Shown in pieces: positions 1 through 37,840 of a stretch of 37,840 nt of DNA. Under the pieces are notes generated by a model, which was not told the origin of the DNA, did not search any database, and was given only the letters and a program-made list of their open reading frames with translations. Both the position numbers and the translations under genes were made by a program. Every line of letters starts with the position of its first letter. Position 1 is the stretch's first letter. Origin of the DNA: an uncultured Oscillospiraceae bacterium. Its GTDB lineage: Bacteria > Bacillota > Clostridia > Oscillospirales > Oscillospiraceae. Where the stretch lies: positions 1-37,840 of the forward strand of contig CALXCQ010000142.1 in NCBI GenBank assembly GCA_944386835.1. The letters run 5' to 3'.

Positions 1-131
1 CCTACGGGAGGGCTTTGCAGCTATTATGCAGAAAGAGGGGGCATTTTGGTAGGTTTTGAGGCGGAAGTATCCAGATGAACCATTGGATATCTTGGATCTT
101 TAGCCACCAAAGGGGAAACCTGGGAGCGCGG
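1..131. other. No clear gene; possible tail of an upstream CDS
   Basis: Two plus-strand frames are open from the left edge. One runs to a TAG at about 50-52 and the other to a TGA at 76-78, so either could be the last codons of a gene cut by the window edge. They are too short to identify a family. The rest, up to the promoter at 132, shows no convincing hairpin or ribosome-binding site. Confidence 0.3.
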
Positions 132-160
132 TTGACATCCATTGTAGAATATGGCATAAT
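132..160 (+). promoter_or_regulatory. Strong sigma-A promoter of the lrgAB leader
   Basis: A perfect TTGACA (132-137) is followed after exactly 17 bases by CATAAT (155-160), with a TG one base before the -10 (extended -10). Transcription should begin near 167. The first good start codon downstream is at 501, so the transcript would carry a leader of about 330 bases that includes an intrinsic terminator at 356-398. Confidence 0.75.
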
Positions 161-166
161 AACTCC

Positions 167-355
167 ATTCAAAATGGGAGATCGCGGGAAATATCAGACG
201 GCATTATGTTAAAAATAGTAGGAAATTCAACAGATTCCGGAAAGGGACTGTGAAATTCTCAATGGAATTCCTGGCTTTGGATACAGGCTCCTCCGTATCG
301 GAAAAAGCGGGTTAGAAGTGTAAGCTTTGTCAGTACCGATTGCCTGTGGGATTGT
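167..355 (+). promoter_or_regulatory. Structured 5' leader, candidate riboswitch or attenuator
   Basis: This is the transcribed leader between the promoter and the terminator. Local hairpins visible by eye include AATTC 254-258 with GAATT 265-269, CCTG 270-273 with CAGG 284-287, and ATCGG 297-301 with CCGAT 336-340 enclosing AAAGC 304-308 with GCTTT 324-328. Bases 240-248 can pair with 358-366 (nine pairs, two of them G-U), which would break the terminator stem. No known riboswitch consensus (T-box, TPP, SAM, purine, fluoride) was recognised. Confidence 0.45.
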
Positions 356-398
356 CCGTCTCTTTTGATACAGAATATCGGAAAGAGACGGAGTTTTT
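356..398 (+). terminator. Intrinsic terminator in the lrgAB leader
   Basis: A perfect 10-base stem (CCGTCTCTTT 356-365 with AAAGAGACGG 382-391) closes a 16-base loop and is followed by AGTTTTT. It lies inside the leader upstream of lrgA, so it either ends a small RNA or works as an attenuator. Confidence 0.8.
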
Positions 399-500
399 AT
401 GGCAATCGCGGAGGGCAGGGATAAGTTTTGGAATCCTGTCACAGATTCTGTGGAAATGTTTCTACTGAGGTTTTCCTTGCCAACTATAGAGGTGAGTTAT

Positions 501-911
501 TTGAAATACCTTGGTCAAATGGCAATTATTGGAGGCATCTCTTTTGTAGGAGAGGCGCTCAATCACCTGCTTCCTCTACCAATTCCAGGCAGTATTTATG
601 GCCTTGTTATTATGCTGTTGGGACTGGTTACAAAAGTGATACCGTTAAAAGCAGTGAAAAGTACGGGAAACTTTCTCATTAGTATTATGCCAATTATGTT
701 CATTGGCCCTACGGTAGGACTTATGGCCAGTTATGACGTCTACAAATCTTTTATTATCCCATTTGTGCTGATATCCCTCATTAGCACGGTAGCGGTCATG
801 GCAGTGACGGGACGAACGGCGCAATTTATTATTCGGATATCAGCCAGAATGAAGAATAAGCACCCAGAGAAATCTTCTGGACACAATAGGAAAGAAGGCG
901 GAGAAAGATGA
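501..911 (+). CDS. lrgA: LrgA/CidA-family holin-like membrane protein
   Basis: A 136-residue small integral membrane protein of the CidA/LrgA family, proposed as a holin/antiholin and, in several Firmicutes, as part of a pyruvate uptake/efflux system with LrgB. The family hallmark LPLPIPGSIYGL is at residues 24-35, and four hydrophobic segments cover most of the protein, with a basic hydrophilic tail. I chose the TTG at 501 because AGAGGTG lies at a good distance upstream and the protein then starts like other LrgA proteins. The in-frame ATG at 399 sits on the terminator tail with no ribosome-binding site. The stop overlaps the lrgB start by four bases, so the two are translationally coupled. 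Expression is probably controlled by the leader terminator at 356-398. Confidence 0.9.
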   Translation: MKYLGQMAIIGGISFVGEALNHLLPLPIPGSIYGLVIMLLGLVTKVIPLKAVKSTGNFLISIMPIMFIGPTVGLMASYDVYKSFIIPFVLISLISTVAVMAVTGRTAQFIIRISARMKNKHPEKSSGHNRKEGGER

Positions 912-1615
912 ACGAATTCTTTGCGAACGTGGCCTATTTTGGGGTTTTTCTAGGTTTGGCGACTTATTTATTCGGCATGTGGGTACAAAAAAAGTGTAAA
1001 TTGGCGGTGGCAAATCCGCTGCTTATCTCTGTAATTATCACAATTTGTTTTCTATTGTTGTTTGACGTTGACTATGAAACATTTCAGTATGGGAAAAACT
1101 ATACTGGTGCAGTAACATTTCAGAATTTACTGACTCCATGTACGGTATGCCTGGCAATCCCGCTTTATGAAAAGATACACCACTTAAAATCACATCCTGG
1201 CGCTATCCTGGGCGGAATTTTTGCGGGAGTGCTGACCAGCGCAGTATGTATTTTAGGGCTATCCATTCTCTTTGGGCTAACCCACGAACAATACGTGACT
1301 TTGCTGCCGAAATCGATCACAACGGCAATGGCTATGGGCGTTACCGAAGAGTTGGGGGGAATTCCGGTTGTTACAGTAGCGGCTGTATCGATTACAGGAA
1401 TTGGCGGCAATGTGATGGCAGTTGCGGTTTTGAAACTTTTTCGTATTCGGGAACCGATTGCTAAAGGACTTGCTTGCGGTACGGCTGCCCATGCCATTGG
1501 CACAGCGAAAGCTCATGAATTGGGAGAATTAGAGGAGGCTATGAGTGGCCTTGCAATTGCAATTGCCGGACTGATGACAGTGGCAGTTGCCACAGCATTT
1601 TCCTATCTGTATTAA
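908..1615 (+). CDS. lrgB: LrgB-family membrane protein
   Basis: A 235-residue polytopic membrane protein of the LrgB/CidB family, the partner of LrgA. Family motifs are visible: LLPKSITTAMAMGVTEELGG in the middle, and the C-terminal block with GTAAHAIGTAKA, followed by a hydrophobic final helix (SGLAIAIAGLMT). Length matches the family (about 230). It overlaps lrgA by ATGA (908-911), the classic sign of coupled translation. In B. subtilis and streptococci such pairs move pyruvate, while in staphylococci they modulate autolysis. The sequence cannot tell which role applies. A strong bidirectional terminator follows. Confidence 0.93.
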   Translation: MNEFFANVAYFGVFLGLATYLFGMWVQKKCKLAVANPLLISVIITICFLLLFDVDYETFQYGKNYTGAVTFQNLLTPCTVCLAIPLYEKIHHLKSHPGAILGGIFAGVLTSAVCILGLSILFGLTHEQYVTLLPKSITTAMAMGVTEELGGIPVVTVAAVSITGIGGNVMAVAVLKLFRIREPIAKGLACGTAAHAIGTAKAHELGELEEAMSGLAIAIAGLMTVAVATAFSYLY

Positions 1616-1633
1616 ATACCAGCCGATAAAGAG

Positions 1634-1667
1634 AAAAAAGTGCAACCGATACCGGTTGCACTTTTTT
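1634..1667. terminator. Bidirectional terminator after lrgB
   Basis: A perfect 15-base-pair stem (1634-1648 with 1653-1667) with a 4-base loop, A-rich on the left arm and T-rich on the right. It begins 19 bases after the lrgB stop and can end transcription from either side. Confidence 0.9.
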
Positions 1668-2077
1668 AAAATTGCGATATGCAGTTTCGCTCACATAATA
1701 CAAGGGAAGGTAAAATTTCACAGATAATGAGATACGGTTCCTGGAAGTATTCCGCGGTGCAATCCCTGTAAAATACTTGCCTATAGGCATTTTCAGTTAG
1801 GGCTTTTGCCATATCTTTCAGGTGACTTTTATCGGCTATTTGAATTTTTCTGTTACACTATTTTTTAACAGGGTTTTAGCAAGCAATCAAGCACTCAGGC
1901 GTAATGCAAAGACGTAATTACGCAGACATAATGCAAAAACGTAATCAAGCGCAAGAATCAGAATTTACGATTTTGGTTCAGAAAATACGATAGGTTGCAT
2001 GTTCAGCACTAACGAGATTCGGTATGCATGGGACGCAAAATACGGGGCAGAAATATGTATGTAGGGAGAACGGAGAG
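1668..2077. repeat. Non-coding stretch with inverted and direct repeats
   Basis: No supported gene lies in these 410 bases. At 1745-1778 there is an inverted repeat (AAGTATT 1745-1751 with AATACTT 1772-1778). CTGTTA 1850-1855 and TAACAG 1866-1871 form a small hairpin. AATGCAAAGACGTAAT (1903-1918) recurs with one change at 1930-1945, and GCGTAAT/ATTACGC at 1899-1923 is inverted. The 1680-1790 stretch resembles a dispersed intergenic element, but no second copy was found in this window. Confidence 0.35.
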
Positions 2078-2491
2078 TCAATCCATGGAATCAATCAAAA
2101 TATTATCCGTTCCGTGAGCCTCAAATTCTGCAATGTATTCTTCCATACGAGCTACCAAAGCTTCGTAGTTTTCACTGGTGACCGGTTCATAATCCATGTC
2201 ACGGCGCGACAACTCTTCAGCCAGGATTTCGAAAAAAACAGTGTCTTCGTAATTCATAATGGCTTCGTGAATACCGCCGTCGGCGAAGGCGCGGGAAGGC
2301 ACTTTTTGCCCATTCCAAGTTTCAACCAGCGAGGCCATCCCATTTTTTTCACATAGTCCAAACAGCTTGCTTTCAATTTGGTCATAGTCCTCAATACGGT
2401 CATGTCCACGGGTGGAATTTAAAATCCAGTTGCCAATATACACTAAATCTAACAGACGGCGGAATTCCTTGGCTGATAATTCAATGTTCAC
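2078..2491 (-). CDS. Unrecognised 137-residue acidic protein
   Basis: I do not recognise the family. The product is soluble-looking, rich in Glu and Asp and helical in character, with no signal peptide, membrane segment or Cys cluster. It has conserved-looking stretches such as FRRLLDLVYIGNW near the N-terminus and ESKLFGLCEKNG in the middle. I chose the GTG at 2491 because a strong AGGAAGGGGGG lies at the right distance on the minus strand; the earlier in-frame GTG at 2512 lacks one. It is transcribed divergently from ddl behind its own good promoter (2516-2544) and seems monocistronic. Codon use matches the chromosomal genes around it. It may be a small conserved clostridial hypothetical. 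Confidence 0.7.
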   Translation of the reverse strand: MNIELSAKEFRRLLDLVYIGNWILNSTRGHDRIEDYDQIESKLFGLCEKNGMASLVETWNGQKVPSRAFADGGIHEAIMNYEDTVFFEILAEELSRRDMDYEPVTSENYEALVARMEEYIAEFEAHGTDNILIDSMD

Positions 2492-2515
2492 GTTACGGCC
2501 CCCCTTCCTCACTCC

Positions 2516-2544
2516 ATTATATACGGGTTATTGGTGAATTTCCA
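2516..2544 (-). promoter_or_regulatory. Promoter of the 2078-2491 gene
   Basis: On the minus strand TGGAAA (2544-2539) is followed after 17 bases by a perfect TATAAT (2521-2516). The predicted start of transcription is about 18 bases before the GTG. Confidence 0.6.
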
Positions 2545-2578
2545 CTGCAAAAATTAGTACAATTTGTGAATTTTTTAC

Positions 2579-2607
2579 TTGTGTTACAGAGGTATTTGGC
2601 ATATAGT
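2579..2607 (+). promoter_or_regulatory. Possible promoter of the ddl operon
   Basis: TTGTGT (2579-2584), a 17-base spacer and TATAGT (2602-2607) lie 43 bases before the TTG start of ddl. The -35 matches consensus only moderately. Confidence 0.45.
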
Positions 2608-2649
2608 ATAGAAAGCACTTTAGACTCCAATGGAAATGAGGGTATCATT

Positions 2650-3711
2650 TTGAAAAAACTCAGCGTATGTGTCCTATTTGGTGGTATGTCGCCAGAGCAT
2701 GAGGTATCTCTTCGCTCAGCGGAATTTGTGCTGAACAATTTAGACCCTGAACGCTATCATGTTTTTCCCGTCGGTATTACGAAAGAGGGAGATTGGATTT
2801 TATTCGGGGGTACAGACTATCGTATGCTGCCGGCTGGTACCTGGCAGAACTGTGAGCAGAACCGCAGAGCGACAATTTCACCGGTCCGGGGACAAGGGCT
2901 TCTCAGCTTTGAAGGAGACTGTGTTGTAAGGGAACATATCGATGTAGTTTTTCCTGTATTACATGGTGAAAATGGGGAAGATGGTTCTATTCAAGGTCTT
3001 ATGCAGTTGGCAGGGATTTGCTGTGTGGGCTCCATGGTGGCAGCTTCGGCGGCAGCAATGGATAAGGCCATGACAAAACTGGTAGCCGATAAAATTGGGA
3101 TTCGCCAGGCAAAATGGCAGATAGTGCTAAAGGAGAATCTGGAGAAAAATGAGGACGCCCTTCTGAGAAAACTGGAGGGAATGTTTGAATATCCGGTATT
3201 TGTTAAACCGGCAAGGACTGGTTCCTCTGTAGGCGTATCAAAGGCCCGGAATCGTGATCAGCTGCTTTCGGCTCTGCACAAAGCAATGGAGTTTGACACA
3301 AAAATTTTAGTTGAGGAATTTATTGAAGGGCAGGAAGTGGAAGTAGCTGTACTTGGCAATGAAATACCGGCGGCTTCAGGGTGCGGCGAAATCGAGGCTG
3401 GTGCAGACTTTTACGATTATGAGGCGAAATATATTTCCGATACTTCCCGTTTATATATCCCCGCTCGAATTTCTGAGGAGACGGCAGAAGAAATCCGGGA
3501 AACGGCAATTCGCATTTATGAAGCCTTGGGATGCCGAGGGCTTTCAAGAGTGGACTTTTTTGTACGGTTTAAAGAGCAAGAAGTGGTATTTAACGAGATT
3601 AATACCCTCCCTGGCTTCACCTCTATTTCTATGTACCCAAGGCTTTTTGAGGCCAGTGGCATTTCCAATCGGGAACTCATTGATACCTTGATTCGGCTGG
3701 CAATGGAGTAA
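2650..3711 (+). CDS. ddl: D-alanine--D-alanine ligase
   Basis: A 353-residue cytoplasmic ATP-grasp ligase that joins two D-alanines with ATP; the dipeptide is the MurF substrate. Visible motifs are LFGGMSPEHEVSL near the N-terminus, FPVLHGENGEDGSIQGL, an ATP-grasp VKPARTGSSVGVSK, and NEINTLPGFT at the metal site. The omega-loop reads FYDYEAKY (about residues 254-261), with the tyrosine typical of D-Ala-D-Ala rather than D-lactate ligases. I chose the TTG at 2650 because GAGGG (2638-2642) is 7 bases upstream; the in-frame ATG at 2566 lies upstream of the likely promoter. The next gene begins 21 bases after the stop, so they form an operon. It works with murF in the dcw cluster further right. 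Confidence 0.95.
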   Translation: MKKLSVCVLFGGMSPEHEVSLRSAEFVLNNLDPERYHVFPVGITKEGDWILFGGTDYRMLPAGTWQNCEQNRRATISPVRGQGLLSFEGDCVVREHIDVVFPVLHGENGEDGSIQGLMQLAGICCVGSMVAASAAAMDKAMTKLVADKIGIRQAKWQIVLKENLEKNEDALLRKLEGMFEYPVFVKPARTGSSVGVSKARNRDQLLSALHKAMEFDTKILVEEFIEGQEVEVAVLGNEIPAASGCGEIEAGADFYDYEAKYISDTSRLYIPARISEETAEEIRETAIRIYEALGCRGLSRVDFFVRFKEQEVVFNEINTLPGFTSISMYPRLFEASGISNRELIDTLIRLAME

Positions 3712-3732
3712 GGACAACATTGAGAGGTTTTC

Positions 3733-4164
3733 ATGGAAAAGGAAGTTTTAATTTCTCTGAAGGGAACTCAGAATCTAAAAGGGGAGGAGCCCCAAATAAT
3801 TGAGCTGGTAACTACGGGCACTATGCGAAAACAAGAGGAAGGCTTTTTGATCTCTTATCAAGAAAGCGAAATGACTGGCCTGGAAGGCGTTGTGACGACC
3901 TTTGAGGTGGAGAAAAATCGGATTTCCTTGCGCAGAGAGGGCGCAGTGCGCTCAGAAATGGTTTTTGAGGAAGGTCACAAAAATGAATCGTTATACGATG
4001 TGGGATTTGGTGCGCTTCTTTTAGGTGTGACCGCGAAGCAAGTCCGGTCCGATTTATCTGAGTGCGGGGGTATTTTCCATTTTTCCTATGACATTGAAGT
4101 GGAACACATTCCTATGGGGTATAATACCTATCATGTGGAAGTGCATGAACCTCTAAAAACATAG
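3733..4164 (+). CDS. DUF1934 (YwiB-like) protein
   Basis: A 143-residue protein of the DUF1934/YwiB family, a small calycin-like beta-barrel of unknown function. The pattern of alternating strands, the acidic N-terminal half and the C-terminal FHFSYDIEVEH...NTYHVEVHE fit the family and its length. In Bacillus, ywiB is the neighbour of argS; here it converges with argS and shares one bidirectional terminator with it. It follows ddl by 21 bases, with GAGAGG as ribosome-binding site. The link to arginyl-tRNA synthetase is conserved context only; no reaction can be assigned. Confidence 0.82.
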   Translation: MEKEVLISLKGTQNLKGEEPQIIELVTTGTMRKQEEGFLISYQESEMTGLEGVVTTFEVEKNRISLRREGAVRSEMVFEEGHKNESLYDVGFGALLLGVTAKQVRSDLSECGGIFHFSYDIEVEHIPMGYNTYHVEVHEPLKT

Positions 4165-4202
4165 AAAAAAGTCAGGCGATGATTTCATCGCCTGACTTTT
4201 TT
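4165..4202. terminator. Shared bidirectional terminator between YwiB-like gene and argS
   Basis: An 18-base-pair perfect stem (4165-4182 with 4185-4202) flanked by A and T runs. Its right edge overlaps the argS stop codon on the minus strand, so it serves both converging genes. Confidence 0.9.
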
Positions 4203-5959
4203 TACATTTTTTCGGGAGCAGAAAAGCCAAGAAGTTGGATACAAGTTTCCAGGACCAATTTTGCAAGGTGAATCAATGCAATATACCCGGATTTCTTTTC
4301 TGGATCTGGCTCAGACAAAATCTTTGTCTCGTGGTAAAATTTATTGGCGGCCCCAGCTAACTCATAAATATAGGAGCACAGAACATTTGGTGCAGAATCT
4401 CGGTAAGCAAGTTGTACAAAGTCAGAGAACCGGCTAAGAATCAGCATCAGATCCTTTTCATACTGGGAACTGGCAGGAACCAGTCTGGCAGCGGAGACAT
4501 CTCCGTCATATTTTGAAAGGATAGATTTGATTCGGACGATGGTGTAGAGAATATAGGGTCCGGTATTTCCTTCGAATGCAGAGAAGCGATCCAAATCAAA
4601 AATATAGTCTTTCGTAGCCTGGTTGGAAAGATCGCCATATTTTAAGGCAGCCATTGCAATCAAACGTGCAGTATCATCGATACAATCTTGAGAGACAATT
4701 TGATTTTCAGCAATTTTTTTGGCAACAAATTCTGTAATTTCTTTGGTAAGGGCTTCTAACCGCATTACACCACCCTCACGGGTCTTGAAGGGTTTTCCGT
4801 CTTTTCCATTCATGGTTCCAAAGCCTAAAAATTGCAGCCGTGTTTCCGGCCGAATAATACCGGATTTCCGAGCGACTCGGAAGACTTGTTCAAAATGGAG
4901 ACTTTTCCGTTTGTCTACAACATAGAGTATTTTATCTGGATGAAAATCTTTTTCGCGCTGAACCAGCGTTGCCAAATCGGTTGTAGCATAAAGAGCGGCG
5001 CCAACAGACTTGACTAAGATACAAGGAGGAACTTCCTTTGTATCGGACGGCTCAGAGACGTCTACAACCAGGGCACCCTCACTCTGTTTTGCCAGCCCTT
5101 TTTCCTGAAGCATTTGCAGCATGGAAGCAATATAAGGTTGAGCATCACTTTCCCCCAGCCAAGCATCAAACTCCACGTCAAGATTGGCATAGTTCTTTTT
5201 GAGGTCCGCTACAGAGACGTTCATAATTTGTTTCCAGAGAGCGGTATAGCCTGGATGTCCGTTTTGTAATTGGTATGTGGCATTATGAGCTTTTTGCGCA
5301 AATGTCTCATCCACTTTGGCTTTTGCACTGGCAGTTGGATAAATCTCCTCCAACTGCGAAATGGTAAACGGTGCAGCATCCGGGTATGCGCCGGTATGGG
5401 TATCTGCAAAATAGGGTAAGTCAGGCATACGCTCTTGAACTTCCGCAATGATTAACCCCATCTGTAGACCCCAATCGCCCATATGGATGTCGCCGATTAC
5501 CGTATTGCCAAAATAACGGTAAATCCGTTTGATACTTTCTCCAATAATTGCAGAACGCAAATGGCCAATGTGTAAAGGTTTGGCCACATTGGGCCCACCA
5601 TAATCGATGATAATCGTTTTGGGCTGTGTATCCGCCGGAACTCCAAAATGCGCGGATTGGGCCATTTGTTGCAAGTAGCTCTGTAAAAAAAGAGGGGACA
5701 GGGTGAGATTTAAAAAGCCGGGACGGATTGCTTCTACCCGGGAAAAATTCTGACTCTCAGCTAGCTGAGTGGCCACTACTTCTGCAATTTCCATCGGTGC
5801 TTTTTTATACTGTTTGGCAGCTGCAAGCGCACCGTTGCACTGATACTCGCAAAGGTCAGGGCGGTTAGAAACTGTGACTCTACCATAGTTCGCATCAAAA
5901 CCAGCTTGCGCAAAGGCCTGGGCTACTTGAGTGGAAATAAGATCCACCAATTTTTCCAT
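4202..5959 (-). CDS. argS: Arginyl-tRNA synthetase
   Basis: A 585-residue class I aminoacyl-tRNA synthetase that charges tRNA-Arg. The N-terminal Add-1 domain (about residues 1-100) is followed by the signature GGPNVAKPLHIGHLRS at 121-136 (HIGH at 130-133). The second class I motif is degenerate (around GKPFKTREGG), as is usual in ArgRS. The C-terminal third is the helical anticodon-binding DALR domain ending in LLGFSAPEKM. Its AAGGA ribosome-binding site is about 10 bases before ATG 5959. It has its own promoter in the gap after spmB, and no T-box leader fits in that 84-base space. Confidence 0.97.
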   Translation of the reverse strand: MEKLVDLISTQVAQAFAQAGFDANYGRVTVSNRPDLCEYQCNGALAAAKQYKKAPMEIAEVVATQLAESQNFSRVEAIRPGFLNLTLSPLFLQSYLQQMAQSAHFGVPADTQPKTIIIDYGGPNVAKPLHIGHLRSAIIGESIKRIYRYFGNTVIGDIHMGDWGLQMGLIIAEVQERMPDLPYFADTHTGAYPDAAPFTISQLEEIYPTASAKAKVDETFAQKAHNATYQLQNGHPGYTALWKQIMNVSVADLKKNYANLDVEFDAWLGESDAQPYIASMLQMLQEKGLAKQSEGALVVDVSEPSDTKEVPPCILVKSVGAALYATTDLATLVQREKDFHPDKILYVVDKRKSLHFEQVFRVARKSGIIRPETRLQFLGFGTMNGKDGKPFKTREGGVMRLEALTKEITEFVAKKIAENQIVSQDCIDDTARLIAMAALKYGDLSNQATKDYIFDLDRFSAFEGNTGPYILYTIVRIKSILSKYDGDVSAARLVPASSQYEKDLMLILSRFSDFVQLAYRDSAPNVLCSYIYELAGAANKFYHETKILSEPDPEKKSGYIALIHLAKLVLETCIQLLGFSAPEKM

Positions 5960-6003
5960 AGCAATGATTCCTTTCTCAACACAAATCTAAAATTCTACCC
6001 TTT

Positions 6004-6032
6004 ATCATAACAGAAAGGAATCTGCATGTACA
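6004..6032 (-). promoter_or_regulatory. Promoter of argS
   Basis: On the minus strand TGTACA (6032-6027), a 17-base spacer and TATGAT (6009-6004) precede argS by about 45 bases. No T-box-like leader is present. Confidence 0.55.
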
Positions 6033-6043
6033 GACTAAAAGTG

Positions 6044-6553
6044 TCAAAAGAACAGTTTTGTTGTGACAGACGCCATAAAAAAGCCAGTAAAATCTGCAAT
6101 TAATGCGGCTGGAATGGCATAACGGCTTTTTTCTATTTTGGCGGCACCAAAGTAGACGGCGATCGTATAAAAGGTTGTCTCTGTGGAGCCCAACATGATG
6201 GCAGCCGTACGACCGATTTGAGAGTTGACTCCATATGTCTGCATTAAATCGGCACCTACTGCTAAGGCAGCGCTCCCGCTGATGGGCCGAATGATCATGA
6301 GAGGTGCGGTTTCCGGAGGAATACCCAGAAAGTCAAACACAGGATACAGAAAACCGGCAAATTCATCAATGGCTCCGCTGGATCGGAGCATGTGGACTGC
6401 GGAAAGCAGCATAATAAGGGAGGGAATAATTGTAAAAACAATCCGCAGCCCGTTCTCGCCTCCTTTGATTAGGGCAGAGTAGACGTCTTGCTTTTTCCAT
6501 AAGCTGATGCAGGAGACAAGAACCATAATTCCAGGAATTAATAGGTCAATCAT
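6044..6553 (-). CDS. spmB: Spore maturation protein B
   Basis: A 169-residue membrane protein of the nucleoside-recognition (Gate) family. With SpmA it is needed for full dehydration of the spore core in Bacillus and Clostridium. Motifs seen are LRIVFTIIPSLIMLLSAV, the RPISGSAALA block and LGSTETTFYTIAVYFGA, in the usual SpmB order. I chose ATG 6553 because AGGAGG lies 9 bases upstream; a longer frame up to 6661 reads back into spmA without a ribosome-binding site. It overlaps spmA by 8 bases, so the two are translated together. B. subtilis SpmB is about 178 residues. The presence of the pair argues that the organism sporulates. Confidence 0.94.
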   Translation of the reverse strand: MIDLLIPGIMVLVSCISLWKKQDVYSALIKGGENGLRIVFTIIPSLIMLLSAVHMLRSSGAIDEFAGFLYPVFDFLGIPPETAPLMIIRPISGSAALAVGADLMQTYGVNSQIGRTAAIMLGSTETTFYTIAVYFGAAKIEKSRYAIPAALIADFTGFFMASVTTKLFF

Positions 6554-7130
6554 GGGGGAAAAACCTCCTGAGTATTTTCGCTGCCATAATACCAGCACCA
6601 ACTGAACATAAGGAAGTAAGCCAGACTGCGGGCAAAATATCAAAGGGGCTTGCAGCACCAAGACTGCTGCGAACCGCTGCGACCGTTGTAGGAATCAATT
6701 GGATGGAGGCGGTATTCATGACAATCAGAAGGCATAATTCGTCATTGGCGTAAGAAGTCGATGACAGTTCTTTCATGCGCCGAGTAGCAGCAATTCCCAA
6801 GGGTGTGGCGGCATTACCGAGTCCCAAAAGATTTGCTGACACATTGGCGCTGATTAGGTTTGCCGCCTTAGAGTCAGCATAGGAGCGGGGAAAAAGACGT
6901 TGCAAAACGGGACTCATGACGCGAGCGAGAAAAGAGGAAATCCCAGAATTCTCCATGACTACAGCCAGGCCACTCCACAGGCACAAGGGACCGGCGATGG
7001 ACAATCCCAGTGTTATGGCAGACGAAGCGCCTTCCAAAATGGCAGAGGACAGATTTGCCCCTGTTCCGTTCAGAAGGGAAACCAGAAGAGAAACGACTAC
7101 CATGCCAGTCCACAAATACGACATAATCAT
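6546..7130 (-). CDS. spmA: Spore maturation protein A
   Basis: A 194-residue membrane protein, the partner of SpmB in spore-core dehydration, also in the nucleoside-recognition Gate family. The family blocks SGLAVVMENSGISSFLARVM, ANVSANLLGLGNAATPLGI and CLLIVMNTASIQLIPTTV are clear. The start ATG 7130 has GGAGG 9 bases upstream. The gene sits behind a sigma-E-like promoter (7156-7184), which fits mother-cell expression; in B. subtilis spmAB is read in the sigma-E dacB operon. No dacB is next to it here. Confidence 0.95.
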   Translation of the reverse strand: MIMSYLWTGMVVVSLLVSLLNGTGANLSSAILEGASSAITLGLSIAGPLCLWSGLAVVMENSGISSFLARVMSPVLQRLFPRSYADSKAANLISANVSANLLGLGNAATPLGIAATRRMKELSSTSYANDELCLLIVMNTASIQLIPTTVAAVRSSLGAASPFDILPAVWLTSLCSVGAGIMAAKILRRFFPHD

Positions 7131-7155
7131 GGGAAACCACCTCCAAATCTAACAT

Positions 7156-7184
7156 ATGGTATGTGACTGCAGGTCAGGATATGA
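7156..7184 (-). promoter_or_regulatory. Sigma-E-like sporulation promoter of spmAB
   Basis: On the minus strand TCATATC (7184-7178), a 14-base spacer and CATACCAT (7163-7156) match the Bacillus sigma-E pattern (K-M-ATATT, about 14, CATACA-H-T) at all but two positions. It ends about 25 bases before the spmA start. No sigma-A promoter of comparable quality was seen here. Confidence 0.55.
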
Positions 7185-7238
7185 AGGAAAAATTAAGATG
7201 AAATGTATGATATTTTGGCAAATTTTGGGGGAAACTCG

Positions 7239-7267
7239 TTGACAAATTTCCGGCTTCTTGTTACTAT
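7239..7267 (+). promoter_or_regulatory. Sigma-A promoter of abrB
   Basis: A perfect TTGACA (7239-7244), a 17-base spacer and TACTAT (7262-7267) lie about 50 bases before the start codon. Transcription should begin near 7274. Confidence 0.8.
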
Positions 7268-7314
7268 GGTGTAAGTATTAGATGTGCGTGAGCACAAAGA
7301 GGAGTGTGAAAGCG

Positions 7315-7557
7315 TTGAAATCTACCGGTATTGTCAGAAAAGTCGATGAATTGGGGCGTATCGTATTGCCCATTGAACTGCGACGGAATCTGGATATTGC
7401 GGAGAAGGACTCCCTGGAAATTTACATGGATGGTACCTCCATTATTCTAAGAAAATACGAACCGTCTTGTGTTTTTTGTGCAGATGCCAAAAATGTAGTC
7501 AACTATAAAGGGAAAAATGTCTGTGCCAACTGTTTGAAAGAATTGAAAAAGTTTTAG
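7315..7557 (+). CDS. abrB: AbrB-family transition-state regulator with Cys tail
   Basis: An 80-residue DNA-binding protein. The N-terminal swapped-hairpin AbrB domain (residues 1-47) is nearly identical in pattern to B. subtilis AbrB: KSTGIVRKVDELGRIVLPIE and EKDSLEIY. The C-terminal part differs. It carries two CxxC pairs (C52/C55 and C70/C73) that look like a small zinc ribbon, common in clostridial homologues. I chose TTG 7315 because AGAGGAG (7298-7304) is 10 bases upstream and the protein then starts like AbrB; the ATG at 7282 has no ribosome-binding site. AbrB represses stationary-phase and sporulation genes in Bacillus. It converges with rsmI, as in Bacillus. Confidence 0.9.
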   Translation: MKSTGIVRKVDELGRIVLPIELRRNLDIAEKDSLEIYMDGTSIILRKYEPSCVFCADAKNVVNYKGKNVCANCLKELKKF

Positions 7558-7571
7558 TTAGAAATTTACTT

Positions 7572-7597
7572 GCCGGGACGTCTGTTCCGGCCTTTTT
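7572..7597 (+). terminator. Terminator of abrB
   Basis: A 7-base-pair G+C-rich stem (GCCGGGA 7572-7578 with TTCCGGC 7585-7591, one G-U) with a 6-base loop and a T5 tail, 15 bases after the abrB stop. Confidence 0.85.
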
Positions 7598-7745
7598 ATA
7601 TGGATGAAATTGATAGTTACCATATTTAGACAAGGAGTAAGTTTTGATATAAGAATACAAGGAACGATTGGAAAATAAAGAAAGCCAATGTCCATAGCAT
7701 ATAAAAAAGCAGCGGTCAGAGAAAATCTGATCGTTGCTTTTATAA
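7598..7745 (+). ncRNA. Possible small RNA between two terminators
   Basis: After the abrB terminator, TAGACA (7627-7632) and TATAAG (7648-7653, spacer only 15) could form a weak promoter. A second strong hairpin with 16 pairs (7705-7720 with 7726-7741, two G-U) and a T-rich end follows. No reading frame with a ribosome-binding site lies between. The second terminator may instead serve rsmI from the other strand or be a backup. Confidence 0.22.
7705..7744. terminator. Second hairpin terminator downstream of abrB
   Basis: A stem of 16 pairs with loop GAAAA (7721-7725). Its left arm begins with an A run and its right arm ends in TTTT, so it can work in both directions. It lies between converging abrB and rsmI. 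The remaining gap to rsmI (7745-7911) shows only a 48-codon antisense frame, which I rejected. Confidence 0.7.
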
Positions 7746-7911
7746 GTTTATCCTCTAAAATGTGGAGAGATTTTTGAAAAAGCCTTTACGAAAACCAGAA
7801 AGAAAGGGAGCACCGATTTGCCACAAAAATAGTAACAGGTTTCTTTCACTTATGTCTGGCAGGAGGGAAATATTTTATAATGCTGGACGGCAAACATCCT
7901 AAGAATATGTG

Positions 7912-8775
7912 TCACGATCCTGATTGGTCGTCAAGACTTTCACTTTTTCCAATTGCAGCATCGTATAATTTGTTTTTCGGAAACTTTGTTTCTACAGCCA
8001 CCTGCCTGACAGCATCTTTCCGAGAAAATCCTTGATCGATCAGCTTTTGAACATGGATAAGAGCTTCCTCCAGGGAAAGTTCAGGCTCTTTCATCAAGGG
8101 AGTGGCACCCTCTACAACTAATACGTATTCACCTCGGGGGCTTACATTTTTATAATATTCCAAAGCGCCAGACAGTGTTGTGCGAATGACTTCTTCGTGA
8201 ACTTTGGTCAACTCCCGGCAAAGAGAAATCTTTCGCTCTGAGCCAAAGGCTTTACAAAGGTCTTGCAGCGTATAGGGCAATTTATGAGGAGCCTCATAAA
8301 AAATCATAGTACGGGTTTCTTTCAGGAGGGATTGCAAATGTTCTTGCCGGCTACGCTTATTGGTAGAGAGGAAACCTTCAAAAGTAAAACGGCTGGTAGG
8401 AAGACCTGAAATACTCAAAGCGGTGATGACTGCACAGGGACCAGGAATTGCACTGACGATAACTCCCTGGTCTGCACAAAGACGAACCAAATCCTCACCT
8501 GGGTCTGAAATAGCGGGACTGCCGGCATCAGAGACCAAAGCACAAGTTTCTCCCGCTAGAATGCGCTCCAAAATAATCTGGCCGCTTTTTATACGGTTGT
8601 GTTCATAGTAGCTGACAAGAGGTTTCTTGATATCCAGGTGATTTAACAGTTTCAATGTTACTCTGGTATCTTCCGCTGCAATAAAGTCAGCTTGCTCTAA
8701 AATTTTACGACACCGCAGAGAAATGTCTTCGAGATTCCCAATAGGCGTTGGAACCAGATACAGCATTCCGGCCAT
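7912..8775 (-). CDS. rsmI: 16S rRNA (cytidine(1402)-2'-O)-methyltransferase
   Basis: A 287-residue tetrapyrrole-methylase-fold enzyme that 2'-O-methylates C1402 in the decoding centre of 16S rRNA with SAM. Motifs are PTPIGNL (9-15), AEDTR (34-38), SDAGSPAISDPG (82-93), IPGPCA and the C-terminal helical RsmI extension with SRKDAVRQVA. It starts 11 bases after the upstream methyltransferase gene, so they are one operon. The order methyltransferase-rsmI converging on abrB mirrors yabB-yabC-abrB of B. subtilis, except that no GIY-YIG gene (yazA) lies between. Confidence 0.96.
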   Translation of the reverse strand: MAGMLYLVPTPIGNLEDISLRCRKILEQADFIAAEDTRVTLKLLNHLDIKKPLVSYYEHNRIKSGQIILERILAGETCALVSDAGSPAISDPGEDLVRLCADQGVIVSAIPGPCAVITALSISGLPTSRFTFEGFLSTNKRSRQEHLQSLLKETRTMIFYEAPHKLPYTLQDLCKAFGSERKISLCRELTKVHEEVIRTTLSGALEYYKNVSPRGEYVLVVEGATPLMKEPELSLEEALIHVQKLIDQGFSRKDAVRQVAVETKFPKNKLYDAAIGKSESLDDQSGS

Positions 8776-8786
8776 GGTGTGCCTCC

Positions 8787-9497
8787 TTAGAGATGATACA
8801 TGTTTTGATACGCTTGTGTGGGGGTACCGGCCTGTGTAAATAAAACAAGATCCGGTTCATGAATGAGTCCCGGTTTTCCGCCAAGCCGGGCTTCCATCAA
8901 TAATAGACTGGGAGCGTGATTGGGCTGATGACGGACATATTGCATCCGCTTTGGCTCCAAATTATAGCTGCGCAATTGCCATATGAGGTCGGCCAGCCGA
9001 TCGGGACGATAGACAAGATAAAACGGATGGCCATATTGCAGTAGCCAGGAAGCACATGCACATAATTCGGCCAAGGTGCAAGATTCTTCAGCACGAAACT
9101 GGTTCCGCACGCCCAGAGCCTTGGCACCGTGTCCACAGGGGAAATAGGGCGGGTTGCTGATTGCCATTGTAAACTGATTGGCAGGCAAAGCAGTAGCATA
9201 TTGTCGCAAGTCCGCATGCAGGATTTGCATGCGGGAATCCAACTTATTAAGGATCACATTTTCTTGGGCAAGCTGAACTGCCTGTAGATGAATTTCAATC
9301 CCGGTAACGCGGCAACTTTTTTCAAAACCGCATAAAAGCAGGCCTAAAATGCCACAGCCGCAACCTAAATCTACAACATTCTTATTATGTAGCTGTTTTA
9401 CAAAGTGAGCAAGCAGTATGGAGTCTGTGCTCACTGGAAAAGCGGCATCTGTATGGTATAAACGAATGCCGTTGGAAAACTGTTCAAATTGCTGCAT
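8787..9497 (-). CDS. tRNA1(Val) adenine-N6-methyltransferase-like (YabB/TrmN6)
   Basis: A 236-residue class I SAM methyltransferase. The SAM motif DLGCGCG is at 43-49 and the N6-adenine motif NPPY at 115-118, and the N-terminus (GIRLYHTDAAFPVSTDSILLAHF) is typical of TrmN6/YfiC/YabB proteins, which methylate A37 of tRNA-Val in E. coli. The Bacillus homologue YabB has the same position upstream of rsmI. I chose ATG 9497 because TAGGAG lies 5 bases upstream; the longer frame to 9536 runs through the ferredoxin terminator. Transcription may come from read-through of that terminator, as no separate promoter was seen. Confidence 0.88.
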   Translation of the reverse strand: MQQFEQFSNGIRLYHTDAAFPVSTDSILLAHFVKQLHNKNVVDLGCGCGILGLLLCGFEKSCRVTGIEIHLQAVQLAQENVILNKLDSRMQILHADLRQYATALPANQFTMAISNPPYFPCGHGAKALGVRNQFRAEESCTLAELCACASWLLQYGHPFYLVYRPDRLADLIWQLRSYNLEPKRMQYVRHQPNHAPSLLLMEARLGGKPGLIHEPDLVLFTQAGTPTQAYQNMYHL

Positions 9498-9507
9498 ATT
9501 CGCTCCT

Positions 9508-9545
9508 AAAAAGAGGACGGACCTGCGCAGCTGCACAGGCCCGCC
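9508..9545 (-). terminator. Terminator of the ferredoxin gene
   Basis: On the minus strand a G+C-rich inverted repeat (9545-9531 with 9530-9516, some G-U pairs, central GCAGCTGC) is followed by a T5 tract (9512-9508). It lies just before the ribosome-binding site of the next gene, so read-through may set that gene's level. Confidence 0.7.
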
Positions 9546-9559
9546 ATTAAGTACAGAAC

Positions 9560-9730
9560 TTAGCCCTCAGAAATAGCTTCTACAGGACATGCAGCTGCGC
9601 AGCTACCGCAGTCTACACATTGATCTGCATCGATTACGTATTTGCCGTCGCCTTCGGAGATAATGCCGAGAGGACAAGTATCTGCACAAGTGCCACAGCT
9701 AACGCAAGCATCGCCAATTACGTATGCCAT
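9560..9730 (-). CDS. 2[4Fe-4S] clostridial-type ferredoxin
   Basis: A 56-residue ferredoxin with two CxxCxxCxxxC-P clusters (Cys 9, 12, 15, 19 and 38, 41, 44, 48), each holding one [4Fe-4S] centre. It is a low-potential electron carrier for enzymes such as pyruvate:ferredoxin oxidoreductase and hydrogenase, and its length matches classic clostridial ferredoxins (about 55). I chose ATG 9730 because GGAGG is 8 bases upstream; the ATG at 9745 lies before that site. It is monocistronic or nearly so, between a good promoter and a terminator. It supports an anaerobic lifestyle. Confidence 0.95.
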   Translation of the reverse strand: MAYVIGDACVSCGTCADTCPLGIISEGDGKYVIDADQCVDCGSCAAACPVEAISEG

Positions 9731-9760
9731 TACACACACCTCCATTCGAATTGCATGTCT

Positions 9761-9789
9761 ATTCTAGCATGATTTTTTAAAATTGCAAA
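9761..9789 (-). promoter_or_regulatory. Promoter of the ferredoxin gene
   Basis: On the minus strand TTTGCA (9789-9784), a 17-base spacer and TAGAAT (9766-9761), with an extended-10 TG just before. It ends about 30 bases before the start codon. Confidence 0.65.
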
Positions 9790-9890
9790 GGTTAAATGTA
9801 TGAAATTTTCAAGTTTTTTACCATTAGAGGGTATAAAAATCCAGTTGCCAGGCGAGACTTCCTAAGAGACCAAATTGAGAGGTGAAACCG

Positions 9891-12236
9891 GTGCGGCTAT
9901 CTGCAGCTTCGGAAGTTGTTTTACGGCGGGCTCGGCAGGAAGCAAAGCGATTGGGACATAGCTATATCGGTACAGAGCATCTATTGCTAGCTCTTTTGCA
10001 GGAAGCGCAGGTGTCTTCCGGCAGGCTGCCGGCTATGGACGTAGATGCCAGTATCCTGTATGACATTGTCTACTTGCAACAGGGCAGAGGGGTGGCGGCG
10101 CTTCCCATGCCTCAGGGGCTTAGCCCGCGTATGCGCAGGCTGTTTTGGAGGGCAGGAAGAACTGCCAGACAAATGCAGAAAGGTGCTGTCGAGCCGGAGC
10201 ATTTAATATTGGCGTTAATGAAAGATGATGACTGCACAGCAAACCGATATTTACAGTGTGCCGGATTGGAGGTAGAAAGCCTCTATGGAGAACTTTTTGC
10301 ACGGTTACACCAAGGAGATAAAAATACAGAGGAAAAGAGGGTTCAGCCTACGAAGATGATCGATCAGTTTTGCGTCAATTTGGTGGAAAAAGCTGGATCT
10401 ATGGAACCAGTTGTTGGCCGTAGAGAAGAGATAGAAATGGTTTTGCAAATCTTATGTCGGAAACAGAAAAATAATCCCGCATTAATTGGGGAACCCGGCG
10501 TGGGAAAAACTGCAATTGTGGAAGGATTGGCGCAAAGAATTGCAGATGGACAGGTGCCGGAGCAGCTGCGGGATAAAAAACTGATGGCATTAGATATGGC
10601 CAGTTTCATTGCAGGTACCAAATATCGTGGGGAATTTGAAGAGCGGATACGGGATATTCTGGCAGAAATGAAACGAGCTGGAAATATTATTCTGTTCATT
10701 GATGAACTGCATACTATTGTGGGGGCCGGTTCTGCAGAAGGGGCGATCGACGCTTCCAATTTGATGAAACCGGCATTGGGTCGGGGAGAAATCCAGGTTA
10801 TTGGCGCAACAACCATTGGAGAGTATCGAAAATATATTGAGAAAGACGCAGCATTGGAGCGCAGGTTCCGGGTAGTAGATGTCAAGGAGCCTACCCAGGA
10901 ACAGACAGAAGAAATTTTGCGTGGCCTTCGCCCAGGTCTGGAAAAGCATCATGGGTTAAAGATATCAGATGAGGCTATTCGAGCAGCGGTTGAACTGTCT
11001 TGCAGGTATTTAACTGACCGCTTTCTTCCGGATAAGGCGGTGGATTTGCTGGACGAGGCTTCGGCTTATGCCAAGCTTGCCAGATTGGATCAAAGCCCCA
11101 TGGAAATGAGCCGGCGTGAGATTTCCAAAGAGTTGGATGCAGCGATTCGGGCCAACCGGTTTGAGCGAGCAGCAGAGTTGCGGGATCGCTTACAGAGAAT
11201 TGCCCAAAGTCAATTATATATGTTCCGTCAGTCCCGACGAGTTGGACGGGAGGATGTGGCAGAGATGGTGGCACAAAGAACAGGTATTCCGGTAGGTAAA
11301 GTAGTAGGAGAGGAACGAGACAGGCTCATTAGCTTGGAAAAGAGTTTGCAAACCTCTATTATTGGTCAGGACCATGCTATTTCGGCCGTTGCCAGAGCAA
11401 TTCGCAGAGGTAGATCTGGACTTGCCAATCCTAACAGGCCTGTTGCAACAATTCTGTTAACAGGTCCCACAGGTGTTGGGAAGACTGAATTATGCAGAGT
11501 TTTGAGTCAAACGGTTTATGGCAGTGAAGATGCCTTAATTCGTTTTGATATGTCGGAATATATGGAATCCCATGCGGTATCTAAATTGATTGGAGCGCCT
11601 CCTGGTTATGTGGGGTACGGGGAAAGTGGAGAGCTGACAGAAAAAGTGCGCCGGCGTCCCTATGCCGTCGTTTTGTTTGACGAATTGGAAAAAGCCCATC
11701 CCGATGTCACCGGACTTTTGTTGCAAATTATGGAAGATGGTGTTTTAACAGACAGCATGGGGCGAAAGGTAGATTTTAAAAATACGCTGATTATTATGAC
11801 ATCCAATCTGGGAAGTGCGGAAGCCAGCCGGGATGGGTTGGGTTTCTCACCATCCAGACGGGAAGATCGGGTTCAAGGATGCTTAAAAGAACGGTTCAGT
11901 CCTGAATTCTTAGGCAGAATTGACTGTATTACAGTGTTTCACCGCTTGAAAGAAGAAGACTTAACGAAAATCGCTGAAAAATTTCTAACCCAGACGGCTA
12001 AGACTGCTCAAAAGTTAGGAATCACACTCCAATATACTTCGGAAATACCAGCCTATTTTGCAAAGGAGGAACTGGCCAGAGCCAGTGGAGCGCGACAAAT
12101 GCGCCATGCAATTGCGGATAAATTAGAGGATCCGCTGGCGGATATTTTGTTGAAAACTGGGCCAGAGAAAAAAATAGTACAGATTACACTTCAAAAAGGG
12201 GAACTCGAATTTATATTCCAAAAAGGAGAAGGGTAA
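9891..12236 (+). CDS. clpC: ClpC-type AAA+ unfoldase
   Basis: A 781-residue Hsp100 unfoldase that feeds proteins to ClpP. Domains in order: double Clp-N repeat (about 1-140), AAA1 with Walker A GEPGVGKT near 200-207 and Walker B LFIDE near 268-272, a middle domain with a UVR-like segment ([21 protein letters not shown] region, about 412-440), AAA2 with GPTGVGKT near 525-532 and LFDE near 595, then an LGF tripeptide near 650 that matches the ClpP-docking loop. I chose GTG 9891 because AGAGGTG is 6 bases upstream; the GTG at 9882 overlaps that site. No ctsR, mcsA or mcsB lies beside it and no CtsR operator was seen. A TATAAA at 9832-9837 lacks a good -35. No clear terminator follows. Confidence 0.94.
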
Positions 12237-12758
12237 TATGTAATAATGCGAATAATACAAATTTGAAATACTGATTCTCATAGCCTGGACAACCATCTGG
12301 TCTCTTCCGCCGGTTTGATCACGACCTGACATAAAGAATCTACGGAATCCCAATACGCTATCTTTGAGAGCACCATATTCGCTCGAGCCTATTGCAGAGA
12401 AAAGCTATCCCAGAGCTGTAAAAGCAATGTTGAATCGTTGTAAAAAAATAGCTACGAGAAGGCATAGCCCTTCTTTATGAGAAGCGCGCAGGCAATATGC
12501 AAATCCAGGCCGCGCATTGGATGGCTATCACGACTTTGTATATTTCTCAATCGGTTTGGTCAGTGAATCAAAGCCTACGGGATCGAACGCGCGCTCGCGC
12601 GCATCAGCGCAAGTTATAATGAAACGGAAACTACGCAGGCAATAGAAAGTAACCGAAAACTAGAGAAGATTCTCCGTTTTACCGTCCGCTGCTTACGCGA
12701 TACCTTTTGCATAAGGCTATGTGTCCAGAGCAACGTTTCGAGTTGAAACTCCGCGACA
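12237..12758. other. Decayed non-coding DNA after clpC
   Basis: No supported gene is present. Short open stretches on both strands are broken by stops within about 70 codons and lack ribosome-binding sites. There is a small hairpin (AGAAGG 12457-12462 with CCTTCT 12469-12474) and a G+C-rich alternating GCGC patch near 12588-12602. Composition changes several times along the stretch. It reads like relics of older genes or intergenic repeats at the left edge of the inserted MarR-ABC block. Confidence 0.4.
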
Positions 12759-12797
12759 AGAAAGACGAAAATGTCCAATTGACATTTTCGTCTTTCT
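12759..12797. terminator. Long hairpin upstream of marR
   Basis: A perfect 17-base-pair stem (12759-12775 with 12781-12797) with loop CAATT. It is followed by CTCTATTTT rather than a clean T run. It probably insulates the marR unit from clpC transcription. Confidence 0.65.
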
Positions 12798-12845
12798 CTC
12801 TATTTTGCACAAGAAAAACATCAATGAAGATTTTGTGGATCTCCC

Positions 12846-12874
12846 TTGACAATTAGTCGTTTTTTTACTATTAT
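12846..12874 (+). promoter_or_regulatory. Strong promoter of the marR-ABC operon
   Basis: A perfect TTGACA (12846-12851), a 17-base spacer and TATTAT (12869-12874). Palindromic operator sequences lie on and just after it. Confidence 0.8.
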
Positions 12875-12910
12875 GTAGCTTGCTACCAAATTACGTAGTA
12901 TGCGACTAAT
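12852..12910 (+). promoter_or_regulatory. Likely MarR operator sites
   Basis: GTAGC-TT-GCTAC (12875-12886) is a perfect palindrome at the expected transcription start. Two outer arms, ATTAGTCG starting at 12852 and CGACTAAT (12903-12910), are perfect inverted copies that bracket the -10 and the start site. This layout fits autorepression by the MarR protein encoded next. Confidence 0.6.
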
Positions 12911-12931
12911 TTGTAAAAGGAGGCGGTATCC

Positions 12932-13471
12932 ATGGTACCGGTCGGCAGAGATGACCTGGGATTCAAGATCAAAACCATTTCCAAGCTGCTGACACAGAAT
13001 ATGAACAACAGCATTACGTCCCTGGAACTGACCAGCTCGCAGGCTCGTGTGCTCGGCTACCTGTGCTACCGGACCCAACGGCAGGAGACGGTCTATCCAC
13101 GGGACATTGAAAGACATTTCCGCTTTACCCATCCCACAGTATCGGGGCTTCTGCAGAGGCTGGAGACGAAGGGCTATCTGAGCAGTGAACCGTCCCCAAG
13201 GGATCGGCGGTGCAAACGGATCCTGGTCACAAATCGGGCGCTGGAAGCTAACCAACAAGTCCTCAATTATCTGGCCGCATCTGAGCAGCGGCTGGTCAGA
13301 GATATGTCCTGCATGGAAATCGGACAGCTCCACAGTTTCCTGGATCGGATGATCCAAAATCTCAGCGATTCCAACGGCTCACAGCAGACGGCGGACCAGT
13401 TTCCATGTTCCGCTGATGAGACGGAGAGGGAACCCAAAGATCGTGGTTGGCAGTCTCCAGATTTTTGTTAA
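12932..13471 (+). CDS. MarR-family transcriptional regulator
   Basis: A 179-residue winged-helix regulator, with the helix-turn-helix and wing at about residues 50-105 (DIERHFRFTHPTVSGLLQRLETKGYLSSEPSPRDRRCKRILVT). The length exceeds the usual 140-150 because of a polar C-terminal extension (after about 145). The start ATG 12932 has AGGAGG 8 bases upstream. It is the first gene of an operon with two ABC half-transporters, a common arrangement in which the drug or ligand releases MarR from the operator and switches on efflux. G+C and codon use match the transporter genes, not clpC or mraZ. No Cys-based sensing motif is obvious. Confidence 0.92.
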   Translation: MVPVGRDDLGFKIKTISKLLTQNMNNSITSLELTSSQARVLGYLCYRTQRQETVYPRDIERHFRFTHPTVSGLLQRLETKGYLSSEPSPRDRRCKRILVTNRALEANQQVLNYLAASEQRLVRDMSCMEIGQLHSFLDRMIQNLSDSNGSQQTADQFPCSADETEREPKDRGWQSPDFC

Positions 13472-13588
13472 AATTTGCTTTACAAGCTCTGGGGCGAGGC
13501 TGCGTTGCGGGAAGTGCGGCTCCCGTGTGGCGTAGCGGCCTGCGGTCGCGGAAGGCTCCAGGAGTTTGGATAGGAGGAATTTTCTGGT

Positions 13589-15334
13589 ATGATCAAAACA
13601 TTGAGTAAAAGCATACGGGAATTCAAGAAGCCGGCAATTCTCACACCGATCCTGGTAGTTGGAGAGGTTGTCCTGGAATGCATTATCCCGTTTGTGATCG
13701 CCAATCTCGTCAACGAGATGCAGGCCGGCTGCGGTATGGATGTTATCATCCAATACGGTGCGCAGTTGGTTATCATGGCTGTGCTGTCACTGATTCTAGG
13801 TGTGGCGGCCGGGAGCACCTGCGCCACAGCCTCTACAGGCTTTTCACGAAATCTGCGGCAGGATATGTTCTACCGCATTCAGGACTATTCGTTTGAAAAC
13901 ATCGACAAGTTCTCTGTCTCCAGTCTGGTGACCCGGATGACTACTGATGTCATCAACGTGCAAATGTCCTTTATGATGATCATCCGCGTGGCTATCCGCG
14001 GACCGCTGATGCTGATCTTTTCCTTTATAATGGGTTTTGCCATGGGTGGTCGCCTAGCTATGATTTTCTTGGTGACGATCCCTCTGCTGGGTGCCGGTTT
14101 GGCTCTGGTGATCCGCAAGGCTACCCCTATTTTCCGCCAAGTATTCCGTAAGTACGACGCACTTAACGACTCGGTGCAGGAAAACGTTCAGGCTATGCGC
14201 GTGGTTAAGAGCTATGTCCGCGAGGACTATGAGAAGAAGAAGTTTGGCACCGCCGCCGAGGACGTCTGCAGAGATTTTACCCGTGCAGAGCGTATCATGG
14301 CCATCAACAACCCTATGATGCAGTTTTGCGTGTACACCGGTATGGTCTTTGTCCTGAGTTTCGGATCCTATGCCGTCATTTCCAGTCAGGGCCTGGAGGT
14401 CAATGTCGGGCAGATGTCGGCTATCATTACTTACAGCTTTCAGATACTCATGAGCCTGATGATGCTCTCCATGGTGTTCGTGATGATTACCATGTCCATG
14501 GAATCTGCTGAGCGTATTGTCGAGGTTCTGCAGGAAAAAAGTAGCCTGACCAGCCCCGATAATGCGGTCACGGAGATGCAGGACGGCTCCATCGATTTTG
14601 ACGGCGTCAGCTATAAGTACTCCCGAACCGCTGAGCGTAATGCCCTGGAGCGGGTAGATCTCCACATTCGTTCCGGCGAACTCATTGGCATCTTGGGCGG
14701 TACAGGTTCGTCTAAGAGTACCTTAGTTCAGTTGATCCCTCGGCTCTACGACGTGACGGAGGGAACAGTTCGGGTTGGCGGCGTAGACGTACGGAACTAT
14801 GACTTGGAAACCCTCCGAAACAACGTGGCCATGGTATTGCAGAAAAACGTTTTGTTTTCCGGCACTATCAAGGATAATCTTCGCTGGGGCAATCCCAATG
14901 CCACTGATGAGGAGATGTATGAGGCTTGCCGCCTGTCCCAGGCCGATGAGTTTATCCAGCAATTTCCCGACAAGTACGATACCTGGATTGAGCAGGGCGG
15001 CAGCAATGTCTCCGGGGGTCAAAAGCAGCGGCTCTGCATCGCTCGCGCTTTGCTGAAGAAGCCCAAGATCCTGATTCTTGACGATTCTACCTCCGCTGTG
15101 GACACCCGGACCGACGCATTGATCCGTCAGGGCTTCCGTCAGTTTATCCCGGATACCACCAAAATTATCATTGCACAGCGTGTGGCCTCAGTTGAGGATG
15201 CTGACCGTATTATCGTCATGGACGGAGGTCATATCAGTGCCGTCGGTACCCACAAAGAGCTTTTAAAGAGCTGCGACATTTACCGTGAAGTGTATACATC
15301 TCAGACGAAAGCAGGTGATCATGATGAAGCATAA
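13589..15334 (+). CDS. ABC exporter half-transporter, degenerate-site subunit
   Basis: A 581-residue membrane exporter half: six transmembrane helices (about 1-320) fused to a nucleotide-binding domain. Walker A is GGTGSSKST (a Ser replaces the usual Gly), the signature is VSGGQKQR (canonical), Walker B ends DDSTSAVD with Asp where the catalytic Glu should be, and the switch His is Gln (IIAQRVASV). This matches the subunit with the degenerate ATP site in heterodimeric exporters such as Thermotoga TM287/288 and Bacillus BmrCD. The AGGAGG is 11 bases before ATG 13589. It ends inside the start of the next gene, giving coupled translation. The substrate is unknown, probably a drug, peptide or lipid. 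Confidence 0.93.
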   Translation: MIKTLSKSIREFKKPAILTPILVVGEVVLECIIPFVIANLVNEMQAGCGMDVIIQYGAQLVIMAVLSLILGVAAGSTCATASTGFSRNLRQDMFYRIQDYSFENIDKFSVSSLVTRMTTDVINVQMSFMMIIRVAIRGPLMLIFSFIMGFAMGGRLAMIFLVTIPLLGAGLALVIRKATPIFRQVFRKYDALNDSVQENVQAMRVVKSYVREDYEKKKFGTAAEDVCRDFTRAERIMAINNPMMQFCVYTGMVFVLSFGSYAVISSQGLEVNVGQMSAIITYSFQILMSLMMLSMVFVMITMSMESAERIVEVLQEKSSLTSPDNAVTEMQDGSIDFDGVSYKYSRTAERNALERVDLHIRSGELIGILGGTGSSKSTLVQLIPRLYDVTEGTVRVGGVDVRNYDLETLRNNVAMVLQKNVLFSGTIKDNLRWGNPNATDEEMYEACRLSQADEFIQQFPDKYDTWIEQGGSNVSGGQKQRLCIARALLKKPKILILDDSTSAVDTRTDALIRQGFRQFIPDTTKIIIAQRVASVEDADRIIVMDGGHISAVGTHKELLKSCDIYREVYTSQTKAGDHDEA

Positions 15335-17279
15335 AAACACAATGGAAGGACGAAATGCAGCCCCCGCTGCGACCCGCACCACCACCAGCCGCGGTCGCCG
15401 CGCCCCAAAAGGTGTGCTCCGCAGGCTTCTGAAAACCCTGTTTGAATTCTATCCCGTGCTTCTGCCGGTTACATTGGTGTGCATCCTGATTAACGCAGTT
15501 GTCAGTTCTATGCCGTCGGTCTTTATGCAGAAGGTTATCGCCGTGGTAGACGACAGCTACAAGAGTGGCGACTGGTCGTCGGTTTCTGGAACAATCCTCA
15601 ACCTTGTGGGAATCCTGGTGGCCATGTATGTGGTAAGCCTCATTGCTGGCGCTTTCTATACGCAGATGATGGCGATCATTACCCAGGGCTCCTTAAAAAA
15701 GATGCGTGAAAAGATGTTTAATCACATGCAGGACTTGCCCATCCGGTACTTTGACACCAATGGCCACGGCGACATCATGAGCTACTACACTAACGATGTT
15801 GACACACTGCGCCAGCTCATCAGCCAGAGCTTTCCCAATATCCTTATCTCTTCTATCACACTGTTCGTGGTGTTCTGCATCATGGTCTACTACAGTGTCA
15901 TCATGGCATTTATAGTGGTGGCCGGAGTCATCTGCATGGTTTTCGCCGCCCGCGCCATCACAAAACGTTCCTCCACCTACTTCCTGCGCCAGCAGATCAC
16001 TTTAGCTAACGCCGAGGCGTTCATGGAGGAAATGATGAGCGGCCAGAAGGTTATCAAGGTCTTCTGCCACGAGGAAGCCGCCAAGGCCGACTTTGACAAA
16101 GTAAACGATGAAATCTTCTTCAATGCCCGCAATGGCAACCGTTTCGCCAACATTCTTATGCCGCTTCTTGGCAATGTCGGCAATGTGATGTATGTGATCG
16201 TGTCACTGGTAGGCGGCGCCCTTCTTCTGTCTGGCACCCCTAACATCAGTCTCTCCGGTATGGCCTTCAGTATCAGCATCGTGGTGCCGTTCCTGAATAT
16301 GACCAAGCAGTTCGCCGGCTCCATCGGCCAGGTGTCCAATCAGATTAACATGGTTATCATGGGTCTGGCCGGTGCCCACCGAATTTTCTCCCTTCTGGAC
16401 AACGAGCCCGAAACCGATGAAGGCTACGTGACACTGGTCAATGCTAAGGAGAACGCTGACGGCACTCTGACTGAGTGCCCTGAGCGTACTATGGTCTGGG
16501 CCTGGAAGCATCCCCACCATGACGGCACCGTAACCTATACTAGGTTGGCTGGTGACGTGCGGTTTTACGATGTGGACTTCGGCTACACGCCGGATAAGCT
16601 CGTCCTACACAATATCTCCCTCTACGCTAAGCCCGGCCAGAAGATCGCTTTCGTGGGTGCAACCGGCGCCGGTAAGACTACCATCACCAACCTCATTAAC
16701 CGGTTCTACGACATCGATGATGGCAAGATCCGCTATGATGGCATCAATATCAACAAGATCAAGAAGGCTGACCTGCGGCATTCCCTGGGGATAGTCCTTC
16801 AGGACACAAACCTCTTCACAGGCACCGTCATGGAAAATATCCGCTACGGAAATCTGGAGGCCTGCGACGAAGAGTGCATCGCAGCGGCTAAGCTGGCCGG
16901 CGCAGACGACTTCATTCGCCGTCTGCCTGAGGGCTATAACACTATGCTCCGTGGCAATGGCGCCAACCTGAGCCAGGGCCAGCGGCAGTTATTGAGTATC
17001 GCTCGGGCCGCTGTGGCCGATCCGCCGGTTATGATCCTCGATGAGGCCACTTCCTCCATTGATACCCGTACTGAGGCCATTGTACAGCAAGGCATGGACG
17101 CGCTGATGTATGGGCGGACAGTGTTCGTGATTGCCCACCGCCTCTCCACAGTCCGGAACTCCAATGCGATCATGGTTCTCGAGCATGGCCGCATCATTGA
17201 GCGCGGCAGCCACGAGGAACTGATTGCCCTGAAGGGCAAGTACTATCAGCTGTATACCGGAGCCTTCGAACTTGAATAA
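15324..17279 (+). CDS. ABC exporter half-transporter, catalytic subunit
   Basis: A 651-residue partner half-transporter. After a basic N-terminal tail (about 1-45, many Arg and Thr), six transmembrane helices lead to a nucleotide-binding domain with canonical Walker A GATGAGKTT, catalytic Glu in DEATSSID and switch His in IAHRLSTV, but a variant signature LSQGQ. The first subunit shows the opposite pattern, so the two complement each other as in TM287/288. A stretch of about 40 residues between the membrane part and the ATPase (near VTLVNAKENADGT) is longer than usual. ATG 15324 has AGGTG 6 bases upstream (ATG 15321 is also possible), and the gene overlaps its neighbour by 11 bases. Confidence 0.93.
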   Translation: MKHKNTMEGRNAAPAATRTTTSRGRRAPKGVLRRLLKTLFEFYPVLLPVTLVCILINAVVSSMPSVFMQKVIAVVDDSYKSGDWSSVSGTILNLVGILVAMYVVSLIAGAFYTQMMAIITQGSLKKMREKMFNHMQDLPIRYFDTNGHGDIMSYYTNDVDTLRQLISQSFPNILISSITLFVVFCIMVYYSVIMAFIVVAGVICMVFAARAITKRSSTYFLRQQITLANAEAFMEEMMSGQKVIKVFCHEEAAKADFDKVNDEIFFNARNGNRFANILMPLLGNVGNVMYVIVSLVGGALLLSGTPNISLSGMAFSISIVVPFLNMTKQFAGSIGQVSNQINMVIMGLAGAHRIFSLLDNEPETDEGYVTLVNAKENADGTLTECPERTMVWAWKHPHHDGTVTYTRLAGDVRFYDVDFGYTPDKLVLHNISLYAKPGQKIAFVGATGAGKTTITNLINRFYDIDDGKIRYDGININKIKKADLRHSLGIVLQDTNLFTGTVMENIRYGNLEACDEECIAAAKLAGADDFIRRLPEGYNTMLRGNGANLSQGQRQLLSIARAAVADPPVMILDEATSSIDTRTEAIVQQGMDALMYGRTVFVIAHRLSTVRNSNAIMVLEHGRIIERGSHEELIALKGKYYQLYTGAFELE

Positions 17280-17404
17280 TCCCAAAGAGGGCGTGAATTC
17301 TATGCCTTCTGCTAGAATGACATTAGGTTGCCCAATAAAACTAATATTTTTATAAGCAAGGAACATGTTGAGAAGTAAAAATAATTAATACTGACAGGAA
17401 AATG

Positions 17405-17472
17405 GCGCTGGTATTTTATATTAGCGCTCTTTTCCTCGCTCAAGCGCCATAGGAAGAACTATGGCGCTTTTT
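17405..17472 (+). terminator. Tandem terminators of the marR-ABC operon
   Basis: A first weak stem (GCGCT 17405-17409 with AGCGC 17423-17427, then TCTTTT) is followed by a strong one (11 pairs, 17442-17452 with 17459-17469, loop GAAGAA, T-rich end). Both arms share the GGCGCT/AGCGCC motif. Confidence 0.75.
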
Positions 17473-17530
17473 ACTATAAGAGGGAGCGGTTAGCCGTGGT
17501 AGAGGGTCTGACATTCTATCAAGTCAATAA

Positions 17531-18058
17531 AACTTTGGAGATTCGGACTCGGCCTTATATCCTGCGGTAGTAGAAAGTGTCCTGGGACGAACGGCAAGGC
17601 TTCCTCAGCGACAGGCACCGGAACTGCGATTTGATGTGGCGCCAACCAACGGCGGACCTTGCAAAAATTGGATCTTCCAGAAGGCCTTTGAAAAACTTCG
17701 GAATATAGAAAAGCTTTCCAAAGTGGCTTCTCACACTCCCTGGCATACCAGTACCACCTACAAGCGGAACCACGGCGGTCTGAAGGCCGCTTGTAGCGAC
17801 ATGGGCTTCGCCCAGATCCATGCGATCAACATGCACACGCTCACATCCTCAAAGAGGAGCGCGGAATTTGAGATCGCCTTTTAGGCCAACTGCAACCTAC
17901 GGGATATCCTTCCGTCAGATGGCCCTGAGGAATGGATCCGGTCAAACTGGGTGCGGGACTTTGGTGTCATAGATTTGTCAGTCACTGGAGCAGGCAACTG
18001 CCCTGGCCGATCTATCGGCGGCAGCCCCCTTGAAAAAGGGAAACGGGGAAAATCTTAG
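17531..18058 (+). pseudogene. Broken, unrecognised reading frame
   Basis: One frame is open from 17531 to 18058 except for a TAG at 17882-17884. No ATG with a ribosome-binding site starts it. Its composition (C- and G-ending codons) resembles the ABC genes, and the translation looks protein-like: LGRTARLPQRQAPELRFDVA, then KNWIFQKAFEKLRNI, then EWIRSNWVRDFGV after the stop. I do not recognise the family. It probably is a decayed gene brought in with the MarR-ABC block. A chance open frame in G+C-rich DNA is the alternative. Confidence 0.35.
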
Positions 18059-18297
18059 TAAGCGCACTTTTGTCTTGGCAGGAAGAAAATCAGATTCCTC
18101 ATAAACGAAGATTTCGTGCGGGTTTACGGACAGTCCGTCAGTCTGGAAGTTTCACTGTAAGGATGAGAAGCATCTCTCGCTATTTTTGTATGGCAAAACC
18201 GAAAGACTGAAATGCAAACATTTGTTTAAAATAAGACAATTCCCGAAATTTATAGGATAAAACTCGGTTTTGCTAAAGAGAAAATCTAGAAAACCAG
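18059..18297. other. Non-coding gap before mraZ
   Basis: No gene or strong hairpin was seen. The DNA returns to the lower G+C of the dcw genes near 18180. This is probably the right border of the inserted block and the native upstream region of mraZ. Confidence 0.4.
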
Positions 18298-18326
18298 TTG
18301 CTTTTTTCTCTACAGGCGTGTATACT
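18298..18326 (+). promoter_or_regulatory. Promoter of the dcw cluster (PmraZ)
   Basis: TTGCTT (18298-18303), a 17-base spacer and TATACT (18321-18326). Transcription would begin near 18333, directly at the first MraZ-type repeat. Confidence 0.65.
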
Positions 18327-18333
18327 ACGAGAT

Positions 18334-18373
18334 AAGTGGAGTAAAGTGGAGTAAAAATGATGAAAATGGAGCG
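18334..18373 (+). promoter_or_regulatory. Probable MraZ operator repeats
   Basis: AAGTGGAGTA occurs twice in tandem (18334-18343 and 18344-18353), followed in the same 10-base register by AAAATGATGA and AAATGGAGCG. MraZ binds short G-rich direct repeats one helical turn apart upstream of its own gene in several bacteria, so this is likely the autoregulatory site. Confidence 0.65.
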
Positions 18374-18384
18374 AGGTGAGGGAA

Positions 18385-18801
18385 ATGTACGGTAAATATG
18401 AGCATGCAGTTGATCCCAAAGGCCGTCTGTTTGTTCCCTCAAAGCTTCGGGAGGAATTGGGTTCTTCGTTCTATGTAACACTGGGATTGGATCACTGCCT
18501 GTCGGTATATACCGAATCCGGTTGGCAAACGATTTTAGATCGCTATAACGCTTTACCCCTATCTCAGGCAAGGAGAATGCGGTTTTTATTTGCCAATGCT
18601 GCAAAATGTGAGCCGGACAAGCAGGGGCGTTTTCTGATCCCTACTGAATTGCGGGAATATGCAGGAATTCATCAGGAAGTTACGTTTATTGGGCAAGGCG
18701 GCCATGCAGAAATTTGGGATTCGGCGGCTTATCGTAAACTTGAGGAAGAGACGTTAACGCCTGAAAACCTGGCGGCTGTCATGGAGGAATTAGGGTTCTG
18801 A
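18385..18801 (+). CDS. mraZ: Transcriptional regulator MraZ
   Basis: A 138-residue protein with two AbrB-like swapped-hairpin repeats: EHAVDPKGRLFVPSKLRE (N-terminal half) and CEPDKQGRFLIPTELRE (C-terminal half), the MraZ signature DxKGR in each. It forms rings that bind repeats upstream of its own operon and controls the dcw cluster. I chose ATG 18385 because AGGTG is 6 bases upstream; a GTG at 18376 is in frame but lies on that site. The stop overlaps the rsmH start by one base (TGATG), so they are coupled. The length is close to the family's usual 140-150. Confidence 0.96.
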   Translation: MYGKYEHAVDPKGRLFVPSKLREELGSSFYVTLGLDHCLSVYTESGWQTILDRYNALPLSQARRMRFLFANAAKCEPDKQGRFLIPTELREYAGIHQEVTFIGQGGHAEIWDSAAYRKLEEETLTPENLAAVMEELGF

Positions 18802-19736
18802 TGGAATTTGTACACAAATCCGTATTGCTTCAGGCATGCATCGAGGCACTTAACATTCGACCAGACGGTGTCTACTTGGATGGAACTTTGGGAGGCGCCG
18901 GACATTCTTTGGAAATTGCCAAACAGTTGACGACAGGCTTTCTGATTGGCGTAGACAGAGACCCACAAGCGTTGCAGGCTGCAAAAGAGAAATTGGCCAA
19001 GGTATCTGACCGGGTACGGCTGGTCCATAGTAACTTCAAGGAAATTGATATGATTTTGCAGTCTTTCGGTCTGGACCAGATCGATGGTATGTTGTTTGAT
19101 TTGGGGGTTTCTTCTCCGCAGTTGGATGACAAAGACAGGGGCTTTTCCTATATGTCCGATGCACCGCTGGATATGCGTATGGACAGTGGGGATCGGCTCA
19201 GTGCATACGAAATTGTCAATACTTGGCCCAGGGAAGAATTGCGCAGAATCTTATTTCAGTACGGGGAAGAGCGATATGCTCCGCTGATTGCAGCGGCGAT
19301 TGAGAGAAAGCGGGCAGAGAAACCGATTGTCAGCACTTTGGAATTGGTGCAAGTCATAAAACAGGCAATGCCTCCTCAGGCATTACGGGAAAAGCAGCAT
19401 CCTGCAAAACGCAGTTTCCAGGCGATCCGTATTGCTGTTAACGATGAATTAAACAGTATCAGCCAGATGATGTCAGCTGCTATCCCCAGATTAAAGCCAG
19501 GTGGCAGACTGGCGGTGATTACTTTCCACTCTCTGGAAGACAGCATAGTAAAAAATGCAATGCAGGAAGCGGCGAAGGGTTGTACATGTCCTCCCAATTT
19601 TCCGGTCTGTGTTTGTGGAAAGACGCCGCAGATTAAAATCTTAACGAAAAAGCCAATTGTGGCAACGCAGGAAGAATTAAAGGACAACCCAAGAGCTAGA
19701 AGTGCAAAGCTGAGGGTAGCAGAAAAGCTGCCATAA
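18801..19736 (+). CDS. rsmH: 16S rRNA (cytosine(1402)-N4)-methyltransferase
   Basis: A 311-residue SAM-dependent methyltransferase (MraW) that N4-methylates C1402 of 16S rRNA, the same base targeted by RsmI at 7912-8775. Motifs are HKSVLL, DGTLGGAGHS (27-36), FDLGVSSPQLD and GFSYMSDAPLDMRMD, then AVITFHSLED and the C-terminal NPRARSAKLR. Start ATG 18801 is coupled to the mraZ stop. Both enzymes for the dimethylated m4Cm1402 are therefore in one window, though in unlinked operons. Confidence 0.97.
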   Translation: MEFVHKSVLLQACIEALNIRPDGVYLDGTLGGAGHSLEIAKQLTTGFLIGVDRDPQALQAAKEKLAKVSDRVRLVHSNFKEIDMILQSFGLDQIDGMLFDLGVSSPQLDDKDRGFSYMSDAPLDMRMDSGDRLSAYEIVNTWPREELRRILFQYGEERYAPLIAAAIERKRAEKPIVSTLELVQVIKQAMPPQALREKQHPAKRSFQAIRIAVNDELNSISQMMSAAIPRLKPGGRLAVITFHSLEDSIVKNAMQEAAKGCTCPPNFPVCVCGKTPQIKILTKKPIVATQEELKDNPRARSAKLRVAEKLP

Positions 19737-19752
19737 GGAAAGGAACAAAGAC

Positions 19753-20277
19753 ATGGCCAACGAAAGAAACAAAAGAATCCTATATGGTTATGATGGAATG
19801 GCGGCGTATGATATTTATCGCAATCAGACTGCACCACAAATTCAACGTCCTGAGCTGCCGGATGAGCAGATCCGTCCGGTTAAGAAAAAGAAGATCCGGG
19901 CCAAAACTGTGGTATCTCCTTTTGCATTTCTGGGGATGACGGCTGCGGCTTGTATGTTGGTACTGGTTATTTTTGGCTATGTACAGTTATATGAAGCAAC
20001 TTCTCAAGTAGGTGCGTTACAGACACAGCTGGATAATTTGGTAGAAGAGCAAACTAGTTTACAGTCGACTTATGAAGGGAAAATTGATTTGGCCAATATT
20101 GAGCAGCGGGCAGCTGAGTTGGGGATGAGTCAGCCTGGTACAGGACAACTGATTTATCTGAACTTGACGGGCTCTGACAAGGCGGAGATTTTTACAGAGG
20201 AAAAACACAACATAGTACAAGAGGTTATTCAGGCAATTAAAAATAGCGTCTCTGATCTGGTGGCATACTTATCCTGA
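19753..20277 (+). CDS. ftsL: FtsL-like cell division protein
   Basis: A 174-residue bitopic protein: a basic cytoplasmic tail (1-52, KKKKIRAK before the membrane), one transmembrane helix (about 54-78) and an extracytoplasmic coiled coil (about 79-110, VGALQTQLDNLVEEQTSL). FtsL joins FtsQ/DivIB and FtsB/DivIC to activate FtsW and the septal PBP. Sequence conservation in this family is low, so the call rests on topology, length and place between rsmH and the PBP. The N-terminal tail and the hydrophobic C-terminal stretch (EVIQAIKNSVSDLVAYL) are longer than in B. subtilis FtsL (117). AAGGA precedes ATG 19753. Confidence 0.82.
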   Translation: MANERNKRILYGYDGMAAYDIYRNQTAPQIQRPELPDEQIRPVKKKKIRAKTVVSPFAFLGMTAAACMLVLVIFGYVQLYEATSQVGALQTQLDNLVEEQTSLQSTYEGKIDLANIEQRAAELGMSQPGTGQLIYLNLTGSDKAEIFTEEKHNIVQEVIQAIKNSVSDLVAYLS

Positions 20278-20325
20278 GGACAGACATATATGTAAGTAAG
20301 GATAAGCGCTTCCTATGGACTTGCA

Positions 20326-20357
20326 ACATGGGCGGTAAACTCCTTTGCCGCCCGTGT
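20326..20357 (+). promoter_or_regulatory. Strong intercistronic hairpin before the PBP gene
   Basis: A stem of 14 pairs (20326-20339 with 20344-20357; two G-U) with loop CTCC sits between ftsL and the PBP gene. The downstream bases (TTCGGTATTT) are not a terminator T run. It may be an RNA-processing or stability element, or a weak attenuator. Confidence 0.55.
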
Positions 20358-20400
20358 TTCGGTATTTCCAGTATGTGACGATTCAATCTTGGGGTGGACT

Positions 20401-22749
20401 ATGGCAGCAAATAAGAATTCCGGGAAAAAACAAAATATGCAGGCCAACGAGAAGGCAAATCGGGTTGTTTTAAGCCGCACATTGTTCTTGATGATCGTGT
20501 GTGGCATTGTTGTGTTTATACCGCTGATCTTCAAGCTGTACGATCTTATGATTCGGCAACACGATTATTTTGAAGAGCTGGCCATTGACAACCAAACAAG
20601 AAGTACCTCTATTACTGCGGCCAGAGGGATCATTTATGATCGCAATATGAATATTTTGGCTACTTCTGCCACGGTGGAGAATGTATTTATTGATCCCAAT
20701 GAAATTGAAAAAAATGGCTACGATTTAGCAAAAATTGCGACAGGTCTCAGTGAAATTTTGGATGTGGATGCCGACTATATCATCGAACAGGCCCAGGACA
20801 CCACGAAAAGGTATAAAGTCATCGCCAGAAAGCAGACGGAAGAAACAACGCAACTGGTACGAGACTTTATCAATAATACAGAAAACATCGGAGGAATTTA
20901 TCTGGAGCCAGACTCTAAACGGTACTACCCCTATGGTTCTCTGGCTGCACAGGTGATTGGGTTTGTCAGTGCGGATAATGTGGGAGCAGAAGGGCTGGAA
21001 GCTTATTATAATTCCATGTTGGAGGGCACGTCGGGCAAAATCGTTACGACCAAGGGAAACTATGGCTCAGAAATGCTTTACTCTTATGAAAAGTATTATG
21101 ATGCAGATAACGGTGACAACCTGATTTTGACACTGGACACCACGGTCCAATACTATTTGGAAAAAAATATGGAGGCAGCTATTGAGAAATATGATGTTCT
21201 CAATGGGGCATTTGGTATCGTTATGGACGTCAATACTGGGGAAATTCTGGCCATGGCGACCATGGGCAGTTATGATCCCAACAACTATCAGGAGATCTAT
21301 GACGACGAAATGGCGAAAGCGCTGGAAGAACAATACCAAGAAGCAATTTCCAATCCGGAAGGAAGTCAGGCCTATGAAGACGGTCTGGCAGCGTATAATG
21401 CGGCGGTTGCAACGGCAAGATTACAACAGTGGCGTAACCGGGTGGTTTCCGATGGTTATGAACCGGGGTCTACATTTAAAATTATTACGTTGGCTTCGGC
21501 TTTGGAAGAAGGCGCTGTAGGAGTGGACGACACCTTCTACTGCAGTGGCTCTACAAACAGCATTAAGGGGAGAGTTGATCCACTGCACTGTTGGAAAGCG
21601 ACCGGACATGGTACGCAGACGACCAAGGAAGCGCTTGGAAACTCCTGTAATATTGCCTTTGCAGATATTGGTATCGCCTTAGGCGGCGAAAAATTGTACG
21701 AATATGTAGAGAACTTTGGCTTAAGGGAAGAGACTGGTGTGGACTTACCAGGTGAGGCCAGCGGATACTTTTTCAATAAGGGACTTTTAACCGACCCCAA
21801 TAGTCAGGTATCTCTGACTTCCGCTTCTTTCGGACAGACTTTTAAAGTAACACCGCTGCAACTGGTGCGGGCCATTTCCGCAGTTGTAAACGGAGGATAT
21901 TTGTTGCAACCGTATATTGTCAGCGAAGTCCAGGACAGCGAGGGAAATACGGTGCTACAAAACGGAAGGACTGTTTTGCGGCAGGTTATCAGTGAAGAGG
22001 CTTCTGCAATTATGCGTGAAATGTTAGAATATGTCGTAGAAGGCGGGACTGCCAGCAATGCGCAGGTGGCAGGATACCGTATTGGCGGCAAGACGGGAAC
22101 TTCTGAAAAAATAGATGTTTTTGACGAAAATGGGCAACCGGTAGATGATCTGATTACCTCTTTTGTAGGTATTGCGCCGATCAATGATCCTCAGTATATC
22201 TGCCTTGTGGCTTTGGATACTCCCAGCACCGCAACTGGTATTTATATTTCTGGTGGTGTTATGGCGGCTCCTACGGTCCGAGATGTGCTATCCGATATTT
22301 TACCCTATTTAGGTGTAGAGCCGGATTATTCTGACGATGAAATCAGCGCAGTCAATGTGGCGACCCCAGATGTGGTAGGTTTGACGGAAGCGGACGCAGC
22401 AGAAGCATTAAAAGAGAAAAGTTTAACTTATAGAGTGGTTGGGGATGGTGAAACCGTTACCGATCAAATACCGGTAGGAGGTGCCTCCGTTCCGGGCGCT
22501 TCGGAAATTGTCCTGTATATGGGAGAAGAAAAGCCGACAGACAAGATCACGGTACCGAATTTTATAGGCCTTTCTGTTGCTCAGGCCAACGATACGGCAG
22601 CCAATGCAGGCCTATATATTCAAGCGAAGGGAACCAATAAAACAGATAGCAATGTTACTGTTACCTACCAGAGTGTGGAGGCTGGTGTGGAAGTGAATCG
22701 TGGTACCACAATCACAGTAGAATTTACAGACCACAGTGCACGGGATTGA
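20401..22749 (+). CDS. ftsI: Class B penicillin-binding protein with PASTA domains
   Basis: A 782-residue D,D-transpeptidase that crosslinks septal peptidoglycan. After a short cytoplasmic tail there is one membrane anchor (about 25-46), the dimerisation domain (ARGIIYDRN...), and a transpeptidase domain with active-site S357-TFK, S415-C-N417 and K564-TG. Two PASTA domains end the protein (about 653-717 and 719-780). The product may serve vegetative division (FtsI/PBP2B) or spore cortex formation (SpoVD); only one such gene is present here, where B. subtilis has both in tandem. The catalytic domain holds an Ala/Glu-rich insert before the SxxK. Start ATG 20401 follows GGGGTGG closely; an in-frame TTG at 20389 lies upstream of that site. 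Confidence 0.93.
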   Translation: MAANKNSGKKQNMQANEKANRVVLSRTLFLMIVCGIVVFIPLIFKLYDLMIRQHDYFEELAIDNQTRSTSITAARGIIYDRNMNILATSATVENVFIDPNEIEKNGYDLAKIATGLSEILDVDADYIIEQAQDTTKRYKVIARKQTEETTQLVRDFINNTENIGGIYLEPDSKRYYPYGSLAAQVIGFVSADNVGAEGLEAYYNSMLEGTSGKIVTTKGNYGSEMLYSYEKYYDADNGDNLILTLDTTVQYYLEKNMEAAIEKYDVLNGAFGIVMDVNTGEILAMATMGSYDPNNYQEIYDDEMAKALEEQYQEAISNPEGSQAYEDGLAAYNAAVATARLQQWRNRVVSDGYEPGSTFKIITLASALEEGAVGVDDTFYCSGSTNSIKGRVDPLHCWKATGHGTQTTKEALGNSCNIAFADIGIALGGEKLYEYVENFGLREETGVDLPGEASGYFFNKGLLTDPNSQVSLTSASFGQTFKVTPLQLVRAISAVVNGGYLLQPYIVSEVQDSEGNTVLQNGRTVLRQVISEEASAIMREMLEYVVEGGTASNAQVAGYRIGGKTGTSEKIDVFDENGQPVDDLITSFVGIAPINDPQYICLVALDTPSTATGIYISGGVMAAPTVRDVLSDILPYLGVEPDYSDDEISAVNVATPDVVGLTEADAAEALKEKSLTYRVVGDGETVTDQIPVGGASVPGASEIVLYMGEEKPTDKITVPNFIGLSVAQANDTAANAGLYIQAKGTNKTDSNVTVTYQSVEAGVEVNRGTTITVEFTDHSARD

Positions 22750-22766
22750 AAAAAGGAGTAATGATT

Positions 22767-24224
22767 ATGAAACTCTCGCAATTGTTGGTAGGAGTGCAAA
22801 CCAAGGAAATTGCCTGCGATTTAGAACAAGAAATCACGGGAATTAGTTACGATTCCAGGAGAACAAAACCTGGAGACTTATTTGTAGCAGTGAGTGGATT
22901 TACCACCGATGGCCATAAATTTATTCCCGTGGCGGTAGAGAAAGGTGCTGCCGTTATCCTGTGTGAAAAGAAACCGGAGGTGCCGGTCGCCTATATACTG
23001 GTAGAATCTACTCGACTAGCGCTTTCTCTTGTGAGTGCGAATTGGTTTGGGCATCCAGCAGAAAAGTTAAAACTGATCGGGGTCACAGGAACCAATGGGA
23101 AAACAACGGTAACCTATTTAGTGAAAACGCTTCTGGAGCAGTGTTTGCATGCCAAAGTGGGGCTAATTGGAACCATTCAAAATATGATTGGGGAACAAGT
23201 ACTGGAAACAGAGCGGACGACTCCGGAAAGTTTCGATTTACAAGAACTGTTTTTCCAAATGGTACAAGCGGGCTGCACATACGCGGTTATGGAGGTATCT
23301 TCCCATGCTCTAGCATTGCATCGGGTAGCAGGGGTACCGTTTGCTGTTGGTATTTTTACCAATCTGACCCGAGACCATCTGGACTTCCATAAAACTATGG
23401 AAGACTACCAAAAAGCAAAAGCGGTGCTGTTTCGTCAGTGTCAGATCGGGGTCTTAAATCTAGACGATACCTATGCGGCACAAATGCAGGCGGATGGTAC
23501 CTGCAAATGGCTCACGTATTCCGCTGAAAAAGATCAAGCAGACCTGGTGGCGAAAAATATTAAATTAAAGGCCAACAAGGTAGAAATGGAAGCAGTGATC
23601 GGCAATGACATTTCCAGAATTGAATTGGGAATTCCAGGAAAATTTACGGTATATAATGCAATGGCTGCCACAGGTGCAGCCCTTGCACTGGGGATTCCGC
23701 TGAAAGAAATTGCCAAAGCCATGAAAATGGCACATGGTGTGAAGGGGAGAGCGGAGGTTGTCCCGACACCAGGAAAACCTTATACTGTCATTATTGATTA
23801 TTCCCACACACCGGACAGTCTGGAAAATATTTTGCAGACTGTTAGAGGGTTCTGTAAGGGGCGGGTAATTGTTGTTTTCGGATGCGGCGGCGACCGGGAT
23901 GCTACCAAGCGTCCAATTATGGGGAAAATTGCAGTGGATCATGCAGACCTGGTAGTTGTAACTTCTGACAATCCCCGTACAGAAGATCCGGATAAAATCA
24001 TTTCTGAAATTGTGGCAGGCGTTGGAGATACCAAAACGCCATATCAAGTAATTCCCAATCGCCGCGAGGCAATTCGCTGGGCCTTGGAAAATGGGGAAAC
24101 TGACGATGTGATTATTTTGGCTGGAAAGGGCCATGAGACGTATCAAATTCTTGGTACAGAGGTAACCCATCTGGATGAGCGGGAAGAAGTGGCAAAGTAC
24201 CTGGAGGAAACAAAAGAAAGATAG
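22767..24224 (+). CDS. murE: UDP-MurNAc-tripeptide synthetase (MurE)
   Basis: A 485-residue Mur ligase that adds the third amino acid to UDP-MurNAc-L-Ala-D-Glu. The ATP loop is VTGTNGKTT (about 105-113), and DNPRTEDP (DNPR at 401-404) is the motif that marks meso-diaminopimelate as substrate, so this is probably the m-DAP-adding form. Other Mur ligase blocks seen are EVSSHAL, NLTRDHLDFH and YSHTPDSLE. I chose ATG 22767 because AAGGAG is 8 bases upstream; ATG 22761 is too close and the TTG at 22746 lies before the site. It follows the PBP stop by 17 bases. Confidence 0.96.
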   Translation: MKLSQLLVGVQTKEIACDLEQEITGISYDSRRTKPGDLFVAVSGFTTDGHKFIPVAVEKGAAVILCEKKPEVPVAYILVESTRLALSLVSANWFGHPAEKLKLIGVTGTNGKTTVTYLVKTLLEQCLHAKVGLIGTIQNMIGEQVLETERTTPESFDLQELFFQMVQAGCTYAVMEVSSHALALHRVAGVPFAVGIFTNLTRDHLDFHKTMEDYQKAKAVLFRQCQIGVLNLDDTYAAQMQADGTCKWLTYSAEKDQADLVAKNIKLKANKVEMEAVIGNDISRIELGIPGKFTVYNAMAATGAALALGIPLKEIAKAMKMAHGVKGRAEVVPTPGKPYTVIIDYSHTPDSLENILQTVRGFCKGRVIVVFGCGGDRDATKRPIMGKIAVDHADLVVVTSDNPRTEDPDKIISEIVAGVGDTKTPYQVIPNRREAIRWALENGETDDVIILAGKGHETYQILGTEVTHLDEREEVAKYLEETKER

Positions 24225-24233
24225 GGAAGGCAA

Positions 24234-25616
24234 ATGAAAAAACTGACATTGCAGGAAATCGCCCAATGGTGCGAAGGGACAGTTGCCTCTGAATTTGCGA
24301 ATATTACGGTAGACGGGATTTCTACAGATTCCAGAGAAATTCATCCCGGGCAGCTGTTTATCCCACTGATTGGCAGTCGGTATGATGGCCATCAGTATAT
24401 TCACAAAGCTTTGGAGCAGGGAGCGGTAGCAGTCCTGACGATGAAAGAGATTGAGGACACAATCCCTGCGGTCCATGTGCAAGATACCCTGATTGCTTAT
24501 GGAAAATTGGCCTCTAACTACCGGGAATACTTGGGGCTAAAGGTCATTGCAATTACTGGCAGCGTTGGGAAAACAACCACAAAAGAAATGGTGGCCTCTG
24601 TCATGCATACTACTTACCGGACAGCCAAGACAGAAGGCAATCAAAATAATGAAGTGGGACTGCCTATGACGATTATGCATATTGAGCAAGATTGCCAATA
24701 TGCGGTCTTAGAGTTGGGGATCAACCACTTTGGGGAGATGTCCCGCCTGACGGCAATTGCCAGACCCAATATCGCTCTTGTAACGAACATTGGGACCATG
24801 CATATTGAGCACTTGGGTTCCCGGGAGGGGATCCTGAAGGCTAAGATGGAAATACTGGAAGGTCTGGAACCAAATGGTATTTTGATTCTCAATGGTGATG
24901 AACCGCTGTTGTGGGCCCTGAAAAATAAACTACAAGAGCGCTTTCAAGTCTATTACTTTGGTATGGATAATCCAGATTGCGATGTACTCGGCAGCGATAT
25001 GCGGAGTGTAGACCATGGAATCACTCTGGATTTGAAAGGATTTGGAAAAGAGTTTCCTGTTTTTGTGCCAGTAGAGGGGAAACACAATGCCTACAATGCT
25101 ATAGCTGCAGGGACAACGGGACTTATTTGCGGAATTGCACCAGAAAAAATTCAGTTAGGCATGAGCCGTTTTGAGAACACAGGCATGCGCCAAAGAGTTT
25201 ATGAGGAACAAGGATATACAATTATTGAAGACTGCTACAATGCAGGACCGGAATCTATGCGTGCTGCTTTAAATGTACTTGCAGAGCGAAAGGTTTCCGG
25301 AAAGCGTATTGCTGTCCTGGGAGATATGATGGAGCTGGGCAGTCGGGCAATGGCGGAACACTATCGGGTCGGCCGGTATTGTGCCGGCTTGGTTGACATG
25401 GTGTTCGCCTATGGATATCATGCTACTCGAATTGTAACTGGTGCAATTACCGGGGGCATGGAGCCAACCAATGCACTGTATTTTGACAGTATGGAAGAAC
25501 TGGTCACATTGTTGAAAATGAGGGCGCAGCCAGGCGATGCACTTCTGTTTAAAGGAAGCCGCGGCATGAAAATGGAGCGGGCACTGGAGATGTTCCTGGA
25601 CAATGGGGAAGAATAA
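24234..25616 (+). CDS. murF: UDP-MurNAc-tripeptide--D-Ala-D-Ala ligase (MurF)
   Basis: A 460-residue Mur ligase that adds the D-Ala-D-Ala made by Ddl (gene at 2650-3711) to the UDP-MurNAc-tripeptide. Visible are the N-terminal STDSREIHPGQLFIPL, ATP loop ITGSVGKTTTKEM (loop near residue 110), NEVGLPMTI, ELGINHFGEM and DCYNAGPESMRAAL. Its start lies 9 bases after the murE stop, with GGGAAGG just upstream. The next gene, mraY, begins 15 bases on, so this is a tight operon. Confidence 0.97.
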   Translation: MKKLTLQEIAQWCEGTVASEFANITVDGISTDSREIHPGQLFIPLIGSRYDGHQYIHKALEQGAVAVLTMKEIEDTIPAVHVQDTLIAYGKLASNYREYLGLKVIAITGSVGKTTTKEMVASVMHTTYRTAKTEGNQNNEVGLPMTIMHIEQDCQYAVLELGINHFGEMSRLTAIARPNIALVTNIGTMHIEHLGSREGILKAKMEILEGLEPNGILILNGDEPLLWALKNKLQERFQVYYFGMDNPDCDVLGSDMRSVDHGITLDLKGFGKEFPVFVPVEGKHNAYNAIAAGTTGLICGIAPEKIQLGMSRFENTGMRQRVYEEQGYTIIEDCYNAGPESMRAALNVLAERKVSGKRIAVLGDMMELGSRAMAEHYRVGRYCAGLVDMVFAYGYHATRIVTGAITGGMEPTNALYFDSMEELVTLLKMRAQPGDALLFKGSRGMKMERALEMFLDNGEE

Positions 25617-25631
25617 CGCAGGAGGAATAAT

Positions 25632-26609
25632 ATGATCTTGGTGTATACAATCCTGGCGGCTTTTTTGGTTGGATTGATCCTGGGAAAATTTACGATACCC
25701 ATTTTACATGCGCTCAAAGCAGGACAGTCCATTCGGGAAATTGGACCCAAATGGCACAATACGAAAGCAGGTACTCCGACAATGGGCGGCGTCATCTTTA
25801 TTGGAGCCAGCTTATTGTGTTTGGTAACAGGATGGAAAGAGCTGGTCCAAGGAAACAGAGATTTTTTATATGTATTACTTGTCTCTCTGGCTTTCGGACT
25901 GATTGGCTTCGCAGATGATTATGTAAAAGTCCGAAAAAAAAGGAATCTGGGCTTGACAGCGATACAAAAGCTGGTGCTGCAATTGGCCGTATCGGGATTA
26001 TACTTGTATATGCTTTATCAAAATGGTAATCTCACCCAGGAGCTCTATATTCCATTTTTCCAAATTACCTGGACGGTAAATCCCTTGATTTATGGTATCT
26101 TTGCTATGTTTGTTATGGTAGGCTGTGTCAATGCAGTCAATCTAACGGATGGGATCGATGGATTGGCTGCCGGTGTGACAATTCCAGTTATGATTTTCTT
26201 TATTGTGATTGCAACTTTGTGGGATCAGACCACATTGGCATTATTCCCATCAGCCCTTCTGGGGGGACTTGCAGCCTTCTTATGCTATAATTTTCATCCA
26301 GCCAAGGTATTTATGGGAGACACAGGTTCTTTGTTTTTAGGCGGGGCAGTTTGTGGAATGGCTTTTGCATTGGATATGCCGGTTGTCTTAATCCTGGTGG
26401 GGATTATTTACCTGGTGGAAACTCTCTCGGATATTCTTCAGGTGACGTACTTTAAAATTACACATGGGAAACGTATATTCCGGATGGCTCCGATCCACCA
26501 TCATTTTGAGATGGGTGGCTGGAGTGAAGTTAAAATTTTCACGGTATTTGTAGGCATTACCTGCCTGTTTTGTGTACTTGCTGCCATTGGCGTGTGGGGA
26601 AGATACTAA
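25632..26609 (+). CDS. mraY: Phospho-N-acetylmuramoyl-pentapeptide transferase
   Basis: A 325-residue polytopic membrane enzyme that moves phospho-MurNAc-pentapeptide to undecaprenyl phosphate, making lipid I. Family motifs are GTPTMGG, FADDYVK, NAVNLTDGIDGLA, MGDTGSLFLGG and the cytoplasmic APIHHHFE. Ten hydrophobic segments fit the known fold. AGGAGG precedes ATG 25632. Only 36 bases separate it from ftsW, so murD, which often stands here, is absent. Confidence 0.97.
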   Translation: MILVYTILAAFLVGLILGKFTIPILHALKAGQSIREIGPKWHNTKAGTPTMGGVIFIGASLLCLVTGWKELVQGNRDFLYVLLVSLAFGLIGFADDYVKVRKKRNLGLTAIQKLVLQLAVSGLYLYMLYQNGNLTQELYIPFFQITWTVNPLIYGIFAMFVMVGCVNAVNLTDGIDGLAAGVTIPVMIFFIVIATLWDQTTLALFPSALLGGLAAFLCYNFHPAKVFMGDTGSLFLGGAVCGMAFALDMPVVLILVGIIYLVETLSDILQVTYFKITHGKRIFRMAPIHHHFEMGGWSEVKIFTVFVGITCLFCVLAAIGVWGRY

Positions 26610-26645
26610 AGTAGAACACTAACCATTTGAAAGGAGGTCGGCCAG

Positions 26646-27794
26646 ATGGCACAAGAGCGGCTACAACCCAAAAAGCCGGAGGAAAAAGTCATCTTGGACG
26701 AACGTGGCATTTTGGATCTGCCCTATCTGATTTTAACGTTGCTATTGGTAGCAATTGGGCTTATTATGCTGTTTTCTGCCAGTTATGCCCGAGCCTATAC
26801 GGACAGCGGAACGTCCACATACTATTTTGCGCGTCAGGGTATGTTTGCTTTGGCAGGAATTGCCATTATGTTGTTTGTCAGCCGGATTAACTACCAGATC
26901 TGGCGCTCATTTTCCTTTTTAATTCTGGCTGGTTCCATATTTTTACTGATGTTGGTGCCACTGATTGGTACAGAAGAAGGTGGCGCAACTCGTTGGATTT
27001 ATTTATTTGGTATCAGCTTTCAGCCGTCTGAAATTGTAAAGTTAGGAGTTGTCCTGGCATTTGCTGCGATGATTTCTGTTTATCGTGAACGGATGAAGAC
27101 ATTTCGATATGGGGTGTTGCCATTTGCTGTGATTCTTGCAGTGGTGGCAGGCCTTTTGGTATTGGAGCCACATCTGTCTGCAACAATTATTATTTGTGCA
27201 GCGGGAGCTGCTATGATGTTCTTGGGAGGAACTCAGATCCGTTGGTTTGTAATTTTAGGGGTCGCTGCAGTCATTTTTGCGGCGGTCTACCTGAAAGTAC
27301 AAGGGTACGCTTCCAGCCGTATTACAGCCTGGCTGGATCCTTTTTCAGATCCCTCCGACAGTGGGTATCAGATTGTGCAATCCCTGTATGCCATTGGTTC
27401 CGGCGGCTTGATGGGACTTGGCTTGGGAAAAAGCCGTCAAAAATATTTATATTTGCCAGAAGAACACAACGACTATATCTTTGCTATTGTCTGTGAAGAA
27501 TTGGGATTTGTAGGTGCAACTTTAGTAATACTTTTATTTGTACTTCTCATTGTACGCGGGTATTGGATTGCCATGCATGCAAGAGACCGCTTCGGCGCGT
27601 TAATGGTGGCGGGGCTGACTACGTTGTTTGCACTGCAAGTTTTCCTGAATATTGGTGTTGTTACAAATTTCCTGCCGGCGACTGGTATTTCTCTTCCCTT
27701 CTTTTCCTATGGCGGCACAGCTTTGATGCTGCAGCTGTTTGAAATGGGATTGGTGTTAAGCGTATCCCGGCAGAACCGGAATAATCTGATCTAG
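26646..27794 (+). CDS. ftsW: Lipid II polymerase FtsW/SpoVE
   Basis: A 382-residue SEDS-family glycosyltransferase with about ten transmembrane helices and a short charged N-terminal tail. The blocks LLMLVPLIGTEEGGATRW, FQPSEIVKLG, YQIVQSLYAIGSGGLMGLGLGKSRQK and LPATGISLPFFSYGGTALM are diagnostic. It polymerises lipid II together with the class B PBP. Its place in the dcw cluster argues for FtsW over the elongation enzyme RodA; a sporulation role like B. subtilis SpoVE cannot be excluded. GGAGG lies about 9 bases before the ATG. Confidence 0.95.
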   Translation: MAQERLQPKKPEEKVILDERGILDLPYLILTLLLVAIGLIMLFSASYARAYTDSGTSTYYFARQGMFALAGIAIMLFVSRINYQIWRSFSFLILAGSIFLLMLVPLIGTEEGGATRWIYLFGISFQPSEIVKLGVVLAFAAMISVYRERMKTFRYGVLPFAVILAVVAGLLVLEPHLSATIIICAAGAAMMFLGGTQIRWFVILGVAAVIFAAVYLKVQGYASSRITAWLDPFSDPSDSGYQIVQSLYAIGSGGLMGLGLGKSRQKYLYLPEEHNDYIFAIVCEELGFVGATLVILLFVLLIVRGYWIAMHARDRFGALMVAGLTTLFALQVFLNIGVVTNFLPATGISLPFFSYGGTALMLQLFEMGLVLSVSRQNRNNLI

Positions 27795-27806
27795 CGGGGG
27801 AGGGCA

Positions 27807-28931
27807 ATGAATGTAATTTTTACTTGTGGCGGGACCGGTGGGCATATTAACCCGGCCATTGCAGTGGCCAATATGCTAAAGGAGCGCCGTCCAAACAGCA
27901 ATATACTTTTTATTGGTGCCGACGATGGAATGGAAAAAAAATTAGTCCCGCGGGAAGGATTTCAACTGAAAACTGTGCATATTTCCAATTTCCAAAGAAG
28001 TATCACGCCGAAAAGCATTTGGCACAATTTACGAGCGGCAGGGTCTCTTTTGGGGGCTGTCAGACAGGCGGGAAAGTTAATCGACGAGTTTCAGCCAGAT
28101 GTGATTCTGGGAACCGGTGGATATGCCAGCTTTCCGGCACTGTATGCTGGTGCAAAGCGAAAAATCCCCACTGCAGTCCATGAATCCAATGCCATTCCTG
28201 GCCTGGCTACGAAAATGGTTGCCAATAAAGTAGAGAGAATTTTGGTTAGTTTTGAAGAGAGTATCCAGTATTACGATAATCCGGGGCGTGTCGTTGTAGT
28301 CGGCATGCCAGTCCGGGAAGAATTCCTCTACACCAAAAAATCGGATGCGCGCAGAGAATTGGGACTGGATGACCGTCCCGTGATTGTCTCTTATTGGGGA
28401 AGTCTGGGTGCAAGAGAGATGAACAAAATCATTGCCGGCTTTTTTAAGTTGGAAGCACAGGAGAGGCTGTTTCAGCATGTTCATGCAACAGGATCTTTTG
28501 GGTGGCGATGGATGCCCGAATATGTAAAAGAGCAGGGAATTGATCTGGAAAAATATCCAGAGCTGGATATGCGGGAGTATCTGTTTGATATGCCCAAATG
28601 GATGGCGGCTGCGGATTTGGTCATATGTCGTGCAGGTGCTTCCACTATCAACGAAGTTGCCGCTTCTGGGACACCTTGTATTATGGTTCCTTCTCCCAAT
28701 GCAGCAGGAGATCACCAAACGAAAAATGCGCAGATCCTGGAAAAACGGGGAGCGGCGATTGTCTTAAAAGAGACAGAGTGCAGTGGTGAAAAACTATATG
28801 GTATCGCCAAAGAGCTGCTCTTGGATCCGCAGCGGTGCGCACAGATGGCCAGTAATATTCGTAAAATGGCTGTTGTAGATTCAACCCAGAGAATTTATTC
28901 GACAATCCTGGAATTGATAAAAGAACGATAA
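27807..28931 (+). CDS. murG: UDP-GlcNAc transferase MurG
   Basis: A 374-residue GT28 glycosyltransferase that adds GlcNAc to lipid I, giving lipid II at the inner membrane face. The N-terminal loop GGTGGHINPA (8-17), GTGGYASFPA, HESNAIPG and the C-terminal sugar-nucleotide site (RAGASTINEVAASGTPCIMV, then NAAGDHQTKNA) are intact. It begins 12 bases after ftsW, with GGGGGAGG upstream. Confidence 0.97.
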   Translation: MNVIFTCGGTGGHINPAIAVANMLKERRPNSNILFIGADDGMEKKLVPREGFQLKTVHISNFQRSITPKSIWHNLRAAGSLLGAVRQAGKLIDEFQPDVILGTGGYASFPALYAGAKRKIPTAVHESNAIPGLATKMVANKVERILVSFEESIQYYDNPGRVVVVGMPVREEFLYTKKSDARRELGLDDRPVIVSYWGSLGAREMNKIIAGFFKLEAQERLFQHVHATGSFGWRWMPEYVKEQGIDLEKYPELDMREYLFDMPKWMAAADLVICRAGASTINEVAASGTPCIMVPSPNAAGDHQTKNAQILEKRGAAIVLKETECSGEKLYGIAKELLLDPQRCAQMASNIRKMAVVDSTQRIYSTILELIKER

Positions 28932-28940
28932 ATTGTCTTT

Positions 28941-28977
28941 CCGCATACAATGAGGTGAATAATACCTCATTTTGCGG
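28941..28977 (+). promoter_or_regulatory. Hairpin touching the murA ribosome-binding site
   Basis: Outer stem CCGCA (28941-28945) with TGCGG (28973-28977) and inner stem AATGAGGT (28949-28956) with ACCTCATT (28964-28971), loop GAATAAT. The outer right arm includes the first bases of the GGAGGG that serves murA at 28988, so folding could reduce murA translation. Confidence 0.5.
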
Positions 28978-28987
28978 AGGGATGACT

Positions 28988-30271
28988 ATGAAGGCATTAT
29001 CCATCACTGGGGGCCGACCCCTAACTGGTGAATTAGAGATCCACGGGGCCAAAAACAGTGTCTTGCCAATTTTGGCCGCCTGTGTTTTATGTCCGGGAAC
29101 TTGCACCATACATAATTGTCCAGAAATCTCTGATGTGGATACCGCTGTAGAGATTTTGGAACATTTAGGATGTAAAGTACTGCGTAAAAAAGGCAGTATC
29201 CGCGTGGATGCTACATCGTTAGTTCGATACGATATCTCAACTGCGTTAATGAGCAAAATGCGATCTTCCATTTTATTTATCGGAGCCCTGTTGGCCCGCG
29301 TGAAAACAGCTTCTTTTTCAATGCCTGGTGGATGTCGATTAGGGCGTCGGCCGATCGACTTTCATTTACAGGCATTTTCTTCATTAGGAGCGATAGTGGA
29401 AAATTCTGGGGATACCATCATTTGTTCCGCACCATTTTTAGAAGGTGCAAATATCAATTTGCCCAGCCCCAGTGTGGGAGCCACCGAAAATGCGATTTTG
29501 GCGGCAATGGGAGCAAATGGCTTGAGCAGAATTCGAAATGCAGCAAGAGAACCCGAAATTGCGGATTTGTGCCAGTTCCTTTGTAAGCTGGGCGCACGCA
29601 TTGCCGGAATTGGAACCAGCGAGCTATTGATAGAGGCTGCAGAGCCGCTGAGGCCAGGAGAGTACTGGGTTATGCCAGATCGAATTGAAACAGCAACCTA
29701 TTTGGCTGCGGTAGCTGGCTGTGGAGGACAGGTACTTTTAAAAAAAGCGAAGAGTTGTTATTTGAAACCAGTTGTGCAGGTTTTAAAAAACAGCGGCTGT
29801 GAAATTGAGGAAAAGGAACAGGGGATTCGTATCTATGCACCGGAACGACTAAATTCACCGGGGATTATTCATACCGCCCCTTATCCTGGTTTTCCCACAG
29901 ATGCACAGGCTCCCGTTATGGCAGCTCTTCTTCGGGCAAGAGGCCAGACGTTGGTCGTAGACCAAATTTTTGAAAACCGTTTTCAACATGTGACAGAATT
30001 AAAAAAACTAGGGGCCAACATATTCCAGGAGGGGTGTCACGCCATTGTAAGAGGAGTAGAGCAGCTCTCTGGCGCACCTTTACAGGCGAAGGAACTGCGG
30101 GGCGGTGCGGCCTTGGTGATCGGAGCTCTTGGTGCAAACGGCTACAGTATTATCACAGGAGTAGAATACATGGAACGTGGGTATGATAGTTTGGTAAAGA
30201 ATTTGTCAGCCTGCGGGGCAGAAATAAAACAGGTGGAATATTTTCCGAAAATGGTGTATAATACGCTGTAA
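28988..30271 (+). CDS. murA: UDP-GlcNAc 1-carboxyvinyltransferase (MurA)
   Basis: A 427-residue EPSP-synthase-fold enzyme that moves enolpyruvate from PEP to UDP-GlcNAc, the first committed step of peptidoglycan synthesis. K22 and N23 (GAKNSVLPI) and the catalytic loop Cys at residue 116 (PGGCRLGRRPIDFHL) fall at the positions known from E. coli. The Cys (not Asp) predicts fosfomycin sensitivity at the target. I chose ATG 28988 because GGAGGG is about 6 bases upstream; the ATG at 28982 touches that site and the ATG at 28955 has none. The gap to murG is 56 bases and holds a hairpin. Confidence 0.96.
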   Translation: MKALSITGGRPLTGELEIHGAKNSVLPILAACVLCPGTCTIHNCPEISDVDTAVEILEHLGCKVLRKKGSIRVDATSLVRYDISTALMSKMRSSILFIGALLARVKTASFSMPGGCRLGRRPIDFHLQAFSSLGAIVENSGDTIICSAPFLEGANINLPSPSVGATENAILAAMGANGLSRIRNAAREPEIADLCQFLCKLGARIAGIGTSELLIEAAEPLRPGEYWVMPDRIETATYLAAVAGCGGQVLLKKAKSCYLKPVVQVLKNSGCEIEEKEQGIRIYAPERLNSPGIIHTAPYPGFPTDAQAPVMAALLRARGQTLVVDQIFENRFQHVTELKKLGANIFQEGCHAIVRGVEQLSGAPLQAKELRGGAALVIGALGANGYSIITGVEYMERGYDSLVKNLSACGAEIKQVEYFPKMVYNTL

Positions 30272-30304
30272 CTTGCGGCCATGCCGCTGCGATGGAGGGA
30301 TACC

Positions 30305-31180
30305 ATGGCAACACAACAGCGTAACAATATAGAGCCTCAGCAGCGCAGGCAAAGAGACAGACGCCGGACTGGGTCAGCGATTCAGAAATCCAAGGGGCCT
30401 GAGGCTGCTCCCAAGAGAATGCGCACAAAGCGCAGAAGACGTCGGAACACTGGGTTTTTACTTCGGTTTCTTACAATGCTAGCCGTTGTAGTGGCGGTGA
30501 CTTTGGGCATTGTTTTGTTTTTTCGTATTCACACGATTAAGGTGCAGGGAAACAGTTTATATTCAGAGCAAGAAATTATTCAGGCAGCTGGTTTAACGGA
30601 AGGAGAAAACCTGATAACCATCCGGAAATCTTCCCTGGCTGGAAAAATTATAGCAGCCCTTCCTTATGTTGAAGAAGTACGGATTGCCAGAGTGCTGCCT
30701 GATACAGTGGTGATTAGTGTAAAAGAAAGTGAAGTTGCGTTCAGTATTGAAGATGAGGCGGGACAAAAGTGGCTGATGAATAGCGATGGGAAAGTGCTGG
30801 AGCCTGCCAATGAGGAGAAGGCACAATCTCATCCGGCAATTTTGGGAGTTACCGCACAATCCCCCGCAGTGGGGAGTCAGGTTAAAGGAGAACCTGCAGA
30901 CAGTCTGGAAATTGCGTTACGAATTTTAGAGGAATTGGAAGGAACGGGGATACTGCCACAGATTAGCAGTATCAATGTGGAAAAGACCTTTGATTTGGTA
31001 CTCTGGTATGGAGACCAATATGAGATAAAGCTGGGAAGCTCAGAGGATTTATCTTACAAAATTACTTATCTGGCGGCGGTGCTGGAGCAGCTGGATGACT
31101 ATCAGACCGGTACGATTGATTTGACATTCGATGAAAAAAGAGTAGCCAGGTTTTTACCACGGGAAATTGAAAATTCTTAG
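30305..31180 (+). CDS. ftsQ: Cell division protein FtsQ/DivIB
   Basis: A 291-residue bitopic division protein. It has a long, very basic cytoplasmic tail (1-48, including a run of Arg and Lys near 36-47), one membrane helix (about 50-72), a POTRA domain starting at IHTIKVQGNSLYSEQEI (about 75-145) and a beta domain. It bridges FtsL and FtsB/DivIC to the septal synthase. ATG 30305 follows GGAGGG by 5 bases; an in-frame ATG at 30281 lies before that site. It comes 33 bases after murA and is the last gene before the ftsZ promoter. Confidence 0.9.
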   Translation: MATQQRNNIEPQQRRQRDRRRTGSAIQKSKGPEAAPKRMRTKRRRRRNTGFLLRFLTMLAVVVAVTLGIVLFFRIHTIKVQGNSLYSEQEIIQAAGLTEGENLITIRKSSLAGKIIAALPYVEEVRIARVLPDTVVISVKESEVAFSIEDEAGQKWLMNSDGKVLEPANEEKAQSHPAILGVTAQSPAVGSQVKGEPADSLEIALRILEELEGTGILPQISSINVEKTFDLVLWYGDQYEIKLGSSEDLSYKITYLAAVLEQLDDYQTGTIDLTFDEKRVARFLPREIENS

Positions 31181-31209
31181 GAAATAGAGGGAAATAATCG
31201 GAATTTCTA

Positions 31210-31238
31210 TTGACCGGACAGGATTTTCACGGTAGAAT
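31210..31238 (+). promoter_or_regulatory. Dedicated ftsZ promoter
   Basis: TTGACC (31210-31215), a 17-base spacer and TAGAAT (31233-31238), giving a leader of about 75 bases before ftsZ. It lets ftsZ be expressed apart from the rest of the dcw cluster. Confidence 0.75.
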
Positions 31239-31320
31239 AATACGGTATAGTAACTTGGCTATTTGGGAATTGAATTTCCGTTTCGATAAAGTTTACGATG
31301 ATACATAGGAGGAGAAACAC

Positions 31321-32400
31321 ATGGCTGAACAATATGCGGATAAGGTTGTTTCTATCAAAGTAATTGGCGTCGGTGGAGCAGGGAACAATGTTGTCAACCG
31401 TATGATTACTGGCGGTATGTCCGGCGTAGAATTCGTTTGCGTTAACACTGATAAGCAAGATTTAAATAAGTCGCGCTGTGAGAATAAAATCCAAATTGGC
31501 GAAAAATTAACAGGAGGCATGGGCGCTGGTTCTAAGCCGGAAATTGGCAGAAAATCAGCGGAAGAGTCCCGCGCTGCGATTTCCAAGGCTTTGGAAGGCG
31601 CAGATATGGTGTTTATCACAGCTGGAATGGGTGGCGGAACGGGTACCGGCGCTGCTCCGATTATTGCGGATCTTGCCCACGAGGCTGGTATCCTGACTGT
31701 TGGTGTTGTGACGAAACCTTTCCGTTTTGAGGGCGCTAATCGTATGCGCCAGGCTGAAAGTGGAATTGCCGAATTGGCCGATAAAGTTGACTCCTTGATC
31801 ATCATCCCCAATGATCGTTTGAAATACGTAACCGATCAAAAAATAACATTTGCCAATGCATTTGGAATTGCAGACGATGTTCTGAAACAGGCTGTCAGCT
31901 CTATTTCAGAACTGGTAAGCTATTCAGAACGTGTGATTATCAACTTGGATTTTGCTGATGTTTCCGCTATTATGAAAGATGCCGGACATGCACACATGGG
32001 CGTTGGTACCGCATCCGGACGTGAGAAAGCAGAACAGGCGGCTATGGCGGCTGTGGCAAGTCCGCTTTTGGAGACTTCCATTAACGGCGCTACCGGCGTT
32101 TTGATCAATGTTACCGGCTCTCCGGAACTGGGATTGGATGATGTGGAGACTGCGGCAAATATTGTAATGGAAGCGGCCAATCCTGATGCTAATATTATTT
32201 TTGGCGCGGCATTTAACGAAGAATTTGATGATGAAATGCGGGTTACTGTCATTGCTACCGGATTCGATGAAAAAGGTGGTACCTTGGCGCCTAAGGCTGG
32301 TGGAGTTTTCACTTCTGCCGGAGAGAAAGCAAAAGCGTCTGCCCCCAGTGAAGATATTAGCGATATTGATGAAATCTTTAAAATATTTAATAAAGACTGA
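31321..32400 (+). CDS. ftsZ: Cell division GTPase FtsZ
   Basis: A 359-residue tubulin-like GTPase that forms the division ring. N-terminal GVGGAGNNVVNRM, the GTP signature GGGTGTGAAP (about residues 104-113), and the T7 block (FADVSAIMKDAGHAHMG) are intact. The region after the globular domain is short (about 25 residues of linker), and the tail reads DIDEIFKIFNKD, which differs from the usual D-I-P-x-F-L-R peptide that binds FtsA and SepF. AGGAGGAG lies 6 bases before ATG. No ftsA is next to it. A strong terminator follows. Confidence 0.98.
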   Translation: MAEQYADKVVSIKVIGVGGAGNNVVNRMITGGMSGVEFVCVNTDKQDLNKSRCENKIQIGEKLTGGMGAGSKPEIGRKSAEESRAAISKALEGADMVFITAGMGGGTGTGAAPIIADLAHEAGILTVGVVTKPFRFEGANRMRQAESGIAELADKVDSLIIIPNDRLKYVTDQKITFANAFGIADDVLKQAVSSISELVSYSERVIINLDFADVSAIMKDAGHAHMGVGTASGREKAEQAAMAAVASPLLETSINGATGVLINVTGSPELGLDDVETAANIVMEAANPDANIIFGAAFNEEFDDEMRVTVIATGFDEKGGTLAPKAGGVFTSAGEKAKASAPSEDISDIDEIFKIFNKD

Positions 32401-32405
32401 TTTTT

Positions 32406-32436
32406 ACAACCTCCGATTTTGTCGGAGGTTGTTTTT
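32406..32436 (+). terminator. Terminator of ftsZ
   Basis: An 11-base-pair perfect stem (ACAACCTCCGA 32406-32416 with TCGGAGGTTGT 32422-32432), loop TTTTG, then T4. It starts 5 bases after the ftsZ stop. Confidence 0.92.
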
Positions 32437-32516
32437 ATGGGAAGTTTTTGGAATTCTTTCTTCGCCAAAGGCGGCATTTATGAACTGAAAAGTCTGCCTT
32501 ACAAATGTGTCCAACC

Positions 32517-32545
32517 TTTACTTTTAGATTTTAGTGTGATAAAAT
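32517..32545 (+). promoter_or_regulatory. Promoter of the YerC-methyltransferase-hslO operon
   Basis: TTTACT (32517-32522), a 17-base spacer and TAAAAT (32540-32545) preceded by an extended-10 TG. The start codon lies 20 bases further on. Confidence 0.65.
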
Positions 32546-32564
32546 ATTTCCGAGGTGTTGACTT

Positions 32565-32861
32565 ATGAATAACCGCAATAAAAAATCCAATCCGGATAAC
32601 GATTTGTATCGAGCTGTTTTAAAGTTAAAAACCCCGGAAGAATGTTATGATTTTTTTGTGGATTTATGTACTGTTGCCGAACTGAAAGCTATGGAGCAAC
32701 GTTTTGAAGTGGCCAAATTGTTGAATCAGGGACTTATTTATAATGATATTTTGGAAAGAACAGGAGCCAGTAGTGCCACGATTAGCCGAGTAAACCGCAG
32801 CCTTAACTATGGCACGGATTCCTATCGAAAGGTATTGGCTAGGCTGGAGGACAAGGAATGA
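32565..32861 (+). CDS. YerC/YecD-family TrpR-like DNA-binding protein
   Basis: A 98-residue helical protein of the TrpR superfamily (YerC/YecD type). The segment DLCTVAELKAMEQRFEVAKLL leads to a helix-turn-helix at about 55-82 (NDILERTGASSATISRVNRSL), almost the family consensus. Such proteins are small regulators of unknown target; they lack the tryptophan-binding context of true TrpR. GAGGTG is 7 bases before ATG. It overlaps the next gene by ATGA, so they are coupled. Confidence 0.9.
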   Translation: MNNRNKKSNPDNDLYRAVLKLKTPEECYDFFVDLCTVAELKAMEQRFEVAKLLNQGLIYNDILERTGASSATISRVNRSLNYGTDSYRKVLARLEDKE

Positions 32862-33598
32862 ACGCCTATGAAGCTTTAGCCGCCAGCTACGATGCGTTGA
32901 CCTATGATATCCCCTATGAGGAAATCTTTCAATTTATGAAAGAAATTTTCAGACAGTGGGGGAAAAACCCTAAATCAATTTTAGACTTGGCGTGTGGAAC
33001 CGGCTCCTTATCACTTTTGTTGGCACAGGCGGGATATGAAGTGACAGGTGTAGATTTGTCAGAAGAGATGTTGACAATTGCCAGCGAAAAAGTAATGGAT
33101 ATGGAGAGGCGTCCTTTTTTTGCCTGCCAAGCTATGGAGAAACTGCGTCTGCCCTATTTGGTAGAGGCAGTTGTCTGTTGTTTGGACAGTTTAAATTATT
33201 TGGTGAAGACTGCAGATTGTCGTGAGACAATACGCCGAGTATACGAGACATTGAGTCCGGGCGGAATCTTTATATTTGACATTAACTCTGTCCGGAAACT
33301 GAAGAGTATGGATGGTCAAATTTTTTTGGATGAAACGGAAGATACTTATTGTGTTTGGCGGACAGAGTTTGTAGAGGAAGAAAATATTTGTTATTATGGA
33401 ATGGATTTATTCCAACGAAACGGGACACAATGGCACAGAAGTTTCGAAGAACATCGGGAATACGCTTATAGTGTGGAGCAGTTGAAAACATACTTGTTAC
33501 AGGCAGGTTTTGGCTCTGTTCAGGTCTACGGCGACCGACGGTTAGAATCTCCATTGCCAGAAGAACAGAGAATTTTTTTTGTCGCAAGTAAGGAGTAA
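32858..33598 (+). CDS. Class I SAM-dependent methyltransferase
   Basis: A 246-residue methyltransferase with motif I LDLACGTGSLSLLLA (about 42-56), motif II VTGVDLSEEML and a post-motif SPGGIFIFDINS. The fold is that of Methyltransf_25-type enzymes; neither the NPPY motif of N6-adenine enzymes nor an RNA-binding domain is seen, so a small molecule is possible. It is translationally coupled to the YerC-like gene and followed 3 bases later by hslO. The pairing suggests shared control, not shared chemistry. Confidence 0.85.
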   Translation: MNAYEALAASYDALTYDIPYEEIFQFMKEIFRQWGKNPKSILDLACGTGSLSLLLAQAGYEVTGVDLSEEMLTIASEKVMDMERRPFFACQAMEKLRLPYLVEAVVCCLDSLNYLVKTADCRETIRRVYETLSPGGIFIFDINSVRKLKSMDGQIFLDETEDTYCVWRTEFVEEENICYYGMDLFQRNGTQWHRSFEEHREYAYSVEQLKTYLLQAGFGSVQVYGDRRLESPLPEEQRIFFVASKE

Positions 33599-33601
33599 TG
33601 C

Positions 33602-34498
33602 ATGAAGAATCAACTTGTACGGGCAATGACCCAAGACGGACTGGTTAAGGCTGTGGCCATTTCTTCAAAAGAACTGGTAGAAGAAGCCAGAAGAATCCAT
33701 AAAACCTCTCCTACGGCTACTGCGGCCCTGGGGAGGGTATTGACAGCCACATCTATGATTGGTAACATGCAAAAAATTGAAGACGGATCTGTGACTCTGC
33801 AAATCAAAGGAGATGGGCCACTTGGATCTATTTTGGCAGTTTCCGATGGAGTTGGAAACGTGCGGGGTTATGTGCAAAACCCACAAATCTCGCTACTGGA
33901 AAAATATCAGGGCAAGCTAGATGTAGGTGCAGCTGTAGGGCATGGTTTGCTGACAGTCATACGAGACCTGAGAATGAAAGAGCCCTATTTGGGAAGTGTA
34001 GAACTGGTTAGCGGGGAGATAGCAGAAGACATTACTGCCTATTTTGCACAAAGCGAGCAGACACCCACAGCCTGTGCGTTAGGTGTACTGATAGACAAAG
34101 ATCAGAGCGTAAAGGCTGCAGGTGGATATCTTATTCAATTGCTTCCAGGTGCGGACGATAAGACCATCGATAAGATTGAAGCGGGTATCCGAGAAAGTGG
34201 GAGCGTAACAGGAATGTTTTCGCAAAATCTTTCTGCGGAGGCTATCTTGCGGCAGGTTTTGGGAGGTCTGGATCTGGAGATATTGGAATCTTCCAATGTG
34301 GAATACCGGTGCTACTGCAGTAGACAGAGGGTTCGTTCCACATTGCTCCTGCTTGGGAGAGAAGAACTGGAAGAGATTGTGGAGAAAAATGAGACCACGA
34401 AAATAGCTTGTCAATTTTGCGATCAAATTTATGAATTTTCCCCCGCAGAAATCAGTGAGATTTTAGAGGAAATGAAAAATGAAAAAATTTCAACTTAG
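33602..34498 (+). CDS. hslO: Redox-regulated chaperone Hsp33
   Basis: A 298-residue holdase that is switched on by oxidative unfolding of its zinc centre. The C-terminal redox switch is complete: C237-Y-C239 and C270-QF-C273. The N-terminal domain (LGRVLTATSMIGNM, LQIKGDGPLGSI, GYVQNPQ) is typical. ATG 33602 is 3 bases after the upstream stop and AAGGAG covers that stop. In an anaerobe Hsp33 protects during oxygen exposure. The next transcription unit, tRNA, starts right after. Confidence 0.96.
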   Translation: MKNQLVRAMTQDGLVKAVAISSKELVEEARRIHKTSPTATAALGRVLTATSMIGNMQKIEDGSVTLQIKGDGPLGSILAVSDGVGNVRGYVQNPQISLLEKYQGKLDVGAAVGHGLLTVIRDLRMKEPYLGSVELVSGEIAEDITAYFAQSEQTPTACALGVLIDKDQSVKAAGGYLIQLLPGADDKTIDKIEAGIRESGSVTGMFSQNLSAEAILRQVLGGLDLEILESSNVEYRCYCSRQRVRSTLLLLGREELEEIVEKNETTKIACQFCDQIYEFSPAEISEILEEMKNEKIST

Positions 34499-34501
34499 GG
34501 G

Positions 34502-34530
34502 TTGACAGAATAGCAATGGTCTTGTATAAT
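34502..34530 (+). promoter_or_regulatory. Consensus promoter of the tRNA cluster
   Basis: A perfect TTGACA (34502-34507), exactly 17 bases, and a perfect TATAAT (34525-34530), the only full consensus match noticed in the window, as fits stable RNA. The start would be near 34537, about 37 bases before tRNA-Val. Confidence 0.9.
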
Positions 34531-34573
34531 TAGCCTCGTCGCTGAGGACAAATCCGAAAGCGACACGGTTAAA

Positions 34574-34649
34574 GGGAGCATAGCTCAGCTGGGAGAGCAC
34601 ATGCCTTACAAGCATGGGGTCATAGGTTCGAGCCCTATTGTTCCCACCA
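34574..34649 (+). tRNA. tRNA-Val (anticodon TAC)
   Basis: A 76-base cloverleaf: acceptor stem GGGAGCA with TGTTCCC, D arm GCTC/GAGC, anticodon loop CTTACAA and T loop TTCGAGC. CCA is encoded at 34647-34649. Confidence 0.97.
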
Positions 34650-34653
34650 ATTT

Positions 34654-34727
34654 GGCCCGGTGGTGCAGTCGGTTAGCACGCCAGCCTGTCACGCTGGAGG
34701 TCGACGGTTCGAGTCCGTTCCGGGTCG
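34654..34727 (+). tRNA. tRNA-Asp (anticodon GTC)
   Basis: A 74-base cloverleaf: acceptor GGCCCGG with CCGGGTC (one G-U), anticodon loop CTGTCAC, T loop TTCGAGT, discriminator G. The next bases are CCG, so the CCA end is not encoded and must be added by the CCA enzyme. Confidence 0.96.
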
Positions 34728-34771
34728 CCGTATTGCCTTATGGAGCTGAGCTCTCTAGGTCCGCTCGATAT

Positions 34772-34847
<76 letters not shown>

Positions 34848-34851
34848 TAAT

Positions 34852-34927
34852 GCGGGTGTAGCTCATCTGGTAGAGCGCCACCTTGCCAAGGTGGAGGTAG
34901 CGAGTTCGAGCCTCGTCACCCGCTCCA
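34852..34927 (+). tRNA. tRNA-Gly (anticodon GCC)
   Basis: A 76-base cloverleaf: acceptor GCGGGTG with CACCCGC, anticodon loop TTGCCAA, T loop TTCGAGC, encoded TCCA end. A terminator-like hairpin begins 8 bases later. Confidence 0.97.
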
Positions 34928-34935
34928 TGATAGTT

Positions 34936-34965
34936 AAAAAGGAACGCGCTGAGTGTTCCTTTTTT
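34936..34965 (+). terminator. Terminator inside the tRNA cluster
   Basis: A 10-base-pair stem (AAAAAGGAAC 34936-34945 with GTTCCTTTTT 34955-34964) and a T6 tract, between tRNA-Gly and tRNA-Cys. Only 4 bases separate it from tRNA-Cys. Confidence 0.8.
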
Positions 34966-34969
34966 ACTC

Positions 34970-35044
34970 GGTGCCATGGCCAAGCGGTAAGGCAAAGGTC
35001 TGCAAAACCTTTATTCCCCAGTTCGAATCTGGGTGGCACCTCCA
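34970..35044 (+). tRNA. tRNA-Cys (anticodon GCA)
   Basis: A 75-base cloverleaf: acceptor GGTGCCA with TGGCACC, short D stem GCC/GGC, anticodon loop CTGCAAA, T loop TTCGAAT, encoded CCA. There is no room for a promoter between it and the terminator just upstream, so it depends on read-through. Confidence 0.96.
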
Positions 35045-35048
35045 ATGT

Positions 35049-35082
35049 TGGAGCAAGCGTAAAGTCGCTTGCTCCATTTTTT
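35049..35082 (+). terminator. Final terminator of the tRNA cluster
   Basis: An 11-base-pair stem (TGGAGCAAGCG 35049-35059 with CGCTTGCTCCA 35066-35076), loop TAAAGT, then T6. Confidence 0.92.
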
Positions 35083-35289
35083 CATATTTCAGCGTATCTT
35101 TTCTAATTGTTTCTGCTTGTATTGGTGCCCAATCTGGTTGCGGCTGCTGGCATGGAAGCACAGGTCTTGCTGTTGTTCCTGGGTACACCAGTACTGGAGT
35201 AAGTGTACTATCGTCAGCTCCTTTTTATAATATATAAAATTTAACAATCAAAGATGGATGAAAGCTGTGAGAGGATAGTGGGGGATTTT

Positions 35290-36120
35290 ATGGAGACAAT
35301 CATAGAGATAACTAGTTTGGATATACCCCAGTTAGAGGTCTATTCTCATTTGACAGAGGCTCAACTGCGGAATCGACTGGAACCAGAAAAAGGTTTGTTT
35401 ATTGCAGAAAGCCCCAAAGTGATTCATTTGGCGCTGGAGGCCGGATACATTCCCATTTCCTTTTTAATGGAGAAAAGACAGATTTCTGGCCAGGGGAAAA
35501 AACTAATTGGGCGTTGTAGCAATATTCCGGTTTATACTGGAGAGAGAGAAATATTGGCCAGCTTAACCGGTTATTCCCTTACCCGGGGAATTTTATGCGC
35601 CATGCGTAGACCCCAATTGCCTGAAATAGAAAAAGTATGTGAAAAGGCGAGTCGGATAGCGGTTTTAGAGGGAATTGTGGACGCCACCAATGTGGGTGCA
35701 ATCTTTCGTTCCGCTGCGGCACTTCATGTAGATGGAGTGTTAGTGACGCCGACCTGTTGTGACCCGCTGAACAGGCGAGCGGTCAGAGTGAGTATGGGTA
35801 CCGTTTTTCAGATTCCTTGGACGTATATAGGCCGGGGGAAAGACCAATGGCCCCAGCCGGGAATAGAAATTTTGCAAAGACTGGGATTTCGCACAGTGGC
35901 CATGGCTCTGTGCAATACTGCCATTAGTATTGCAGATCCCAGATTAATGGCGGAAGAAAGATTAGCGATTATCCTGGGAGCGGAAGGCGACGGGTTGGCA
36001 AAGACTACCATAGCAGACTGCGATTATACCGCCTGTATTCCCATGTCTCATGGGGTCGATTCTTTGAATGTAGCGGCTGCCAGTGCGGTGGCTTTTTGGC
36101 AACTGCGGGCAGACAGATGA
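35290..36120 (+). CDS. TrmH/SpoU-family RNA methyltransferase
   Basis: A 276-residue SPOUT methyltransferase that 2'-O-methylates a ribose in rRNA or tRNA. An N-terminal substrate-binding domain (about 1-95, FIAESPKVIHLALEAGY) precedes the knot domain with motif 1 IVDATNVGAIFRSAAAL, motif 2 ILGAEGDGLA and motif 3 IPMSHGVDSLNVAAASAVA, all intact. I chose ATG 35290 because GTGGGGGA lies just upstream; the in-frame ATG at 35254 has no ribosome-binding site. An A+T-rich TATAAT at 35226-35231 may be its -10 element, but the -35 is weak. The exact target base cannot be told. Confidence 0.9.
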   Translation: METIIEITSLDIPQLEVYSHLTEAQLRNRLEPEKGLFIAESPKVIHLALEAGYIPISFLMEKRQISGQGKKLIGRCSNIPVYTGEREILASLTGYSLTRGILCAMRRPQLPEIEKVCEKASRIAVLEGIVDATNVGAIFRSAAALHVDGVLVTPTCCDPLNRRAVRVSMGTVFQIPWTYIGRGKDQWPQPGIEILQRLGFRTVAMALCNTAISIADPRLMAEERLAIILGAEGDGLAKTTIADCDYTACIPMSHGVDSLNVAAASAVAFWQLRADR

Positions 36121-36324
36121 GCCCTTGCGAATGGCCGGAGTTTGGTGTGGACATTAGATTTAGGAATGAATTGCGCCTCCCAATCGGCACTTGTAAAAGT
36201 GCACAAGAAACAAGAAAAAGTTTTTTAGGATTTGATAGATGCAATTAGAAGGAAAATATAGGATAATAGGAACGGATGGCAGTTCTCAAAAGGACGATTG
36301 AAAATCCAATTGGAGGAAAGTAAA

Positions 36325-37840
36325 ATGGAAAAAATAACGGCAAAAAGTTTTCTTGAGTACCAATATGTCAGCAACCCCAAATTTTCGCCGGATGGGAACT
36401 ATATTGCGTTTATCAGTCAGAAGGCAGATTTGGAAAGCAATGGATATCGGGGCGATATCTATATTCTTAAAAATGGTCAATGCCGCAAATTAACGGGAGC
36501 TGGCGATGCAAAGAGCTATTGCTGGACACCGGAAAATACGCTCTTGTTCCCTGCGATGCGGTGCCCCAAGCAGAAAAAGCGGGCAGAAGAAGGAGAGCTT
36601 TTTACTCCGTATTATGAAATATCTCCCCAAGGTGGGGAAGCACAATATGCTTTTACCTTGCCCATGAAAACCAGCGGTCTTACGCATCTGGATAAGGAAC
36701 TTTACTATTTTGTCGGGGAGTTTTATAAAAATGGCCCCCAGACATTAGAGGAACGAAAAGCGCTTCTTGCTAAGCAAGCAGTTTATGAGAGCTTTGAAGA
36801 GTTACCTTTCCTGAAACAAAATCAGGCTACTCAGGAAGGCAAGCGGGATCGCTTATATCTTTATAACCGGAAAACTGGGACTGTGAAGCCTATTTCTACG
36901 GAAGATGAGCAGGTAACAAAGGTTTCCCACTCTGGAAGCAAAATAATTTATGCAGCAGCTGCTTACAGTGGGACGGTTTTGGATGAAGACGTGGCGATCT
37001 ACGTATATGACGCAGGAACAGAAGAAAAAGACTGTGTTATGGAAAAAGATCAGCTCATGGTCCGCTATCAGGAAGTCTATGGCGAAATCTGGGGAGATAA
37101 AGTAATTGTCTTTGGTTCGAAAGGGGAGAAGTACGGCAGAACGGAGAGTCCCTGCGCCTATCTGATTGACCCGAAGACAAAGAAAATGGAACTGTTTTTC
37201 GAGCACAAGTACAATGTCAGCTATCGCAGTCTAATTACAGATAGCCAAATTGGTAGCTGCCAGACGATGAAAGTGGTGGGCGACCGGCTGTACTTTACAA
37301 CTTGTGTTGGCGCTAACAGCTATGTACAGTATGTAGACAGACAGGGCAATTGGTCACCGTATCTTACGCCCAACGGTTCCGCAGACAGCTTTGACGTGTA
37401 TAACGGACGCTTGGTATACTGCGGATTCTACAATATGAAGCTGTCAGAAATTTATGAAGATGAGAAACAGCTGTCCCATTTAAACGATGCGTTCTTTGCA
37501 ACACACACAGTAGCGCATCATAAACCGTGCTCTTTTACAAATTCGGAAGGTATAGAGATTGACGGCTGGGTGATCGAACCGATTGGCTATGAAAAGGGAA
37601 AGAAATATCCTGCCATTATGGATATCCATGGAGGCCCGCGGTGCACATTTGGTGAAATCTATTTTCATGAGCATCAAATGTGGGCTAATAATGGATACTT
37701 TGTGATTATCTGCAATCCCCGGGGCAGTGAAGGCAAGGGAGATGCCTTTGCAGATGTTTGGGGAAAAATGGGAACCATTGACTATCAAGATTTAATGGAA
37801 TTTGCAGATCATGCTATTGCCGAGAACCCGGATATTGATG
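36325..37840 (+). CDS. S9-family prolyl oligopeptidase/acylaminoacyl peptidase (partial)
   Basis: The gene starts at ATG 36325 (GGAGG about 8 bases upstream) and is still open at the window edge after 505 codons. The N-terminal two-thirds is a beta-propeller with repeated strands (SPDGNYIAF and similar); the start of the alpha/beta-hydrolase domain is present with DIHGGPRCTFG (about 433-443) and CNPRGSEGKGDAF. The catalytic Ser (GxSxG), Asp and His would lie beyond the edge. It resembles the YuxL-type S9C peptidases, cytoplasmic enzymes that remove residues from short or N-blocked peptides. A hairpin at 36187-36202 lies upstream, and no clear promoter was found. Confidence 0.9.
   Translation, partial: MEKITAKSFLEYQYVSNPKFSPDGNYIAFISQKADLESNGYRGDIYILKNGQCRKLTGAGDAKSYCWTPENTLLFPAMRCPKQKKRAEEGELFTPYYEISPQGGEAQYAFTLPMKTSGLTHLDKELYYFVGEFYKNGPQTLEERKALLAKQAVYESFEELPFLKQNQATQEGKRDRLYLYNRKTGTVKPISTEDEQVTKVSHSGSKIIYAAAAYSGTVLDEDVAIYVYDAGTEEKDCVMEKDQLMVRYQEVYGEIWGDKVIVFGSKGEKYGRTESPCAYLIDPKTKKMELFFEHKYNVSYRSLITDSQIGSCQTMKVVGDRLYFTTCVGANSYVQYVDRQGNWSPYLTPNGSADSFDVYNGRLVYCGFYNMKLSEIYEDEKQLSHLNDAFFATHTVAHHKPCSFTNSEGIEIDGWVIEPIGYEKGKKYPAIMDIHGGPRCTFGEIYFHEHQMWANNGYFVIICNPRGSEGKGDAFADVWGKMGTIDYQDLMEFADHAIAENPDID

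Follow-up and report, generated by a model that had tools for sequence, protein, structure and literature searches.

Anatomy of a possible transcription attenuator upstream of lrgAB in an uncultured Oscillospiraceae bacterium

Introduction

In Bacillus subtilis the lrgAB gene pair, there pftAB, is controlled at the DNA level, by the LytST system and by the binding of LytT and CcpA (PMC5626966). Leader attenuators in general, whether trp-type, riboswitch-controlled or protein-controlled, share a layout: a promoter, a leader, a terminator and the gene follow one another, and upstream copies of the terminator arms are able to form alternative helices. The locus described here has the gene pair of the B. 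subtilis system together with the order of elements of an attenuator, including a leader of about 190 nt, and it also carries upstream copies of both terminator arms. It departs from both models. Whereas LytT and CcpA bind DNA in B. subtilis, no 5TM LytS is seen in this genome, and unlike known attenuators the locus shows no sensor and no conservation, and its antiterminator is energetically unfavoured. No lrgAB attenuator or leader RNA is described in the titles and abstracts found by a literature search.

Results

The lrgAB genes

The stretch of DNA analysed, referred to as the window, is an entire contig (C142) of 37,840 nucleotides from a 2.2 Mb draft genome that is 97% complete. Near its left end lie two genes whose product is a probable pyruvate transporter:

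501 to 911, plus strand: lrgA, with a TTG start, the SD sequence GAGGTGAG and a Pfam match above cut-off (PF03788, 98 bits)
908 to 1615, plus strand: lrgB, with a Pfam match above cut-off (PF04172, 235 bits)

The start of lrgA had been placed at 501 in an earlier note on this DNA, and the alignment agrees: LrgA homologues begin exactly at this TTG, which has GAGGTGAG ahead of it. An alternative start at ATG 399, to which the frame is open, was rejected; because the homologues begin at the position of 501, the extension of the open frame back to 399 is probably due to chance. The ATG at 399 has GGAG and the TTTTT of a terminator ahead of it.

Two minor features were seen at the borders of this region. 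The contig opens with CCTACGGGAGG at positions 1 to 11, which we take to be the beginning of a widely used 16S primer site, and continues with other sequence; the match is possibly a coincidence or an assembly edge effect. On the 3′ side of lrgB, a strong symmetric hairpin with A/T flanks (AAAAAAGTGCAACCGGTATCGGTTGCACTTTTTT) at 1634 to 1667 is likely to be a two-way terminator between lrgB and a minus-strand ORF at 2078 to 2512. Elsewhere in the window, five tRNA genes are clustered at 34574 to 35041.

Promoter and terminator

Three elements precede lrgA on the same strand:

132 to 160, plus strand: sigma-70-type promoter, TTGACA-17-CATAAT with TG before the −10, predicted to start transcription near 167
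167 to 354, plus strand: predicted untranslated leader or short RNA, with its strongest local hairpin at 283 to 347 and no Rfam family
355 to 398, plus strand: intrinsic terminator, with 11 perfect pairs (355-365 with 382-392) and then a U tract to 398

The promoter and the terminator, both read from the letters in the earlier note, stood up to comparison with shuffled DNA. When window positions 1 to 500 were shuffled with dinucleotides preserved, a promoter with at least 11 of 12 matches arose in 5 of 1000 cases, and a terminator as good as the one ahead of lrgA likewise in 5 of 1000. Pair probabilities across the outer eight pairs of the terminator were 0.93–1.0. Only 131 bases of contig lie upstream of the promoter. 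A promoter, a leader of about 190 nt, a terminator and a gap of about 100 nt before the gene, all on one strand, make up the anatomy of an attenuator.

The same order would be produced by an independent short terminated unit upstream (a small RNA, a tiny peptide gene or a relic), with the terminator insulating an lrgAB operon that is read from its own weaker promoter downstream of 398. We regard this arrangement as a serious possibility, with somewhat less than an even chance of being correct. When the stretch between the terminator and lrgA was scanned for promoters, none above 8/12 was found. An 8/12 match whose end lies 34 nt upstream of TTG 501 (CTGTCA-19-TCTACT or GTCACA-17-TCTACT) might serve as the weaker promoter, but it is poor and lacks the A at position 2 of the −10.

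Folding of the leader and the helix first proposed

The whole-leader fold had a z-score of −1.4, and 20 of 200 shuffles folded equally well, a small advantage that counts against an attenuator. Several small hairpins had been thought possible inside the leader (252-340) and are indeed predicted, the strongest being 283-347 (−17.7 kcal/mol, probability about 0.89). The antiterminator originally proposed uses a further element:

238 to 248, plus strand: antiterminator strand as first proposed, weak; CGGAAAGGGAC, a partial copy of the terminator 3′ arm (379-389)

According to that proposal 240-248 pairs with 358-366 and thereby excludes the terminator. The complementarity is real, consisting of nine consecutive pairs, two of them G-U, with an energy of about −8.8 kcal/mol, but the pair probability of the helix was 0.000. 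Forcing it to form cost 18.3 kcal/mol in the full-length leader and 8.2–8.9 kcal/mol in transcripts ending at 372–384, before the terminator 3′ arm. It was favoured at no transcript length tried.

Mimicry of the terminator arms

The leader contains copies of both arms of the terminator:

275 to 286, plus strand: copy of the terminator 5′ arm, CTTTGGATACAG, resembling 362-373 (CTTTTGATACAG)
295 to 310, plus strand: copy of the terminator 3′ arm, TATCGGAAAAAG (296-307), resembling 376-387 (TATCGGAAAGAG)

These offer a better alternative pairing, which differs from the one first proposed: 295-303 and 307-310 with 356-371, at −14.6 kcal/mol, covering the whole terminator 5′ arm. Its component helix 295-303/363-371 equals 240-248/358-366 in length. 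An upstream pairing with the terminator 5′ arm at the best energy observed was found in 284 of 2000 shuffles (14%). The observed mimicry was reached in 19 of 2000 shuffles for the 3′ arm, in 8 of 2000 for the 5′ arm and in 1 of 2000 for both arms, and the combined upstream mimicry ranked first among 117 terminators in the sequences compared (19.0, the next being 16); the mimicry was spotted post hoc. Within the 37.8 kb window the bipartite motif GATACAG-N0-12-TATCGGAAA has only two occurrences, both of them in the lrgAB leader.

Such mimicry fits an attenuator, and equally a plain hairpin duplication. The look-alike arms could be a local duplication of one hairpin (275-307 and 362-387) that does not switch, or two tandem sites for an RNA-binding protein, of which the second overlaps the terminator, an explanation that we consider unlikely. 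In both copies the 5′ arm comes before the 3′ arm and CTTT(K)GATACAG ... TATCGGAAA is present, as duplication would give, but the hairpin 275-307 is seldom formed (probability about 0.06). With regard to protein sites, the genome encodes one ANTAR protein; an ANTAR leader was nevertheless rejected, as the only A1/G4 hexaloop match lies in the terminator 3′ arm and U tract and the paired hairpins of the ANTAR type are missing. Antitermination of the BglG/LicT type at a RAT site was likewise rejected: only GGATTGT at 349 was found, GCAGGCAA was not, and no CAT_RBD protein (PF03123) is encoded in the genome.

Compared with the free fold, the pairing 295-310/356-371 is less stable by 4–5 kcal/mol in transcripts ending at 372–384 and by 12.6 kcal/mol at position 400; it would therefore require a signal or a ribosome. 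A ribosome could act as in a trp-like leader, where its position on an ORF running from GTG 250 to TAG 315 (21 codons) would set the availability of 295-310 for 356-371. The ORF spans both 275-286 and 295-307, and a ribosome near codons 271–274 would cut the cost of the antiterminator to 1.8–2.8 kcal/mol in a transcript ending at 380. The ribosome-binding site is weak, however, the ORF has no run of a single amino acid and no conservation, and an ORF of 21 codons is expected by chance; control by a leader peptide seems very improbable.

Comparison with known regulators and RNAs

The earlier note had recognised no known riboswitch class in the leader, and the Rfam search gave the same answer: no riboswitch, T-box or other leader family scored above its gathering cut-off, and at E values up to 5 the only matches were chance ones to miRNAs (E = 2.9 and 4.6). 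No tRNA was found in 167-398, and neither a known aptamer nor a regulatory codon run was found in the leader. A 6S RNA (RF00013) was rejected on the grounds that the leader gave no match and that the 6S RNA of this genome lies at C152:11686-11887. The lack of a tRNA or Rfam RNA in 167-398, and the location of 6S RNA elsewhere, also weigh against an independent RNA unit upstream of lrgAB. No LytS-type 5TM sensor was detected in the 97%-complete genome, and the usual LytST route may therefore be missing.

Search for homologous leaders

The leader DNA was searched for in the genome itself, in 98 relatives and 400 genomes of the family, and in plasmids and phages, with nothing beyond chance; the 400 family genomes gave five small matches at E ≤ 0.01, where about four were expected. 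A single-sequence structure model of the leader found no match in 65 lrgAB loci and the 400 family genomes. The conserved structure and covariation anticipated for the leaders of other lrgAB operons were thus not found, there being no homologous leader in the 400 family genomes or the 65 loci. Because the genomes compared include none of the same genus, this lack of conserved leaders has low power: it argues against a widespread class, but not against a recent lineage-specific device. It also tells against an independent unit, which is conserved nowhere among the genomes searched.

lrgAB loci of relatives

Where a promoter could be recognised at a related lrgAB locus, its −10 mostly ended 23–64 nt before lrgA, a spacing that favours an independent unit followed by a separate lrgAB promoter and speaks against an attenuator. 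One of the related loci belongs to a Lachnospiraceae MAG. Four loci (L053, L054, L057 and L062) come from one genus of a different family, and their LrgB proteins are among the closest to that of the window. In L053, L054 and L062 lrgAB is directly preceded by a tRNA-Leu(UAA) gene with a promoter ahead of it and a terminator behind; in L057 the same tRNA-Leu(UAA) gene lies further upstream. The first three loci share the order of promoter, terminator and lrgAB with the window, and since in them it encloses a tRNA gene, this order need not mean attenuation. They are a precedent for an independent unit flanked by promoter and terminator, with the difference that their transcript is a tRNA whereas 167-398 is not.

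Discussion

We tentatively favour the reading of the lrgAB 5′ leader as a lineage-specific transcription attenuator, which we place slightly ahead of an independent short RNA unit, although its own probability remains below one half. Transcription would begin near 167 and, by default, would be stopped by formation of the terminator at 355-398. Some signal would free or mask the upstream RNA; the terminator 5′ arm (356-371) would then pair with 295-310, and polymerase would read on into lrgA. Expression of lrgAB would accordingly depend on the promoter at 132-160 and on this exchange of helices, as we infer from the arrangement of the elements. The earlier proposal of an attenuator is thus retained in part: the anatomy, the lack of another good promoter downstream and the arm mimicry speak for it, while the energetics of the helix then put forward and the lack of a homologous leader in the genomes searched speak against it.

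The further suggestion of a candidate undescribed regulatory RNA gained no support from the genomes and loci compared. The parts are real and the arm mimicry is a modest anomaly, but a new RNA class is unsupported. That 167-398 is an undescribed, lineage-restricted regulatory RNA, imposing conditional termination on the LrgAB pyruvate transporter in a genome without LytS, for example by sensing pyruvate or a related metabolite, appears to us distinctly improbable. A leader that does switch would bring pyruvate transport under control at the RNA level, replacing the LytST two-component system. More generally, a promoter and a terminator before a gene, together with one complementary stretch, are insufficient to call an attenuator.

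Elsewhere, control at the DNA level is suggested by the lrgAB loci L070 and L073, which have in common the palindrome AACTGGTCCTACCAGTT, about 45 nt before lrgA and immediately after the promoter. By analogy with the TGGT-N3-ACCA form of the operators for FadR/LldR-type GntR regulators, the palindrome resembles a GntR-type (LldR/PdhR-like) operator, and it may mark pyruvate- or lactate-responsive repression of lrgAB in the family to which these two loci belong.
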